Of a DNA stretch of 64,000 nt, positions 1 to 64,000 are shown in pieces. The notes under the pieces were generated by a model. The model ran no database searches. It worked only from the letters and a program-made list of their open reading frames with translations, and was not told the origin of the DNA. Both the position numbers and the translations under genes were made by a program. How positions within the stretch are numbered: the first letter of the stretch is position 1; the number at the start of each line of letters is the position of its first letter. Source of the stretch: Asaia platycodi JCM 25414 (GTDB lineage: Bacteria > Pseudomonadota > Alphaproteobacteria > Acetobacterales > Acetobacteraceae); assembly GCF_000614545.1 (NCBI RefSeq), contig NZ_BAKW01000007.1:1-64000 (forward strand), read 5' to 3'.

Positions 1-684
1 CGCCGCCCATTCCGCCACCGGCGGAAAGCAGGACGCCGCCTTTGCCCGATGTGAAAACGCCGGAGAAAATGGTCGACGACTCGGCCGAGCCCATCAAGCT
101 TCGCCGCCCAAGCCGTCGCCGCCCTCGGCATCGAAGCAGGTCGCACCGCCCTCGCCACAGACACAGCCTGTCGACAAGCTGCCTGAGACTGCGACTTTCT
201 CACATATCACGCAGCCCAACCCGGCGAAGAAGACGCAGGCCGACTCGCATTCGCTCCTGGCGACGCTCGACTCGCTGAGAGCGGACCAGAAGCAGACCCA
301 CCCGCCGAAGGCGCGTGCCAACCCTCAGCAGGGCGGCGCGCCGAATGGCGGCGGGGCACCGAATGGCGACATCACGAATGCGCTCAGCTCGGCTGAGCAG
401 AAGGCCATCGGTGGATCGGTGCGGCGTTGCTACTCCGAAGACACCGAAGCGCGTAATTATGCCTCATTTAGTGCGCATCTAGTCGTCACCGTAGATGCGA
501 CCGGAGAGGCAAGAATGGCGCGTTTCGCTCCCGATACACAGGCGAAAGCAAATGCTGACCCGTCTTATCGGGCCTTGGCCGAGCGGGCACGCGATGCCGT
601 GCTGAGCCCGACCTGTTCGAAACTTCCCATACCGTCAAACCTTCTGGCAAGACGCACGAACTCAAATTCGTGTTCCGCCCATGA
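1..684 (+). CDS. tolA: TolA-like Tol-Pal envelope protein, C-terminal part (cut by window start, two frameshifts)
   Basis: The visible part is a Pro/Lys/Gln-rich periplasmic stalk followed by a C-terminal domain of TonB/TolA type (a conserved pattern with RRCY and an HLVVTVDATGEARM strand). TolA links the inner-membrane TolQR motor to TolB and Pal. The frame must shift near 102 (one base missing in a C run after AAGCTT) and near 646 (one G missing). With both restored it ends FVFRP-stop at 684, and this stop overlaps the tolB ATG (ATGA). The neighbours tolB, pal and cpoB fix the identity; the C-terminal domain alone would be ambiguous. The N-terminal membrane helix lies upstream of the window. 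Confidence 0.82.
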
Positions 685-2072
685 ACCTCAAAGAGCGCAA
701 GAGAAGCGAAGTCATGCCAGTCGATAAGCCCCTGTTGACCGACGATCAGGCACAGAGCCTTTCCACCTTTTTCTCCCGCCGCTCCCTTCTCGGCGCGTCC
801 ATTGCTGCGGGTGGCCTCCTGGCCACCCCGCTCAGCGCTTTCGCCCAGGCCGCCAATGCGCCCGGTGAAGCCGAGATTACGGTCGATCAGGCGCGTACGG
901 CACCCATCCCCATCTCGATCCCTTCTTTCGGGCCTGGACTCGGCGAGCAGATCACCGGCGTGGTCTCGGCCGACCTCGAATCGACGGGTTTGTTCACCAT
1001 ACTGCCCGGCACGTCAGGAACGCCCGATTTCGCTGCGCTCAAGGCGCAGGGAGCACGCGCCGCCGTAACCGGTAGCGCCGCAGGATCGAGCAGCACCCGT
1101 GTGGAGATGCGTCTGTGGAACGTCCTGACCGGCGAGCAGATCCAGGGTACCGCTTACACGGCCTCGGCGGCGAACTGGCGCCGAATTGCGCACACAATCG
1201 CTGACGTGATTTATGAGCGTATGCTGGGTGAGAAGGGTTATTTCGATACCCGCCTCGCCTATATTGCCCGGACGGGTCCGCGCCATCATCAGATCACGCG
1301 CCTTGCCGTCATGGATCAGGATGGGGCCAATAACCACATCCTGACCTCCGGCCAGTGGCTGACATTGACGCCGCGCTTCAATCCGGTGCGCGATCAGATT
1401 GCGTTCATGTCTTACGCGAATAACCGTCCTCGCGTTTATACCTTCGATCTGGGTTCCGGCAGCCAGCGCATGCTAGGCGAATTCGACGGCATTTCGTTCG
1501 CGCCGCGTTTCTCGCCTAATGGCAGCCAGGTTGTGCTGTCTGCTACGCGCGGCGGCGGCTCAGACATTTTTGTGGTCGATCTGGGGTCGGGGGCAAAGCG
1601 CCAGATCACCAATTCAGGCGCGATCGATACCAGCCCCTGCTTCAGCCCCGATGGCAGCCAGATCGTCTTCAATTCCGATCGTGGCGGTTCGCCGCAGCTC
1701 TACATGATGAGCGCGTCCGGGGGCGGCGTACGTCGCATTTCTTATGGTCACGGCACTTACGGCTCGCCCGTATGGTCACCGCGTGGCGATCAGATTGCGT
1801 TCACCCGCCTTTCCGGTGGGCGATTCTCTCTTGGCGTCATGGGGCCAGACGGTACGGGCGAGCGTATCCTGACCGAGGGTTTCACGGTCGAAAGCCCCAC
1901 TTTCTGCCCTAATGGTCGCGTCATCGCCTTCTGCCGCCAGTCGGCAGCAGGAGCGGGCGGCGCCGGATTCTCGAGCGGAATCGGGACGATCGATATCACT
2001 GGCTTCCATGAGCGCCCCATTCGCACCGAAACCGGCGCGTCCGATCCGGCCTGGTCGCCGCTGCAAGGCTGA
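681..2072 (+). CDS. tolB: Tol-Pal system beta-propeller protein TolB
   Basis: Periplasmic TolB binds Pal and TolA and supports outer-membrane constriction at division. The 463-residue product has an N-terminal TolB domain (about 65-195) followed by repeated propeller blades with the FSPDGSQIVF and SPNGSQVVL signatures. The leader is unusual: a twin-arginine SRRSLLG motif precedes a hydrophobic stretch and a cleavage site near AFAQA, so export may use Tat. The ATG at 681 overlaps the tolA stop. A second ATG at 714 (MPVDKPLL) is an alternative start. The frame is intact. Confidence 0.95.
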   Translation: MNLKERKRSEVMPVDKPLLTDDQAQSLSTFFSRRSLLGASIAAGGLLATPLSAFAQAANAPGEAEITVDQARTAPIPISIPSFGPGLGEQITGVVSADLESTGLFTILPGTSGTPDFAALKAQGARAAVTGSAAGSSSTRVEMRLWNVLTGEQIQGTAYTASAANWRRIAHTIADVIYERMLGEKGYFDTRLAYIARTGPRHHQITRLAVMDQDGANNHILTSGQWLTLTPRFNPVRDQIAFMSYANNRPRVYTFDLGSGSQRMLGEFDGISFAPRFSPNGSQVVLSATRGGGSDIFVVDLGSGAKRQITNSGAIDTSPCFSPDGSQIVFNSDRGGSPQLYMMSASGGGVRRISYGHGTYGSPVWSPRGDQIAFTRLSGGRFSLGVMGPDGTGERILTEGFTVESPTFCPNGRVIAFCRQSAAGAGGAGFSSGIGTIDITGFHERPIRTETGASDPAWSPLQG

Positions 2073-2077
2073 GTATC

Positions 2078-2114
2078 GTGTCTCTGACGCCGCGTTTTGT
2101 GGCGTTGGAGACAC
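2078..2114 (+). terminator. Hairpin after tolB
   Basis: The arms at 2078-2091 and 2101-2114 pair over 14 bp with two G-U wobbles, and the loop is 9 nt. No clear T-run follows (TAATTTCT), so it may be a weak terminator or an mRNA-stabilising hairpin between tolB and pal. The rest of 2115-2338 holds no gene I can see. Confidence 0.5.
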
Positions 2115-2338
2115 TAATTTCTGACTTTCTCATGAATTCCGCGCGACTTGCCTCGTGATGGTTATCATCCCGCTTGACCGCAGTTCTCGGGAATGAGTAT
2201 GGCCGATCTTGGTCGTCGGTATCGGTGAGGCCCAATGGTTCTGGTAACCAGCAAGCAAAACGGGAACTCCGGCCTTCGTAATTAGTTGTCGTCACGCTTC
2301 CTGGTCCCGGATGGGGACTATATTCAGGGTTGGCAAAA

Positions 2339-2814
2339 ATGAATTTCAAGCTTCTCGGTGCGCTTGGTCTGGCAGTCGTTCTGGCTGCCTGCTCGGACGA
2401 ATCAAACAAGGGTGCATCGACCGGTGCAGGCGCAACGGCTCAGGAAACGGGCGCTGCGCCCGGTAGCGAAGCCGATCTGGTCGCCAATGTCGGCGATCGC
2501 GTCTTCTTCGACCTGAACCGCAACACGCTCTCGAGCGACGCCCAGGCAACCCTCGACAAGCAGGCAGCATGGCTCGCCCGCTATCCGCAGGTTAGCGTCC
2601 AGATCGCCGGTAACTGCGATGACCGTGGCACGGAAGAGTACAACATTGCTCTCGGCCAGCGTCGTGCGAACGCCGCTCGCGACTATCTGGTCGCCAAAGG
2701 CGTTGCCCCTTCGCGCATCTCGACGATTTCCTATGGTAAGGATCGTCCGACTGCCGATGGTGACGATGAGCAGGCATGGCTCAGAATCGTAACGGGATCA
2801 CCTCGGTCAAGTAA
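2339..2814 (+). CDS. pal: Peptidoglycan-associated lipoprotein Pal (one frameshift)
   Basis: Pal is an outer-membrane lipoprotein that binds peptidoglycan through an OmpA-like domain. The start MNFKLLGALG at 2339 is preferred over an upstream TTG because it gives a clean lipoprotein signal with lipobox LAAC. The OmpA-like domain runs from about residue 50 and carries a GNCDDRGTEEYN motif. One G is missing near 2778: with it restored the frame reads AQNRNGITSVK and stops at 2812-2814. The restored length of 158 residues is normal for Pal. It lies between tolB and cpoB as in other proteobacteria. Confidence 0.93.
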
Positions 2815-2897
2815 TCGGTTCGTCGCTCGAAAGGGCGCTCCCGCTTCCGACATCTGACGTTGTATCGTCTCTCTAGAGCGGGACGGGGAGAAGCGCT

Positions 2898-2928
2898 CCG
2901 TACCAGTCCGTTTGCCGGTCTGGTACGG
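2898..2928. repeat. Perfect inverted repeat
   Basis: CCGTACCAG at 2898-2906 is repeated inverted at 2920-2928 (9 bp, 13-nt spacer). It lies between pal and the stronger hairpin at 2951. It could be a first terminator hairpin or a processing site; there is no T-tract. Confidence 0.45.
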
Positions 2929-2950
2929 TGCCCGACGAGCAAAGCTTCGA

Positions 2951-2987
2951 AACCGGCTGGCGCTTATGCGTCAGCCGGTTTTGTTTT
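2951..2987 (+). terminator. Rho-independent terminator downstream of pal
   Basis: A 13-bp stem (one G-U pair) at 2951-2963 and 2968-2980 with the tetraloop TTAT is followed by TTGTTTT. This would end the tol-pal transcript before cpoB. Confidence 0.8.
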
Positions 2988-3049
2988 ATGGTGAATGCGA
3001 TTTTGCGTGGCATTCTGCCCGCACCCACGATTTGACTGAAGGATGCGCC

Positions 3050-3896
3050 ATGCGCGGTGCCCGAGTTTCCCGGTTCTTCATCCTCTCGACCGTTTCTCTG
3101 CTGTCCGTGCTGGGCGCGTCCGCCGCGAAGGCTCAGGTCACGAGCCGCGAGGGGATTACGCTTCAGAACCAGATCCAGCAGCTCAGCGAGCAGCTTCAGC
3201 AGGTTCAGTCCAGCGCGCAGAGCGCACCGGCTTCCGGCGGTTCGGCGCCGTCCGTTTCGGCAGGCAATGGCGATCTGGTGTCGCAACTTCTTCAGCGTGT
3301 CTCGACCCTCGAAAACGAGAACCGCGAGATGCGCGGCGAGCTGGACCAGCTGTCGAACCAGGTCCAGACGCAAAACGCGACGCTGACCAAGCAGATCGGT
3401 GACATGCAGTTTGCGGCCCAGAACGGTGGCGGTGGCGCAGCGCCCTCAGCTCCGCCTTCATCCGATGCGCCAGCCGCGGCCCCTGCGGCACCAGCAGCGA
3501 CGGACAAGCCGGTAACAGCGCTCGAACTGCTCAAGACCGGGCAGGCAGCCTCAAGAGCCGCGATTATGCAACGGCGCAGAGTGATGCAAGCCAGGCTTTG
3601 AAACTCGCCAAAACGCCGAATGGAAAACTCGAATCGCAGTTTTTGCTCGCCCAGTCGCTCGCCGGGCAAAAGCAATATCGTGACTCGGCACTGGCCTATT
3701 ACGATGCTTACAACCGCGCGCCGAAATCGCCCCGTGCACCGGAGGCTCTCCTTGGCGTTTCCGCTCGATGCTCGCGCTCGGTGACAAGAATTCAGCTTGT
3801 CAGGCCTTGCAGAAGCTCGATGCTGAATTCCCCTCAGCCACAGCGCGTGTGAAGGCTGCTGTCACGACATTCAAGGGGCGTGCAAGCTGCCATTGA
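3050..3896 (+). CDS. cpoB: CpoB/YbgF, cell division coordinator (two frameshifts)
   Basis: CpoB is a periplasmic protein that links Tol-Pal function with peptidoglycan synthesis at division. The ATG at 3050 begins a signal peptide ending near AAKAQ. A coiled-coil trimerisation region rich in Gln and Leu follows (residues about 30-120), then a Pro/Ala linker, then TPR-type helices (QFLLAQSLAGQ, ALAYYDAYNRAPKSP). Single bases are missing near 3550 and 3761; restoring both gives 282 residues and a stop at 3894-3896. The stop overlaps the TTG start of tilS. Confidence 0.88.
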
Positions 3897-5148
3897 GAGA
3901 GGCTCAGCCGATCGGCGAGAGTGAGTTCGCCGATCTGATGTCTGTCTTCGGACCTTTCATCCCTGATCTGCCCCGCTTTCCCGTCGCTGTTGCTGTGTCT
4001 GGCGGGGCAGATAGTCTCTGCCTTGCCTGGTTATTGCGCCGCTGGCGCCGTGCGGTTCTGGCGCTGATCGTAGACCATGGCCTGCGTGAGAACTCTGCTG
4101 CCGAGGCCGCAGAAACAGCGTCCAGACTCAAGGCACTCGATATTCCTTCTGTCATCCTCAAGCTTGATACAATCGATCGAAAGGGGAGCTTACAGAAGAA
4201 CGCTCGTATCGCACGCTATCAGGCGCTCACAGCAGCCTGCCTCTCGCGCGGCATTCTCGATCTGGCTTTAGGCCATCATGAGCGCGATCAGGTTGAAACG
4301 CTTCTTCTTCGCAAGGCTCATGGGAGTTCGCCTCATGGGCTCGCCGCCATGGCCCTCTCGCGCGAGACGCCGCAACTGCGCCATATCAGGCCATTGCTTG
4401 AGATCGCGCCGGAGCGCTTGAGAGCGACGTTAAGAGAACAGGGCATCGTCTGGTTGAGGATCCGAGCAACCGTAATCGCCTCTTCGAGCGGGTCCGCATC
4501 CGTCTCTCGCTTGACGAAGCCAGCTACATGGCGGGGCGCGGCCAGCTTGCCTTGCACGCGCTTCAGCGCAACGAGAACGCTTCAAAAGGCGCTCAAGCGC
4601 TCGCGAAATTGCATGTCGATCCGCTTGGCTTTGCTGTCATGGCGACATTACCCGACGACCCGGCTCTGCTGGGCCGTATCTGGCAGGGTGTCTCAGGTGC
4701 GGCCTATCCGCCGTCTCCCGTTTTTCTCGAAAACCTTATTGCACTGCCGAAGCCAGTGACGATGGCGGGCGCGCAGCTATGTGCTGCCGGACGGCTTGGG
4801 AGTGGCTGGCTGTTACTGAGGGAGCCGTCGGCTGTGGCAGGGCGGATCGCGGCACAGCCTGGTGTCTTGTGGGACGGACGGTTCTCCTTTTCAGGCGAAG
4901 TGCCCGAGCAGGGGGGAGAGATTGCGGCGCTCGGTGACAATGCCCGTCATTTTCGTCGCCATGCATTGCCCGCCATTGTGTTGAGGGGGCTTCCCGCACT
5001 CTGGTTGGGGGGGCACGTGATGGCCGTTCCCCAGCTCGGCGTCTTTGCCGGGCCCCTCTGGGCAGGGCTGGCGTTCTCTTTCAGTCCGGCTGTGCTCCTG
5101 AGCGACCCCTCATTCTGGCCGGAATACCGCGAAACAGTGAAAACTTGA
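3893..5148 (+). CDS. tilS: tRNA(Ile)-lysidine synthetase TilS (one frameshift)
   Basis: TilS converts C34 of the CAU-anticodon tRNA-Ile to lysidine, which switches its codon reading from AUG to AUA, and is normally essential. The PP-loop ATP motif SGGADS lies near residue 38, followed by conserved LALGHHERDQVETLLLR. One G is missing near 4452, after which the frame continues with EDPSNRNR, a motif typical of TilS, and then the C-terminal region to 5148. The start is a TTG overlapping the cpoB stop; an ATG at about 3938 (MSVFGPFI) is an alternative. The order cpoB-tilS-ftsH is classical in Alphaproteobacteria. Confidence 0.9.
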
Positions 5149-5292
5149 TCGTAAGGGGGTGGGAACATACTGCCGAATGCTTATGTTAGTTCGCAAAGTG
5201 TGGTTGCTGCCGGTCCCTGGCAGAGAACCAGGGGCTGTCGTGTCGTCGTCGGTCAGTCTTCGCCTCAAAGTTTGGAAACAATAGAGACAGTG

Positions 5293-7215
5293 ATGAACAA
5301 TTTCGGCCGTAACCTGGCACTCTGGGTGATCATCATCGTTCTGGCGCTGCTGCTTTTCCTGGCGTTTCAGCCGAGTGGAAACCAGCACGCTTCACAGCAA
5401 CTCGCCTATTCCGATTTCGTCACTGATGTCGATCAGGGCAAGGTGCGCTCGGTGGTGGTTCAGAACCAGAACATCACCGGTACGCTCAGGGACGGAACGT
5501 CTTTCGAGACCTATGCCCCCGTGGATCCAGGCCTCGTGCCGCGCATGACGGGCAAGGGGATCGAGGTTGTCGCAAAGCCGCTCGACGCCGATGGCAGCCC
5601 GATTCTGCGTGCGGTCACGAGCTGGCTGCCGATGATCTTTCTGCTCGGCATCGGCATTCTGTTCTTTCGTCAGATGCAGTCCGGTAGCGGACGTGCAATG
5701 GGTTTCGGCAAGTCCCGAGCCCGTCTGCTGACGGAGAAGCAGGGCCGCGTCACGTTCGATGATGTCGCAGGCATCGACGAAGCGAAGGCCGAACTCGAAG
5801 AGATTGTGGAATTTCTAAAGGATCCTCAGAAGTTCACGCGTCTCGGTGGCAAGATTCCCAAGGGAGCCCTCCTGGTCGGCCCGCCGGGTACGGGTAAGAC
5901 CCTGCTGGCCCGTGCCATCGCCGGCGAGGCAAACGTGCCGTTCTTCACGATCTCAGGCTCTGATTTCGTTGAGATGTTTGTGGGTGTCGGCGCGTCTCGT
6001 GTTCGCGACATGTTCGAACAGGGCAAGAAATCGGCTCCCTGCATCATCTTTATCGATGAAATCGATGCGGTCGGTCGTCACCGTGGCGCCGGTTTGGGTG
6101 GCGGTAATGATGAGCGTGAGCAGACCCTTAACCAGATGCTGGTCGAGATGGATGGGTTCGAGAGCAATGAAGGCGTGATCCTGATTGCCGCCACCAACCG
6201 CCCCGACGTGCTCGACCCCGCCCTTCTGCGTCCCGGCCGTTTCGACCGTCAGGTTGTGGTTCCCAACCCGGATGTGGCCGGCCGTGAAAAAATCCTGCGT
6301 GTTCACATGCGCAAGGTGCCTCTTGCTTCCGACGTCGATCCGAAGGTTATCGCCCGTGGTACCCCCGGTTTTTCGGGTGCAGATCTGTCCAATCTTGTTA
6401 ACGAAGCCGCTTTGCTCGCTGCCCGTCTGGGCAAGCGCACGGTTGCCATGCTCGAATTTGAAAATGCCAAGGACAAGGTGCTCATGGGTGCCGAACGCCG
6501 CTCGCTGGTGATGAGCGACGCAGAGAAGAGAAACACGGCTTACCACGAGGGCGGTCACGCAATCTGCGCAATCCTGACGCCGGGATGCGATCCTGTGCAC
6601 AAGGCGACAATCATCCCGCGTGGTCGCGCTCTCGGCATGGTCATGAGCCTGCCGGAGGGTGATCGCTATTCGAAGAGCAAGGCGCAGTGCAAAGCCGATC
6701 TGGTTCTGGCGATGGGCGGTCGCGTTGCTGAGGAGCTCATCTTCGGTGCCGAGAATGTCTGCACAGGCGCTTCAGGTGACATCAAGATGGCAACTAATCT
6801 GGCCCGTCGCATGGTCACCGAATGGGGCATGAGCGACAAGCTGGGGATGATTGCCTATGGCGACAACGGACAGGAAGTTTTCCTTGGGCATTCGGTGACG
6901 CAGAACAAGAACGTTTCCGAACAGACTGCACGTGAGATCGACCGTGAAGTAAAGGAGCTTGTCGACGAAGCGTATCGCCGAGCTCATGCGCTCCTTCTGG
7001 AGCATATCGACGATTTGCATCGTCTTGCAAATGCGTTGCTCGAGTTTGAAACGCTCACGGGCGATGAAGTTGGCAAGGTCATTCGTGGTGAACCGGTAGA
7101 GCGGGTAGCGGTCGATGATTCCGCCCCCGATAATCGCCGCGCCTCCGTGCCGACAGTGAAGCCTGAGCCTGCGGCAGGGACAGAGGCTCTCGATCCGTCG
7201 CCTCAGGCGGGGTGA
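5293..7215 (+). CDS. ftsH: ATP-dependent zinc metalloprotease FtsH
   Basis: FtsH is a membrane-anchored AAA+ protease that degrades misfolded membrane proteins and regulators. The ATG at 5293 ([11 protein letters not shown]) gives 640 residues, as usual, with transmembrane helices near residues 7-24 and 113-128. The Walker A motif GPPGTGKT lies near residue 196, Walker B is IIFIDEID, and the zinc site HEGGH lies near residue 418. A smaller Gly replaces the common Ala of HEAGH, which still fits HExxH. A CTTG at about 5143 and CATACT about 18 nt downstream vaguely resemble an RpoH promoter, but this is weak. The frame is intact. Confidence 0.97.
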
Positions 7216-7240
7216 GCCAAGGTCAAGACTGAGAGAGTTA

Positions 7241-7266
7241 GGGGGGCATGAGCCCCCCTTTTTTCG
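7241..7266 (+). terminator. Rho-independent terminator after ftsH
   Basis: GGGGGGC, loop ATGA, GCCCCCC, then six T. This is a textbook terminator separating ftsH from glmM. Confidence 0.93.
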
Positions 7267-7329
7267 TAATGCGGGGTATGCTTGAAGAGCGACGTGCTAC
7301 GATACGGGTACGCGGAAAGAGGGACGGTC

Positions 7330-8696
7330 ATGAGTAAAGAGCGCAAGGCAGAGCGTAAGCTGTTCGGCACAGACGGTATTCGAGGCACCGCCAACAGTTT
7401 TCCGATGACAGTCGATGTGGCGCTTCGTCTGGGTCAGGCCGCAGGCTCTATTTCCGTCGTGGGGCGCATCGTCATAGTGTCGTGCTGGGCAAGGATACGC
7501 GTCTGTCGGGCTACATGATTGAAAGCGCACTGGTATCGGGATTTCTCTCTGCCGGTATGGACGTCATTCTCGTTGGTCCGTTGCCTACGCCAGCCATAGC
7601 GATGTTGACCCGTTCGCTTCGCGCCGATCTGGGCGTGATGATATCGGCCTCGCATAACCCGTTTGGCGATAATGGCATCAAGCTTTTCGGCCCGGATGGT
7701 TTCAAGCTCTCTGATGAGGTCGAGGCGGAAATCGAGTCCCTGATGGGGCAGGATCTGACGGCCCAGATGGCGCCACCGGAGGAGGTCGGTCGCGCCTCCC
7801 GTCTGAACGATGCTGCTGGTCGCTATATCGAAGCAGCCAAAGCGTCTTTTCCCAGAGGGTCGCGTCTCGAAGGGCTGCGTATTGTTCTCGATTGCGCCAA
7901 TGGCGCGGCCTATCGCGTAGCCCCTACCGCCTTGTGGGAATTGGGGGCAGAGGTCATCAAGATCGGCTGCGAGCCGAACGGGGTGAATATCAACGCCAAA
8001 TGCGGCTCTACCTGTCCCGAACCCCTGCGTGAGGCCGTGATCGCTCAAAAGGCGCATCTCGGCATCGCGCTTGATGGCGATGCCGATCGTCTCATTATCG
8101 TCGATGAGAAGGGGCAGATCGTCGATGGCGATCAGATTCTCGGGCTCATCGTATTGTTCCTGCACAAGAACGAGCGCCTTGGCAGCAATGATGCGGTTGC
8201 GACAGTCATGTCCAATCTCGGCCTCGAAAAGAAGCTTGCAGAACATGGGATCACCCTACACCGCACGGCGGTAGGCGATCGGTATGTTGTCGAGAGAATG
8301 CGCGAGCGGGGGATCAAACTGGGTGGCGAGCAGTCTGGCCACATGATCCTGTCGGATTTCGCGACGACGGGTGATGGGCTCATCGCGGCGCTTCAAGTGT
8401 TGGCCGTACTTGTCGAAGAAGGACGGCCAGCGAGCGAGATCCTGCGCGTGTTCAAGCCTTATCCACAGCTCCTGCGCAATGTGCGCTATCAGGGTGGCGA
8501 TCCGCTCCAGACGGAAAGTCTCGCCGAGGCAAGGCGGTCGGCCGAAGCACGGCTCGGCAATAAAGGTCGTCTGGTGCTGCGCAAGAGCGGAACCGAGCCG
8601 TTGATCCGCGTCATGGCAGAGGCTGAAGATCCCGCCTTGGTCGAAGAGATCGTCTCTTCAATCTGCGAGGCGGTTCAGAAAGCGGTCGCGCTCTGA
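7330..8696 (+). CDS. glmM: Phosphoglucosamine mutase GlmM (one frameshift)
   Basis: GlmM converts glucosamine-6-phosphate to glucosamine-1-phosphate for UDP-GlcNAc, peptidoglycan and LPS. The N-terminal LFGTDGIRG motif follows the ATG at 7330, which has a good AGAGGGA ribosome site. The catalytic-serine loop [14 protein letters not shown], the metal loop DGDADR and the C-terminal phosphate-binding [12 protein letters not shown] are all present. One base is missing near 7445: the frame resumes as [19 protein letters not shown]. The restored length is 455 residues, normal for the family. The TGA overlaps the thiD ATG (TGATG), so the two are co-translated. Confidence 0.94.
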
Positions 8697-9490
8697 TGAA
8701 GGGGCGCGTGCTGATCGTTGCGGGGAGCGACTCCGGTGGCGGTGCAGGTATTCAGGCCGACATCAAGACGGTCAGTGCCTTCGGTGGCTTTGCCATGACT
8801 GCCATCACCGCAGTGACGGCGCAGAACACACGCGGGGTGAGTGCAATTACTTACCTGTCGCCCGGTATGGTGGCTGACCAGATGCGGGCGGTGCTTGATG
8901 ATATCGGCGCGGATATCATCAAGCTCGGCATGCTGGGTAATGCCGAGATCATGGAGGCGGTGTGCGATACGCTTGCGCGCTACCCCACGATACGCTGTGT
9001 CATCGATCCGGTGATGATTGCAACCAGCGGAGCGCGTCTGATGACCGAAGACGGTGAGGCCGCATTCCGGCGTCTTTACGCCCATTGCTTCATGTTGACA
9101 CCCAATCTGCCTGAGCTCGAGGCACTGAGTGGTCGCGCGCTTTCGACCCCAGGGGAAATGAGAGAGGCAGCCATCGAGGTCATGGGAAACCAGGACCTTA
9201 CCTGGATACTGGCAAAGGGCGGCCATCTGCCCGGAGGTGATGTGGTCGATATCTTGCTTTCGAAGCAGCAGGAGCAACGGTTTGAAGACCCGAAGGTCGA
9301 CACCCTTCATACGCATGGCACTGGCTGTACTCTGGCCAGCGCTATAGCCGTATGCCTCGCCCAAGGCGAAGCTGTGAGGCGAGCTGTCGAGCGGAGCAGG
9401 GCCTATGTTCGTCGTGCCATCCTTCAGGCGCCGCCTTATGGGAAAGGGAACGCCCGACCGATGAACCACATGAATCAGAACGAAGGTTGA
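8696..9490 (+). CDS. thiD: Hydroxymethylpyrimidine/phosphomethylpyrimidine kinase ThiD
   Basis: ThiD phosphorylates HMP and HMP-P to HMP-PP for thiamine synthesis. The 264-residue ribokinase-type product has the N-terminal [17 protein letters not shown] motif, [11 protein letters not shown] and the C-terminal anion-hole motif [11 protein letters not shown]. It is translationally coupled to glmM. The C-terminal end is convergent with, and overlaps by about 16 bp, the end of the ctrA-like gene on the other strand. Confidence 0.95.
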
Positions 9491-10217
9491 AGGGCCGAGG
9501 TCGCCAGTTTGCCCTGCTCTGTTGATGCTCCGGGCGCCACCGGCTTCGTGTCGTCGCGCAGCACATAGCCACGCCCCCAGACCGTGCCTATCAGATGTCC
9601 GGCGCCGAATTGTTGCAGCTTCCTGCGTAGCTTGCAGATGAAGACATCGATAATCTTCATTTCCGGTTCATCGATGCCGCCGTATAGATGGTTCAGGAAA
9701 GCATCTTTCGTCAGCACATTGCCACGGCGTAGCACCAACAGTTCGAGAATGGCATACTCCTTGCCGGTGAGCTGCACATGGTTGCCATTTACCGAGGCGC
9801 TTTTGGCATTCAGGTCGAGAGCGAGGGGGCCAACCGTCATGACAGTGGTGCTGAAGCCCCGCGAGCGGCGCAAGACGGCCTGAAGTCGAGCCATAAGCTC
9901 TTCTGAATCGAAGGGCTTGGTGATGTAGTCATCAGCCCCGGCATGAAATGCTTGATTTTAGCCTCTGCTCGATTGAGCCCGCTCAGGACAATAATCGGCG
10001 TCTGTATTTGAGTTTTTCGAACGCGCCTGATGACTTCATACCCTTCGAGATCTTCGAGAGTCAGTTCGGTCAGGGCAAGATCGTAATCGTAATGGCGGAG
10101 CATATCGATCGCTTCGTGCCCTGTATGGGCGTGATCAACAGTAATACCGCCCTGTTTCAGGGTCTTGATCAGCGCTTGGGCCGTAGCTTGATCGCTTTCC
10201 ACAAGAAGGAGGCGCAT
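9475..10217 (-). CDS. ctrA: CtrA-like OmpR-family response regulator with Glu in place of the phospho-acceptor Asp51 (one frameshift)
   Basis: The receiver domain (1-118) and winged-helix domain (about 125-228) match Caulobacter CtrA, including [33 protein letters not shown] and WGRGYVLRD. Residue 51, the phosphorylated Asp in CtrA, is Glu (codon GAA; context [16 protein letters not shown]). In the acidic pocket (E7, D8 in Caulobacter) residue 8 is Ser; E7 and the TKPF lysine remain. One base is missing near 9944: the frame resumes [12 protein letters not shown]. The start at 10217 has GGAG upstream. A roughly 16-residue C-terminal tail exceeds the Caulobacter length. Family identity is strong; orthology to the cell-cycle regulator is inferred. 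Confidence 0.9.
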
Positions 10218-10667
10218 CTCATCAATCTCCAGGGTTGATGATGGTTTGGTACTACCTAAGGTTGCTGTCGGCAAGAAAAATACTTTCTTTCTCCGAAAAC
10301 ATTTCTGCAACCTAGTAACGAGTTTTTAACGTTTGCGCCCTAGGATTTTCTTGTGATGTCTAAAGTTTCTTACAATAAAAATGCTGATGTTTTTGAAGTG
10401 TTAGTGCCTTTTTCTATAGTGATCTTCAGGTGGTCGAGACAAATCGTTGACGCTTATTAACGTGTCAAACCCTTGATTTGGCCTTACGGTGTCCAGTGGT
10501 GACATGCAATACTCGTTTAGGTTGTATTGCAATAGGGTTCTCATAAAACAAACCGCTGGTATGGAAAGAATTCAGCAAGGTTGCTTTGCTCAATTCGTAC
10601 GGATTACTGCGGCCCTCGACCTAGTGGACAATGTCTGATTTTGGATAGAGAACGGAGATCGAGCGCC
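10218..10667. other. AT-rich divergent intergenic region
   Basis: About 450 bp, clearly richer in A+T than its surroundings, separates the ctrA-like gene from a rightward unknown gene. It must hold promoters for both. I see isolated TTAA half sites near 10325 and 10457 but no TTAA-N7-TTAA CtrA box. The inverted repeat at 10505-10531 is listed separately. No gene is visible here. Confidence 0.6.
10505..10531. promoter_or_regulatory. 8-bp inverted repeat, possible operator
   Basis: TGCAATAC at 10505-10512 and GTATTGCA at 10524-10531 are perfect inverted copies separated by 11 nt, so half-site centres are about 19 bp apart (two helix turns). This geometry suits a dimeric regulator. The regulator is unknown. 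Confidence 0.4.
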
Positions 10668-11015
10668 GTGCGGATCAGGCAGAACACGAGAATAGAGAAA
10701 TGGCATGAGCTGCGTGATAGGGCTCAGGCGCTGATTGCCGTGTTGCGCCGTGAAACTGGCGCTCGATTGCTGAGGCGTAGCGCTGAAGCGAAAATTGTCT
10801 GCGCTGAGCGTGCGATACTAAGCTCAAATGACAGCGATACGGCTGTCGAGGGGTTCGTGAACTGGCTCCCTGAGGCCAGGGGGGCGATCGAAAAGGCGCG
10901 CAGCGCTGAGCGAGAGGTCGCGATCGACGTGGCTGTGGCTTATCATCTTTTCATGCAGGCCAAGGGTGGCCCGGCAGGCGCCGGAGAGCGTGGTGAGGAA
11001 TTGTCTTCACAATGA
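10668..11015 (+). CDS. Hypothetical helical charged protein divergent from ctrA
   Basis: The 115-residue product starts at GTG 10668 (MRIRQNTRIEKW) with GGAGA upstream. It is rich in Arg, Glu and Ala and looks all-helical, with no signal peptide or membrane segment. I do not recognise a family. It is placed head-to-head with the ctrA-like gene across the AT-rich region, so shared regulation is possible. The open frame continues upstream to about 10581, so the start is uncertain. Confidence 0.55.
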   Translation: MRIRQNTRIEKWHELRDRAQALIAVLRRETGARLLRRSAEAKIVCAERAILSSNDSDTAVEGFVNWLPEARGAIEKARSAEREVAIDVAVAYHLFMQAKGGPAGAGERGEELSSQ

Positions 11016-11075
11016 GGGGCATGCACCGTGTTCCAAGTCACCCGTCTGCTCCTCGGTCAGGTGCGAGGTGCCATG

Positions 11076-11492
11076 CTAGCAGTGGCGCTCCGCCTCGATC
11101 TCGCTCCAGGGGCGAGTGCCGATTATGACGCAGGCGACCGGATGAGTGTTGTCACGTACAAAAGAAAGAAATGTCTCTCCATCGTCTGAGAAAAGATCGG
11201 TCTGGACGCTCATCGTCGCGCTGACGGTGCCTGGCGTTTGCCTGGTCAGGGTGGCTGCGGCGTGGCTCATGAGGCGCCAGACGGCGCGCTCTGCTGCTTC
11301 TATGAGGCGTTCTGGAGCTGTTTCCTCCCGACCGAAGCGTCTGGTCAGGCAGTCCCAGTCCTGACGCGTAACAAAAGCCGGAATACCTCCTCCAGGCGTC
11401 TCCCGTTCAGCGCGGCAAAGAAGTCCTGCCTGGGCGAGTTCAAGAATATCGGTTGCTGGCAAGGTGGCAGGATTGAGAACGAACTCTTTCAT
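11076..11492 (-). CDS. Hypothetical protein, last gene of the M29 peptidase operon
   Basis: The product has 138 residues, starts MKEFVLNPATLPATD with GGGAG upstream, and has no signal peptide or membrane helix. The N-terminal part (residues about 15-55, with LAQAGLLCRAE) could be a small helical domain. I recognise no family. It follows the secreted protein at 11512 by 19 bp and probably shares its transcript. Confidence 0.65.
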   Translation of the reverse strand: MKEFVLNPATLPATDILELAQAGLLCRAERETPGGGIPAFVTRQDWDCLTRRFGREETAPERLIEAAERAVWRLMSHAAATLTRQTPGTVSATMSVQTDLFSDDGETFLSFVRDNTHPVACVIIGTRPWSEIEAERHC

Positions 11493-11511
11493 CGACAGAT
11501 TGGCTCCCGGC

Positions 11512-12015
11512 TCAGTTTTGTCCTGGCGGGGTGCCCATGGCCTGCATGAGGGCGGTCACCTGCTCGGGATGGGCGTGAAAGAGGGCTACATTGCTTGGAT
11601 TCGGCGCGGGCAAACCGGCCGGGAGCGCCTGTCCGTTTGTTGCTGCCAGTGTCATGCCGAATGCCGTCATGCCCATGGTAAAGCTTTCGGGCGTAAATCC
11701 ATGGGCGCTCAGGATCTCAGGCACGCGGGGTGTCGCCGCAATCTGACCGATCGTCTGCTGAAGCGAAAGCTGTGTCGAGTTGGGGGGGCGGATATTGGCA
11801 GCTTGAAGCGCCTGCAATGTTTCGGCGGCACGCGGCATGAAATCGGCTGGCAGCGGGTAGCGCAGCCCGGCCTCGATATCCTGCCTCATGGCGGGCGACA
11901 GGGCTTGCTGCTGCGACTGCGGTACAAACTCGGGAGCGGTCTGGGCGAAGGCCGGAGCGGCGAGCGCGCCACACAGGCATAGAGCAGACGCAGCTATAGT
12001 AACGAGTTTGTTCAT
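11512..12015 (-). CDS. Hypothetical secreted protein
   Basis: The start at 12015 (MNKLVTIAASALCL) overlaps the stop of the upstream aminopeptidase gene (TGATG), which fixes it. A Sec signal peptide with likely cleavage after APAFA-Q leaves a periplasmic protein of about 142 residues, mostly helical and rich in Pro, Ala and Gln. I recognise no enzyme motif. Position in an operon with an M29 aminopeptidase is the only functional hint. Confidence 0.75.
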   Translation of the reverse strand: MNKLVTIAASALCLCGALAAPAFAQTAPEFVPQSQQQALSPAMRQDIEAGLRYPLPADFMPRAAETLQALQAANIRPPNSTQLSLQQTIGQIAATPRVPEILSAHGFTPESFTMGMTAFGMTLAATNGQALPAGLPAPNPSNVALFHAHPEQVTALMQAMGTPPGQN

Positions 12016-13256
12016 CAGACCCATTCTCCCTTTCGCATCAGCGGCACGCGTTGACCGTCCTGATGAACGCCGTCGAGATCGACTTCGTTCGAGCCGATCA
12101 TCCAGTCGATATGAATCATGCTTGTATTGGCGCCGCGCGCTGCGAGTTCTTCTGGTGTCGCGCTCTCGGTGTCGAATAGACATTTTGTATAAGCCTGTCC
12201 GAGCGCAATGTGGCTCGAGGCATTCTCATCGAACAGCGTATTGCGAAACAGGATGCCCGTCTCGGAGATGGGCGAGGCATGAGGCACGAGTGCCACTTCA
12301 CCCAGGCGCGCTGCGCCGTCATCTGTTTCCAGAATGCGTTTCAGCGCGTCTTCGCCCTTGGATGCGTGAGCCTCGATAATACGCCCTTCGGCAAAGGTGA
12401 CGCGAATATCGTCGATGAGTGTGCCTTGGTGAAAGAGTGGCTTGGTGCTGGCAACATGACCGCTCACACGATGGCTGTGCGGAGTCGTAAAGACTTCTTC
12501 GGTCGGGATGTTCGGATTGCACTCGATGCCGTTCGTGGTGTGCTCTGCGCCGCCAGCCCAGGCATGGCCATCCGCAAGCCCTACCAGAAGATCCGTACCG
12601 GGCCCGCTGAAATGAAGGGAGTCGAAGCGGCGCTCGTTGAGCATCGCTGCCTTCGCACGAAGTGTTGCGTTGTGCTGCTTCCATGCGATGACGGGATCGG
12701 GCGTGTCGAGGCGTGATGAGGCGAAGATCGCATCCCAGAGTCGTGCCTGCGCCTGATCTGCGGGCAGATCATGGAAGACCTGCGCCGCCCAGTTTTCCGT
12801 CGCATAGGCCACGATGGTCCAGTTCGTGTCGAACCGGGTGATAATCTCCATCGCTTCGCGATTCGCGCGCGAGGCGGCACGACTGGCGCGTGAGACGCGT
12901 TTAGGGTCCTGACCGTTGAGCAGGGTAGGGTTTGCGCCGGTGATGGCGAGACGGGCCGCGCCCTCGCGATAGGCGCGGGCAATTCCGTCGGCCATCCAAG
13001 CCGCACTTGTATCGAGGCTTTCATCCGAGGCGAAGCGATAGCGGGCGAGAGTTGTCTCGTCGTCGCTATACTGCGTTGTGACGAGGCTTGCCCCGGCGCG
13101 ATAGGCATGTTCGGTCAGGCGCCGCACCAACGGCACGGCTTCGAGTGGTGCTGAAATGACCAGCTCTTGTCCGGGCTGCAGATTGAGGCCGATTCTGATC
13201 GCAACCTTGCCGAGTCTGTCGAGACGTTCGGCGAAGGGCAGGGTGGTTTCAGACAT
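12015..13256 (-). CDS. M29-family (thermophilic-type) metallo-aminopeptidase
   Basis: M29 enzymes (AmpS/PepS, aminopeptidase T) remove N-terminal residues from peptides using two metal ions. The 413 residues match the family in length and in the motifs NIPTEEVFTTPH, NTSMIHIDWMIGS and FDENASSHIALGQAY, which supply the Glu and His/Asp metal ligands. It has no signal peptide and is probably cytosolic. It leads a three-gene leftward set with the two unknown genes at 11512 and 11076. Confidence 0.92.
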   Translation of the reverse strand: MSETTLPFAERLDRLGKVAIRIGLNLQPGQELVISAPLEAVPLVRRLTEHAYRAGASLVTTQYSDDETTLARYRFASDESLDTSAAWMADGIARAYREGAARLAITGANPTLLNGQDPKRVSRASRAASRANREAMEIITRFDTNWTIVAYATENWAAQVFHDLPADQAQARLWDAIFASSRLDTPDPVIAWKQHNATLRAKAAMLNERRFDSLHFSGPGTDLLVGLADGHAWAGGAEHTTNGIECNPNIPTEEVFTTPHSHRVSGHVASTKPLFHQGTLIDDIRVTFAEGRIIEAHASKGEDALKRILETDDGAARLGEVALVPHASPISETGILFRNTLFDENASSHIALGQAYTKCLFDTESATPEELAARGANTSMIHIDWMIGSNEVDLDGVHQDGQRVPLMRKGEWV

Positions 13257-13315
13257 CAGTTTTCTCCTGGCGGGCTGTGCCCGTTCTGGCCCGATACGGG
13301 CGCCTGATCGATCGC

Positions 13316-13600
13316 TTATTCGCCGAATGTTTCGGCGTGATGCGCGCGGCGTGGGGCGCGACGCGGACGTTCCTGACGCGGCGTCTTGTCGCGGCTGACA
13401 GGTTTTTCGTCGCGCGGCGCCGTGCGGATTTCCACTTCCAGCTCACGAATGCGGCGCTGCACACTTTCCTTGAGAGAAGGAGAGGTATGCGGCTTCATTG
13501 TGGCCAGGGTTTCCTTGAGGTCGCGCAGTTGCTTCTGCTTTTCTGCCAGGTTGCGGCGGATCGGCTGATTATCGGAAAGCTGTCCCGTATAGGAGCGCAT
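13316..13600 (-). CDS. Hypothetical small coiled-coil protein
   Basis: The 94-residue product has a central helix rich in Lys, Glu and Leu (AEKQKQLRDLKETLA, then RRIRELEVEIR), predicted as a coiled coil, and a basic C-terminal tail with many Arg and Pro. I recognise no family. A competing rightward frame covers the same bases but has no recognisable protein character. Support comes only from the regular helical composition, so this is a moderate call. Confidence 0.5.
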   Translation of the reverse strand: MRSYTGQLSDNQPIRRNLAEKQKQLRDLKETLATMKPHTSPSLKESVQRRIRELEVEIRTAPRDEKPVSRDKTPRQERPRRAPRRAHHAETFGE

Positions 13601-13668
13601 GGTCGAGTCTCTTTATTCTGCTCCGGAGCATGCCAGAGTGTGTCGTTGCATAGAACCCGGCAGGCGCG

Positions 13669-13700
13669 GGGAAGCGCCCGGCCGGGTCCGGTTTCGGTGA
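13669..13700. terminator. GC-rich hairpin downstream of hisC
   Basis: ACCCGGC...GCCGGGT arms with an inner GGCGC/GCGCC pairing form an imperfect GC-rich stem between hisC and the small coiled-coil gene. There is no T-run on the hisC strand, so termination is uncertain. Confidence 0.35.
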
Positions 13701-13739
13701 TGTCAGAAGGGCAGGCGCGCGCCTGGTTTCAGCGCGACA

Positions 13740-14796
13740 TCAGACCCATGGAGGCAAGCGCTCGATCAGCCGGTCCATTTCCTCATCCGTGCCGATCGTG
13801 ATGCGAAGCCAGTCGCGGATACGAGGCGCACTGAGCTGTCGCACGATGATGTGGCGCTCCCGCAAGCTTGCCAGCAGGGCGCTGGCCTGACAGGCGGGGT
13901 GATGCACAAGAACAAAATTGGCACAGGATGGCAGAATGTCAAAGCCCAACCCGGCCATGCATTGCACAAAACGCCCGCGCGTCGCCATGACCTGACCAGT
14001 AGTATGCGCAAGCCAGTCGGCATCGGCAATGGCGGCAGCAGCCCCTGCCTGAGCAACGCGGCTGAGCGGGTATGAATTGAAGCTGTCTTTGACCCGAATG
14101 AGACCTTCGATCAGATCGGGATGGCCGATGGCGTAGCCGACCCGAAGTCCGGCCAGCGCACGCGACTTCGAGAGCGTTTGCACGACCAGAATATTATCGT
14201 GTTCTTCAGTCAGCCGGATGGCCGATTCAGCGCCGAAATCGACATAGGCCTCGTCGACGATGATCGTCCGGTCCGGCTGGAGGGTGGCCAGGCGTGACAG
14301 CGTTTCGAGCGGCAGGGCGTGGCCGGTATTGGCATTCGGATTGGCGATGGCGATTCCGCCGCAAGGGATCGTGTAGTCTTCGATGTCGATCTCGAAGCGC
14401 TCATTCAGCGGAATTTCACGATAGGGTTGGCCGAACAATCCGCAATAAACGGGATAAAAACCATAGCTCACATCCGCGAAAAGCATGGGCGCGTCGGGCG
14501 AGATGAGGGCACGAAAGGCGTGAGCCAGCACCTCGTCTGAGCCATTGCCGACAAAGACCCGCTCTTCGGTCGTGCCGTAGGTTGAGGCGATCACGCGTCT
14601 CAGGTCCCGTGCCGTCGGGTCGGGATAAAGGCGCAATGTGTCGTCGCAGGCTTTTTTTTATCGCTGCGAGGGCGCTCAGGCTGGGGCCGTAGGGAAGCTC
14701 GTTCGTGTTGAGCTTCAGAATATCGGTGAAATGCGGCTGTTCGCCCGGGATATAGGGATGCAGATCTGCAACGAGGGGATTCCAGAGGCGGCTCAT
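13740..14796 (-). CDS. hisC: Histidinol-phosphate aminotransferase HisC (one frameshift)
   Basis: HisC is the PLP-dependent enzyme making histidinol phosphate from imidazole-acetol phosphate. Motifs: [12 protein letters not shown] at the N-terminus, [37 protein letters not shown] and the PLP-lysine loop [17 protein letters not shown] run of eight T (14652-14659 on the plus strand) breaks the frame; one fewer base restores [15 protein letters not shown] and gives 351 residues, normal length. The start at 14796 overlaps the end of the ankyrin gene by 4 bp. Paralogues may also act on aromatic amino acids. Confidence 0.92.
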
Positions 14797-15329
14797 GAGA
14801 AATCTGCCGTATCAGAAGTGAAGAGATGTTTCTGGCCGTGGGTTTCGGCGATATCGCGAACGGAAAGCCCCTCGGCGTCTTGCTGATCCGGGTCTGCACC
14901 ATGAGACAGCAGAAGGCGTACCATGTCCTCACGGCCGAACATGACGGCAAACATCAGTGGTGTGCGCCCGAGATGGCTCGGAATATCGAGCTTCGCACCG
15001 GCGCTCACGAGAAGCTCGGCAACGGCCAAATGGCCCTTGAAGGCAACGCCGGAGAGGGCTGTCGCGCCCTTGGCGTCCTGTGTATTCGGGTCGGCACCAC
15101 GCTCCAGAAGCAGCGCGGTAGCGGGCAGGACACCGTTATAGGCGGCGACAATGAGCGCCGTATAGCCGCGGCTGTCCTGCGCATCGACCGCCATTCCGGC
15201 ATCCAGAAACTGGGTCAGCATATCGGTATCGCCGAGCCGCGCGGCATCAATGAAGAGCGCGGTTATCTGTTCGGGCGAAAAACTGCCTGCCGGCATCATC
15301 TCGGTCATGGAAGGGCCTGAAGCTGTCAT
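14793..15329 (-). CDS. Ankyrin-repeat protein
   Basis: 178 residues with about four ankyrin units: consensus pieces [50 protein letters not shown] and [16 protein letters not shown]. There is no signal peptide, so it probably acts as a cytosolic protein-binding adaptor. Its stop overlaps the hisC start, so the two are translationally coupled. The partner is unknown. A second ATG eight residues in (MTEMMPAG) may be the real start. Confidence 0.88.
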
Positions 15330-15417
15330 ATCGGGCCGAGAATAGCCGAGCGGCCCTTGATCAGGAAGCTCGGGAAATTCTTTTCTTCTGCCATCCCGGC
15401 AGCGTGTTTTCTGTCCG

Positions 15418-16427
15418 TCACGAAGCGCGCAGGCATTGCCCGCGCTCGGGCAGAACGAACCAGGAAGACTCTCTCTTCAGAGAGGCAAGGCAGCGTTTCA
15501 GCCGGCCTTCAGGTTCCCAATACCCCTCATCGGTGAGTCGGAACGTGCCGAAATGCATGGCAATTGCACGGCGGGCGTCCAGCAGCAAGGCAGCCTCCAC
15601 CGCCTGTTCGGGCGTCATGTGGACTGATTGCATGAGCGTTATGGCTCATAGGCGCCGATCGGCAGCAGGGCGAGGTCGGGGGCGCCCAGGCGCTGGTTTA
15701 TCTCGGTCCAGTGATGGCCGTGGGCCGTGTCTCCAGCAAAAATCAAGGATTGTTTCCCCGTATCGATATGGAAGCCGCACCAGAGCGCCCGATTCTGATC
15801 GAAAGGCGTGCGCGCCGAGCCGTGCAGCGCCGGAATTGCCGTGATTGTGATCGGGTCGAAACGAAGTGCTTGCCACCAGTCCAATGTGCCGACGGCGGAA
15901 AAAGGCAGGCCGCGCAGATGCCGCCGGTTGCCGATCGGAGCAATGCATAACGGGTGATCACGTCGGGCAAACCGCCTCAGTGTCGGGCGATCGAGGTGAT
16001 CGTAATGACAATGAGAGACGAGTATGATGTCGACTGCCGGAATGGCGTCGAAAGCCAGCCCCGGTGGCACGACCCGCTTCGGGCCGAAATGACGCAGAGG
16101 CGAACACCGTTCGGAGAGGATCGGGTCTGTCAGAATGGCAAGGGGGCGCTGTCCCTCACGACCGATACGGATCAGAAAATTCGAATGATTGATGAAGCTG
16201 ACCGAAATCTCTCCAGGCGCCAGCTGTGAGAGGGGGGCAGGGGCACAGGTTGGAATGTCGCTCGGCCATCCGGGCCGCAGGCTTCTCTGCCAGGAGAGGA
16301 TGGTGGCAAAATCCGGTTCGATCGACGGGCGGACCGGTGGGGCATTGAGCGGAGGGGAAAGGCGATAAGAAGCCGGGTTGTAAAAGCTCCGGCCGTCGCA
16401 ATGATCCGATTTCGGAAAAAGCTTCAT
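15418..16427 (-). CDS. Metallo-beta-lactamase-fold hydrolase, NAPE-PLD/RomA-like (one frameshift)
   Basis: The zinc motif HCHYDHLD and the downstream GDTAHG and LLPIGAYEP motifs place it with the NAPE-PLD-like lipid or lactone hydrolases. The N-terminus (MKLFPKSDHCDGRSFYNP) resembles the start of bacterial RomA-type members. One base is missing near 15643: the frame resumes ITLMQSVHMTPEQAVEAA and includes the late AMHFGTFRLTDE motif. The restored length is 336 residues. The substrate is unknown. No signal peptide is evident. Confidence 0.85.
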
Positions 16428-16814
16428 CGCGAATCCTGCAAATTTTCGTGTGGTCGAGCACTCGTGAAGAATTTGGCTCTAGCACAATGTGGGCAATGGG
16501 CGTCTTATGCGCAACGCAATGTATTGCCGGGCCGGTAGGTTTCAGTTTGGTGTCAATGCTGTCGGGATTTTGAGGCAATATGTGCGTCGCAGCGGAACAT
16601 CGCCATCACGCAGGCGTATGGTCAGGGTGTTCCGGTGATCTTCTCCCCGTGGCTGAGCCATGCGAGGTGAGAGCGGTCGCCATCTCTGCGTGGTCGCCTA
16701 TGCGAAAAGGATCCCTGGTGGGGTTGTCTCAGGCAGCAAACCGGTCTTGAACATTGATGTCTGTCCGGCGGATGGTTTTCCATCGCAGAGAGTTAATTCG
16801 GAGGTCGATTTTTG
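16428..16814. other. Divergent promoter region upstream of tkt
   Basis: This stretch of 387 bp lies between the leftward hydrolase and rightward tkt and must contain both promoters. I see no gene and no convincing sigma-70 boxes. A small GATGG-TTTT-CCATC hairpin lies near 16775-16788, and the tkt ribosome site GGAGG is at about 16800. Confidence 0.5.
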
Positions 16815-18933
16815 ATGCGTTCTTTAAGCAACCCGTCCGCGTTCGGCGCGGAAACAGGTGGAGCGGCCGGCGCCAATGTCTCTGACATCGCGCAGCTGAG
16901 CATCAACACTATCCGCACCTTGTCGATGGATGGTGTGGAAAAGGCCGATTCAGCCATCCGGGAACGGCGATGGCGCTGGCTCCTGTCATGTATACGCTCT
17001 GGCAGAATGACCTGAAATACGATCCGGCAGATCCGCTCTGGCCGGCACGCGATCGCTTTGTGCTGTCCGTCGGTCACGCCTCGATGCTGCTGTATTCGAC
17101 GATCTATCTCACCGGTATTCGCGATGTGGTGAAGGACAAGGTTCTCGACAGCCCGTCGCTGACCCTTGAGGACCTCAAGCAGTTCCGTCAGCTGAACTCC
17201 AAGACCCCGGGTCACCCGGAATACCGTCACACGGCAGGCATCGAGACCACGACCGGCCCGCTCGGCCAGGGCTGTGGCAACTCGGTCGGTATGGCGATGG
17301 CCGAGAAATATCTCGCAGCCCATTACAACCGCCCCGGCTATGACCTGTTCGATTACCACACCTATGTGTTCTGTGGTGACGGTGACATGATGGAAGGCGT
17401 TTCGTCCGAAGCCGCTTCCATGGCAGGTCATCTGGGTCTGGGCAACCTGATCTGGCTGTATGACTCGAACCAGATCTCGATCGAAGGCTCAACCAACCTT
17501 GCCTTCACCGAGAATGTTGCCGAGCGCTTCCACGCTTACAAATGGCATGTTGTCACCGTCAACGATGTCAACGACATTGCTGCGGTAAGCAAGGCGCTCG
17601 AAGAAGCCCGTTCGGTCAAGGACCGTCCGAGCCTGATCATCATGCACACGGTCATCGGTTTCGGTGCCCCGAAGAAGGCCGGTACGGCTTCGGCCCATGG
17701 TGAGCCTCTGGGCGAAGAAGAAATCGCCGGTGCCAAGAAGGCCTATCACTGGCCTTGGACCGATGCGTTCCATGTACCCGAAGGTGTTCTGGAGCATTTC
17801 CAGGAAGGTCTCGGCAAGCGCGGCGCAACGGCGCGTGCGGAATGGCATGCCCTGTTCGACCGCTATACGAGCGAATATCCGAAGGAAGCCGCAGAGCTGC
17901 GCGCCATCTTCGAACGTCGCCTGCCGGAAGGCTGGGACAAGGATATTCCGAAGTGGGATGCGGATGCCAAGGGCATTGCCTCGCGCGCAAGCTCGGGCAA
18001 GGTCATCAACGCCGTTGCCAAGAACGTCCCCTGGATGCTTGGCGGCTCTGCCGATCTTTCGCCTTCGACCAAGACCAACCTCACCTTTGACGGTGCAGGG
18101 TCGTTCCAGCCGCCGCAATGGGGTGGCACCTATGCCGGTCGCAATATCCATTTCGGTATTCGCGAACATGCAATGGGGTCGATCTGCAACGGTCTGGCGC
18201 TGGCTGGTCTGCATGCTTATGGCTCGGGCTTCCTAATCTTCTCTGATTACATGAAGGCTCCGATCCGTCTGTCGGCCCTCATGGAACTGCCGGTCACCTA
18301 CATCTTCACGCATGACTCCATTGGCGTCGGCGAAGATGGTCCGACCCATCAGCCGATCGAGCAGCTGGCTCAGCTGCGTGCAACGCCTGGTATCATGACC
18401 ATTCGTCCGGCTGACGCCAACGAAGTGTCTGAAGCTTGGCGCACCCTGATGCCGATGACGCACAAGCCTGCCGTGCTGATCCTGAGCCGTCAGAACCTGC
18501 CGACGCTGGATCGCAGCAAGTATGCCTGCGCCTCCAACCTCGCCAAGGGCGCCTATGTGCTGGCAAGCTGTGAAGGCAAGCCGGATGTCATCCTGATGGC
18601 ATCGGGTTCGGAAGTGTCTCTCGTGGTCGATGCTTATGAGAAGCTGACGGCAGAGGCATCAAGGCCCGCGTCGTGTCCTTCCCGTCCTTCGATCTCTTCG
18701 AGGAGCAGGATCAGTCCTATCGTGACAGCGTGCTGCCGCCGGAAGTCAAGGGACGTGTGGCAGTCGAGCAGGCTGCGGCTTTCGGCTGGGACCGTTACAC
18801 CGGCATCGGTGGTTCGATCATCGCGATGAACAGCTTTGGCGCCTCGGCTCCGCTCAAGTCGCTGCTCACCAAGTTCGGCTTTACGCCGGAAAAGGTGTAC
18901 GACGCCGCCCGCGAGCAGGCTGCCCGCAAATAA
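16815..18933 (+). CDS. tkt: Transketolase Tkt (two frameshifts)
   Basis: Transketolase is a ThDP-dependent enzyme moving two-carbon units in the non-oxidative pentose phosphate pathway. The ATG at 16815 follows GGAGGT. Motifs: HPGTAMALAPV, GPLGQG, the ThDP motif CGDGDMMEGVSSEAASMAG, FGIREHAMG, and THDSIGVGEDGPTHQP. Single bases are missing near 16951 and near 18655, after which the frame reads GIKARVVSFPSFDLFEEQD and ends AAREQAARK. The restored length is 706 residues. It opens the pentose phosphate cluster. Confidence 0.95.
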
Positions 18934-18978
18934 GACGACTACCGGGGCCTGACCGCTTCCTCGGCGGTCGGGTCTCTC

Positions 18979-19002
18979 GGGGCCACAGCGTGCTATGGCC
19001 CC
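18979..19002 (+). terminator. Hairpin between tkt and tal-pgi
   Basis: GGGGCCA (18979-18985) pairs with TGGCCCC (18996-19002) around a 10-nt loop. CCTCTCATG follows, with no T-run, so it may attenuate or process rather than terminate. Confidence 0.4.
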
Positions 19003-19089
19003 CTCTCATGAGGTCAGGGTCGGAAGGCCGACCTGAGCTGAGACGGGTGTCCACAGGGAGCCCGTCAGGTGGACAGACAGGAGTACGTC

Positions 19090-21953
19090 ATGGACGTCGA
19101 ACAGAAGCAGGGTGCCGCTACGAGCGGGAACCGCTGCGTGATCTTTCCAATTTTGGCCAGTCACCCTGGCTGGACTTCATCCAGAGATCCTACACTGCCG
19201 ATGGCAGCCTCAAGAAGCTGGTGGACGAAGACGGCCTGCGTGGCGTGACGTCAAACCCGGCCATCTTCGAGAAGGCAATGGGCTACGGCACGGATTACGA
19301 CGCCAGATCAAGGATCTGCTGGCCGCCGAAACCCTCTCCCCCGGTGAACTCTACGAGAAGCTCGCCATCACCGACATTCAGGCGACTGCCAAGGTCATGC
19401 ATCCGGTCTTCGTGAAGACCAAGGGTCTTGACGGCTATGTGAGCCTTGAAGTGTCGCCCTATCTCGCTTTCGAGACGAAGGCCACGGCTGATGAAGCGCG
19501 TCGCCTCTGGGCCGCCGTCAACGAAGAGAACCTGATGATCAAGATCCCGGGCACGCCCGAAGGATCCCGGCTTTTCAGGAGGTCACGTCGGAAGGTATCA
19601 GCGTCAACGTCACGCTGCTCTTCTCGCTTGAAGCTTACAAGAATGTTCTCGAAGCCTATATCAAGGGCCTCGAAATCCGCCATGCGGCGGGTGAGGACAT
19701 CAGCAAGATCGCCAGCGTCGCCTCGTTCTTCGTGAGCCGCATCGATGGCAAGATCGACGGTGCGATCGATCGTCGCATCAAGGAAGGCGACAAGGACGCA
19801 GAAGCCCTGAAGGCCCTGCGCGGCAAGGTCGCTATTGCGAATGCCAAGGTTGCCTATCAGCATTATCTGGAAGTCACGGCTTCCGAGCGCTGGAAGAAGC
19901 TGGCTGCTGCTGGCGCTCAGCCGCAGCGTCTGCTCTGGGCCTCGACGGGCACCAAGGACAAGACGTTCTCCGACGTTCTCTATGTTGAAGAACTGATCGG
20001 TGCCGATACGGTCAACACCATCCCGCCCGCAACCTTCGATGCCTTCCGCGATCACGGCAAGCTGCGCGCCAGCCTGACCGAGAATGTCGAAGAGGCTTTC
20101 AAGGTGCTCGAGCAGCAGGCCAAGCTCGGTCTCGACCTCGATGGCGTGACCAAGACCCTTGTAACAGAAGGCTGCGCTTCGTTCTGCGACGCTTTCGACC
20201 AGCTGCTTGGGGCGGTAGCAAACAAGCAGGCCACGTTTCTCGGTTCCAAACTGATTGAGCAGAAGGCCGAGCTTCCAGCCGACCTGAAAGCCGCAGCCGA
20301 TGCGGTGCTCGAAGACTGGCGCAAGACTGGCAAGGGCCGCAAGCTCTGGGCCAAGGACGCCACGGTATGGACCGGCGGTGACGAAGCAACTGGCTGAAAT
20401 GGCTCGATATCGTCGATGAGCGTCTGGCTCATGTGTCGGAACTCGAGGCATTTGCAAGCGCAGTGAAGGCCAAGGGCTTCAGCGACGTGCTGCTGCTCGG
20501 TATGGGCGGTTCGAGCCTCGGGCCGGAAGTAATTGCGGAGACCTTCGGTCATATCGCAGGCTTCCCGAAGCTGCACGTGCTCGACAGCACGGATCCGCAG
20601 CAGGTCAAGACCTTCGAGAGCGCGGTCGATCTCAGAAAGACCCTGTTCATCGTCTCGTCCAAATCGGGCGGCACGCTTGAGCCGAACATTCTGAAGGCCT
20701 ATTTCTTCGCCGCGGCCGAAAAGGCACTTGGTTCGGCTCCTGGCGCGCATTTCGTGGCCGTGACCGATCCGGGCTCGCACATGGAAGAAGTGGCCAAGAA
20801 AGATGGCTTCTGGAAGATCTTCTACGGTGAGAAGCAGATTGGCGGCCGTTTTTCGGTTCTGTCCAATTTCGGTCTCGTTCCAGCAGCCGCTGCCGGTCTG
20901 AACGTGCGCGCCTTCCTTGAATCCGCGCTGCGTTCGGTCAAGGAAGCCTCGGCCAGCACGCCGCCGGCCCAGAATACTGCACTTCAGCTCGGTGCGATCC
21001 TCGGCGCCGCCGCGACCAAATTCGGTCGTGACAAGGTGACGATCGTCGCATCGCCCGCGATCTATGATCTCGGTGCCTGGCTGGAACAGCTTATTGCTGA
21101 ATCCACCGGCAAGAAGGGCACGGGCCTGATCCCCATTGACGACGAGACCCTCGGGGCCCCTGGCGTCTATGGCAAGGATCGCGTTTTTGCCTATCTGCGT
21201 CTGAAGGGTGAAGCCTGCCCGAACCAGGAGAAGGCCATTGCCGCTCTCGTGGCAGCAGGCGAGCCAGTCGTCACGATCGATCTGGCTGACAAGCTCGATA
21301 TCGCTCAGGCTTTCTTCCACTGGGAATATGCCACGGCAGTTGCCGGCTCGGTTCTTGCGATCGACCCCTTCGATCAGCCGGATGTGGAATTCAGCAAGAT
21401 CGAGACCAAGAAGCTCACGACCGCCTTCAACGAGACGGGCAAGCTTCCTGCCGAGACGCCGTTCGCGACGTCGGGGGCTTTCGAGTTCTTCGCCGATGCG
21501 AGCAACGCCAAGGCTCTTGGTGGTGGCGATGCACTGGCGATCCTCAAGGCGCATTTCGGCCGCGTGAAGGCGGGCGATTATGTGGGCGTTCTGGCTTATG
21601 TCGAGCGCGATCTAAAGACGCGCGAGTGGATCCAGAACGTGCGCCTCAATCTGCGCGACCAGTTGAAGGTTGCAACGGCTGCCGAGTTCGGCCCGCGCTT
21701 CCTGCACTCGACTGGTCAGGCTTACAAGGGCGGCCCGGATAGCGGCGTGTTCCTGCAGATCACAGCTGACGATCATGCTGATCTGGCCGTGCCGGGAGAG
21801 CGCTTCACCTTCAGTGTGGTGAAGGCTGCTCAGGCTCGCGGTGATTTCGATGTGCTCTCCGAGCGTGGCCGTCGCGCTCTGCGCGTGCACATCAAGGGCC
21901 CGCTTGAAGCTGGCCTGGCCGAACTGGCAACGGTCCTCAAGAAGGCCGTCTGA
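19090..21953 (+). CDS. tal-pgi: Bifunctional transaldolase/glucose-6-phosphate isomerase (four frameshifts)
   Basis: The N-terminal half (about 1-370) is a transaldolase: LRGVTSNPAIFEKA, KIPGTPEG, VTSEGISVNVTLLFSLEAY and LLWASTGTKD, where the KIPGT lysine would form the Schiff base. The C-terminal half (about 400-955) is a phosphoglucose isomerase: LLLGMGGSSLGPEV, SSKSGGTLEPN and GPRFLHSTGQAYKGG. No stop separates them. Single bases are missing near 19127, 19303, 19562 and 20387; restoring all four gives 955 residues. Ribosome site AGGAG lies before the ATG. The fusion is known from acetic acid bacteria and couples fructose-6-phosphate release to its isomerisation. Confidence 0.94.
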
Positions 21954-21961
21954 GACTGAAG

Positions 21962-21997
21962 CAATCCGCCCCGCTCAGACGGGGCGGATTGTTTTTT
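21962..21997 (+). terminator. Rho-independent terminator after tal-pgi
   Basis: A perfect 12-bp stem, CAATCCGCCCCG and its complement, with a 6-nt loop is followed by six T. gnd therefore probably has its own promoter in 21998-22044. Confidence 0.95.
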
Positions 21998-22044
21998 AGG
22001 GTAGATGTATTAGGGCACAGGGAAACTGTGCAGGAGTTTTGAAG

Positions 22045-23040
22045 ATGCAAATCGGTATTGTTGGCCTTGGCCGTATGGGCGGCAACATCGCAGTGCGCCT
22101 GACCCGTCATGGGCATGATGTCGTGCTGTTCGATCGCACCCCGGAAGTTGTGACCAAGACGTTCGACCGTGCCGAAAAGGGCCGTGCGATCGCCGCTACT
22201 TCCGTTTCCGATCTCGTCAGCAAGATCTCGGCAGAGCGCAAGATCGTTTGGGTCATGCTGCCCGCCGGTGAGGTCACCGAAGCCTGCGTGCAGGAACTGC
22301 GCGGCCTGCTCGGCAAGGACGACATCGTGATCGACGGTGGTAACAGCTACTACAAGGACGATGTCCGTCGTGCACATGAGCTGATGGACAAGGGCATTCA
22401 CTACATCGATGTCGGCACGTCCGGCGGCGTGTGGGGCCTCGATCGCGGCTATTGCATGATGTATGGCGGCACCAAGGATTCTGCCGATCATGTCGATCCG
22501 ATCCTCAAGGCACTGGCGCCGGGCAAGGGCGATGTGGTGCGTACGATCGGTCGCGACCGTGAAGGCCTCGATCCCCGTGCCGAAGAAGGCTATCTGCATT
22601 GTGGTCCGGCCGGTTCGGGTCATTTCGTCAAGATGGTCCATAACGGCATCGAATACGGTATGATGCAGGCCTTCGCCGAAGGCTTCGACGTCATGAAGTC
22701 CAAGAACTCGCCCGTTCTGCAGGAAGACCAGCGCTTCGACCTGAACATGGCCGATATCGCCGAAGTCTGGCGTCGCGGCAGTGTCGTCTCGTCCTGGCTG
22801 CTCGACCTGACGGCCGACGCCCTCGCCAAAAACGAATCCCTCTCCGAGTTCTCGGGTGAAGTGGCCGATTCGGGTGAAGGTCGCTGGACGATCGAAGCTG
22901 CCATCGAAGAGTCGGTGCCGGTTCCGGTCATGACGGCATCGCTATTCACGCGCTTCCGCTCGCGCAGCGGCAACAACTATGCAGAGAAGATCCTCTCTGC
23001 CATGCGCTTCGGCTTCGGCGGTCACGTCGAGAAGAAGTGA
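22045..23040 (+). CDS. gnd: 6-phosphogluconate dehydrogenase (decarboxylating), short type
   Basis: It oxidises 6-phosphogluconate to ribulose-5-phosphate and CO2. The ATG at 22045 follows CAGGAG; a TTG two codons earlier is less likely. The Rossmann motif GLGRMG is at the N-terminus, with GGNSYYKDD and the catalytic [20 protein letters not shown] region downstream. The 331-residue length marks the short GntZ/YqeC-like class, which often prefers NAD rather than NADP; cofactor choice here is inferred. The frame is intact. Confidence 0.94.
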
Positions 23041-23046
23041 CATTCC

Positions 23047-23081
23047 GGGCCGGGACCTCATCTGGTCCCGGCCCTTTTTTT
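23047..23081 (+). terminator. Rho-independent terminator after gnd
   Basis: An 11-bp stem, GGGCCGGGACC and its complement, with loop TCATCT is followed by seven T. Confidence 0.95.
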
Positions 23082-23107
23082 ATTCCTACACTCTTGGCCC
23101 GAATGTC

Positions 23108-23131
23108 AGCGGGAGCTGTGATGCTCCCGCT
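23108..23131 (+). promoter_or_regulatory. Perfect hairpin in the zwf leader
   Basis: AGCGGGAGC, loop TGTGAT, GCTCCCGCT: a perfect 9-bp stem 27 bp after the gnd terminator and 42 bp before the zwf ATG. No T-run follows. It could be an attenuator, a stabilising 5' structure of zwf mRNA, or an operator. Confidence 0.45.
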
Positions 23132-23173
23132 TGCACTCCGGCTTTCAGTTTATCGACTAAAAAGGTTTGGCAT

Positions 23174-24721
23174 ATGGTCGAGATTTCCGCTTCAGCGCGT
23201 GCGGCATTGTCCAATTCAGAGGCTCCGCGTGGCGTACGCCCGGCCCCTCCGGGCTCCATGGTCATTTTTGGCGGCGGCGGCGATCTGACGAAACGTCTTC
23301 TGGTTCCGGCTATCTATAATCTGGACACTGCCGGTCTGCTCAGTGAGGATTTTTCTATCATCGTGGTCGACTGGGCCGAGATGACGACCGAGGCGCTGCT
23401 GGAACAGTTAAGCGGTGCGCTCGACGATTTCGTCAGCAAGCGGGGCACCAGCGCTACGGTGCTGCGACAAGACGTATGGGATCGTCTTTCCAAGAGCATC
23501 ACCTATCTGCGTGGCTCCTTCGAAGAGCTGTCGACTTATGAGGCTTTGAAAGAAAAGCTGGGCGATCGTTCGGCAGTCTTCTACCTGGCTGTCGCAGCCC
23601 GTTTCTTCGGCCCCATCGTCGATCTTCTTGGTGAATCAGGTCTCGCCGAACAGACAGACACGATCTCGCGCCGTGTCATCATCGAGAAGCCCTTCGGCGC
23701 CGATCTGGAGTCGGCCAAGGCGCTCAATGCGCGTCTTCAGCGTTCGCTCGATGAAAACCAGATCTACCGCATCGACCATTATCTCGGCAAAGAGACAGTT
23801 CAGAACATTCTGGCACTGCGCTTTTCGAATGGCTTTTTCGAACCGCTCTGGAACCGTCAGAATATCGACCACGTGCAGATTACAGCCGCCGAGACTGTGG
23901 GCGTGGAGCGCCGCGGGCGCTTTTACGAAAGCACGGGCGCTATCCGCGACATGGTGCCGAACCATCTGATGCAGTTGCTGTCGATGGTGGCGATGGAAGC
24001 CCCTACCTCGTTCGATGCCGAAGCCGTTCGTGACGAGAAGGCCAAGGTGTTGAGCGCTATCCAGCCAATCGATCTCACGCAGGTTGTGCGTGGACAATAT
24101 GTCAGCGGGTCATTCGGCGTTGGCGATGAAGCCGAGGCTCTGCGTGGCTATCGTGAAGAGCCCGATGTCGGCATGGGGAGTCAGACCGAAACCTATGTCG
24201 CCATGAAGCTGCGCATCGATAACTGGCGCTGGGCTGGCGTGCCGTTCTATCTGCGCACGGGCAAGCGCCTGCGTCGCCGCAAGACCGAGATTGCCATCCA
24301 CTTCAAGCAGGCGCCGTTTGCACTTTTCCGCGATACGCCGGTCGACAAGCTCACGCCCAATATCATGGTCTTGCATATCCAGCCGACTGAGGGTGTGACC
24401 ATGCAGTTCTCGGCCAAGGTGCCTGGTCCGTCAGTGCGTCTGGGTGGCGTGCGCATGAAGTTCGATTATTCGGACTGGTTCAGCGAAGGGCCAAGCACTG
24501 GCTATGAAACACTTATCTATGATTGCATGATCGGTGATCAGACTCTCTTCCAGCGTGCTGACACGATTGAAGAGGGGTGGCGTATCGTTGAGCCCGCCTT
24601 CACCCAGAACATAGCTGACAAGTCACCTCTCTGCTTCTACCCGGGTGGTCTGGATGGGCCGCGTGAGGCTGATGAGCTGCTGGCTCGCAGCGGGCGCCGC
24701 TGGCTCGATCTGAACAACTGA
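23174..24721 (+). CDS. zwf: Glucose-6-phosphate 1-dehydrogenase Zwf
   Basis: Zwf oxidises glucose-6-phosphate to 6-phosphogluconolactone, entry to the oxidative pentose phosphate pathway. The chosen ATG at 23174 gives 515 residues, close to the family's usual length; the frame is open further upstream but runs through the gnd end. Motifs: coenzyme loop [15 protein letters not shown], the substrate-binding RIDHYLGKE, and YLRTGKRL. It heads a five-gene set zwf-HAD-pgl-rpiA-gntK with short gaps or overlaps. Confidence 0.96.
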
Positions 24722-24750
24722 CGCGCCCTGGCGCCAAGACAGGAATTCTC

Positions 24751-25614
24751 ATGACACATGATCTGGATGCCATTCACGACGCGCTGCCGCCCATGGCATC
24801 CACCATCCGCATGGTTGTATCGGATATCGACGGTACGCTGATCGGATCGGACAAAGCCCTCGCCGAGTCCACACTCGAAGCAGCGAGACAGCTTCGCGAG
24901 GCAGGCATCGTGCTCTGTCTCGTGAGCTCGCGTTCGGCCGAAGGCATGCTGCGCTATCATCGTGAGCTCGGTCTCAACACGCCGTTCGGTGCGCTCAATG
25001 GCGGGTTGATTGTCGGCTCCGATGACGAGATCTTATCGACCTTGTCGCTTCCGGCGGTCTGCGTAGACGGGGCCTGCGATACGCTTTCGGTTCACCACGT
25101 CGATACCTGGCTGTTTCGCGGTCATGAGTGGCTCATTCGGGATCCCGGCGCCTTTTATGTCGAGCACGAGCGCAGATCGGTCGGTATCGACCCGGTTGTC
25201 GTGCCCGACTTCAAGCCATATCGGGAAGGCGTGGGCAAAATCATGGCGGCGAGCAGCAATTTCGCCTTGCTGCAACGCATGGAGGTCGAGATCGGGGCCA
25301 TGCTCAAAGGGCAGGCCAGCGTTCATCGATCGGCGAACTACTATCTCGACATCACACACAAGGATGCCAACAAGGGCTTCGCCGCACGCGCTTTGGCCGA
25401 GCGTCTGGGCATCCCGATGAGTGAGGTTGCGTGCATCGGCGACATGTCCAATGATGTGCCGATGCTCAGAATCGCCGGGCTCGGTATCGCCATGGGCAAT
25501 GCGACCGAAGAGGTCAGCGCGCATGCTCATGTGACGACGGGGCGTAATGATGCAGACGGGTGGGCAGAAGCCATGCGGCGCTTCGTCCTCCCTAGGGCCC
25601 CCGGTGCGGCCTGA
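24751..25614 (+). CDS. HAD-superfamily (Cof-type, class IIB) phosphatase in the zwf operon
   Basis: Motif I DIDGTLIGSD with nucleophile Asp, motif II LVSSR, motif III Lys near HKDANKGFAARALAERLG, and motif IV GDMSNDVPML are all present, with a class IIB cap between. The product has 287 residues and is cytosolic. It lies 29 bp after zwf and 17 bp before pgl, so it probably dephosphorylates a sugar phosphate connected to the pathway, but the substrate cannot be read from sequence. Confidence 0.9.
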   Translation: MTHDLDAIHDALPPMASTIRMVVSDIDGTLIGSDKALAESTLEAARQLREAGIVLCLVSSRSAEGMLRYHRELGLNTPFGALNGGLIVGSDDEILSTLSLPAVCVDGACDTLSVHHVDTWLFRGHEWLIRDPGAFYVEHERRSVGIDPVVVPDFKPYREGVGKIMAASSNFALLQRMEVEIGAMLKGQASVHRSANYYLDITHKDANKGFAARALAERLGIPMSEVACIGDMSNDVPMLRIAGLGIAMGNATEEVSAHAHVTTGRNDADGWAEAMRRFVLPRAPGAA

Positions 25615-25631
25615 CACAAAGGAATGATAAG

Positions 25632-26381
25632 ATGAGTGGACATGATGTGACTTCAGCCCGCGTGGTCGTTCTGGAGGACGGCGAAGCCGTCGCCCAGAAG
25701 ATGGCGCAATGGCTGCTGGATCAGGCTCTGGCCAAAACCGACGGGCCTTTTGTCATGGCGCTATCGGGCGGTTCGACGCCCAAGCGCCTGTTCAAGATCA
25801 TGGCCGAGCCGGGATATGCTTCGAAATTCCCGTGGCGCCGCACGCACATATTCTTCGGTGACGATCGGCATGTGCCTTTTACCCATGAAGACAGCAATTA
25901 TCGCATGACCGATGAGCTTCTGCTCGAGCATGTCGATCTGCCCGCCGAGAATGCGCACCCCATCCCTGCCGATGGCACGGCTGAGCAGGATGCAGTCTGG
26001 TATCAAAACGCATTGCAGGATCTCTACGGCAGCCACCATCTGACCCCGGGCAAGCCGCTTTTCGATGTTGTCATGCTCGGCATGGGCCCCGATGGCCATA
26101 CGGCATCGCTTTTTCCGCGCCAGCCGATCCTGCAGGAGAAGACGAAATGGGTCGCTGCCTGCACGCCCGACAACGCCCCGCATGATCGTGTGTCTCTCAC
26201 CTATCCGGCCATCCATTCCAGCCACAGCGTTGTTTTTCTGATCGAGGGCGCAGGCAAGGCTGAAATGCTGGCGCGTGTACGCGGCGGCGATGACTCACTT
26301 CCGGCATCGCATATCACTTCGGAAGGTGAAGTTGTTTTCCTGGTCGACAAGGCCGCAGCAGGAGTGCTTCAGAATGGCTGA
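25632..26381 (+). CDS. pgl: 6-phosphogluconolactonase Pgl
   Basis: It hydrolyses 6-phosphogluconolactone to 6-phosphogluconate, the step after Zwf. The 249-residue product has the family motifs LSGGSTPKRLFK, FGDDRHVPFTHEDSNYRM and MLGMGPDGHTASLFP. The ribosome site AAGGAA precedes the ATG. The stop overlaps the rpiA start by 8 bp. Confidence 0.95.
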   Translation: MSGHDVTSARVVVLEDGEAVAQKMAQWLLDQALAKTDGPFVMALSGGSTPKRLFKIMAEPGYASKFPWRRTHIFFGDDRHVPFTHEDSNYRMTDELLLEHVDLPAENAHPIPADGTAEQDAVWYQNALQDLYGSHHLTPGKPLFDVVMLGMGPDGHTASLFPRQPILQEKTKWVAACTPDNAPHDRVSLTYPAIHSSHSVVFLIEGAGKAEMLARVRGGDDSLPASHITSEGEVVFLVDKAAAGVLQNG

Positions 26382-27090
26382 GATCGCACAAGACGCAGCT
26401 GCCCGCGTGGCGGAGTTGAAACGCGAGGCTGCAACCCATGCCATTTCCTACATCCAGGATGGCATGGCGGTTGGGCTCGGCACGGGTAGCACGGCGAAAT
26501 TCATGATTGACGCGCTCGGTGAGCGCGTACGTCGTGAGGGCCTCAAGATACGCGCGATACCGACTTCGGAAGCCAGCGCGGCGCAGGCGCAGAGCCTGAA
26601 TATTCCCATCACCAATTTTGCCGATGACCCCTATCTCGACGTCGCCATCGACGGCGCCGATGAAGTGCAGACGGGGTCGCTCTTTCTCATAAAGGGACGC
26701 GGCGGTGCGCTCTTGCGCGAGAAGATCGTGGCGGTGTCAGCGCGCAAATTCATTGTGATCGTCGATGAGAGCAAGATCGTGACCGATCTGGGCACCCATA
26801 TGCCCGTTCCGGTCGAGATCATCCCCTGGGGCTGGGAGCGTGTCGAGAACCTTCTGCGCAAGACAGGGGCCAAAACCTGTGTGCCGCGCCGTAATGACGA
26901 TGGCTCACTGTACATGACCGATAACCACAACATCATTATCGATTGCGATTACGAGCGTATCGAAGACCCTCGTGCGCTTGCCGATCACATCATTTCGATC
27001 ACCGGTGTGGTGGATCATGGCCTGTTTCTGGATATCACTTCCGAAGTGCTGGTTGCCGGTGCCTCGGGTTTGCAGAGGCTCAAAGCATGA
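26374..27090 (+). CDS. rpiA: Ribose-5-phosphate isomerase A
   Basis: RpiA interconverts ribose-5-phosphate and ribulose-5-phosphate. Motifs: GLGTGSTAKFMID, AIDGADEV, KGRGGALLREK and the late ITGVVDHGLF. The start at 26374 (MAEIAQDAAAR) lies inside the pgl end (ATGGCTGA), giving 238 residues, the normal size. The longer open frame upstream has no RpiA character. Confidence 0.95.
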   Translation: MAEIAQDAAARVAELKREAATHAISYIQDGMAVGLGTGSTAKFMIDALGERVRREGLKIRAIPTSEASAAQAQSLNIPITNFADDPYLDVAIDGADEVQTGSLFLIKGRGGALLREKIVAVSARKFIVIVDESKIVTDLGTHMPVPVEIIPWGWERVENLLRKTGAKTCVPRRNDDGSLYMTDNHNIIIDCDYERIEDPRALADHIISITGVVDHGLFLDITSEVLVAGASGLQRLKA

Positions 27091-27611
27091 GCGGGGCGAT
27101 CGCTCAGGCCGGTGCAGGCCTTTTCGTCGTCATGGGTGTCTCGGGCTGCGGCAAGACGACCGTGGCCCAGGGGCTTGCCGATCATTTCGGTACGCCTTTT
27201 CAGGAAGGGGACGATCTGCATCCGGCGGCGAATGTCGCCAAGATGCATAGCGGTATTCCGCTTGACGATGCCGACCGTGCGCCCTGGCTCCAGATCTGTC
27301 ATGAATGGCTGAAGATGCACGCTCAGGGTGGTGGCGTACTGACCTGTTCGGCTCTGAAGCGTAAATACCGGGATACGCTGCGCAACGGGCTCAATGTGAC
27401 CTTTGTCTATCTCGAAACCAGCGAACGCACGATTGCCGAGCGTCTGAAGCAGCGCATTGGCCATTTCATGCCCCCCAGCCTCCTGCCGAGCCAGCTTGCG
27501 ACACTGGAGCCCCCCGGCAAGGATGAGAATGTCATCACTGTGGATAGTGCGGGTACGCCCGAACTGGTGATGGGCAAACTCATCGCCTCGCTGAACGCCC
27601 GCGCGACCTGA
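27087..27611 (+). CDS. gntK: Gluconokinase GntK
   Basis: GntK phosphorylates gluconate to 6-phosphogluconate, feeding gluconate formed by periplasmic oxidation into the pathway. The P-loop GVSGCGKTT lies at residues 17-25, followed by FQEGDDLHP, TCSALKRKYRD and the late FMPPSLLPSQLATLE motif. The ATG overlaps the rpiA stop (ATGA). 174 residues is typical. Confidence 0.94.
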   Translation: MSGAIAQAGAGLFVVMGVSGCGKTTVAQGLADHFGTPFQEGDDLHPAANVAKMHSGIPLDDADRAPWLQICHEWLKMHAQGGGVLTCSALKRKYRDTLRNGLNVTFVYLETSERTIAERLKQRIGHFMPPSLLPSQLATLEPPGKDENVITVDSAGTPELVMGKLIASLNARAT

Positions 27612-27625
27612 ATTCTTACCGTCTC

Positions 27626-27658
27626 GGATCGGTCCACGCCTGCCATGTGGATCGATCC
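27626..27658 (+). terminator. Hairpin after gntK
   Basis: A 12-bp stem with one G-U pair, GGATCGGTCCAC against GTGGATCGATCC, with a 9-nt loop. AATCTGTGTCTG follows, so the T-tract is weak. It is the likely 3' end of the zwf-gntK operon. Confidence 0.6.
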
Positions 27659-27869
27659 AATCTGTGTCTGACGTAAACTATCCTCTGCCATCAACAGCTT
27701 ATGCACAGGCTGATCCGCAGAGTTGTTCCTCGAATCTGGGGATAAGTTTGAAAAGGCGCTGTGCCAGCAGGCAAGGGCCCTAAACAACTCAATTCAGCCT
27801 CATTCCCGCCTGACCTTCACAACAAAGTACTCTCATGGTCTTTTTCCTTTATTGCGGAAAAGGAATCAG

Positions 27870-28773
27870 ATGATGGTGAGACAGACTGTGAGGCACGCCC
27901 CGATCCGGATCGCAGGCATGGTGACGCTTGGCGTGGTCGTCGTCAGTCTGGGTGGTGCAAGCACCGACATACCGGGCAGGGAGGCGCAGAGGCCAGCTCT
28001 GATTCGATCTCTCCCCCGTCATGCTGAGCGTGATGCCGCGAGCCGCCAGCTTTGCAGGCGGTCGTAAAATGGGGCCGGGCTCCATTGCTTACGAGCATAG
28101 TCTCTCCCTGATTGTCGCGTCCGGCAAGGTCGGCGCCCATCTTGAGAAATTGCGCGATGAGTGCCTTGCTCAAACCGGGTGCGAGCTGATTTCAGCGTCG
28201 GAAGACGCGGATGAAAGCGGGCAGGGAGACAACAGGCGCACGGCCAGGCTTTCAGCGCGCCTTCCTCATGACAAGATCGGGTCCTTCCTCGCCGTCGCAG
28301 CCGCTCCGCTGCCGGGCGAGTCTTCAAGCAAGGTGGTGACCCAACAGCTTCGTACCAGCCAGCGTGATCTGAATAACGAGATTACAGATGTTGATCGCCG
28401 CATCGTCCAGATGACAGCCTATCGAGACCGCCTGGAGGCGCTTGAGACCCAGAGCGCGGGCAAGACTGATGATCTGATCAAGGTGGCGAAGGAACTGTCT
28501 GAGGCTCAGACGGAGCTGGAGAGTGTGGCCCGCGAGGAAAAGGATTTGTCGCGTCGGGTCGAGACTGAAGAGGTCGATGTCACCTATGAATCCGCTCGCG
28601 AAAATCTTGGTCCCTTGCGTCGGAGCCTGAAAGAGAGCGGTGCTCTCTTCTCGGAAACCCTTGCGGATCTGTGGGATTTTCTGATCCAGGCCATCGTTTG
28701 GGCACCGCTGGTCGTTGTCGGTTTGCTGATCGTCAGATTGGCCATTCGTCGTCGCTGGTTCAGCCCGAAATAA
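27870..28773 (+). CDS. DUF4349 putative lipoprotein (two frameshifts)
   Basis: The C-terminal part, from EHSLSLIVASGKV to the end, has the DUF4349 layout: an extracytoplasmic domain, a long coiled coil (about SKVVTQQLRTSQRDLNNEITDVDRR onward in sequence terms) and a C-terminal transmembrane helix before RRRW. The N-terminus (MMVRQTVRHAPIRIAG) has a hydrophobic stretch. Restoring one base near 27957 creates an LGGC lipobox, and one C near 28015 joins it to MLSVMPRAASF. The restored length is 301 residues. The function of the family is unknown. Confidence 0.78.
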
Positions 28774-28915
28774 GTGTTTCCTGCTCAGGGAATTGTGAGG
28801 TGGCAAACCCTTGCCCCCTCCGCGCGTCAGAGTCGATATGAGAGAGTAAATATTTTGTAATAGAAGAGAGGTCGGCCCTTTGCAGCTTTTCAGTGCCCGA
28901 GACGCGCGGCCACGC

Positions 28916-30374
28916 ATGACGAAGAACCACGGCAGACCTATCGATACGGATATCCCCGCCCGGCTCGACCGGCTACCCTGGTCGCGGTTTCATATGCTGA
29001 TCGTCGTGGCACTCGGGATCACCTGGATACTCGACGGGCTCGAAGTGACGATCATCGGTTCGCTCGCTCCCTCGCTCCAGCGTGGCGATACGCTCGGCCT
29101 GTCAGCCGACGGCATAGGCTTTGCCTCATCTGCCTATGTGGCGGGAGCCGTGCTGGGAGCGCTGGTTTTCGGCTGGATGACCGATCAGCTGGGGCGCAAG
29201 CAGATCTTCTTTCTTACTCTGGCTCTTTACGTTGTCGGCGTCGGCGCCTCGGCGCTGTCATGGAATCTGACCAGCTTCGCTGTGGCCCGTTTCGTGACCG
29301 GTATGGGTATCGGAGGCGAATATTCTGCCATCAACTCCGCTATTGACGAGCTTGTCCCGGCACGGCTGCGTGGCCGTGTTGATGTCATGGTCAACGGCAC
29401 GTTCTGCTGGTGCTGCCTTCGGGGCGATCGGCTCGGTCTGGCTGCTCAACTCGGCGATCATTCCGATCTGGCTCGCCTGGCGCGTGGCTTTCGCGCTCGG
29501 GGCGCTTCTTGGTGTTGCGGTACTTTTTCTCCGTACTTTCGTGCCGGAAAGCCCGAGATGGCTCATGACCCATGGCCGTGTGGAAGAAGCCGATGCGATC
29601 GTGAGCCATGTGGAATCCCATTGTGTGGAGCCCGACGGCGGGTGGGGGCAGAAATTGCCCACTGTGCTGATCTACCCCGCAGGGGTATTCAGCCCGGCTG
29701 AAATGATCAGGATCATGGTGCAGCGTTATCGCGGTCGCTCGCTTTATGTGCTGGTTCTGATGATTTCACAGGCCTTCCTGTATAATGCCGTGTTCTTCAC
29801 CTACGGCATGGTACTGACTAAATATCATGGCGTCTCACCGCGTGCAGTTGGCTGGTATATTCTTCCTTTGGCAATAGGCAATCTTTGTGGCCCGCTCATT
29901 CTGGCGCGCTGGTTCGATACCTGGGGCCGCAGGCGTATGATCGGACTGAGCTACGCCATCTCAGGTGTGCTCATGATTGCTGTCGCCTATGCCATGGGAA
30001 TTCACGCTCTGACCGCCGCAAGTCAGACGCTCTCATGGTGCGGTATTTTCTTTTTTGCGTCTGCGGCCGCATCATCGGCCTACCTCACCGCCAGCGAACT
30101 TTTCCCTCTTGAAATGCGGGCTTTTGCAATCGCGGTATTCTACGCGGTCGGCACTCTTTTCGGGGGCGTCGCAGCGCCGGTGATCTTTGGCCATCTGATC
30201 GGCACAGGGCGACTTTCCCTGCTGGTCATGGGCTATGTCGTGGCGGCGATCCTGATGTTGATTGCCAGCGCGGTCGCCTGGATCTGGGGGGTCGATGCCG
30301 AAAACCGCTCGCTGGAAGAAGTAGCACCGCCGCTATCGGAATATTACGCCCGCGAGGAGGAGCGCGCCGTCTGA
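28916..30374 (+). CDS. MFS transporter, sugar/metabolite-type (two frameshifts)
   Basis: A twelve-helix MFS permease: the A-motif loop GWMTDQLGRKQ lies between helices 2 and 3, MGIGGEYSAINSAIDELVPARLRGR near helix 4, and FVPESPRWLMTHGR before the central loop, as in the sugar-porter/aromatic-acid relatives. Two G are missing near 29405 and 29410; restoring them gives NGTFWLGAAFGAIGSVW. The start is taken at ATG 28916 (MTKNHGRP), giving 486 residues. The substrate is unknown. Confidence 0.87.
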
Positions 30375-30411
30375 CCGGGCGCGATTCCTTCAGGTCGTGA
30401 GTGAGGGCCGA

Positions 30412-30792
30412 TCAGCTTTGATAGAGTTCCAGAGGCAGGCCGTCGGGATCGCTGAAGAACGTATAGAGCTTGCCCGTATAAGGATCGGTTCGTACCGGCT
30501 CGCAGGCAACACCATGGCCCTCAAGATGCTGCACGGCTTCCTGCATATTATCGACACCGAACGCCAGATGACGCAGCCCGGCTGCCTCTGGCTGTGTCGG
30601 GCGCGAAGGCGGTGTCGGAAAAGAAAAGAGCTCGATCTGCGTGTCGCCAATGGCGACGTCGCATTTCCATGACTGCCGCTGGGCGCGCCAGACCTCTCGT
30701 ATAATGCGAAATCCGAGGATCTCGGTATAGAAGGCGCGTGACTTCTGATAATCGGACGCGATGATCGCGATATGATGGACGCAGGTGAACAT
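30412..30792 (-). CDS. VOC-family (glyoxalase-like) protein
   Basis: One 126-residue VOC unit from MFTCVHHIAIIASDY to GLPLELYQS. Metal ligands are visible as His in VHHIAI, Glu in IELFSF, His in LRHLAFGV and Glu in LELYQ. This pattern resembles YaeR/GloA2 proteins of uncertain substrate. The frame is open upstream to 30849, but the ATG at 30792 fits the domain start. It is 10 bp downstream of trmJ and likely co-transcribed. Confidence 0.87.
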   Translation of the reverse strand: MFTCVHHIAIIASDYQKSRAFYTEILGFRIIREVWRAQRQSWKCDVAIGDTQIELFSFPTPPSRPTQPEAAGLRHLAFGVDNMQEAVQHLEGHGVACEPVRTDPYTGKLYTFFSDPDGLPLELYQS

Positions 30793-30802
30793 CGTCTGAG
30801 AC

Positions 30803-31593
30803 CTATTTCTGACGGGCTTTGCGGCCATTGGACAATTCGGTGACGACACCGTGCATGGTGCGCAGCTCCTGCTCCGTCACCTCACCGCGCTGGAAGAGGT
30901 GGCGCAGATTACGCACCATGCCGGGGCGCTTCTGCTCGTTGCGTAGAAAACCGCATTCATCCAGATCGCGTGTCAGATGACCGAGAAAGTTCTCAAGCTC
31001 GCCTTTTGTCGCCACATGGGTTTCGTTTGTCATGAGCGCGCGTGGCGGTGTGGTCTCGCAGGCCATCCACCATTCATACGCCATGATCAATACGGCCTGG
31101 GCGAGGTTTAGCGACATGAAATCGGGGTTGAGCGGATATCGTATCAGCACATCGGCGCGCGCCATGTCTTCGTTATCGAGCCCGGCCCGCTCGGGGCCGA
31201 AAAGCAATCCGGCTTTCAGCCCCCGGTTGGCGATGGCGCGCAGCTCCGAGCTGCGCCGCGGGCGGTCATGACCGTTTTCACGATATGACGCGGTCGTGGG
31301 CAGGTGGCCATGACGTGGTGGAGGTCGGCTACCGCCTCATCGACAGTATCGAAAACCTGTGCGGCATCGAGAATGCGATCGGCGCCGGATGAGGCATACC
31401 AGGCGCGCTCCTGCGGCCAGCCGTCGCGCGGTGCAACCAGACGCAGGTGAAACAGCCCACCATTCGCCATGGCGCGCGCCGTGGTGCCGACGTTCTCAGC
31501 CAGTTGCGGACGGACAAGAATAACAACGGGGCTGAATTCCCCGATCGGTCCGATATCGGCGCCGCCATCACGTCCGGTCATGCGCGCCTCCAT
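30803..31593 (-). CDS. trmJ: tRNA/rRNA methyltransferase of SpoU/TrmJ type (one frameshift)
   Basis: The knotted SPOUT fold motifs are present: VILVRPQLAENVGTTARAMAN at the N-terminus, LLFGPERAGLDNEDMARAD in the middle and SLNLAQAVLIMAYEWW near the knot. TrmJ 2'-O-methylates position 32 of tRNAs. One base is missing near 31252: the frame then reads RRSSELRAIANRGLKAG. The restored length is 263 residues. The 5' end overlaps the end of cysS by about 16 bp. Another SpoU member is possible, but the combination fits TrmJ best. Confidence 0.87.
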
Positions 31594-32933
31594 GTCGTGC
31601 CTTTGGCAGTGTCTTCAAGAATGATTCCCTGTTCGGCGAGCTGGCTGCGTATGCTGTCGGCAAGCGTGAAATCACGGGCTCTTTTGGCGGCGACGCGCTG
31701 AGCGATCAGCGCGTCGATCGCGGCATCGTCGGAGCCCGAGCGAAACCATTCATCCGGCGTGGCTTCGAGAAGGCCGATCAAGGCACCGCAGGCTTTGAGC
31801 GAGGCAGAAGCCTGTGAGTCTCCACCCAGCGCCGCATCGGCGAGGGGGTGCAGGCAGGCGAGGGCGAGAGGCGTGTTCATGTCGTCGCACAGCGCCTGCA
31901 TGAAAGCGTCCGGTACAGTGCCCTTTGCGTCTGCAGGGGTCTTTTCCAGCGCACGATAGAAGCGGTCAAGAATGCGCTTGGCCTCGTCCAGCTTCTCCCA
32001 CGTAAAGTCGAGCACCGAGCGGTAATGCGTGCCGAGAATAAGCAGGCGCAGGGCCTCGGCGGGCGCACGTGTCAGGACCTCACGTATGGAGAAGAAATTA
32101 CCCAGCGATTTGGACATTTTCTCGCCATTGGAGAGCAGCATGGCGTTATGCAGCCAGTAGCGCGCAAAGCTGCTGCCCGGGTGGCAGCAAAGCGACTGGG
32201 CACGTTCGTTTTCATGATGCGGGAACATCAGATCGTCGCCGCCGCCGTGAATATCGAAGCTCGCGCCGAGATAGCGATGCGACATGGCCGAGCATTCTAT
32301 ATGCCAGCCGGGGCGACCGCGCCCATAGGGGCTGTCCCAACCGGGCTGTTCAGGCGCCGAGGGCTTCCATAGAACGAAATCACCCGGATGGCGCTTGTAG
32401 GGCGCCACTTCGACCCGTGCGCCTGCCAGAAGATCATCAGGGCTGCGCCCCGAGAGGCTGCCATAGCTGGCGCAGCGATCGACGGCGAAGAGCACGTGAC
32501 CTTCGGCCTCATAGGCGTGGCCATTGGCGACGAGTTGGGCGATCATGCTCAGCATATCGTCGATATGGTGGGTGGCGCGCGGTTCGATATCGGGTGGCAG
32601 AATGCCGAGAGCGGCCACATCTTCATGAAAGGCAACGGTCGTGCGTGCCGTCAGGCTCGCGATGTCTTCCCCGTTCTGCTGCGCCCGTGCAGTGATCTTG
32701 TCGTCCACATCGGTGATGTTACGCACGAAAGTGACCGTCGGATAAAGCTGACGCAGCAGACGAACAAGAATGTCGGCGCTGAGCATGGCGCGCAGATTGC
32801 CGATGTGCACAGCGTCATACACTGTGGGCCCACAGTAATAGACGCGCACATTGGCAGGATCCAGCGGCGTGAAAACCTGTTTCTGCCGTGTCTGGCTGTC
32901 ATGAAGGGACAGGGAGTAGGAAGGGCTGGCCAT
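31578..32933 (-). CDS. cysS: Cysteinyl-tRNA synthetase
   Basis: CysRS charges tRNA-Cys. The class I signature is visible as YYCGPTVYDAVHIGN (the HIGH-equivalent) and KMSKS near the active site. The zinc-binding residues are Cys in YCGP, Cys in HIECSAM, and His and Glu in FPHHENERAQS. 451 residues, intact frame. trmJ follows in the same direction. Confidence 0.97.
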   Translation of the reverse strand: MASPSYSLSLHDSQTRQKQVFTPLDPANVRVYYCGPTVYDAVHIGNLRAMLSADILVRLLRQLYPTVTFVRNITDVDDKITARAQQNGEDIASLTARTTVAFHEDVAALGILPPDIEPRATHHIDDMLSMIAQLVANGHAYEAEGHVLFAVDRCASYGSLSGRSPDDLLAGARVEVAPYKRHPGDFVLWKPSAPEQPGWDSPYGRGRPGWHIECSAMSHRYLGASFDIHGGGDDLMFPHHENERAQSLCCHPGSSFARYWLHNAMLLSNGEKMSKSLGNFFSIREVLTRAPAEALRLLILGTHYRSVLDFTWEKLDEAKRILDRFYRALEKTPADAKGTVPDAFMQALCDDMNTPLALACLHPLADAALGGDSQASASLKACGALIGLLEATPDEWFRSGSDDAAIDALIAQRVAAKRARDFTLADSIRSQLAEQGIILEDTAKGTTWRRA

Positions 32934-33029
32934 AATCCAGAGTAGATGCGTCAGCCCTGCGCCCAGCGCAACTCTATTTTACGGCTTTGAACGCTGGTTT
33001 TCTACCCTTGGTGGTATAAGCAGAACGCC

Positions 33030-34456
33030 ATGACACAACTTCGCTCTACCATCACGGTGCCGCAATGGGGCCAGCATCTGCGCGCGCTGGTCAAGATTGC
33101 CGCGCCGCTCAGTTTTTCGCAGCTGAGCGAGATGGCCATGAATGTTACCGACACGGTGCTTCTGGGCAGTCTCGGCGCGGCGGCGCTTGCTGTTGGTGGC
33201 ATGACCACCAATCTGTTTTTTTGCACCTTCATCACCTTTCAGGCAGCGCTGGGTGGCGCCAGCATATTGATCTCGCGGGCAAGAGGGCGCGCCTTTGCAG
33301 CACAGGATGCGCTGGAGGATCTTTCGGGCATCGTCTCTTCAGGTGTGGTGCTCGCGCTTTTGCTCTGCCTGCCTGTTCTGGCCATACTTTTGCCCGCCGC
33401 TCGTTGCTCGCGTTTTTCAACGAGCCGTCACAGATCGTCATTCAGGGCAGTCGCTTCATGCATCTGCTGCTCTGGGCGCTACTGCCGAATCTTGTGATCA
33501 TCGGGTTGTTGCGGATCATCCTGCCCGCCTTCGGCAGCGAGCGCCTGCTGCTCTGGACCATGCCGGGCATGGCAGTCATGAACGGCTTTCTGAATGCCGG
33601 ACTGATTCATGGCCGCTTCGGTCTGCCTGAAATGGGGCTGTGGGGCTCTGCCTGCGCTACCATCGTGACAGGCTGGTCTGTGGCGCTTCTTCTGGTGGTG
33701 CTGTCACGTCGTCAGGCGCATCTGAAGCGTCATCTGCGTCTGGCGCGTCCCGATCCGCGCGCCATGGGTGAGATGCTGCGCCTTGGCCTGCCGATGATGG
33801 GCGCCACAGGTGCGGAGTTGCTCGCTTTTCAGATGACGGGGCTTCATGCGGGTGCCCTGGGGGCGGTTTCGTCTGCGGCGCACCAGATCGCGCTGAGCGT
33901 TACGAGCACGGCCTTCATGATCAGCCTGGCCGTCTCTCAGGCTGTCAATATACGCGTTGCCTACTGGCTGGGTGCAGGCTCGCCGCGCGCTGCCCTGCGG
34001 TCGACAATCGGGGCGATGTTTCTGGTTCTTGTCTGGACCAGCTTTACGGCCACAATATTATTGTTCTTTCCTGATTATATTGCCGGGTTCTATCTCGATG
34101 CACAGAGCGCGGACGCGGCCAAGGTCATGCCCATCGCGGTGTCGCTGCTCAAGATTGCGGGCATCTTTCAGATTCTCGATGGCGTCCAGTGTGTGTGCGC
34201 AGGGGCGCTGCGTGGCTGCCACGACACTTTCATGCCGATGGTGCTTATGGTCCTGACATATGTTCCGGTTTCGATTTTCGGCGGAGACTGGCTGGCTTTC
34301 GAGGGAGGTTACGGCGCCGTCGGTCTCTGGATCGGTCTGGCGACCGGGCTTGGCATTCTGGCGCTTATACTATCGATCCGCCTCGTCATTACGTTCAGGC
34401 GCAAGCTTGCGGGTGACGAGCCCGCTATTGCGAACGGGCTCGTCGATCCTGCCTGA
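33030..34456 (+). CDS. MATE-family multidrug efflux transporter (one frameshift)
   Basis: A polytopic protein with about twelve hydrophobic segments and MATE features: FSQLSEMAMNVTDTVLLGSLG in helix 1, and the C-terminal half repeating this with GATGAELLAFQMTGLHAGALG. MATE (NorM) pumps export cationic drugs with Na+ or H+. One base is missing near 33400: the frame then reads RSLLAFFNEPSQIV. The restored length is 475 residues. It diverges from cysS. Substrate unknown. Confidence 0.9.
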
Positions 34457-34465
34457 GGTGGTCGC

Positions 34466-34936
34466 TCAGGCTTCCGGGATACGGATGGTCTGTCCCGGAT
34501 AGACACCTTCGCTATGCGCCAATTCGTCCTTATTGGCCTCATGCAAATCCTGCGCTGTCACGTCGGCATCGGTCTTTTCAGCGATGGCGGCCAGGGTTTC
34601 GCCGGGTGCGACCTGATGGAAGACCGGGGCCGGTGTGCCTTTCGGCACTGTGATGTCGGCATGAACCGTGTCGATCCCGGCGATATTGCCAGCAGCCAGA
34701 ATGATGGCATCGCGTTCGGCCGCGCTCTCGGCTGTGGCTTTGACCGCGATGGTCGTGTCCCGCACCGTGATATGCGACACGGAGAGCTGCGACAGTCCGT
34801 ATTGTTTGAAAGCTCTCTTGATCAGGCTCTCATGAGGCGCACGCGGGGCAGGGGCGCCTGCAGGATTGATGGCTTCGATTTCTGCCTTGTCGTTAAGCTT
34901 ACGGCCCGCAGCGCGATTGAATTTGAAAATGGCCAT
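34466..34936 (-). CDS. BON and LysM domain protein (Kbp/YgaU-like)
   Basis: 156 residues: a BON-like domain (about 40-95, with ITVRDTTIAVKATAESAAERD) followed by a C-terminal LysM domain (about 105-154, HQVAPGETLAAIAEK to VYPGQTIRIPEA). E. coli Kbp, with the same layout and size, is a cytoplasmic potassium sensor. No signal peptide is present here, consistent with Kbp. Convergent with the MATE gene. Confidence 0.88.
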   Translation of the reverse strand: MAIFKFNRAAGRKLNDKAEIEAINPAGAPAPRAPHESLIKRAFKQYGLSQLSVSHITVRDTTIAVKATAESAAERDAIILAAGNIAGIDTVHADITVPKGTPAPVFHQVAPGETLAAIAEKTDADVTAQDLHEANKDELAHSEGVYPGQTIRIPEA

Positions 34937-35260
34937 GAAAAGGCTCCTTATGGCTGGAAACGAGATGCACAGGCATTGAGCGTCGTATTTCTGCTGACGT
35001 ATCAGCTTTGGCTTCGTTCCCTGAAGAGCTGTTTTTGAGCGCGGGGGCGATTTCGATTGACAGGGCAGGGTGGTCCTATACCTGCCGCCGCTATTGCCGG
35101 GAACGTGGACATTCCGGCCGTAACCAGACCGGGATCTGCATCCCGAGGTTGCGGTTCGAGGGATGCGCCCGTCTTTCCTAATCAGGGGGAAGGCCTACCG
35201 GTGCAACATGCGGTTGCCACGCAGCACAGGGCAGCCCGAAGTCGAAGCGAGTTCTTGCAC
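34937..35260. other. Long leader region of rpsD
   Basis: 324 bp between the LysM gene and rpsD with no gene visible. TTGACA at 35057-35062 is a perfect -35 box, and TATACC at 35077-35082 could be a -10, but the spacing of 14 is short (a lost base would make 15). This would give a leader of about 170 nt. Confidence 0.4.
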
Positions 35261-35878
35261 ATGAGCAAGCGCCAAGAGAGCAAGTATAAAATCAATCGCC
35301 GTCTGGGCGTAAACCTGTGGGGCCGCGCCAAGTCGCCGGTCAACAAGCGGGAATACGGCCCCGGTCAGCATGGTCAGCGCCGCAAGCAGAAGCCCTCCGA
35401 CTTCTCGATCCAGCTTATGGCCAAGCAGAAGCTCAAGGGTTACTACGGTAACATCAGCGAGAAGCAGTTCCGCAAGTATTACGATGAGGCCGTGCGTCGC
35501 AAGGGCGATACGTCGGAGAACCTGATCGACCTGCTGGAGCGTCGCCTGGATGCGGTGATCTACCGCCTCAAATTCGCGATCACCCCGTTCGCTGCCCGTC
35601 AGTTCGTGAACCACGGTCACGTGACGGTCAATGGCCGCAAGGTGAACATCCCTTCGTATCTGGTTCGCGATGGCGACGTGATCGAAGTTCGTGAAAAGTC
35701 CAAGCAGCTTGCTGTTGTTCTCGACGCCGCGCAATCCGCTGAGCGCGATGTGCCGGAATACATCGAGGTCGATCATCGCCAGATGAAGGGCAAGTTCGTT
35801 CGCAGCCCGCGTCTGTCCGATGTGCCGTACCCCGTGCAGATGGAACCGAACCTCGTGGTCGAGTTCTACTCGCGCTAA
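35261..35878 (+). CDS. rpsD: 30S ribosomal protein S4
   Basis: S4 is a primary 16S rRNA-binding protein that nucleates the 30S body. The ATG at 35261 ([16 protein letters not shown]) gives 205 residues, the standard size. The S4 RNA-binding domain with [21 protein letters not shown] and [19 protein letters not shown] is complete and ends VEFYSR. It lies alone, outside the alpha operon, as in other Alphaproteobacteria. The leader may be autoregulatory. Confidence 0.97.
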
Positions 35879-35909
35879 ACTCCGGTTTCCCTACCGGGTG
35901 TTTCTGGCC

Positions 35910-35943
35910 AATGCCGGATCGGGTTCACCCCCGGTCCGGCATT
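35910..35943 (+). terminator. Hairpin terminator after rpsD
   Basis: AATGCCGGA (35910-35918) pairs with TCCGGCATT (35935-35943), with further GGG/CCC pairing inside. TGTCGTTT follows, a moderate T-tract. Confidence 0.65.
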
Positions 35944-35984
35944 TGTCGTTTCAGGTATTTGACGTTTACCGAAGGTCTTTTTCG

Positions 35985-37545
35985 ATGTCCGAAGCCGCGT
36001 CCGCCCCCGTTTCTGCCACCGGCCTTGCCAGCGAGATCCGGCGCCGCCGGACCTTCGCCATCATTTCCCATCCCGACGCCGGTAAGACGACCCTGACGGA
36101 GCGTATCCTGCGCGCTGGTGGCGCTATTCAGCTTGCTGGTAATGTGCGTGCAAAGGGAGAACGCCGCCGCACCAAATCGGACTGGATGGGCATCGAGCGC
36201 GATCGTGGCATTTCGGTTGTTACCTCGGTCATGACCTTCGAATATGGCGGCTGCGTCTTCAACCTGCTCGACACGCCGGGCCATGAGGACTTCTCCGAAG
36301 ACACCTATCGCACCCTGACCGCCGTGGATTGCGCTGTCATGGTGATCGACGCGGCCAAAGGTATTGAGGATCGCACACGCAAGCTGTTCGAAATCTGCCG
36401 TCTGCGCGATATTCCCATCGTCACCTTCATCAACAAGATGGATCGTGAGGCGCAGGATTGCTTCGGTCTGCTCGACGAGATTGCGTCGACGCTGGCGCTC
36501 GACACCTCGCCTGCCACCTGGCCGATCGGACGTGCGGGGCACTTCGCCGGTACCTATGACATGCGCACGCGTGAGATACGCGGTGAGGCGGCGGGGCTCG
36601 CCCAGTCTGATGCCCGTATGGTAGCGCTATCGGAAGAGCTTGAGCTGGCCGAGGCTGCCCTGCCTCTTTTTGATCGTGAGTCGTTCGACGCCGGGCATTT
36701 GACCCCTGTTTTTTTCGGTAGTGCGATGAAGGAGATTGGTGTGACCGATCTCCTCGACGCTCTGGTGGCCTATGGTCCCGAGCCTCGTGCACAGCCCAGC
36801 GAAACGCGTGAGGTAAGCCGATGAAGAACTGGTGACGGCGCTGATCTTCAAGATCCAGGCCAATATGGATCCGAACCATCGTGATCGCATGGCCTTTGCG
36901 CGTATCTGCTCCGGCAAGCTGACGCGCGGCATGCGCCTGAAGCATGTGCGTACTGGCAAGCAATTTGCGCTGCATACGCCGCAATTCTTCTTCGCGCGTG
37001 ACCGTCAGCTCGCTGAAGAGGCATTTGCAGGAGATGTGGTGGGTCTGCCCAACCATGGGACACTGCGTATCGGCGACACGCTTTCGGAGAGTGAAGAGCT
37101 GCGCTTTACCGGCGTACCGCATTTTGCGCCTGAAATCTTGCGCCGTGTCCGTCTGGACGACGCCATGAAAGCCAAGAAACTGCGCCAGGCTCTGGTTGAA
37201 CTGGCGGAAGAGGGGGTTGTGCAGCTCTTTCGCCCGCAGGATGGCCTGCCGCCGATTGTCGGGGTAGTGGGCACGCTGCAGCTTGACGTGCTGCAATCGC
37301 GGCTTCAGGGGGAATATGGTGTGGCCATCGGTTTTGAATCGACGCCCTATACTATTGCACGGTGGGTAACGGGCGAGCGAGGCAAGATCGAGACTTTCTC
37401 GATGGTCAATCGCTCGGCCATGGCCGATGATCTGGATGGCGATCCGGTATTTCTTGCCAGTTCCAACTTCATGATGCGTCGCACGGTCGAAATGAATGCA
37501 GACCTCGCCTTCCACGATATCAAGCAGATCGGCCTGAGCGCCTGA
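35985..37545 (+). CDS. prfC: Peptide chain release factor 3 (one frameshift)
   Basis: RF3 is the GTPase that recycles RF1/RF2. G1 HPDAGKTTLTE, G3 DTPGHEDFSEDT, and G4 NKMD are present; the C-terminal part has FKIQANMDPNHRDR and QLDVLQSRLQGEYGV. The ATG at 35985 gives the expected N-terminus. The frame breaks near 36817, needing two bases to give a continuous REVS..DEELVTALIFKI. The restored length is about 520 residues, typical of RF3. Confidence 0.94.
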
Positions 37546-37566
37546 CCAACATTCACTGGGTTGGAG

Positions 37567-37595
37567 AAAAAGCCCCGTTTTTCGGGGCTTTTTTT
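37567..37595 (+). terminator. Rho-independent terminator after prfC
   Basis: AAAAAGCCCCG, loop TTTTT, CGGGGCTTTTT and more T. Classic structure. Confidence 0.93.
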
Positions 37596-37707
37596 ATGGC
37601 TGTCGGGCGGACGGCTGTTCACCGTAAGGCGCGGCGAAAATGAACCTGTGGCTGACCTGTCGCCGGCGTGCGTGGGTTGTGACGGCGATCAGGGAAGAGG
37701 GCGCCAC

Positions 37708-37851
37708 TCAAAGCATGAGCAAGACGATCGTGCCGAATGCAATCAGCCCGCCAAGGATGGCGCCTATAGTGAGGCCTATCCCGTCCTGACGATTATCAAG
37801 CGAAGAGCGGTGAAGGTTCGGCACGTCGCCAAGGTGTGAAATCCGGGTCAT
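37708..37851 (-). CDS. 47-residue single-pass membrane protein
   Basis: Short frame with ATG at 37851 preceded by a good ribosome site (AAGGGAG, 7 nt upstream). The product begins MTRISHLGDVPNLHRSS, then a polar segment, then a hydrophobic C-terminal helix (IGAILGGLIAFGTIVLLML), giving one transmembrane span. It is flanked by the prfC terminator and the ompA terminator and so is an independent unit. No family recognised. Confidence 0.6.
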   Translation of the reverse strand: MTRISHLGDVPNLHRSSLDNRQDGIGLTIGAILGGLIAFGTIVLLML

Positions 37852-37948
37852 GACAAACTCCCTTCAAACGGGATTGGTGGCACGCCTCCTTTATCGCAGA
37901 TTACATATTAGTAATGAATTGTTTTAATTGCATGGCTGACAAGCAAAC

Positions 37949-37984
37949 AAAAAGGCCCTTGGCATGACTGCCAAGGGCCTTTTC
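37949..37984 (-). terminator. Rho-independent terminator of ompA (minus strand)
   Basis: AAAGGCCCTTGGCA and its complement form a 14-bp or longer stem with loop TGAC. On the minus strand it is followed by TTTTTGTTTG, so it ends the ompA-family transcript. Confidence 0.88.
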
Positions 37985-38015
37985 TGAACCAATCAGGAGG
38001 CTGCCAAGGCAGCCT

Positions 38016-39175
38016 TCAGATCAGGCCGAAATCAGCGAAGGATGATTTGACGCGACGGTTCTGCGGCTCACGGGTGTTCGGACCCGTCGGGACCAGCGGA
38101 TGCTGCTCACCATAGCCGTGGATGTCGATCGCAGCGGCAGGAACGCCGTCACGGATCAGCTCAGCCTTGACCGACTGTGCACGACGGACCGAGAGGCCCT
38201 GGTTGTACTTCTGGCCGCGAGCACCGGGGTGCGCAGCAGAGTTGTCGGTGTAGCCGTTGACTTCGATGCGCGTCGTCTGGACGTGCGTGGAAGCCTGAGC
38301 TGCCTGGGCGACGATCTCACGAGCGCGGCCCGTCAGGTTCGACTTGTCCCAATCGAAGAACACCAGATAGGTGCGAGCAGGCTGAACCGGGGGCGGAACA
38401 ACAACTGCAACCGGCGGCGGCGGCGGGGGAGCCGTGTCGAAGGCATAACGCAGGCCGACGATGAACTGATGATTGAAACGGTCATCAAAGTTCACGTTGC
38501 CCTTGTGCAGGCCCGAACCATTGCGGTTCCACGTGGTGGAGCGGTATGCACCTTCCGAGAAGGTCTGGCCGATCATGCGGTATTCACCGGTGATGGCGAG
38601 GCCCGGAACACCCGGAATGTCATAGGCTGCACCGACGATGCCTGATAGGCAAAGCCACCCTGCGTGCCGCCAACGCGATTGGTCACGCCATTGGTGTAGG
38701 ACGTGGTGATCGGGTTGTAGTGCTGCCACAGGTAACCTGCACCGACACCGACGAACGGCGTGATCGGCAGGTTGATGCCGAACTGGGCCAGATCGATATC
38801 ATACAGAACGTTGACAAAGCCACCGTAGGACTGGTCGGAACCGCTGGTCGTGCCGTTCGCGTAGGTCGGGCGACGATGGTTGATCTGGGAGTAGTTGTAG
38901 ACACCCTCAACTTCAGCGCGCAGACCGTTGCCGAAGCCCCAGCCGAACGAACCGAAGCTCGTGAAGCCGTCCTTGTGGCGGTAGCGCGAGCTGCTGCCGC
39001 CCGCGCCGTTCCCACCGTCAGCCTGCGTGGTCGGCGAGAAGGTAGCGTGCTGCTGCTGAACCAGATTGTAGCCACCGCCGATATTGACATACGGGCCGGT
39101 GATGGTGCTCGCCATGGCGATCGTCGGGGCGGCTGCCATCGACGTCATGGCCAGAAGTGCCGTGCGGAGACGCAT
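38016..39175 (-). CDS. OmpA-family outer membrane porin (one frameshift)
   Basis: A signal peptide (MRLRTALLAMTSMAAAP, cleavage near AMA-S), an eight-stranded beta-barrel domain (NIGGGYNLVQQQ to GLRYAF), a Pro/Val linker (APPPPPPVAVVV) and a C-terminal OmpA peptidoglycan-binding domain (FFDWDKSNLTGRAREIV, VNGYTDNSAAHPG, LSVRRAQSV). One base is missing near 38641, restoring FAYQGIVGAAYDIPG. The ATG at 39175 follows GAGGA; a start at 39202 is possible. The restored length is 386 residues. The likely role is outer-membrane anchoring. Confidence 0.9.
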
Positions 39176-39388
39176 TAGTTTCGTCCTCATAAATTCATCC
39201 ATTCAAGCCTGTGTCGTTGCCCCCGGAGAGGCGAAGCAACAACAGGCTCAGCGCGATGCATAAGTGCGTATAGAGCCGTCAGTTCCGGTTCAGGAAGTGA
39301 GTTCCATGGGTATTTGACGATTAGACGAAGTAGCCGTGTCCAAACTGCAACACTTCATTCCGTCCGATTAACAATTTCTTATGCAGCG

Positions 39389-39410
39389 CCCCGTTCTAAC
39401 GGGGTTTTTT
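39389..39410 (+). terminator. Orphan plus-strand terminator between aroKB and ompA
   Basis: CCCCGTT, CT, AACGGGG, then six T. It is oriented rightward although both flanking genes run leftward, and no rightward coding gene precedes it. On the minus strand no T-run follows the stem. Confidence 0.65.
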
Positions 39411-39485
39411 CTGATTCGTATCATCAACGGATCGTGAGGAGACTGACTGATTCGTAAGGAAAATCAGGAAACAGCCCCGTTTTGG

Positions 39486-41205
39486 TTACGCCCGGCACCC
39501 CGCCTGCACCAAAACGTCACGCACCGTGTCCATTTCAACATCGCGACTGGTAAATGCCTTGCCGATTCCGCGCATCAGCACGAAAGACAGCCGCCCGTCC
39601 TGAACCTTTTTGTCGCGGGCCATGGAACCGATAAGTTCTTCTGCGCTCAGGGTTTCGTCGAACCAGTCGAGACCGGCGGGCATGCCCAGACCGCGCAGAT
39701 GCGCGTCGAGGCGCTGCATGTCCCTTTCGGGGCAATGCCCCAGGCAACCGAGAGAGCCGCAGCGAGATGCAGCCCTATGGAGACGCCCTCACCGTGCAGA
39801 AGACGCCCGTCATAGTTGAAATGAGCTTCCAGGGCATGGCCGAAGGAATGGCCCAGATTGAGCAGGGCGCGGCCATCCTGGGCAGCAGTTTCCTTCTCGT
39901 CGTCCATGACCACGCGCGCCTTGAAGCTGCAGGCCCGCTGAACGGCCTCGGCAAGTGCTGCGGGGTCACCATCCAGTATGTCGGCGCCATGAGCCTCGCA
40001 CCAGGCGAACAGTTCCGGGTCTGCGATCAGCCCTGCCTTGACGATCTCAGCATAGCCCGCGACCCGCTCGCGACGCGAGAGGGTTGCCAGTGCCGAACTG
40101 TCGGCCAGCACGAGCTGCGGCTGATAGAAAGCGCCGACAAGATTTTTTCCGGCGCGGGCATTCAGCCCCGTCTTGCCGCCGACGGAGCTATCGACCTGCG
40201 ATAGTAGAGTGGTCGGGATCTGGACAAAAGGAACGCCGCGCAGAATGCTGGATGCGACGAAACCCGAAAGATCGCCTACGACACCGCCGCCCAGGCCAAT
40301 GACTGTCGTGCGCCGCTCCATGCCATGGTCAAGAATGTCGTTGATGAGCTGCGCATAGCGCGTGAGGGATTTCGATTCCTCGCCTACCGGCACGATGAAG
40401 GCTTCTGCCTTGATGCCAGTCTCGGCCAGAGCAGCCATGAGGCGTGGCAGGTGCAGGACCGCGACATTCTGATCTGTGACGACTACGACGCGCTTCTGCG
40501 GCAGGAAAGGCGCCAAATAGGCGCCAGCGCGGCTGATCAGATCCGAACCGATGAGCACATCATAATGATGCGATTCCAGCGTGACAGGCACCCTGAGCGG
40601 ATGCGCATGAGATTCGAGGGCTTCGATTATACGCTGGGCGCCGTGATCGACGCTGTCATCTCCACAATCCACGATGATATCGGCCTCTGCATAAATAGGG
40701 TGACGCTGTGCCTGAAGTGTCACTAGGGTTGTCTCGACATTGCCCTTGTCGAGAAGCGGGCGCCCCGTGCGTCCTGAAACGCGCTTGACCAGAATGGGCA
40801 GCGGGCAGCGCAGCCAGATCGAGCGGGCATGTTTCTTGACGAGTCTGCGTGTCTGGGAGTCGATGAAGCTCCGCCGCCAGTGGCCAGCACCTTCGGCGGG
40901 CCTTGCAGCAGGCGCTGGATCACGCGTCGCTCTCCGTCGCGAAAAGCGGGTTCACCATGGCGGGCGAAAATTTCTGCAATGGTACACCCGGCAGCCCTTT
41001 CGATCTCGTGATCGGCATCAACGAAATCGAGCCCGAGTCGAGCCGCAAGGCGCCGACCGATCGTCGTCTTTCCTGCGCCCATCAACCCGACAAGGACGAT
41101 AATGCCGTGCGAGGAGGCGATCTGGGGGGAGACCGATCCCGGTACGGGATCAGGCAGGTCGGTCATCGTTCGGTTTCGATCAGAAAAAAAGGTGGGGCGT
41201 GACAT
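39486..41205 (-). CDS. aroKB: Fused shikimate kinase/3-dehydroquinate synthase AroK-AroB (two frameshifts)
   Basis: The N-terminal part (about 1-200) is a shikimate kinase: P-loop [34 protein letters not shown] and [11 protein letters not shown]. The kinase end, [14 protein letters not shown], runs with no stop into a 3-dehydroquinate synthase (from about 215: [59 protein letters not shown]). Single bases are missing near 40882 and 39729. The restored length is 573 residues. It catalyses steps 2 and 5 of the shikimate pathway. The start may be ATG 41166 (MTDLPDP) instead. Confidence 0.92.
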
Positions 41206-41312
41206 TCATGCAAGGCTAACATACAGGAAAGCCACTCGCCACCGACCTGACCCCGAGCGGGTCGGGCTATGTGACGAAATTCCGTTTTCGCGCCTATTGT
41301 TCAGGAGCCTCC

Positions 41313-41549
41313 ATGTCCACGTTGAGCTTTCCGAGGATCGCCCTCGCCCTTCTCGTTCTGCTCGTGCTGGGTCTGGGCGGCGCCTTTCTGAAGCTGGGCA
41401 TGAACCCGCCTCTGCCGGTTCAGACCATCGTGCATAAAGAGCTTCCCGGAACACAATTCGCCGCGACCCGGGATCAGGCAACGCCGCAGGCCGGTCAGCC
41501 GCTTCCGGCCATGCCGGAGCCCGTCGCCGCCCCGACGCTTCAACACTGA
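41313..41549 (+). CDS. Small single-pass membrane protein upstream of xer
   Basis: 78 residues starting MSTLSFPRIALALLVLL after AGGAG. An N-terminal hydrophobic helix (residues 7-26) is followed by a Pro/Gln-rich outside segment. No family recognised. It ends 11 bp before the recombinase gene and probably shares its transcript, and is divergent from aroKB. Confidence 0.72.
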   Translation: MSTLSFPRIALALLVLLVLGLGGAFLKLGMNPPLPVQTIVHKELPGTQFAATRDQATPQAGQPLPAMPEPVAAPTLQH

Positions 41550-41560
41550 ACGCTCCCTCT

Positions 41561-42492
41561 TTGACGAAACGGGGAACCGCCCTGCCACCTGCGGCCGAGG
41601 CTTTTCTCGAAATGTTGCTCGCTGAGCGCAATGCCGCCCTGCGCACGCGCCAGGCTTACGCCGCCGATCTGGACGATTTCGTCGCTTTCCTGCGTCATGC
41701 TTCACCGGGCGGCGCAGGCGCAATTCTGAACGCCGATCGGGCCGCTATCTCTGCCTATATGGCCCTGCAGACTCAGGCCGGGCTCTCGTCGCGTACCATG
41801 GCGCGGCGGCTCTCCTGTCTCAGGCAGTTCTTTCGTTTCGCATTGAGGGAAGGATGGTGCGCCGCCGATCCGACTGAAACTGTGGTCATGCCACGGCATC
41901 AGAGCATTTTGCCCAGATTGCTCTCGCAGGATCAGGTGACGGCCCTGATCGACAAGGGCTGCAACGGGCATGACGATCCACGACGCGATATTGTGAGCCG
42001 GGCCGCTCTCGAACTGCTCTACACGACCGGGCTGCGTATTTCCGAACTTCTCACCCTGCCGGGAAGGGTATTCATGCGTGACGCTCCCATGGTGCTGATC
42101 AGAGGCAAGGGGGGGCGTGAGCGGCTCATTCCCGTATCCCGTGCCGCGAGGGAGGCTGCGCTCGCCTGATGCATCATGACCGGGACATCGAGAGCCCCTA
42201 TCTTTTCCCGGGGCGTAATCCGTCGAAACCACTCACACGTCAGGGGTTCGACAAGATCCTGTGTCAGGTTGCGATCAGGGCCGGAATCGACCCCGATCTT
42301 GTCTCGCCGCATGTGCTGCGTCACTCCTTTGCGACTCATCTGCTTGAGCGTGGGGCCGATCTGAGGGCGTTGCAGATGCTGCTCGGTCATGCCGATATCG
42401 CCACCACCCAGATCTATACGCATGTGATGCAGGAGCGGCTCAGACAGGTGCTGACCCAGCATCATCCGCTCTCAGACGAGACGGTCTCGTGA
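41561..42492 (+). CDS. xerD: Tyrosine site-specific recombinase XerC/XerD (one frameshift)
   Basis: Xer recombinases resolve chromosome dimers at dif. Catalytic residues: Arg in [10 protein letters not shown], Lys in [25 protein letters not shown] (His, Arg), LLGHADI (His) and the Tyr nucleophile in TTQIYTHV. One G is missing near 42168, which makes the false stop TGA; restored, it reads [19 protein letters not shown]. The restored length is 310 residues. The start is a TTG at 41561. XerC and XerD cannot be told apart with certainty here; xerD is preferred because accA follows, as is common in Alphaproteobacteria. Confidence 0.88.
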
Positions 42493-42537
42493 CGCAACGG
42501 ATTGTTGTCGGGATGGAAGCCGTGCTATCGGCGGGTC

Positions 42538-43494
42538 ATGCGTCAGTATCTCGATTTCGAAAAGCCGGTTGCCGAGCTTGAAAACAAGATTGCCGAACTT
42601 CGTCAGATGGCGAAGGACGGCGAAGGCATCAACATCGCCGACGAAATCGGCAAGCTCTCCGACAAGGCGGAGAAGCAGCTTCGGGCAGCTTATACCAAGC
42701 TGACGCCCTGGCAGAAGGTGATGGTGGCCCGCCATGCCCAGCGCCCTCGCGCCCTCGACTATTTCAAGGGGCTGCTTGAGGAATACACGCCGCTGGCAGG
42801 CGATCGCCTCGGTCATGACGATCAGGCCATCGTTGGCGGTCTGGCCCGCTTCCGCGGCCAGGCCGTGATGGTGATCGGCACAGAGCGTGGTTTTGATATG
42901 GAGTCGCGCCTGCGCCATAATTTCGGCATGCCCAAGCCCGAGGGCTATCGCAAGGCGCAGCGCCTTGTGGAAATGGCCGGGCGATTCGGTCTGCCGATTC
43001 TCACCTTCATCGACACCTCGGGCGCCTGGCCCGGGATCGATGCCGAAGAGCGCGGCCAGGCTCAGGCCATTGCCCGCTCAACCGATTGCTGCCTGCGTGC
43101 TCCCGTGCCTTTAATAGCGATCATCATCGGTGAGGGTGGCTCCGGCGGCGCCGTGGCGCTGGGCGCCGGAGATCGCGTGCTGATGCTTGAGCATTCCATC
43201 TACTCGGTCATCGCGCCGGAAGGCGCTGCGTCGATTCTCTGGCGCGACCCCAAGCAGGCCTCGACCGCTGCCGAGGCGCTGAAGCTGACTGCTCAGGATC
43301 TGCTCAAGCTGCGCCTGATCGACCGGATCATTCCTGAACCGATCGGAGGCGCCCAGCGCTTCCCGGACGAGGCTATCGCCTCGGTGGGCGATGCCATCGG
43401 CGATATGCTTGGCGAACTTCTGCCGTACGAAAGCGAAAGCCTCGTTGCCAAGCGCCGCGAGAAGTTTCTCGCCATGGGGCGCGAGGCGCTCTAG
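42538..43494 (+). CDS. accA: Acetyl-CoA carboxylase carboxyltransferase subunit alpha
   Basis: AccA with AccD transfers CO2 from biotin to acetyl-CoA, giving malonyl-CoA for fatty acids. The ATG at 42538 gives 318 residues (MRQYLDFEKPVAELENKI). Motifs: PKPEGYRKAQRLVEMA, TFIDTSGAWPGIDAEERGQ, IGEGGSGGA and SVIAPEGAASILWRD. Intact frame. It follows xerD. Confidence 0.96.
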   Translation: MRQYLDFEKPVAELENKIAELRQMAKDGEGINIADEIGKLSDKAEKQLRAAYTKLTPWQKVMVARHAQRPRALDYFKGLLEEYTPLAGDRLGHDDQAIVGGLARFRGQAVMVIGTERGFDMESRLRHNFGMPKPEGYRKAQRLVEMAGRFGLPILTFIDTSGAWPGIDAEERGQAQAIARSTDCCLRAPVPLIAIIIGEGGSGGAVALGAGDRVLMLEHSIYSVIAPEGAASILWRDPKQASTAAEALKLTAQDLLKLRLIDRIIPEPIGGAQRFPDEAIASVGDAIGDMLGELLPYESESLVAKRREKFLAMGREAL

Positions 43495-43539
43495 GGAGGC
43501 AAGAGCGGGGCGATCCGCTTTTCGAGATGAACAGTCCGG

Positions 43540-43570
43540 ACGCCCGACCGCCAGGTCGGGCGTTTTGTTG
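43540..43570. terminator. Bidirectional terminator between accA and the CinA-like gene
   Basis: ACGCCCGACC, loop GCCA, GGTCGGGCGT followed by TTTGTTGTTTT on the plus strand. The convergent gene on the other strand ends at 43573 just beside it. Confidence 0.82.
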
Positions 43571-43572
43571 TT

Positions 43573-44325
43573 TTAGGGGGCAGGTTCGCCCGCAACTGGC
43601 GTGACACCGAGCGACTCGATCAGTGCCTTGATGCGCTGACCCGCGGCCTCGACTTTTTCGCTGTCATAACCCTTGGCCACGAGAGACACGCCCCGGCGCC
43701 CATCGGGCCTTTCGAAGGGATAGGAGCCCAGATCGAGTTCGGGGAAATCGTTCTGTATGGTTTCGAGCCCCTCGGCCAGCGTCCCTTCGCGCAGATCAGC
43801 ATGCCAGGCGACCGAACAGAGTGGCGCACCGCCCTGGAGCGTAGGTAGCAAGGCCGTAAACATCGATTGCATGATCGAGGGCACGCCCGCCATCACATGA
43901 ACATTGGCGATGGAGAATCCCGGCGCGATCGAGACGGTATTGCGTATCGGAACGGCGCCGCGTGGCAACCAGGCCATGCGCTGGCGGGCCTTGTTGAATT
44001 TTTCCTTGCCCAGATAGGCTTCGAGCGCCTGATAACTCTCTTCATGGCATTCGAGCGGGACGCCGACGGCTTCCGCGACGCATCCTGCGGTAATGTCGTC
44101 ATGGGTCGGGCCGATACCGCCCGTCGTGAAGACGTGATCGAACTGGGTGCGACATGTGACGACGGTTTCGACGATCTTTCTGGCCTTGTCCGGGATGACG
44201 CGCACTTCTTCAAGCGCGATTCCGGCCTGGGCTAGGCCCGTAGCGATGAAACGGATATTGGCGTCCTGCGTACGGCCCGAGAGAATTTCGTTGCCGATGA
44301 TCAGGAGACAGGCTGTGGGAGTCAT
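43573..44325 (-). CDS. CinA-type molybdopterin-binding domain protein
   Basis: The MoCF-biosynthesis-like domain starts ACLLIIGNEILSGRTQDAN and has FTTGGIGPTHDDIT and VHVMAGVPSIMQSM, as in the N-terminal part of CinA (competence/damage-inducible protein A). The C-terminal nicotinamide-deamidase domain of full CinA is absent, so this is a stand-alone first domain of about 250 residues. The start ATG at 44325 is preferred over one at 44367. Function uncertain: possibly nucleotide salvage. Confidence 0.88.
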   Translation of the reverse strand: MTPTACLLIIGNEILSGRTQDANIRFIATGLAQAGIALEEVRVIPDKARKIVETVVTCRTQFDHVFTTGGIGPTHDDITAGCVAEAVGVPLECHEESYQALEAYLGKEKFNKARQRMAWLPRGAVPIRNTVSIAPGFSIANVHVMAGVPSIMQSMFTALLPTLQGGAPLCSVAWHADLREGTLAEGLETIQNDFPELDLGSYPFERPDGRRGVSLVAKGYDSEKVEAAGQRIKALIESLGVTPVAGEPAP

Positions 44326-44430
44326 GACTAAGTCCCTCTGAGTGACGAGGAATGAAAACGTCGACAACCATACAGGGTCGCCTTGCGTTAAACCTCTAGT
44401 AATCGATGACTTTTTCGCGGGAGAACAGAA

Positions 44431-45332
44431 ATGGCCGAACCCAATAGCGAGGTTTGCGCGTCATGCGCTTACGACGTCCGTGCCGAACTCGGTGAGGGCC
44501 CCGTCTGGATCTCTGGCGAGAATGCCGTCTATTTCGTCGATATCAACGACTGCAAGGTCCATCGGTTCAGCCCGGTTCTGGGCGAGGCCTGTCACTGGGC
44601 GGCGCCGGGCAAGGTGGCGTTTCTCATGCCCGTCGAGGATGGCAGCTTTCTCGCAGGGCTGCCGGATGGGCTCTATCGCTTCGACCCCAAGGAAGGCAGC
44701 TTCACCAAAACGCTCGATGTCGAGCCCGAGCTGCCCGGCAACCGCCTGAACGATGGTTGCGTCGATCTGCATGGGCGGGGATGGTTCGGTACGATGGACG
44801 ATTCTGAAGAAGACCCATCAGGGTCGCTTTACAGCGTGACACATGAGGCAAGCGGATTTGTACTGAGGAAGCACGATACGGGCTATGTCGTGTCGAATGG
44901 CCCGACCGTCTCGCCTGACGGAAAGCATCTTTATGCCTGTGATACGCCAAACGGGGTGATCTACCGCTTCGATATCACGGCCGAAGGCGAGCTCCATAAC
45001 AAGCAGGTCTTTGTCCGTGTTCCCGAGGAGGAGGGTTATCCCGATGGGGTGGTGGCGGATTGCGAAGGCAATGTCTGGTGCTCGACATGGAGCGGTGGGC
45101 ATGTACGCTGTTTTACCCCGGAAGGGTCAGAGCGTTTCGCCATCCGCATCCCGGCAGCCAACGTAACAAAGGTGTGTTTTGGTGGTGATGACCGCAAGAC
45201 GGCCTATGTGACGACGGCCCGCAAGGGCGTGTCAGAGCAGGGTCTTGCTGCCCAGCCGCGCTCTGGCAGTCTTTTCACCTTTCGGCTGATAAGGCTGGCC
45301 TGCCTCAACATTGTATCGCGCTGTCAGCCTAG
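44431..45332 (+). CDS. SMP-30/gluconolactonase-family sugar lactonase (one frameshift)
   Basis: A six-bladed propeller: AELGEGPVWISGENAVYFVDI (metal-binding Glu), GNRLNDGCVDLHGRGWFGTM (metal Asn and Asp), GYVVSNGPTVSPDGKHLY and PDGVVADCEGNVW. These are the lactonase metal ligands. One T is missing near 45281; restored, it ends LFTFSADKAGLPQHCIALSA at 45332. The restored length is 300 residues, no signal peptide, so a cytosolic lactonase. Gluconolactone or another aldonolactone is a plausible substrate given the metabolism here. Confidence 0.9.
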
Positions 45333-46286
45333 TAGAAGCTCCTTGAGCAGCGGGATCAGAGGCCTGTCAGGGGCAGGCATAGGATAAGCATCAAGCTGGT
45401 CTGCGGTAACCCAGGCCAGTGCTTGCCCTTCTTTACCGGCAGGCTGGCCGCGCCAGCGTCTGCAGACATAAAGCGGCATCAGGAGATGGCGCGCGCCGAT
45501 ATTTTCCGAGACGAAGGTAAAAGGTGCGAGACAGCCAGACGCGATATCGATCCCGAGTTCCTCGTGCATTTCGCGTATCAGCGCCTGTTCCGGTGCCTCA
45601 TGCGGCTCCACCTTGCCACCAGGAAACTCCCATAGCCCTGCGAGGGGCTTCCCGGGCGGTCGTTGCGCCAGAAGGATGCGGCCTGCAGCGTCGATCAATA
45701 CGCCAGCGACGACAAGCAGGATGCGCGGGGCGGCTGGATCGTTTCGGTTCGCGACCATTGTCGTTGCGCGCTCTCTGCAATAGGTCAGAACGGGGTACGG
45801 GTCCGGTCCGCGTGAGAGAAACGGCACGCGCGTCGTGCCCGAGCGCACGAACGCCATTCTTTCAAGTAGCGCGATAGAAGCCAGATTATCTTCCGCAACA
45901 TCGGCGAGAATATGAGAAACGGGCAGGGTATCGAACGCCCAGTCCACAACCGGGCGGACGCAGGCTGTCGCGACTCCCTTTTGCCAATAAGGACGCCCGA
46001 CCCAATAGCCGATCCTGGCGCCCTGATTGGGATGACCAAGCGAAAGGCCGATACAGCCGATCAGGGTCTCACCCTCGCATATGGCGAAATGCCAGGCTGT
46101 GCCCGCTGTCTGGCGATCGATGGTGCTCATGATCCACTGATCGGCCAATTCCCTGGGATAGGGAAAGGGGAGGTGGCTGAGCATACGCACCACACTCCAG
46201 TCATTGACCAGACGATGCACCGCCGCGCCATCATCGGCGCGGAGGGGGCGGAGTGTATAGGGGGCGACGTCGAGCGAGAGGCTCAT
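45324..46286 (-). CDS. GNAT acetyltransferase fused to a Nudix hydrolase (MutT-like)
   Basis: One intact frame of 320 residues. Residues about 10-170 form a GNAT domain of RimJ/RimL type (LRPLRADDGAAVHRLV, GYWVGRPYWQKGVATACV). Residues about 188-318 form a Nudix domain: LLAQRPPGKPLAGLWEFPGG and the Nudix box residues EPHEAPEQALIREMHEELG, as in 8-oxo-dGTPase MutT. This may both sanitise nucleotides and acetylate a partner. It lies 9 bp after the Rieske gene and overlaps the end of the lactonase gene. Confidence 0.9.
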   Translation of the reverse strand: MSLSLDVAPYTLRPLRADDGAAVHRLVNDWSVVRMLSHLPFPYPRELADQWIMSTIDRQTAGTAWHFAICEGETLIGCIGLSLGHPNQGARIGYWVGRPYWQKGVATACVRPVVDWAFDTLPVSHILADVAEDNLASIALLERMAFVRSGTTRVPFLSRGPDPYPVLTYCRERATTMVANRNDPAAPRILLVVAGVLIDAAGRILLAQRPPGKPLAGLWEFPGGKVEPHEAPEQALIREMHEELGIDIASGCLAPFTFVSENIGARHLLMPLYVCRRWRGQPAGKEGQALAWVTADQLDAYPMPAPDRPLIPLLKELLLG

Positions 46287-46295
46287 TCTACAGAG

Positions 46296-47419
46296 TTACT
46301 CCGCGGCGGCTGTGTCCGGCTGGACACCCGAGCGCCGCAAGAGATCGCGCAACGCATTGATGACCGGGAAGACCTCCTGGTTACGGTCCCCGCCCAGTTC
46401 GCGCCAGGCATTCTGCTCAAGCTCCACGATCTCGCGGTCTTCGGCAAAGATGCGGTTGGTGAATCCAACCAGAAGCGGCCAGGCGAGTTCGAGCGCCCCC
46501 TTCAGCTTGGGGCGACGAATCGACAGCAGCCCGAAAACGCGGCAGGTCAGGTGGTCTTCGTCCTGCGGCACATAGACGATCCACAGATCCATGACCGGCG
46601 GTTCGTCTTCCGTGCGAATATGCAGCGTCTGATAAGGATAGACGGTGCGGATCGTCATGACATCGCGATGGGCGAATTTGGCACTCGCATCGCGACGTTC
46701 GCCGAAGATCAGTGCTTCACCCCAGGGCTGCTTACCACCCACGCGTGCGAAACTGTAGCGCGCCTCGACCATGCGGGGTTCGTTCTCCCCGCCCAGATAG
46801 CGCGGCTTCATCTTGCCCATCTGCTTCGAGTGCATGAACTGATGATTCATATCCATCAGATTTTCATGCATGAAGCTGTAATGGCACTTCACCTGTTCAC
46901 CGAAGCGTCGGGTCTTGTAGGCCGGATCGGCCACCGATCCGAGCTGGGGGAAAGGCGTAGTTTCGGCTTTTTCGGCATCGCCGGGAAAGACGAAAATCAG
47001 CCTTCGACTTCGCGGCAAGGATAGGTGCGCACGCCATTTGGAAGCTTGCCCTTGCCAAGATAGGGAACGTCGATGCAGCGTCCGGAGCGACCATAGGCCC
47101 AGCCATGATAGCAGCACTGCACGGCCTCACCCTCGACACGGCCCTTGCTGAGCGGCACCTGACGATGCGCGCATCGGTCTTCAAGTGCGAAGACGCTGCC
47201 TTCCTGCGGGCGGATAAGCGCGATGGGCTGACCGGCAAAGCGCGTGGCGATGGTCTTGCCCTTCTTGAGCTCGTGCGACCAGGCGACAGGATACCAGTAA
47301 TTCGGATCGCATTTGACCCGTCGCAGATCGACCGTGTCCTTGCCCAGCCGTATGGCGTCTGAGCAGCGTTGTTCAGCCGGCTTGTGGGTCGTGGTGTCGA
47401 GAGTAAGGCTTTCCGTCAT
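46296..47419 (-). CDS. Rieske non-heme iron oxygenase, alpha-subunit type (one frameshift)
   Basis: The Rieske [2Fe-2S] motif CAHRQVPLSKG...CCYHGW lies at about residues 78-103. The mononuclear iron site is ENLMDMNHQFMH (Asp and two His) at about 195. One base is missing near 47000; restored, it reads REVEGLIFVFPGDAEK. The restored length is 374 residues. The family includes aromatic dioxygenases, vanillate demethylase and pheophorbide oxygenase-like enzymes. No reductase or ferredoxin gene is adjacent. Substrate unknown. Confidence 0.88.
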
Positions 47420-47778
47420 GGGTATTCCTGTCGTGACCTCCTCCTGGCTGGCATCCTTGGCAGGTGCGTCCCCTGAAACCCAGCCCTGAGATTGTGCATG
47501 ATGATACGCAACCCGACACTAGCAGGCTTGCGGCAAAGGGGAACAGCGCCTTTATGGCACAGGGGCGAGGCGAGCAAGTTTCATGCGGGCGCGTTGGGAC
47601 AAGAGAAAGAATATTGCGTCAGAGAGGCGGTTTACGCTGGCTTTGTGCAACAAACTGTGTTTTTTTTGTCGCAATCGATCCGATAGCGAAAGAAATATCC
47701 TTTTCGATGTTGTAACGATTTTTCATTACTGCATAGACTGTCCCCTGTTGAAGTTCCCATGGAGAGACAGCTCGAACG
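47420..47778. other. Divergent promoter region between the Rieske gene and the TonB receptor
   Basis: Between 47420 and 47778 I see no gene. The right half is AT-rich (near 47690-47745), as expected for a receptor promoter. I found no clear Fur box or other operator. Confidence 0.45.
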
Positions 47779-50295
47779 ATGTTCACAAAACGAAGAATAC
47801 TTGCGGCAGCGACCCTTCTCTCCCTTCCTTTCGGGTTCACTTATGCTCAGGCTGCCACCCAGCCGGCTGAACAGACGACGCCCAAAGCGAAAAAGACCGC
47901 CACAGCCCATAGCAGGACGTCGATCGGCTCAGGCCAGGCTCTGGCTTCGGTTCCGAAAATCCGCACACGCAAGGCCCGCGATGCGAGCGGCGACAGCGGT
48001 GAATCCGTCATTGTGACCGGCACTCATGCGTTCAACCGCAAGGCGCGGGACAGCGCTGTGCCGGTAACGGTCGTTTCTGCTGCCACACTGCGTCGTTCGG
48101 GCCAGCTCAACCTTGCCGATGCCATCACGCGTGTCGATCCGTCGATTACGGTCACAGCCAATGGCGCCGATGCCGGGGCGCTGACCTCCGCAATTCGTAT
48201 GCGTGGTCTCAACCCGAACGAAGTGCTGGTGCTGGTCGACGGCAAGCGTCGCAATACGACCGCCAATATCTATGCCGATAACGGTCCGCAGCAGGGCTCG
48301 ACGCCCGTCGATCTGAACATGATCCCGGCAGGGGCCATCGATCACATTGAAATTCTGCGTGATGGCGCAGCCGCACTTTATGGGTCGGATGCTATTGCGG
48401 GCGTTGTGAACATCATCACCAAGAAGACCAATCATGGGATCAACACCGTCGCTCAGACCGGCGCCAATGCGTATAACGGCGATGGCTGGCAGTATCTGAT
48501 CGGCGCCGATGGCGGTCTGAAATGGGGCAATGACGGCTTCGTTCATCTGAGTGGTCAGGTCTATCACACCGATCACTGGGTCTCGAACCTCAAGAGCACC
48601 AACGATCATCGCTGGACTCCGACTTCGAGCTGGCCTGCGAACTCGAACAAGATTCTCTCCAACCCCGAGGAGACGCGCGAAAATCTCTCCATCGAATGGG
48701 GCAAGGGCATCACGGAAGGCATCGAGACCTATGGTCTGATCACCTATGCCCATCGTCACTCCGAGGCCTATGAAAACTATCGTACCCCCACCGTGGCACC
48801 GAGCGCCTTCCCTTATGGGTTCTCGCCGCTCGAGACCATTGAAGAGAATGATTTTCAGGCCAATCTGGGCATCAAGGGCGATAATCTCTTCGGCTTCAGC
48901 TGGGATCTGAGTACGCTCTACGGTCAGGATGACGACGATATCGGGAACAAGAACACCTTCAACCCGAATTACTACAAGGCGTATGGCTTCTCGCCGACCA
49001 CCGTGCGTGCCCAGAGCTATTCGCTCGCCCAGTGGACCAGCAATTTCGACGCGCGACGCAATTTCCGTATTGCCGATGTCGTGCCGATGACGCTGGCCTT
49101 CGGAGCCGAGCATCGCCTCGAGATGTACAAGATCAAGGCGGGCGAGCCGGCCTCGTATGAGCTGGGCGGCACGCAGGGTTTTGCCGGTCTTACGCCGCAG
49201 AATGCAGGGCAGTGGCAGCGTAACATCTGGGCTGGTTATCTGGACGGCGATTTCCACCCGCTGCCGCACTGGGATCTCGATTTTGCCGGGCGCTTCGAGC
49301 ATTACACCGACATGGGTAACACCGAGAACGGCAAGGTCACGACGCGGTACGACATCACCAGCAAGCTGGCGATCCGTGGCACGATCAGCAACGGTTTCCG
49401 TGCGCCGACCATGCCCGAGCAATATTATTCGGCGCTCAACGTGTCGCCGACCGGTGCTTCGGGTCTCCTTCAGACGGTTGGCGCTGCTGGCCAGACTATC
49501 GGTGCCCAGCGTCTGAAGCCTGAGAGATCGACCAGCGCCGAGGGTGGTATTATTGCCGAGCCGCTCAAGGACTGGCACGTCTCGGTTGACGTCTATCAGA
49601 TCAACATCCGCGATCGCATTATCGGCTCGGCTACAGTCAATGGTCAGACCGCGCTGGACGCCATCGCCCTTACCGGCGTCAATCTGCCGAGTGGGATCGA
49701 GCTGGACAACGTGACGGCGAATTACTTTGCCAATGTGGCCAGCACGCGTACACAGGGGCTCGATCTGCAATCGGATTATCTGCTGCATCTGCATCGCTTC
49801 GGGACGCTTAATCTCAGCGCGATGCTCAACCTCAACCGCACGCGCATCAGCCACATCAATACCAATGCTTTCGGCGATCCTGCCGCGAATGCCCAGACGG
49901 TGGGTTATCTCACCACGGGTTCACCGCGCAGCAAGCTGATCCTGAACGCTTACTGGACCTATCACCAGTGGGACGTGAACCTGCGTCAGACCCGTTACGG
50001 CGAGACCAAGTCGCTGATGACCTATGAAGATCTGGCTCCGGCTGCGCTCAAATACTCCAATACTGAATGGGCCGAATTCAAGAACACCCCGACCTGGCTG
50101 ACCGATCTTGAAGTTGGTTATCGCTTTACCGAGCACTGGCACTTCGCTATCGGCGCGAACAACATCTTCAACCAGCGCCCGCGTCACGTGAACCCGACAC
50201 TTAATTATCTGGGGCCGAAGATTTACGATACCGACTCGTCTGGTGTCCCGATTTATGGCGCCTATTACTACGGTCGCCTGAACGCGACGTTCTGA
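47779..50295 (+). CDS. TonB-dependent outer membrane receptor
   Basis: 838 residues, intact frame. A signal peptide (cleavage near TYAQA) is followed by a basic linker, the TonB box region ESVIVTGTHAF, a plug domain (SGQLNLADAITRVDPS, RGLNPNEVLVLVDGKRRN, ILRDGAAALYGSDAIAGVVNII) and a 22-strand barrel ending RLNATF with terminal Phe. Members import siderophores, vitamins or carbohydrates; the ligand is unknown. The ATG follows GGAGA. Confidence 0.95.
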   Translation: MFTKRRILAAATLLSLPFGFTYAQAATQPAEQTTPKAKKTATAHSRTSIGSGQALASVPKIRTRKARDASGDSGESVIVTGTHAFNRKARDSAVPVTVVSAATLRRSGQLNLADAITRVDPSITVTANGADAGALTSAIRMRGLNPNEVLVLVDGKRRNTTANIYADNGPQQGSTPVDLNMIPAGAIDHIEILRDGAAALYGSDAIAGVVNIITKKTNHGINTVAQTGANAYNGDGWQYLIGADGGLKWGNDGFVHLSGQVYHTDHWVSNLKSTNDHRWTPTSSWPANSNKILSNPEETRENLSIEWGKGITEGIETYGLITYAHRHSEAYENYRTPTVAPSAFPYGFSPLETIEENDFQANLGIKGDNLFGFSWDLSTLYGQDDDDIGNKNTFNPNYYKAYGFSPTTVRAQSYSLAQWTSNFDARRNFRIADVVPMTLAFGAEHRLEMYKIKAGEPASYELGGTQGFAGLTPQNAGQWQRNIWAGYLDGDFHPLPHWDLDFAGRFEHYTDMGNTENGKVTTRYDITSKLAIRGTISNGFRAPTMPEQYYSALNVSPTGASGLLQTVGAAGQTIGAQRLKPERSTSAEGGIIAEPLKDWHVSVDVYQINIRDRIIGSATVNGQTALDAIALTGVNLPSGIELDNVTANYFANVASTRTQGLDLQSDYLLHLHRFGTLNLSAMLNLNRTRISHINTNAFGDPAANAQTVGYLTTGSPRSKLILNAYWTYHQWDVNLRQTRYGETKSLMTYEDLAPAALKYSNTEWAEFKNTPTWLTDLEVGYRFTEHWHFAIGANNIFNQRPRHVNPTLNYLGPKIYDTDSSGVPIYGAYYYGRLNATF

Positions 50296-50314
50296 TCGGA
50301 TATCAGCTGGTGCA

Positions 50315-50334
50315 GGGGCCGATTCTCCGGCCCC
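50315..50334 (+). terminator. Hairpin after the TonB receptor gene
   Basis: GGGGCCG and CGGCCCC form a 7-bp stem with a 6-nt loop. No immediate T-run follows, so this is a weak terminator candidate. Confidence 0.4.
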
Positions 50335-50400
50335 CGTGAGTGCATCATGTTTTTCAGGGTTGCCCCTGACCGGGCTGGTGCCAAACCAGTCCGGTTCTTC

Positions 50401-51243
50401 TCATCCGAGTGTCGCGCTCAGATGATCAATGAATTGGGCAGCCACGCGCCCCGAGCGGCCGCCGCGTTCCATGGCCCATTCCAGTGCGTGGCGATGCAGG
50501 GCCTCCTTGGAGATTTCAAGCTTGCGATGGGCGGCATAGCCATCGACGATGGCAAGATAGGTCTCCTGATTGCAGCCATGCACGCCGATCCAGAGCCCGA
50601 AGCGGTCTGACAGTGAGACTTTTTCCTCTACGGCTTCCTGCGGGTTGATGGCGCTGCCGCTCTCGTTTTCCATCATGTCGCGCGGCATCAGATGGCGCCG
50701 GTTCGAAGTGGCGTAAAACAGCACATTCTCCGGTCGTCCCATGATACCACCATCGAGAACCGATTTGAGCGATTTGTAATCGGCGTCCTGCGTCTCGAAA
50801 GAGAGATCATCGCAGAACACGATACAGCGTCGGGGCTGGGCGCGCAGAATATCCAGAAGTCGGGGCAGGGTGGAGAGATCGTCGCGCTGGATTTCGATCA
50901 GAACCAGTGCGTGGGGATGCGCTCGATTGGCTTCGGCAAAGCAGGCTTTGACTAGCGAGGATTTGCCCATTCCTCGCGCACCCCAGAGCATGACGTTATT
51001 GCCGCTTCGGCCCGCCGCGAAATGACGCGTATTTTCAAGCACAAGCCTTGTCTGTCGGTCGATACCGCGCAGCAAGGAGAGATCGACCCCCTGAACCTGT
51101 GCGACGGCGCGCAATGTCGCGGCGCTGCCTTGCCACATGAAGGCGTCGCTGCCTTCGAGGGTCGCCGGGCTGGCGGGAGCGGGAGACAGGCGCTCGAGTG
51201 CGCTGGCGATGCGCTCGAGTTTTTCGATCAGAACGACGTCCAT
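50401..51243 (-). CDS. DUF815-family AAA ATPase
   Basis: 280 residues. Walker A WGARGMGKSSLVKA lies near residue 90; Walker B is RCIVFCDDLSFE; and NVLFYATSNRRHLMPRDMM and SLSDRFGLWIGVH are typical of DUF815 proteins. Their function is unknown; they resemble AAA+ loader-type ATPases. Divergent from yajC. Confidence 0.92.
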   Translation of the reverse strand: MDVVLIEKLERIASALERLSPAPASPATLEGSDAFMWQGSAATLRAVAQVQGVDLSLLRGIDRQTRLVLENTRHFAAGRSGNNVMLWGARGMGKSSLVKACFAEANRAHPHALVLIEIQRDDLSTLPRLLDILRAQPRRCIVFCDDLSFETQDADYKSLKSVLDGGIMGRPENVLFYATSNRRHLMPRDMMENESGSAINPQEAVEEKVSLSDRFGLWIGVHGCNQETYLAIVDGYAAHRKLEISKEALHRHALEWAMERGGRSGRVAAQFIDHLSATLG

Positions 51244-51365
51244 GGGTGTGTCCCTTGCTCCGTGACTATGCTTGACGAGCGGGCGCGACCTATTATGGTC
51301 CGGGCCAATCGGGCTGGCTTTCGGGCGCGTCCGGTCCCTTATCTATCGACATATGGAAGAAACGC

Positions 51366-51680
51366 ATGCTCGCCAACAGCGGGATTATCTCATTCCTCCC
51401 GATGATCCTCGTGTTCGTCGTGTTCTATTTCGTGCTCATTCGCCCGCAGCAGTCGCGCCAGAAAGAGCTCAAGGCCCAGCTCAATGCCCTGCGCCGTGGT
51501 GACCGCATTGTGACCAGCGGTGGCATTATTGGTACGGTGCAGCTTTCACGCGACGGCACGAAGGAGATCGAGGTCGAGATCGCTCCCGGCGTGAAGATCC
51601 AGCTGATGCGTGAAAACGTGTCGCAGGTTCTGACCAGCACGGCAAAGCCTGCCAATGACGGTGCCAAGGCTGCCAAGTAA
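51366..51680 (+). CDS. yajC: Preprotein translocase subunit YajC
   Basis: 104 residues with one N-terminal membrane helix (ISFLPMILVFVVFYFVLIRPQQ) and the YajC signature RPQQSRQKELKAQLNALRRGDRIVTSGG. It joins SecDF in supporting Sec export. Unlike the common order, secD does not follow; a terminator does. Confidence 0.94.
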   Translation: MLANSGIISFLPMILVFVVFYFVLIRPQQSRQKELKAQLNALRRGDRIVTSGGIIGTVQLSRDGTKEIEVEIAPGVKIQLMRENVSQVLTSTAKPANDGAKAAK

Positions 51681-51717
51681 TTCTGGCCTCGACGTTAGAT
51701 CCGGGTACCAGAAACAG

Positions 51718-51750
51718 AAAAACCGGCCTCCGCGAGGAAGCCGGTTTTTT
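51718..51750. terminator. Terminator between yajC and sodB, bidirectional
   Basis: AAAAACCGGC and GCCGGTTTTT arms with an inner CTC/GAG pairing and an asymmetrical bulge; T-rich tracts lie on both sides, so it can serve yajC and the convergent sodB. Confidence 0.82.
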
Positions 51751-51767
51751 GTTGACCCGTTGCGGGA

Positions 51768-52397
51768 TCAGGCGGAAAGCAGTTCCGCCTCGGCGAACTC
51801 GTAATTGGCGAGCTTGTCGAGATAGTTCGTGATGTAGTCCGGACGACGATTGCGGAAGTCCAGATAATAGGCGTGCTCCCACACATCGAGGCCGAGCAGC
51901 GCGCGTCCCTGGCCTTCAGCGAGCGGGTTCGAGCCATTGGGGGTCTTGGTGACGGCGAGCTTGCCATCGGCGCCAAGAACGAGCCATGCCCAGCCCGAAC
52001 CGAACTGCGAGATCGCAGCCTGCTTGAAGGCGGCCTTGAACGCATCGAGACCACCCAGATCGGAATCGATCTTGGCGGCGAGCTTAGAGGGTATCTGACC
52101 GCCATTCGGGGCAAGGTTCTTCCAGAACAGGATATGGTTCCAGTGCTGACCCGCATTGTTGAAGACAGGAGCCTGAGCGGCGTCGCCCTTCACGGCGAGA
52201 ATGATTTCTTCGAGGCTCTTGCCCTGAAGCTCCGGCTTGGCTTCGACAAAGCCGTTCAGCGCCGTGACATAGGCCTGATGGTGCTTGCCGTGATGCAGCT
52301 CAAGGGTTTCCTGGCACATGCCCGAAGCGGCAAGGGCGCTGGTCTGGTAGGGGAGGGACGGCAGTTCGAAAGCATGGTGCGTCTCCTGGACTATCAT
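51768..52397 (-). CDS. sodB: Superoxide dismutase (Fe/Mn family)
   Basis: It dismutates superoxide to O2 and H2O2. Metal ligands are visible: His in LELHHGKHHQAYV, His in NNAGQHWNHILFW, Asp and His in LLGLDVWEHAYYLD. The product has 209 residues. Residues choosing Fe or Mn are not decisive by eye. No signal peptide, so a cytosolic enzyme, useful in strongly aerobic acetic acid bacteria. Confidence 0.94.
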   Translation of the reverse strand: MIVQETHHAFELPSLPYQTSALAASGMCQETLELHHGKHHQAYVTALNGFVEAKPELQGKSLEEIILAVKGDAAQAPVFNNAGQHWNHILFWKNLAPNGGQIPSKLAAKIDSDLGGLDAFKAAFKQAAISQFGSGWAWLVLGADGKLAVTKTPNGSNPLAEGQGRALLGLDVWEHAYYLDFRNRRPDYITNYLDKLANYEFAEAELLSA

Positions 52398-52483
52398 GGT
52401 GGGGACAAAGCGGAGCTGCTTGGTCTCCCAAGGCAGCTATGTTGCCAGACGGGTTTCGTCAACCCGTCGGGGCCCGACGGTGA

Positions 52484-53374
52484 TCACGCTTTTCCGGAAG
52501 GATCCGGCTGGTGCACCACACTCTTTTCGATCGCGCCGAGCAAGGCCGCGTAATCGTCATTGGCGTGGCGTTTGCTGGAGAGCGCGAGGGCCTGATCAGC
52601 AACAGCAATAGAAGGGCAGAAGCTGTGTGTGCTGCGCGCTGCCGAAACGAGCAACCCCATATCCTTCGACATCAGGCGTGTCGGAAACTGGGCGGTGAAA
52701 TCGCCGCGTTCGGCACCGGCCAGTTTGCGCTTGTGATGAGGTGAGATCACCGCGACCTGCGCAAGGGCCTCATAGAGCATTGCGCGATCCAGACCGCTCG
52801 ACAGTCCGTATCCGACAGCCTCGGCAATGACATTGAGCGTGGCTCCCATGATACCGTTGATGACGAGTTTGAGCCGCGTTCCTGCGCCGACCCCTCCTGC
52901 ATGAATGCTCAATTTGCCGATGGCGCTCAATACAGGACGAGCGGCCTCAAGGTCGTCATGTGACGCGCCAACCAGCATGACAAGCTCGCCCTTCTCGGCT
53001 TCAGGGGTGCTTCCTGACATCGGAGAATCGACAAAGCGCAATCCCGTGCTCTGCGCGAGAGCGTGCAGCTTGTCGGTCGCTTCTGGCGAAATCGTACTGG
53101 TATTGAGAACGAGCGTGCCAGCGCGGGCTCCGGCAAGGATCCCTTCATCGCCTTCGACCGATGCAAAGACCGCGGCGTCATTAGGTACGCAGAGGATGAG
53201 AATATCCGATTGCGCTGCAAGTGTGGAGGCCGTTTTCACCACGGGCGTCTGTGCATCCTGTTGTCGGCCCGACGGCGTATAGGCGCTCACGCCGAAACCG
53301 GCCTTTCTGAGGTTTTGCCCCATGAGAGCGCCCATGGCGCCGTAGCCGACAAAGCCGATCTGTTGTCCAGTCAT
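52484..53374 (-). CDS. NAD(P)-dependent beta-hydroxyacid dehydrogenase
   Basis: The Rossmann motif GFVGYGAMGALMGQNL, the substrate-binding DSPMSGSTPEAEKGEL and the catalytic Lys region GAGTRLKLVINGIMG place it with 3-hydroxyisobutyrate/tartronate-semialdehyde/glyoxylate-succinic-semialdehyde reductases. The last motif KDMGLLVSAA is also typical. Length about 296 residues. The start at 53374 (MTGQQIGF) is preferred over 53383 because the purine-rich AAAAGG is too close to the latter. Substrate not assigned. Confidence 0.9.
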   Translation of the reverse strand: MTGQQIGFVGYGAMGALMGQNLRKAGFGVSAYTPSGRQQDAQTPVVKTASTLAAQSDILILCVPNDAAVFASVEGDEGILAGARAGTLVLNTSTISPEATDKLHALAQSTGLRFVDSPMSGSTPEAEKGELVMLVGASHDDLEAARPVLSAIGKLSIHAGGVGAGTRLKLVINGIMGATLNVIAEAVGYGLSSGLDRAMLYEALAQVAVISPHHKRKLAGAERGDFTAQFPTRLMSKDMGLLVSAARSTHSFCPSIAVADQALALSSKRHANDDYAALLGAIEKSVVHQPDPSGKA

Positions 53375-53447
53375 TCTCGTCATACCTTTTCACGCATTGT
53401 GCTGCTGACTAAAGCACCGACGTGACACAGGTTGCGCGCCCGAAGGA

Positions 53448-53908
53448 CTAAACCGACAGCGCCGCTCCGAGAGCGGGGGGTATTTGTGCAAGTAGTGCTG
53501 CTATTGTGTCAATATGTTTCCCTTGCGCGGCGGGGAGGTTGGCCAGCACCAGCCGTCAGGCAGGGCGGTCATTTTGCCGGGGCGGAAAGGAACGCGAGTC
53601 CACCCCATGCCATAGGCACTGATGGTGGAAAGATGCGCTGCAACACCGAACGTGATCACCAGTTTCAGGTTGGTTAGGGATGCAAGCAACTCGCCCAGGC
53701 TAATTGCTTCGACATCCTGCATCGCAGAACGGATCGACCAGTCCGACCGCGCTCTTTCGAGATGATGAAAGACGATCCTCGTATCAATTATTCGGACGCT
53801 CTGCCGGCACATTTGTGTCTCTATTCCGTCCCGCAGGCCTGGTGAGACTTCGGCGAGACTTACGACGAGAATGCAGGCCTTCTCGTGGCCGGAAGCTGTT
53901 CTGTCCAT
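53448..53908 (-). CDS. Unrecognised protein, possibly uracil-DNA glycosylase-fold related (probable frameshift)
   Basis: The open part (53501-53908) gives 135 residues. Reading on after one missing base near 53556 gives GLVLANLPAAQGKHIDTIAALL to a stop at 53448, which looks protein-like. The segment NLKLVITFGVAAHLST...VPFRPGKMTALPDG resembles the strand-helix before motif B of family-4-like uracil-DNA glycosylases, but the catalytic HPSR-type motif is absent. No convincing ribosome site precedes ATG 53908. It lies 32 bp after the NYN gene. It may be a decayed or diverged gene. Confidence 0.4.
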
Positions 53909-53940
53909 ATCGAAGCGGTCATCGAGCCTGAAGAAGCGTA

Positions 53941-54546
53941 TCAGTCTTCAAGGTCGTCATCGGTTACGATATCAGCTGGGTGACGTACCGGGGCGGAGCG
54001 TGTTCTGGCTGGGGCATCGCCCTGGCGTCGCGTGAATTCACCTGCGATGTCGCCCAGCTCGATGAACTGATCGACCTGACGGCGTAAATCGTCACCGATG
54101 AGCGACGGAGAGGAACGCAGGGACGATACGGCTGTGACGCGTACACCACGCCGCTGAATGGCCTCTACGACGCGGCGAAGATCGGCATCACCACTGAAGA
54201 TCACGGCATGATCGATCCGGTCAGCGAGCTCCATGAGGTCGACTGCAAGCTCGACATCCATGTTGCCCTTCAACCGGCGTCTGCCGGTCTGATCGGTGAA
54301 TTCCCGGGCGTTCTTGGTAACCAGCATGAAACCGTTATAGGCCAGCCAGTCAGTCAGGGGTTTGAGTGGCGAATACTCCTCGGTTTCCGGGATTGCGGCA
54401 TAATAATAGGCGCGCAATAGTTTTGTATTTGTTTTGAAATAACGCAGCAATCTTCTGTAGTCTACTTCAAATCCAATAGTCTTGGCGGTATAATATAGGC
54501 TCGAACCATCTATAAATACGGCAGTTCTCTCATTTTTATCGAGCAT
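53941..54546 (-). CDS. NYN-domain (LabA/DUF88, PIN-like) protein
   Basis: 201 residues. The NYN nuclease-like fold has acidic residues in VFIDGSSLYYT (Asp), KGNMDVELAVDLMELA (two Asp) and FSGDADLRRVVEAIQRRG (Asp pair), the usual metal-binding set. Such proteins are thought to act on RNA. A charged C-terminal tail follows. Divergent from rpoZ across an intergenic region with a palindrome. Confidence 0.9.
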   Translation of the reverse strand: MLDKNERTAVFIDGSSLYYTAKTIGFEVDYRRLLRYFKTNTKLLRAYYYAAIPETEEYSPLKPLTDWLAYNGFMLVTKNAREFTDQTGRRRLKGNMDVELAVDLMELADRIDHAVIFSGDADLRRVVEAIQRRGVRVTAVSSLRSSPSLIGDDLRRQVDQFIELGDIAGEFTRRQGDAPARTRSAPVRHPADIVTDDDLED

Positions 54547-54567
54547 CTTTTACCTATCGCAGAAAAA

Positions 54568-54592
54568 CTGTGACGTTTAGCGGTTGTCACAG
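54568..54592. promoter_or_regulatory. Palindrome upstream of the NYN gene
   Basis: CTGTGAC (54568-54574) and GTCACAG (54586-54592) are perfect inverted repeats with 11-nt spacing, flanked by A-runs. On the minus strand TTTTT follows, so it could be an attenuating hairpin in the NYN leader; alternatively a regulator binds it. The TGTGA/TCACA halves recall CRP/FNR sites, but the spacing is too long for those. Confidence 0.45.
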
Positions 54593-54828
54593 AAAAAATA
54601 ATCTCAAACTGTGGTTTAACGAATTCTGAACCGAGAATACAGCAATATCATTGCTTTATCGCCACTTGTCATCTTATCGTCCCCGTCGCTTTTGTTGGTC
54701 TGCCAATCCGCATTCGTTGCACTTGTGTCCGCAGCGTGGTCCGATAGAGGGAATGTTTGCTCGGAACGGGTATTTGTGATAGCCGATGCAATTCTCGTGG
54801 ATCTGCGTATATTGGTTGGGAAAAGTTT

Positions 54829-55227
54829 ATGGCACGCGTAACCGTTGAAGACTGCATCGAAAAGGTTCCGAACCGCTTCGAGCTCGTTCTCCTTGCTGCG
54901 CAGCGCGCCCGCGGCCTTTCACGCGGCGAGGAAATGACTCTCGAACGCGATAACGACAAGAACCCGGTGGTTGCCCTGCGCGAAATCGCAGAAGAAAAAG
55001 TCAATCTGGGCGCGCTCAAGGACGGTATCGTACGTTCCCTTGCCCGTGCGCCTGAGCCTGAGCCGGTTGACGAAGAGGTCATGGATCTCATTCCGACCGA
55101 TCAGAATATTTTCGGTCTGCAGGATGTTTCTACCGAGGAAGAGCATGCCCATATGGCGGAGACGATGTCCCCGGCCGAGCTGGAAGCGTCCTTTGAAGCG
55201 GAATTCGGAGGGCGCGGCCGCCGCTAA
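54829..55227 (+). CDS. rpoZ: RNA polymerase omega subunit
   Basis: RpoZ aids folding and assembly of beta-prime. The ATG at 54829 gives [24 protein letters not shown], the standard N-terminus, then [10 protein letters not shown] and [11 protein letters not shown]. 132 residues with an acidic C-terminal extension. Followed by a terminator and rsh, the common alphaproteobacterial arrangement. Confidence 0.96.
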
Positions 55228-55234
55228 TCTCTTG

Positions 55235-55270
55235 CGATACCGGGCCTTTTTGTGGTCCGGTATCGTTTCT
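55235..55270 (+). terminator. Rho-independent terminator after rpoZ
   Basis: CGATACCGGGCC pairs with GGTCCGGTATCG (one G-U) around a T-rich loop and is followed by TTTCT. Confidence 0.85.
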
Positions 55271-55318
55271 GCGCCTGACGAAATCCGGGCCTGATCGAAA
55301 CTGGGAGAGAGCACCGGC

Positions 55319-57574
55319 ATGTCTGACACCCTTCTCCCTGACGCTGAAATGCCGGCCTCAATTCCGTCAATTTCCGGTTTGCTGCGCCGCATCGCAGGTT
55401 ACGATCCTCACGCAGACCTCGCTCGCGTTGAAGAAGCCTACGCAGTGGCCGAAAAGGCGCATCGTGAACAAAAGCGCGATAACGGCGAACCCTACATCAT
55501 TCACCCGATCGCCGTCGCTAATATCCTCGCGGGTTTCCGCATGGACGTGCCGTCCATCGTGGTGGGACTGCTTCACGATACGGTCGAAGATACAGGCATC
55601 ACCCAGGCGTTTTTGAAGGAGCGTTTTGGTGAGACGGTCGCCAGTCTCGTCGATGGTGTGACCAAACTGACCAGGCTCGAGCTTCAGTCGGACCGTACCA
55701 AACAGGCCGAAAATTTCCGCAAGCTCGTTCTGGCGATGTCACGCGATATCCGCGTGCTTATTGTCAAGCTTGCCGACCGTCTTCACAATATGCGTACGCT
55801 GCATTACGTGCAGCGTCAGGATAGACGCCTGCGTATTGCGCGCGAGACCATGGATATCTATGCGCCGCTCGCTGAGCGCATCGGTATGGATCGGGTCAAG
55901 ACGGAGCTGCAGAATCTCTCTTTCGAGCAACTGGAGCCTGAGGCCGATGCTACGATCCGGGCACGGTTGAATTTTCTGCGCGGGCACGGTGCCGATATTA
56001 TCGAGCAAATTCGCGCGGAGCTTAAAGCGCTCTGTGCCGAGGTCGGTCTCGACCATGTCGATGTAACGGGGCGTGAAAAATCGCCCTTTTCGATCTGGGC
56101 AAAAATGCAGAAGCGCAATGTCGCTTTTGAGCAGCTCTCGGACATCATGGCATTCCGTGTGATCGTGCCGTCGCGTGATGCCTGTTACGCTGCGCTTGGC
56201 GCCATTCATGGCGCGTATCCCATGATCGCCGGGCGCTTCAAGGACTACATTTCGACCCCGAAGGCAAATGGCTACCAGAGTCTCCATACGGGAGTTACGC
56301 TGCGTCAGCCACGCAATCAGAAGATCGAAATCCAGATACGCACCGCCGATATGCATGATTTTGCCGAAAACGGTGTGGCGTCCCATTGGGCCTATAAGGA
56401 GCGCGATGCAGCGCAGGCTTCGAGCAGTGAAGTCGCTGCGCTGGGGTTGAACAAGCTGCGCTGGGTGCAAGATCTTCTTGAAATTCTCGAAGATTCCGAA
56501 GCGCCAGACGAGTTCCTCGAGAACACCAAGCTTGAGCTCTATCAGGATCAGGTTTTCTGCTTTACGCCCAAGGGCCAGCTCATTTCCCTGCCGCGCCGCG
56601 CAACGCCAGTCGATTTCGCTTACGCCGTGCATAGCCAGGTGGGCGATGCTTGCGTGGGCGCCAAGATCAATGGCCGATTGATGCCGCTGCGGCATGAGTT
56701 GCAGAACGGCGATCAGGTCGAAATCATGACCGCGCGTGGGGGAACGCCTTCCGCCTCATGGGAGCGTTTTGTGGTTACCGGCAAGGCGCGGGCGCGTATC
56801 CGGCGCTACGTCGCGCTTCAGCAGCGTCAGGTCAATCTCGACACGGGGCGCACCGCTCTGGCCAAGGCTTTTCGTCAGGAAGGTGTCGATGGCAGTGAGA
56901 AGGTGCTTGAGACCCTCCTGCGTGATCTGCGTCAGCCGAGTATCGAAGATCTTTATGTGGCCGTGGGCACGGGGCAACTCGGGCCGCGTGACGTTGTCAA
57001 CGCTGCTTATCCCGAACTGCGCCAGACCCACCGCGCGCCGCGTATGGTTCCGGGCCTATCGGGGCGTCTCGGTGGCGGTATCGGCGCCCCGGCACGCTAT
57101 GGCGCGAAGAGCGGCTCGATCATCAATGGTATCGGGTCGGGAATTGCCACTCACTTCGCCGGATGTTGTCACCCGTTGCCGGGCGATCCTATCGTGGGGA
57201 TCATTGCGCAGGGCAAGGGCGTTACCATCCATCAGCGTCACTGCCAGAATCTCAGCGCGTTCTCTTCCACACCCGAGCGTTTTCTCGAAATCGACTGGGA
57301 CTACGAGGCCTTGGCGCAGGGTGAGCGTGGCGCCCCGCATATCGGCCGGGTGAGTGTGATCGCGGCTAATGAATCCGCTGTGCTGACAACGCTCACGAAC
57401 ACGGCCTCCAAACATAATGGCAGCGTGGTCAATCTGCGTATTCTCAACCGCCAGCTCGATTTCATGGAAATTCTTGTTGATCTTGAAGTGCGCGATGTTC
57501 GGCATCTTTCTGCGATGATCGCGGCGTTGCGTTCTGCCCAAGGTGTCATGCAGGTTGAGCGCACGAAGAACTGA
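55319..57574 (+). CDS. rsh: Bifunctional (p)ppGpp synthetase/hydrolase Rsh (RelA/SpoT)
   Basis: 751 residues. The HD hydrolase domain (about 50-200) has the intact HDTVEDT motif, so hydrolysis is likely. The synthetase domain (about 250-360) has RFKDYISTPKANGYQSLHTGV. A TGS domain (about 405-465, FTPKGQLISLPRRATPVDFAYAVHS), a CC/zinc-finger region with HFAGCCHPLPGD, and a C-terminal ACT domain follow. It is the single stringent-response enzyme typical of Alphaproteobacteria. Intact frame. Confidence 0.96.
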   Translation: MSDTLLPDAEMPASIPSISGLLRRIAGYDPHADLARVEEAYAVAEKAHREQKRDNGEPYIIHPIAVANILAGFRMDVPSIVVGLLHDTVEDTGITQAFLKERFGETVASLVDGVTKLTRLELQSDRTKQAENFRKLVLAMSRDIRVLIVKLADRLHNMRTLHYVQRQDRRLRIARETMDIYAPLAERIGMDRVKTELQNLSFEQLEPEADATIRARLNFLRGHGADIIEQIRAELKALCAEVGLDHVDVTGREKSPFSIWAKMQKRNVAFEQLSDIMAFRVIVPSRDACYAALGAIHGAYPMIAGRFKDYISTPKANGYQSLHTGVTLRQPRNQKIEIQIRTADMHDFAENGVASHWAYKERDAAQASSSEVAALGLNKLRWVQDLLEILEDSEAPDEFLENTKLELYQDQVFCFTPKGQLISLPRRATPVDFAYAVHSQVGDACVGAKINGRLMPLRHELQNGDQVEIMTARGGTPSASWERFVVTGKARARIRRYVALQQRQVNLDTGRTALAKAFRQEGVDGSEKVLETLLRDLRQPSIEDLYVAVGTGQLGPRDVVNAAYPELRQTHRAPRMVPGLSGRLGGGIGAPARYGAKSGSIINGIGSGIATHFAGCCHPLPGDPIVGIIAQGKGVTIHQRHCQNLSAFSSTPERFLEIDWDYEALAQGERGAPHIGRVSVIAANESAVLTTLTNTASKHNGSVVNLRILNRQLDFMEILVDLEVRDVRHLSAMIAALRSAQGVMQVERTKN

Positions 57575-57583
57575 TCTGATGTC

Positions 57584-57994
57584 ATGATACGGGGGATTGG
57601 CACGGATCTGTGTGACATGCGGCGCATTGCGCGCGCGCTCGAACGCTCAGGAGACCGCTTTCTGGAACGCGGCTTCACCCCCGCTGAAATAGCTTACGCC
57701 AATACGCGCAAGGGCGATGGGCGTCTCGGCATTCTGGCCAAACGCTGGGCGGCCAAGGAGGCCTGTGCAAAGGCGCTCGGGACCGGCTTTCGCAATGGCG
57801 TTGAACTGACAGATATCGAAGTGCGCCATGACGCGCTCGGCAAGCCGGTGCTGCATCTGAGCGGGAAGGCTGCCGAATATCTCAGCGCCCTGGCTCTGCC
57901 GGGAGAGCGCGCCGATATCCAGGTGAGTCTCAGTGACGAGACTCCGTATGCGATTGCCTATGTGATCGTGCAGTCGATCTCACAGCAAGCGTGA
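57584..57994 (+). CDS. acpS: Holo-[acyl-carrier-protein] synthase
   Basis: AcpS transfers 4'-phosphopantetheine from CoA to ACP. N-terminal GIGTDLCDMRRI with catalytic Asp and RWAAKEACAKALGTG with Glu and Lys are present; the C-terminal LSDETPYAIAYVI is typical. 136 residues. Nine bases separate it from rsh; pdxJ, often found here, is absent. Confidence 0.95.
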   Translation: MIRGIGTDLCDMRRIARALERSGDRFLERGFTPAEIAYANTRKGDGRLGILAKRWAAKEACAKALGTGFRNGVELTDIEVRHDALGKPVLHLSGKAAEYLSALALPGERADIQVSLSDETPYAIAYVIVQSISQQA

Positions 57995-58037
57995 TAGGCT
58001 GTCGCCAAATCCCCACTATCTGCGCTAAGAACCGGAA

Positions 58038-58832
58038 ATGACCGAAATGAATCCGGAGGCTTCGCCCTCCAAGCGAAAAGAAGACACCCCTCTGGAGATC
58101 GTTCGCTTCGTTGCGATCTGGATCATCGTGTTGCTGGCGATACGAACGGTTTTTGTCGAACCGTTCAATATTCCGAGCGCGTCGATGATTCCGACCCTTC
58201 AGGTCGGCGACTACATCGTCGTCACCAAGTTCGATTATGGCTGGTCACGATTTTCGATGCCGTTCTCGCCTCATCTTTTTGACGGTCGTATCTGGGAGAC
58301 GACACCGCATCGCGGCGATGTGGCTGTGTTCCGTTATACCCAGAATAACTCGATCGATTACATCAAGCGTATCATCGGTCTGCCTGGCGATCATATCCAG
58401 ATGCGTGCGGGCGAGCTTTATCTGAATGGGACCCTGGTGCCGCGCCAGTCGCTCGGCGCCTATTCAGTGATGGACGAAAATCGTTTGCCCCAGACAGGCA
58501 TACGGTATCTCGAGACTCTTCCCGGAAGCGCGGGTGCAGGCCCCGTCACGCATCAGATCCTGAAGCAGACTGATGAGGGCGAGCAGAACGACACGCGCGA
58601 ATATATTGTGCCGGAAGGCTATTTTTTCGCGATGGGAGATAATCGGGATAATAGCGGCGACAGCCGGTTCCAGCGCGATAACGGTGTCGATCTCGGTTAC
58701 GTCCCCATGGTCAATCTGGTTGGCAAGGCACGCTTTGTGTTCTTCTCCTACGAGGCCGTTCACCCTCTCTGGCAGTTCTGGCAGTGGCCGTTCGAGATAC
58801 GGTGGAGCCATCTTTTTGCGACGATGCACTGA
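58038..58832 (+). CDS. lepB: Signal peptidase I
   Basis: LepB cleaves Sec signal peptides at the periplasmic face. One N-terminal membrane helix (residues about 20-40), then the catalytic Ser in NIPSASMIPTLQVGDYI, the catalytic Lys in YIKRIIGLPGD, and the conserved MGDNRDNSGDSRF. 264 residues. The ATG two codons later (MNPEASP) is an alternative. It is followed by rnc after 9 bp. Confidence 0.95.
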   Translation: MTEMNPEASPSKRKEDTPLEIVRFVAIWIIVLLAIRTVFVEPFNIPSASMIPTLQVGDYIVVTKFDYGWSRFSMPFSPHLFDGRIWETTPHRGDVAVFRYTQNNSIDYIKRIIGLPGDHIQMRAGELYLNGTLVPRQSLGAYSVMDENRLPQTGIRYLETLPGSAGAGPVTHQILKQTDEGEQNDTREYIVPEGYFFAMGDNRDNSGDSRFQRDNGVDLGYVPMVNLVGKARFVFFSYEAVHPLWQFWQWPFEIRWSHLFATMH

Positions 58833-58841
58833 GGCTCTGTC

Positions 58842-59591
58842 ATGAGTGGTCATGACGACAATCTCGATGCGCTTCAAAAGGCTCTCGGGCACCGCTTTGC
58901 GGATCAGGGGCTGCTGCGTCAGGCCCTGACCCATCGCTCCGCAGTGTCGTCACGGCAAGGGCGCCGCGCGCCGCGTGGTGGCGTGAAGTCGGTCGATACA
59001 GTCTCGAATGAGCGCCTTGAATTCATCGGCGACCGTGTCCTCGGGCTGCTTATGGCGGAATGGCTACTCGAGCAGTTTCCAAATGAGCCTGAGGGTGCGC
59101 TCGGGCCGCGTCACGCGTCCCTTGTGTCACGCAACGCGCTGGCGCCCATTGCCGAAAGTGTCGGCGTGGCCGGGGCACTGCGTATTGCCGAGCATGAGGA
59201 GCAGGCCAATATTCGCGGCCTCGCCAATGTGCAGGCCGATGCGATGGAAGCGCTGCTGGGCGCGATCTATCTCGATGGCGGGCTGGAGCCAGCGCGCCGC
59301 CTCGTACGCGAAAAATGGAATGATCTGCTTCTCTCGCAGATAACCCCGCCCAAAGACCCGAAGACGGCCTTGCAGGAATTTGTGCTTGCACGCGGCTCTG
59401 CCTTGCCGGAATACGAGACCCTGTTGATGGAAGGCCCTTCGCATGCTCCGCGCTTTACGGTTGCGGTTTCTGCTATGGGTGAGGCAGGTGAGGGCGTGGC
59501 AGGAAGCAAGCGCCAGGCCGAGAGCGAGGCGGCGACCGCCCTCCTCCGGCGATTGAACCGTAGCCGTAAAGGCACGAAGGATAGAAGATGA
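58842..59591 (+). CDS. rnc: Ribonuclease III
   Basis: RNase III cuts double-stranded RNA, including rRNA precursors. The signature NERLEFIGDRVLGLLMAEWL holds the catalytic Glu and Asp. A second acidic patch is DAMEALLGAIYLDGG. The C-terminal dsRNA-binding domain (about 175-245) includes GSKRQAESEAATALL. 249 residues. The stop overlaps the era start. Confidence 0.95.
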   Translation: MSGHDDNLDALQKALGHRFADQGLLRQALTHRSAVSSRQGRRAPRGGVKSVDTVSNERLEFIGDRVLGLLMAEWLLEQFPNEPEGALGPRHASLVSRNALAPIAESVGVAGALRIAEHEEQANIRGLANVQADAMEALLGAIYLDGGLEPARRLVREKWNDLLLSQITPPKDPKTALQEFVLARGSALPEYETLLMEGPSHAPRFTVAVSAMGEAGEGVAGSKRQAESEAATALLRRLNRSRKGTKDRR

Positions 59592-60478
59592 CGACACGTT
59601 GTGGTTTCGTCGCCCTTGTCGGGGCGCCGAATGCCGGAAAATCTACTCTGATCAACCGCATGACCGGCACCAAATTGTCGATCGTGAGCCCCAAGGCGCA
59701 GACGACGCGTTTCAGGGTGCTTGGCATCCTGATGCGTCAGACCACGCAGATTCTGCTTGTCGATACGCCGGGCATTTTCAAGCCGAGACGCAAGCTTGAT
59801 CGTGCAATGGTGGCGGCCGCCTGGACCGGATCTCAGGATGCCGATATCTCGCTTCTGCTGATCGACGCCAAGGCTGGTATTCGTGAGGAATCGCAGGCCG
59901 TCATTGAAACGCTTGCCAAGCAGAAGCGCCGCGTGTGGCTCGTACTGAACAAGACCGACCTGATCGGTGCCCAGCAGCTTCTGCCCCTGACCAAGGCGAT
60001 CACCGAGCAACTGGCCGTCGAGCATGTCTTCATGCTGAGCGCCCGCTCTGGCGATGGTGTGGACGATCTGCTCGATAACCTTGCTGCGGAACTCCCCGAG
60101 GGGCCTTATCTTTATCCTGAAGACGATCTGACCGATCTGCCTGACCGTCTGCTGGCGGCTGAGCTGGTACGTGAACAGATCTTCATGCAGACGCATGAGG
60201 AAATTCCATATCAGGCCACTGTCGAGACCGAGAGCTTCAAGGAGCGTCCCGACGGTTCGGTGCGTATCGATGCGACGATTTATGTTTCCCGACCCGGTCA
60301 CAAGGCCATCCTGATCGGCGAGGGCGGTCGCAAGATTCGCAGCATCGGCGAGCGGGCACGTCTCGATCTGGGGCGTCTGCTCGAGCGGCCTTGCCATCTT
60401 TTTCTCAACGTGCGCGAGCGTGCCGGTTGGGATGAGGAAAAGGCCAGACTGCGGGCGATCGGTCTGGATGACGCCTGA
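59588..60478 (+). CDS. era: GTPase Era
   Basis: Era binds 16S rRNA and aids 30S maturation. G1 GAPNAGKST, G3 DTPGI, G4 NKTD, and the C-terminal KH domain with ILIGEGGRKIRSIGERAR. 296 residues. The ATG overlaps the rnc stop by 4 bp. Confidence 0.96.
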   Translation: MTTRCGFVALVGAPNAGKSTLINRMTGTKLSIVSPKAQTTRFRVLGILMRQTTQILLVDTPGIFKPRRKLDRAMVAAAWTGSQDADISLLLIDAKAGIREESQAVIETLAKQKRRVWLVLNKTDLIGAQQLLPLTKAITEQLAVEHVFMLSARSGDGVDDLLDNLAAELPEGPYLYPEDDLTDLPDRLLAAELVREQIFMQTHEEIPYQATVETESFKERPDGSVRIDATIYVSRPGHKAILIGEGGRKIRSIGERARLDLGRLLERPCHLFLNVRERAGWDEEKARLRAIGLDDA

Positions 60479-60498
60479 GAAGTTCTTGTGAGGACAGG

Positions 60499-60522
60499 CC
60501 GCGCCCTATAAGAGGGGCGCGG
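60499..60522 (+). terminator. Hairpin between era and pyrH
   Basis: CCGCGCCC and GGGCGCGG form an 8-bp stem at 60499-60506 and 60515-60522. No T-run follows; it may mark the end of the era transcript. Confidence 0.4.
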
Positions 60523-60565
60523 GTTGTGAAATGGCCGTCAAGAGACTGCAACGAAAGAGGATGCG

Positions 60566-61294
60566 ATGACCGAAACTTCTGCACGCTACAAGCGCGTTCT
60601 TCTCAAGGTTTCGGGCGAGGCCCTCATGGGCAAGGGCTCTTTCGGCATCGAGCCGCAGATCGTTGAAGAAATTGCAAACGATGTTGCTCTGGTCTCACGC
60701 AGCGGCGTGCAGGTCTGCCTCGTGATTGGCGGTGGCAACATCTTCCGTGGCGTGGCGGCTGCCGCTAAGGGCATGGATCGTGCCCAGGGCGATTACGCCG
60801 GTATGCTGGCGACGGTCATCAACGCGCTGATGATGCAGAACGCGCTTGAAAAAGCGGGAATCGATACGCGCGTCATGTCGGCCATCCAGATGTCCTCGAT
60901 CGCCGAACCCTATATCCGCCGTCGCGCCGTGCGTCATATGGAGAAGGGGCGCGTTGTCATCTTCGCAGCCGGAACGGGTAACCCCTTCTTCACGACCGAT
61001 ACAGCTGCTGCTCTGCGTGCGAATGAGATGGAATGCGATGTGCTGCTCAAGGGTACGCAGGTCGATGGTGTTTACTCTGCGGATCCGCGTCGCGTGCCTG
61101 ACGCCGAGCGTTACGACGAGCTGTCCTATATGGATGTGCTCTCCCGCGATCTGAACGTGATGGATGCGACCGCTATTTCGCTCGCGCGTGAAAATCGTTT
61201 GCCGATCATCGTTTTCAATATTCATGCACCGGGAGCTTTTGCCAGCGTGATGCGAGGCGAAGGGCGCTTCACCCGGATTATCGAAACGGCTTGA
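60566..61294 (+). CDS. pyrH: UMP kinase
   Basis: PyrH phosphorylates UMP to [14 protein letters not shown] at the N-terminus, [30 protein letters not shown] and [16 protein letters not shown] match the bacterial hexameric UMP kinase. 242 residues, intact frame. It heads the set pyrH-frr-uppS-cdsA-dxr. Confidence 0.96.
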
Positions 61295-61344
61295 ACTGGA
61301 CGCCTCCAGACGTCCCCCTTTGAGTGTCCATAAAGGAGAGAACA

Positions 61345-61911
61345 ATGCCTGCTGAGCTGAATGACCTGCTCGAAGATCTGACCCGCCGCATGGACGGCGC
61401 CATGGAGAGCCTCCGTCGCGATTTATCCGGCCTACGTTCGGGCCGTGCCAGCCCCAACCTGCTCGAGCCGGTGCGCGTCGAGGCCTATGGCAGCGACGTG
61501 CCTCTGTCTCAGGTCGGGTCGATTGCAGTCCCCGAGGCGCGTATGCTGACCGTATCGGTCTGGGATCGCGGGCTCGTGGGTGCCGTTGAACGCGCTATTC
61601 GTGATTCCGGTCTGGGGCTCAACCCTGCGGCTGATGGGCAGACGGTGCGCGTGCCGATTCCTCAGCTGACCGAAGAGCGTCGTAATGAACTGGCCCGCGC
61701 TGCCGGTCGCTATGCCGAAAATGGCAAGATTGCCGTGCGCAATGTGCGGCGCGATGGCATGGATCAGGTCAAGACTCATGAAAAAAAGAGCGAGATCAGC
61801 CAGGACGATATGAAAGTCTGGTCCGACGGCGTGCAGAAGCTGACGGATCAATACGTCAAAAAGGTCGATGACATGCTTGCCGACAAGGAACGCGAGATCA
61901 AGCAGGTCTGA
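61345..61911 (+). CDS. frr: Ribosome recycling factor
   Basis: RRF splits post-termination ribosomes with EF-G. The ATG at 61345 follows AAGGAGAG and gives [21 protein letters not shown], with the [19 protein letters not shown] motif and the long helices of domain I ([21 protein letters not shown]). 188 residues. Confidence 0.96.
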
Positions 61912-61920
61912 TCAGGCACC

Positions 61921-62687
61921 GTGTCGTCTTCACGCATTCTCCCGGTCGCAACCGCAGAGCTGGCCCCTGCCAGCGTGCCGCGTCATGTTGCCGTCATCAT
62001 GGATGGCAACGGGCGCTGGGCGCGTGCGCGTGGCAAGGCCGTCATGGCGGGGCATCGCGCCGGGGCCGAGGCCGTCAGGCGCTGCGTCAAGGCGGCCATC
62101 CTCTCGGGGGTGCGCTACCTGACGCTTTATGCTTTTTCTTCCGAGAACTGGCAGCGGACGACCGAAGAAGTGTCCGATCTCACTTCGTTGCTTCGGTTCT
62201 ATCTGCGGCACAAGGTTGCCGAACTGCACGAACAGAACGTGCGTCTGGAATTCATCGGCGATCTGACCCGGTTCGATGCCGGATTGCGGGCTGAAATCGA
62301 ACGCGCCAAGACTCTTACTGCGCGCAACGGGCGTCTGACCCTCATTCTGGCTCTCTCCTATGGAGCTCGCAGGATATGCTTGCTGCGGCGCGGCGCCTTG
62401 CCGATGCTGCAGCGCGGGGGGAGATCGACCCGACTTCGCTCAGTGAGCAGGATTTTGGAGATTATCTGCAGACTTCGCCTTTCCCCGATCCGGATCTCAT
62501 CGTGCGTACGAGTGGCGAGCGGCGTCTGTCGAATTTTCTGCTCTGGGAATCGGCCTATGCTGAATTGTCTTTTCTCGACGTGATGTGGCCAGACTTCAAC
62601 GAGACCCATTTCGCCACGCTAATGGCGGATTTTGCCGGGCGTGAGCGTCGTTTCGGCAAGCGTCTCGAGACGGATTCCGCATTGTGA
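61921..62687 (+). CDS. uppS: Undecaprenyl diphosphate synthase (one frameshift)
   Basis: UppS makes the C55 lipid carrier for cell-wall precursors. [16 protein letters not shown] with catalytic Asp, AFSSENWQR and the late [21 protein letters not shown] are present. One base is missing near 62370; restored, it reads [18 protein letters not shown]. The start is GTG 61921. The restored length is 255 residues. The stop overlaps the cdsA start. Confidence 0.94.
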
Positions 62688-63556
62688 CAGGAAGCAGCGC
62701 CAATCCGCGCTGGTCCGATCTGCGCCTGCGCCTGATCTCCGCGGCCGTAATCGTTCCCATAGCGCTTCTAGGCATCCTGTCCGGTGGTGTGGCGTACCGT
62801 ATCATGATCCTGCTCGTCAGTCTGGGGCTCGTCTATGAAGGCGCAGCCATGGCAGGGCTAAGCTGGAAAAAAGGGAAGCGCAGCTGGCGCGGCGGTCTGC
62901 TGCTGTTCTGGCCGATCATCGGGCTCATTGTCGCCATGAAAGGCGAGTGGCGAGCTGCTTTCGGTCTCGCGCTTTCAGCTGCGATTTTCGGCTTCGCTCA
63001 GTGGGTCTGTGTGGCTGTTGCGAGTTTCGGCGGGCTGTCTCTTCTGTGGCTACGAGAGCAGCCCGGCACGGGTGCTTTGCCTGTGCTGTTCATCATATTC
63101 GTCGTGATTGCCAGCGATAGCGGGGCCTATCTGGCCGGACGCATTATCGGTGGCCCGAAGCTCGCGCCCAGCATCTCACCTGGCAAGACCCGGTCCGGGG
63201 CGGCTGGCGGGCTTTTGGCCGCAGGATTGGCCGGGATGGCAGTTGCCGGTCTTTCAGGTCAGGGCGGGCTTCCCGGAGGCGCGATCTGGGGGATGATCCT
63301 CGGTTGCGCCGCGCAATGCGGCGACCTCGCCGAGAGCGCCGCCAAACGTCGTGTGGGTATAAAGGACTCCGGCTGGCTCATTCCCGGCCATGGGGGGCTT
63401 CTGGATCGGTTTGACGGGCTCCTGGCTGCGGCGCCGCTGGCGGCTCTGGTCTCTCTTGCCGTGCCGGGGCAGGTTTTCTGGGCCGCGCTTCCCCACGATA
63501 TTCTCGTCGCCCTTCTGCATCCTCTCTTTCCGTCTTTCTCTGCTTTCTCGCATTGA
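62684..63556 (+). CDS. cdsA: Phosphatidate cytidylyltransferase
   Basis: CdsA makes CDP-diacylglycerol from phosphatidate. A polytopic membrane protein of 290 residues with the late signature [25 protein letters not shown]. It starts at GTG 62684 and is coupled to uppS (GTGA). Confidence 0.94.
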
Positions 63557-63575
63557 TCTGGAGTATCCTGAGATC

Positions 63576-64000
63576 ATGACCTCCTCACCGCGCAGCATCA
63601 CCGTTCTGGGCAGCACTGGCAGCATCGGCTGCTCCACAATCGATCTTCTGCTGGCCGAGCCGGAGCGCTTTCAGGTTCGTGCGCTCGTGGGAGGGCGTAA
63701 TGTGGCGCTGCTTGCCGAGCAGGCGCGAGCTCTGCGTGCAGAGGTCGCCGTGATCAACGACGAAACCCTGCTCGACGGTCTACGGTCAAGATTGCAGGGC
63801 AGTGGTGTGAAAGTGGCTGCCGGACGCCGGGCGGTGATCGAAGCCGCTGCCATGGAAGCTGACTGGACGATGGCCGCCATTACTGGCGCCGCGGGGCTGG
63901 AGCCTACGCTGGCAGCAACCCGCAATGGTCGTGCTATTGCGCTTGCGAACAAGGAAGCGCTGGTCAGCGCAGGCGATGTCATGCTGCGTGAAGTCGCCGC
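63576..64000 (+). CDS. dxr: 1-deoxy-D-xylulose 5-phosphate reductoisomerase, N-terminal part (cut by window end)
   Basis: Dxr makes 2-C-methyl-D-erythritol 4-phosphate in the MEP isoprenoid pathway. The NADPH-binding motif VLGSTGSIGCST and the later MAAITGAAGLEPTLAATRNGR and ALANKEALVSAG are seen in the first 141 residues. The rest is beyond the window. Confidence 0.95.
   Translation, partial: MTSSPRSITVLGSTGSIGCSTIDLLLAEPERFQVRALVGGRNVALLAEQARALRAEVAVINDETLLDGLRSRLQGSGVKVAAGRRAVIEAAAMEADWTMAAITGAAGLEPTLAATRNGRAIALANKEALVSAGDVMLREVA

Follow-up and report, generated by a model that had tools for sequence, protein, structure and literature searches.

CtrA of Asaia and related acetic acid bacteria carries a natural Glu51 and may act without phosphorylation

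CtrA of Caulobacter crescentus is an OmpR/PhoB-type regulator at the end of the CckA-ChpT-CtrA relay. We found that its counterpart in Asaia lacks both Asp51 and an intact acidic pocket, having Glu51 and Ser8 in their place, and that glutamate at this position recurs across many genera of acetic acid bacteria in which the relay was mostly undetected. The reading we favour, at a probability of about 0.6 and judging from sequence, is that Asaia CtrA is a phosphorylation-independent pseudo-receiver: with Glu51 as a built-in phospho-mimic, it would work without a phosphate. The same substitution is known as an engineered allele, and D51E CtrA of Caulobacter and Rhodobacter is called phosphomimetic in passages of PMC12186491 and PMC6363796. 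The Asaia-type Glu51 differs from that allele in being natural, fixed across genera, and in most cases accompanied by loss of D8 and of the relay.

Results

The ctrA gene of the window

The window, that is, the whole 64,000-nucleotide stretch of Asaia platycodi JCM 25414 DNA analysed here, encodes on its minus strand a CtrA-like protein starting at the ATG at 10217. The features concerned are as follows.

10065-10067, minus strand: ctrA codon 51, GAA (Glu), replacing the phospho-accepting Asp
10194-10196, minus strand: ctrA codon 8, AGC (Ser), replacing the second acidic (metal-binding) residue
10197-10199, minus strand: ctrA codon 7, GAA (Glu)
9937-10217, minus strand: ctrA receiver-domain frame, codons 1 to about 93; NF045991 (CtrA) is the best NCBIfam match, over residues 1-94
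9936-9957, minus strand: change-over of the two ctrA frames, probably an assembly or sequencing error, possibly a real lesion
9475-9957, minus strand: receiver end and winged-helix DNA-binding domain of ctrA, C-terminus LQPSF
8696-9490, plus strand: thiD-like kinase gene (context only), running towards ctrA, whose last 16 bases it overlaps

A preliminary description of this DNA, which placed the gene in acetic acid bacteria, had claimed that the protein aligns with Caulobacter CtrA along both domains, with a conserved DNA-binding domain, and that residue 51 is Glu and the acidic pair E7-S8. All of this was borne out: the host is Asaia, the three codons read GAA, GAA and AGC, both domains align, and identity to Caulobacter CtrA is 61% in the C-terminal part (E = 1.5e-52) and 44% in the receiver part. 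NF045991, by its name a Rhodobacteraceae-type CtrA model, scored 316 bits on an intact relative (L063), below its cut-off of 350 and still ahead of every other family (next, 172 bits). That relative also matched Pfam Trans_reg_C and the receiver model PF00072, so the window protein appears to be a receiver without its phospho-accepting Asp.

The nearest titled loci belong to Asaia krungthepensis, A. siamensis, A. lannensis, A. bogorensis, A. prunellae, Asaia sp. W19 and Swaminathania salitolerans. Seven Asaia/Swaminathania loci (L300-L306) share the two replacements, codon 51 being GAA or GAG in all of them and codon 8 AGC or AGT, which rules out a base-calling error in the window. A second canonical CtrA, which might rescue function and was raised earlier as a way in which this copy might be only a paralogue, was not found in the window genome (G000); beyond the window locus, the top match to Caulobacter CtrA there was only 33% identical. 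Two CtrA matches were counted in G000, one of them placed; since nothing else exceeded 33% identity, we assigned the other to the receiver part of this gene.

The frameshift and the quality of the assembly

The preliminary description treated 9475-10217 as a single gene frame, but the assembled sequence holds two. The receiver frame from 10217 loses register near 9936-9957, the DNA-binding frame terminates at 9475, and the alignment of two intact relatives to this gene likewise switches frame here. In seven of eight other Asaia genomes (G001-G006, G008) and in Swaminathania (G016) ctrA is open over its full length.

A real frameshift would make ctrA a dead pseudogene in this strain. The two frames as assembled fit such an account, as does the eighth Asaia genome (G007, 88% complete), in which only part of ctrA is present, at the edge of a contig. 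We consider it improbable. Within the same 15 kb, compared with the same two relatives, a ybgF-like gene runs over three frames and tilS, an essential gene, over two; the assembly is 85.9% complete, as against 95-100% for seven of the eight other genomes of the genus; and both parts of the window ctrA are conserved relative to Asaia and Swaminathania, with dN/dS of 0.02-0.10 and 0.01-0.05. Because tilS and the ybgF-like gene are also shifted and the assembly is incomplete, the ctrA shift is very probably an assembly or sequencing error.

The window assembly is error-rich. In the same 15 kb, ftsH-like, thiD-like and aminopeptidase-like genes are each in one frame, 32 residues are missing from the start of a glmM-like gene, and a hisC-like gene gives an ambiguous picture; these names, ybgF-like and tilS included, are presumed from the sequences, that of thiD being backed by Pfam. 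The two broken genes at 2966-5148 (ybgF-like and tilS) were confirmed against two relatives. By eye, frames elsewhere in the window also looked broken, at 18829, 29343-29701, 33030-34456, 39647-41205 and 62583, tkt, aroB, aroK and uppS being among the genes concerned.

Residue 51 across the Acetobacteraceae

As the preliminary description had proposed, we aligned CtrA across the family, and Asp51 proved to be replaced clade-wide. Among 196 aligned Acetobacteraceae loci, residue 51 was Asp in 139, Glu in 42, Arg in 6, Ala in 2, and Gly, His, Asn and Ser in one each, the position being missing from three. Outside the family, E7, D8 and D51 were present in all 17 loci read (24 genomes searched, best locus supplied for 17). 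Of the 220 family genomes drawn, 28 do not enter these residue-51 counts: 24 had no match at 1e-44, G000 was left out for its two frames, G012 and G120 were taken as paralogues, and G195 was missed by oversight. Four genomes (G001, G002, G005, G008) lay outside the draw and are absent from the relay counts below, and second CtrA-like copies (e.g. in G156, G206, G198 and G222) were left uncounted. Seven genomes rated 85-100% complete (G061, G147, G109, G175, G131, G187, G229) had no CtrA match at 1e-44; the missing match in these Acetobacteraceae genera resembles the Granulibacter case in a passage of PMC2877005.

In the 80 titled loci that best match Asaia CtrA, a set hence weighted to its near kin, 49 had Glu51 (GAA in 39, GAG in 10) and 31 Asp51. 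The Glu51 loci came from Asaia, Swaminathania, Brytella, Gluconobacter, Acidomonas, Neokomagataea, Saccharibacter, Tanticharoenia and Acetobacter, with isolate ESL0709 and one unclassified metagenome bin. As it is common to so many genera, the E51 state is, by its distribution in these sequences, an old fixed condition and no single-strain oddity.

We placed the changes on a FastTree phylogeny of 193 sequences (192 plus Caulobacter), built with positions 7-9, 51, 79, 102 and 103 removed and 101 kept. One Asp-to-Glu change led to a clade of 47 sequences that includes Asaia. The support for this single origin was 0.92 and it requires inferred returns to Asp within the clade, which counts against our preferred reading. 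Other changes to Glu were placed at G164, at G113 with G177, at G179, and in a four-member subclade within the large clade. Over independent losses of Asp51, Glu was the replacement in 4 of 7 (0.25 expected, p = 0.07, not significant). Seven CtrA-like proteins (L077, L252, L254, L256-L259), which have Arg or Ser at 51 and have lost the Lys and Ser/Thr switch residues, form a long-branch clade of their own.

Co-loss of the CckA-ChpT relay

ChpT was sought in the 220 family genomes with a family-specific profile built from eight ChpT sequences of Acetobacteraceae, used in place of the Pfam ChpT model, which alone was weak and noisy. Scores were bimodal: 129 genomes reached 9.4e-24 or better, and none of the others went beyond 1.9e-11; hits in this second group were scored as absent. 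CckA was searched with three family CckA proteins, one of which had 5idj (histidine kinase) and 5idm (CckA) as its best PDB sequence matches, and was called present at E <= 5.2e-114. The 108 genomes so called are a less firm count than that for ChpT, because the next hybrid kinase follows closely (7.2e-109) and only six candidates were scored per genome. CckA is indeed under-detected, since 22 of 115 genomes with Asp51 and ChpT lacked it by this cut-off.

Genomes with Asp51 had ChpT in 115 of 139 cases and CckA in 95 of 139; among the 50 drawn genomes without Asp51, ChpT was found in one (G164) and CckA in none. Both were absent by profile from the four Asaia genomes searched (G000, G003, G004, G006). 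The best values in the window genome, 5.4e-5 for ChpT and 4.9e-91 for CckA, lie outside the true groups (<=9.4e-24 and <=5.2e-114). The search for cckA and chpT proposed in the preliminary description thus came back empty for G000, and the independence of Asaia CtrA from CckA-ChpT, which it had suggested, appears well supported at the sequence level. In five genomes (G011, G024, G135, G231, G234) chpT lies about 6 kb from ctrA, and by eye the ORFs adjoining chpT look cheA-like.

Taking the pocket as acids 7 and 8, Asp51 and Lys101, and leaving out three loci without residue 51, we found it intact in 114 of 116 ChpT-positive genomes (exceptions, G164 and G134) versus 8 of 73 ChpT-negative ones (Fisher p = 6e-39, kinship ignored). 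Five of those eight ChpT-negative genomes are only 77-90% complete and three are 99-100% complete. By parsimony on the CtrA tree, ChpT underwent 12 losses and one gain and the pocket eight losses and two gains. Seven of the eight pocket losses fell on ChpT-loss branches; 20,000 random placements by branch length averaged 0.89 and never exceeded 5. This coincidence is support and no proof, because the tree was built from CtrA itself and its degenerate members are long-branched. Counting against a tight rule, CtrA of two genomes inside the E51 clade (G021, G062) has Asp51 and a complete pocket, and searches there detected neither ChpT nor CckA; several ChpT-negative genomes (e.g. G088, G103, G163) hold Asp51 in a broken pocket.

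We considered whether CtrA might still be phosphorylated, on another residue, on Glu51 itself, or by another kinase or acetyl phosphate. G164 (locus L155) combines Glu51 with an intact acidic pair and ChpT, and several Acetobacter CtrA proteins keep E7/D8 beside Glu51, both of which would be compatible with residual phosphorylation. In Asaia itself this is very improbable: the protein has Ser8 and no Asp51, CckA and ChpT went undetected, and a passage of PMC4395418 states that Glu phosphorylation has no known part in bacterial signalling. G164 may also be an intermediate stage, with D51E arising before the relay was lost.

Selective retention of switch residues

The 42 E51 proteins had S/T79 in 42, K/R101 in 39 (strictly Lys in 31), an acid at position 7 in 39, and an acid at position 8 in 5. 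Where position 51 was neither Asp nor Glu (12 proteins), the corresponding figures were 4, 1, 7 and 1. Seven of those 12 form one clade on the CtrA tree, so the contrast at S/T79 and K101 rests on few independent cases. Receiver dN/dS was 0.045 in six Asaia plus Swaminathania, 0.051 in 17 Gluconobacter and 0.050 in six Acetobacter, with 0.026-0.035 for the DNA-binding domain in the same groups; these ratios are rough because dS is near saturation. E51 receivers are under purifying selection.

Keeping S/T79 and K/R101 while losing acid 8 is the pattern expected if Glu51 were still read and the metal site no longer needed. The same contacts have been proposed for pseudo-receivers in a section of PMC12632262. 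Among the Acetobacter loci read, Glu51 stands beside intact E7/D8, a possible intermediate.

The main competitor of the phospho-mimic reading is that, once the relay had gone, the receiver was kept as a phosphorylation-independent dimerisation or partner-binding module, with Glu51 an inherited, near-neutral replacement. We hold this to be the less probable account, if a serious one. It would accommodate the lineages that keep ctrA with Arg, Ala, Gly or Ser at 51 or with Asp in a broken pocket, the one inferred origin of the main E51 set, and the Glu bias that fell short of significance (p = 0.07); it also has a precedent in ChxR, which has Glu at the site and kept constitutive binding with Asp or Ala there, as described in part of PMC4395418. 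Two observations argue against it. S/T79 occurs with K/R101 in 39 of 42 E51 proteins versus 1 of 12 others, few of the 12 being independent cases, and Glu has been maintained across GAA/GAG codon changes.

C-terminal tail, flagellar genes and the ctrA promoter

In Caulobacter the terminal AA of CtrA is required for its turnover by ClpXP. Among proteins with a stop codon seen, the AA ending occurred in 60 of 89 with Asp51 and ChpT, 7 of 17 with Asp51 and no ChpT, 3 of 36 with Glu51 and no ChpT, the single protein with Glu51 and ChpT, and 2 of 8 others. SciP was rejected as a partner, as PF06627 scored above cut-off in one of 220 family genomes. A purely flagellar role was likewise discarded: no FliF match was found in 10 of the 38 drawn E51 genomes, all ten keeping ctrA (tables counted by eye), so the role of CtrA in E51 genomes is probably wider than flagellar. 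G000 too had no FliF match.

Two direct repeats lie in the ctrA promoter.

10315-10331, minus strand: direct repeat CGTTAAAAACTCGTTAC, TTAA-N7-TTAC, a putative autoregulatory site 114 bases upstream of ctrA
10447-10462, minus strand: second, looser direct repeat, CGTTAA-N4-CGTCAA

The CtrA box consensus is TTAA-N7-TTAA. The half-sites of the first repeat (CGTTAAARACWCGTTAC) were invariant in all eight Asaia/Swaminathania promoters, and in each of five genomes it was the sole exact match to CGTTAAN5CGTTAM. Its resemblance to the CtrA box suggests putative autoregulation. A family-wide promoter box was rejected, since 11 of 12 positions matched in 7 Asaia/Swaminathania loci and the other 73 of 80 loci had 10 or fewer, in a different place. 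Genome-wide, TTAAN7TTAAC gave 3 matches in G000 and 5 in G006 versus 5 and 10 for the reversed-pattern control (no enrichment); CGTTAAN5CGTTAM with one mismatch gave 51 in five genomes versus 113; and nine of 20 motif stretches, all nine from G006, had no flagellar or cell-cycle theme when viewed by eye. With counts below control, a motif-based CtrA regulon was dropped as evidence.

Discussion

Several elements of this picture are already in print, at least in the passages cited here: incomplete relays in Rhodospirillales, Glu-bearing pseudo-receivers and engineered D51E CtrA. In Rhodospirillales, parts of PMC2877005 describe relay members as missing to varying degrees, and parts of PMC8116508 report chpT, cckA and divL as identified in only 27-36% of genomes. 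Asaia shares such missing members; neither source, in those parts, ties them to loss of the phospho-accepting Asp, and searches of the two main texts for 'phosphorylation site' and Gluconobacter gave no matches. Of receivers without the aspartate (e.g. ChxR, HP1043), sections of PMC4395418 state that Glu replaces the aspartate most often (26%), that 65% keep the first acidic residue, that the second position is acidic in 29%, and that the Lys is largely retained, and a mimic role for Glu is proposed in a section of PMC12632262; CtrA is unmentioned in the main text of either paper. Asaia CtrA has the Glu replacement in common with these pseudo-receivers. It differs from them in that the change lies within one orthologous family, beside close relatives that retain the relay. 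Our searches of a library of open-licence papers turned up no account of a natural D51E change in CtrA or of a tie between it and relay loss.

From Caulobacter CtrA, with which it aligns along both domains, the Asaia protein differs in Glu51, Ser8, the undetected CckA and ChpT, and a C-terminus, LQPSF, without the AA tail. On the reading we favour, the relay was lost in the acetic acid bacterial clade that includes Asaia, Asp51 became Glu, and the second metal-binding acid, D8, then went in most lineages. S/T79 and K/R101, as readers of the phosphorylated or mimicked state, were retained together with the DNA-binding domain. CtrA would then be a phosphorylation-independent transcription factor whose amount, through transcription and turnover, rather than its phosphorylation sets output, perhaps via the box in its own promoter. 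What the sequences show directly are the substitutions and their spread across the clade, the joint loss with the relay, the switch residues selectively retained, purifying selection and the conserved promoter repeat. The active conformation, phosphate-free DNA binding, autoregulation and order of losses are what we infer from these patterns, and constitutive activity of Asaia CtrA is likewise a prediction.

Caulobacter CtrA, a passage of PMC8116508 states, cannot be deleted without severe defects. The odds seem to us about even that the relay was dismantled repeatedly within one family and that acetic acid bacteria arrived naturally at the engineered phosphomimetic, making CtrA relay-free and level-controlled. 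Close relatives, several of which are named acetic acid bacteria in culture, differ here in whether this one regulator still has its kinase relay, which enables a direct test of whether Glu51 replaces phosphorylation and of the order of relay loss, D51E and pocket decay. If the reading is true, the natural intermediates (E51 with intact E7/D8, E51 with ChpT, and full loss) would show how a two-component switch becomes hard-wired. In Asaia and other acetic acid bacteria, evolution would then seem to have hard-wired a well-known bacterial signalling switch.
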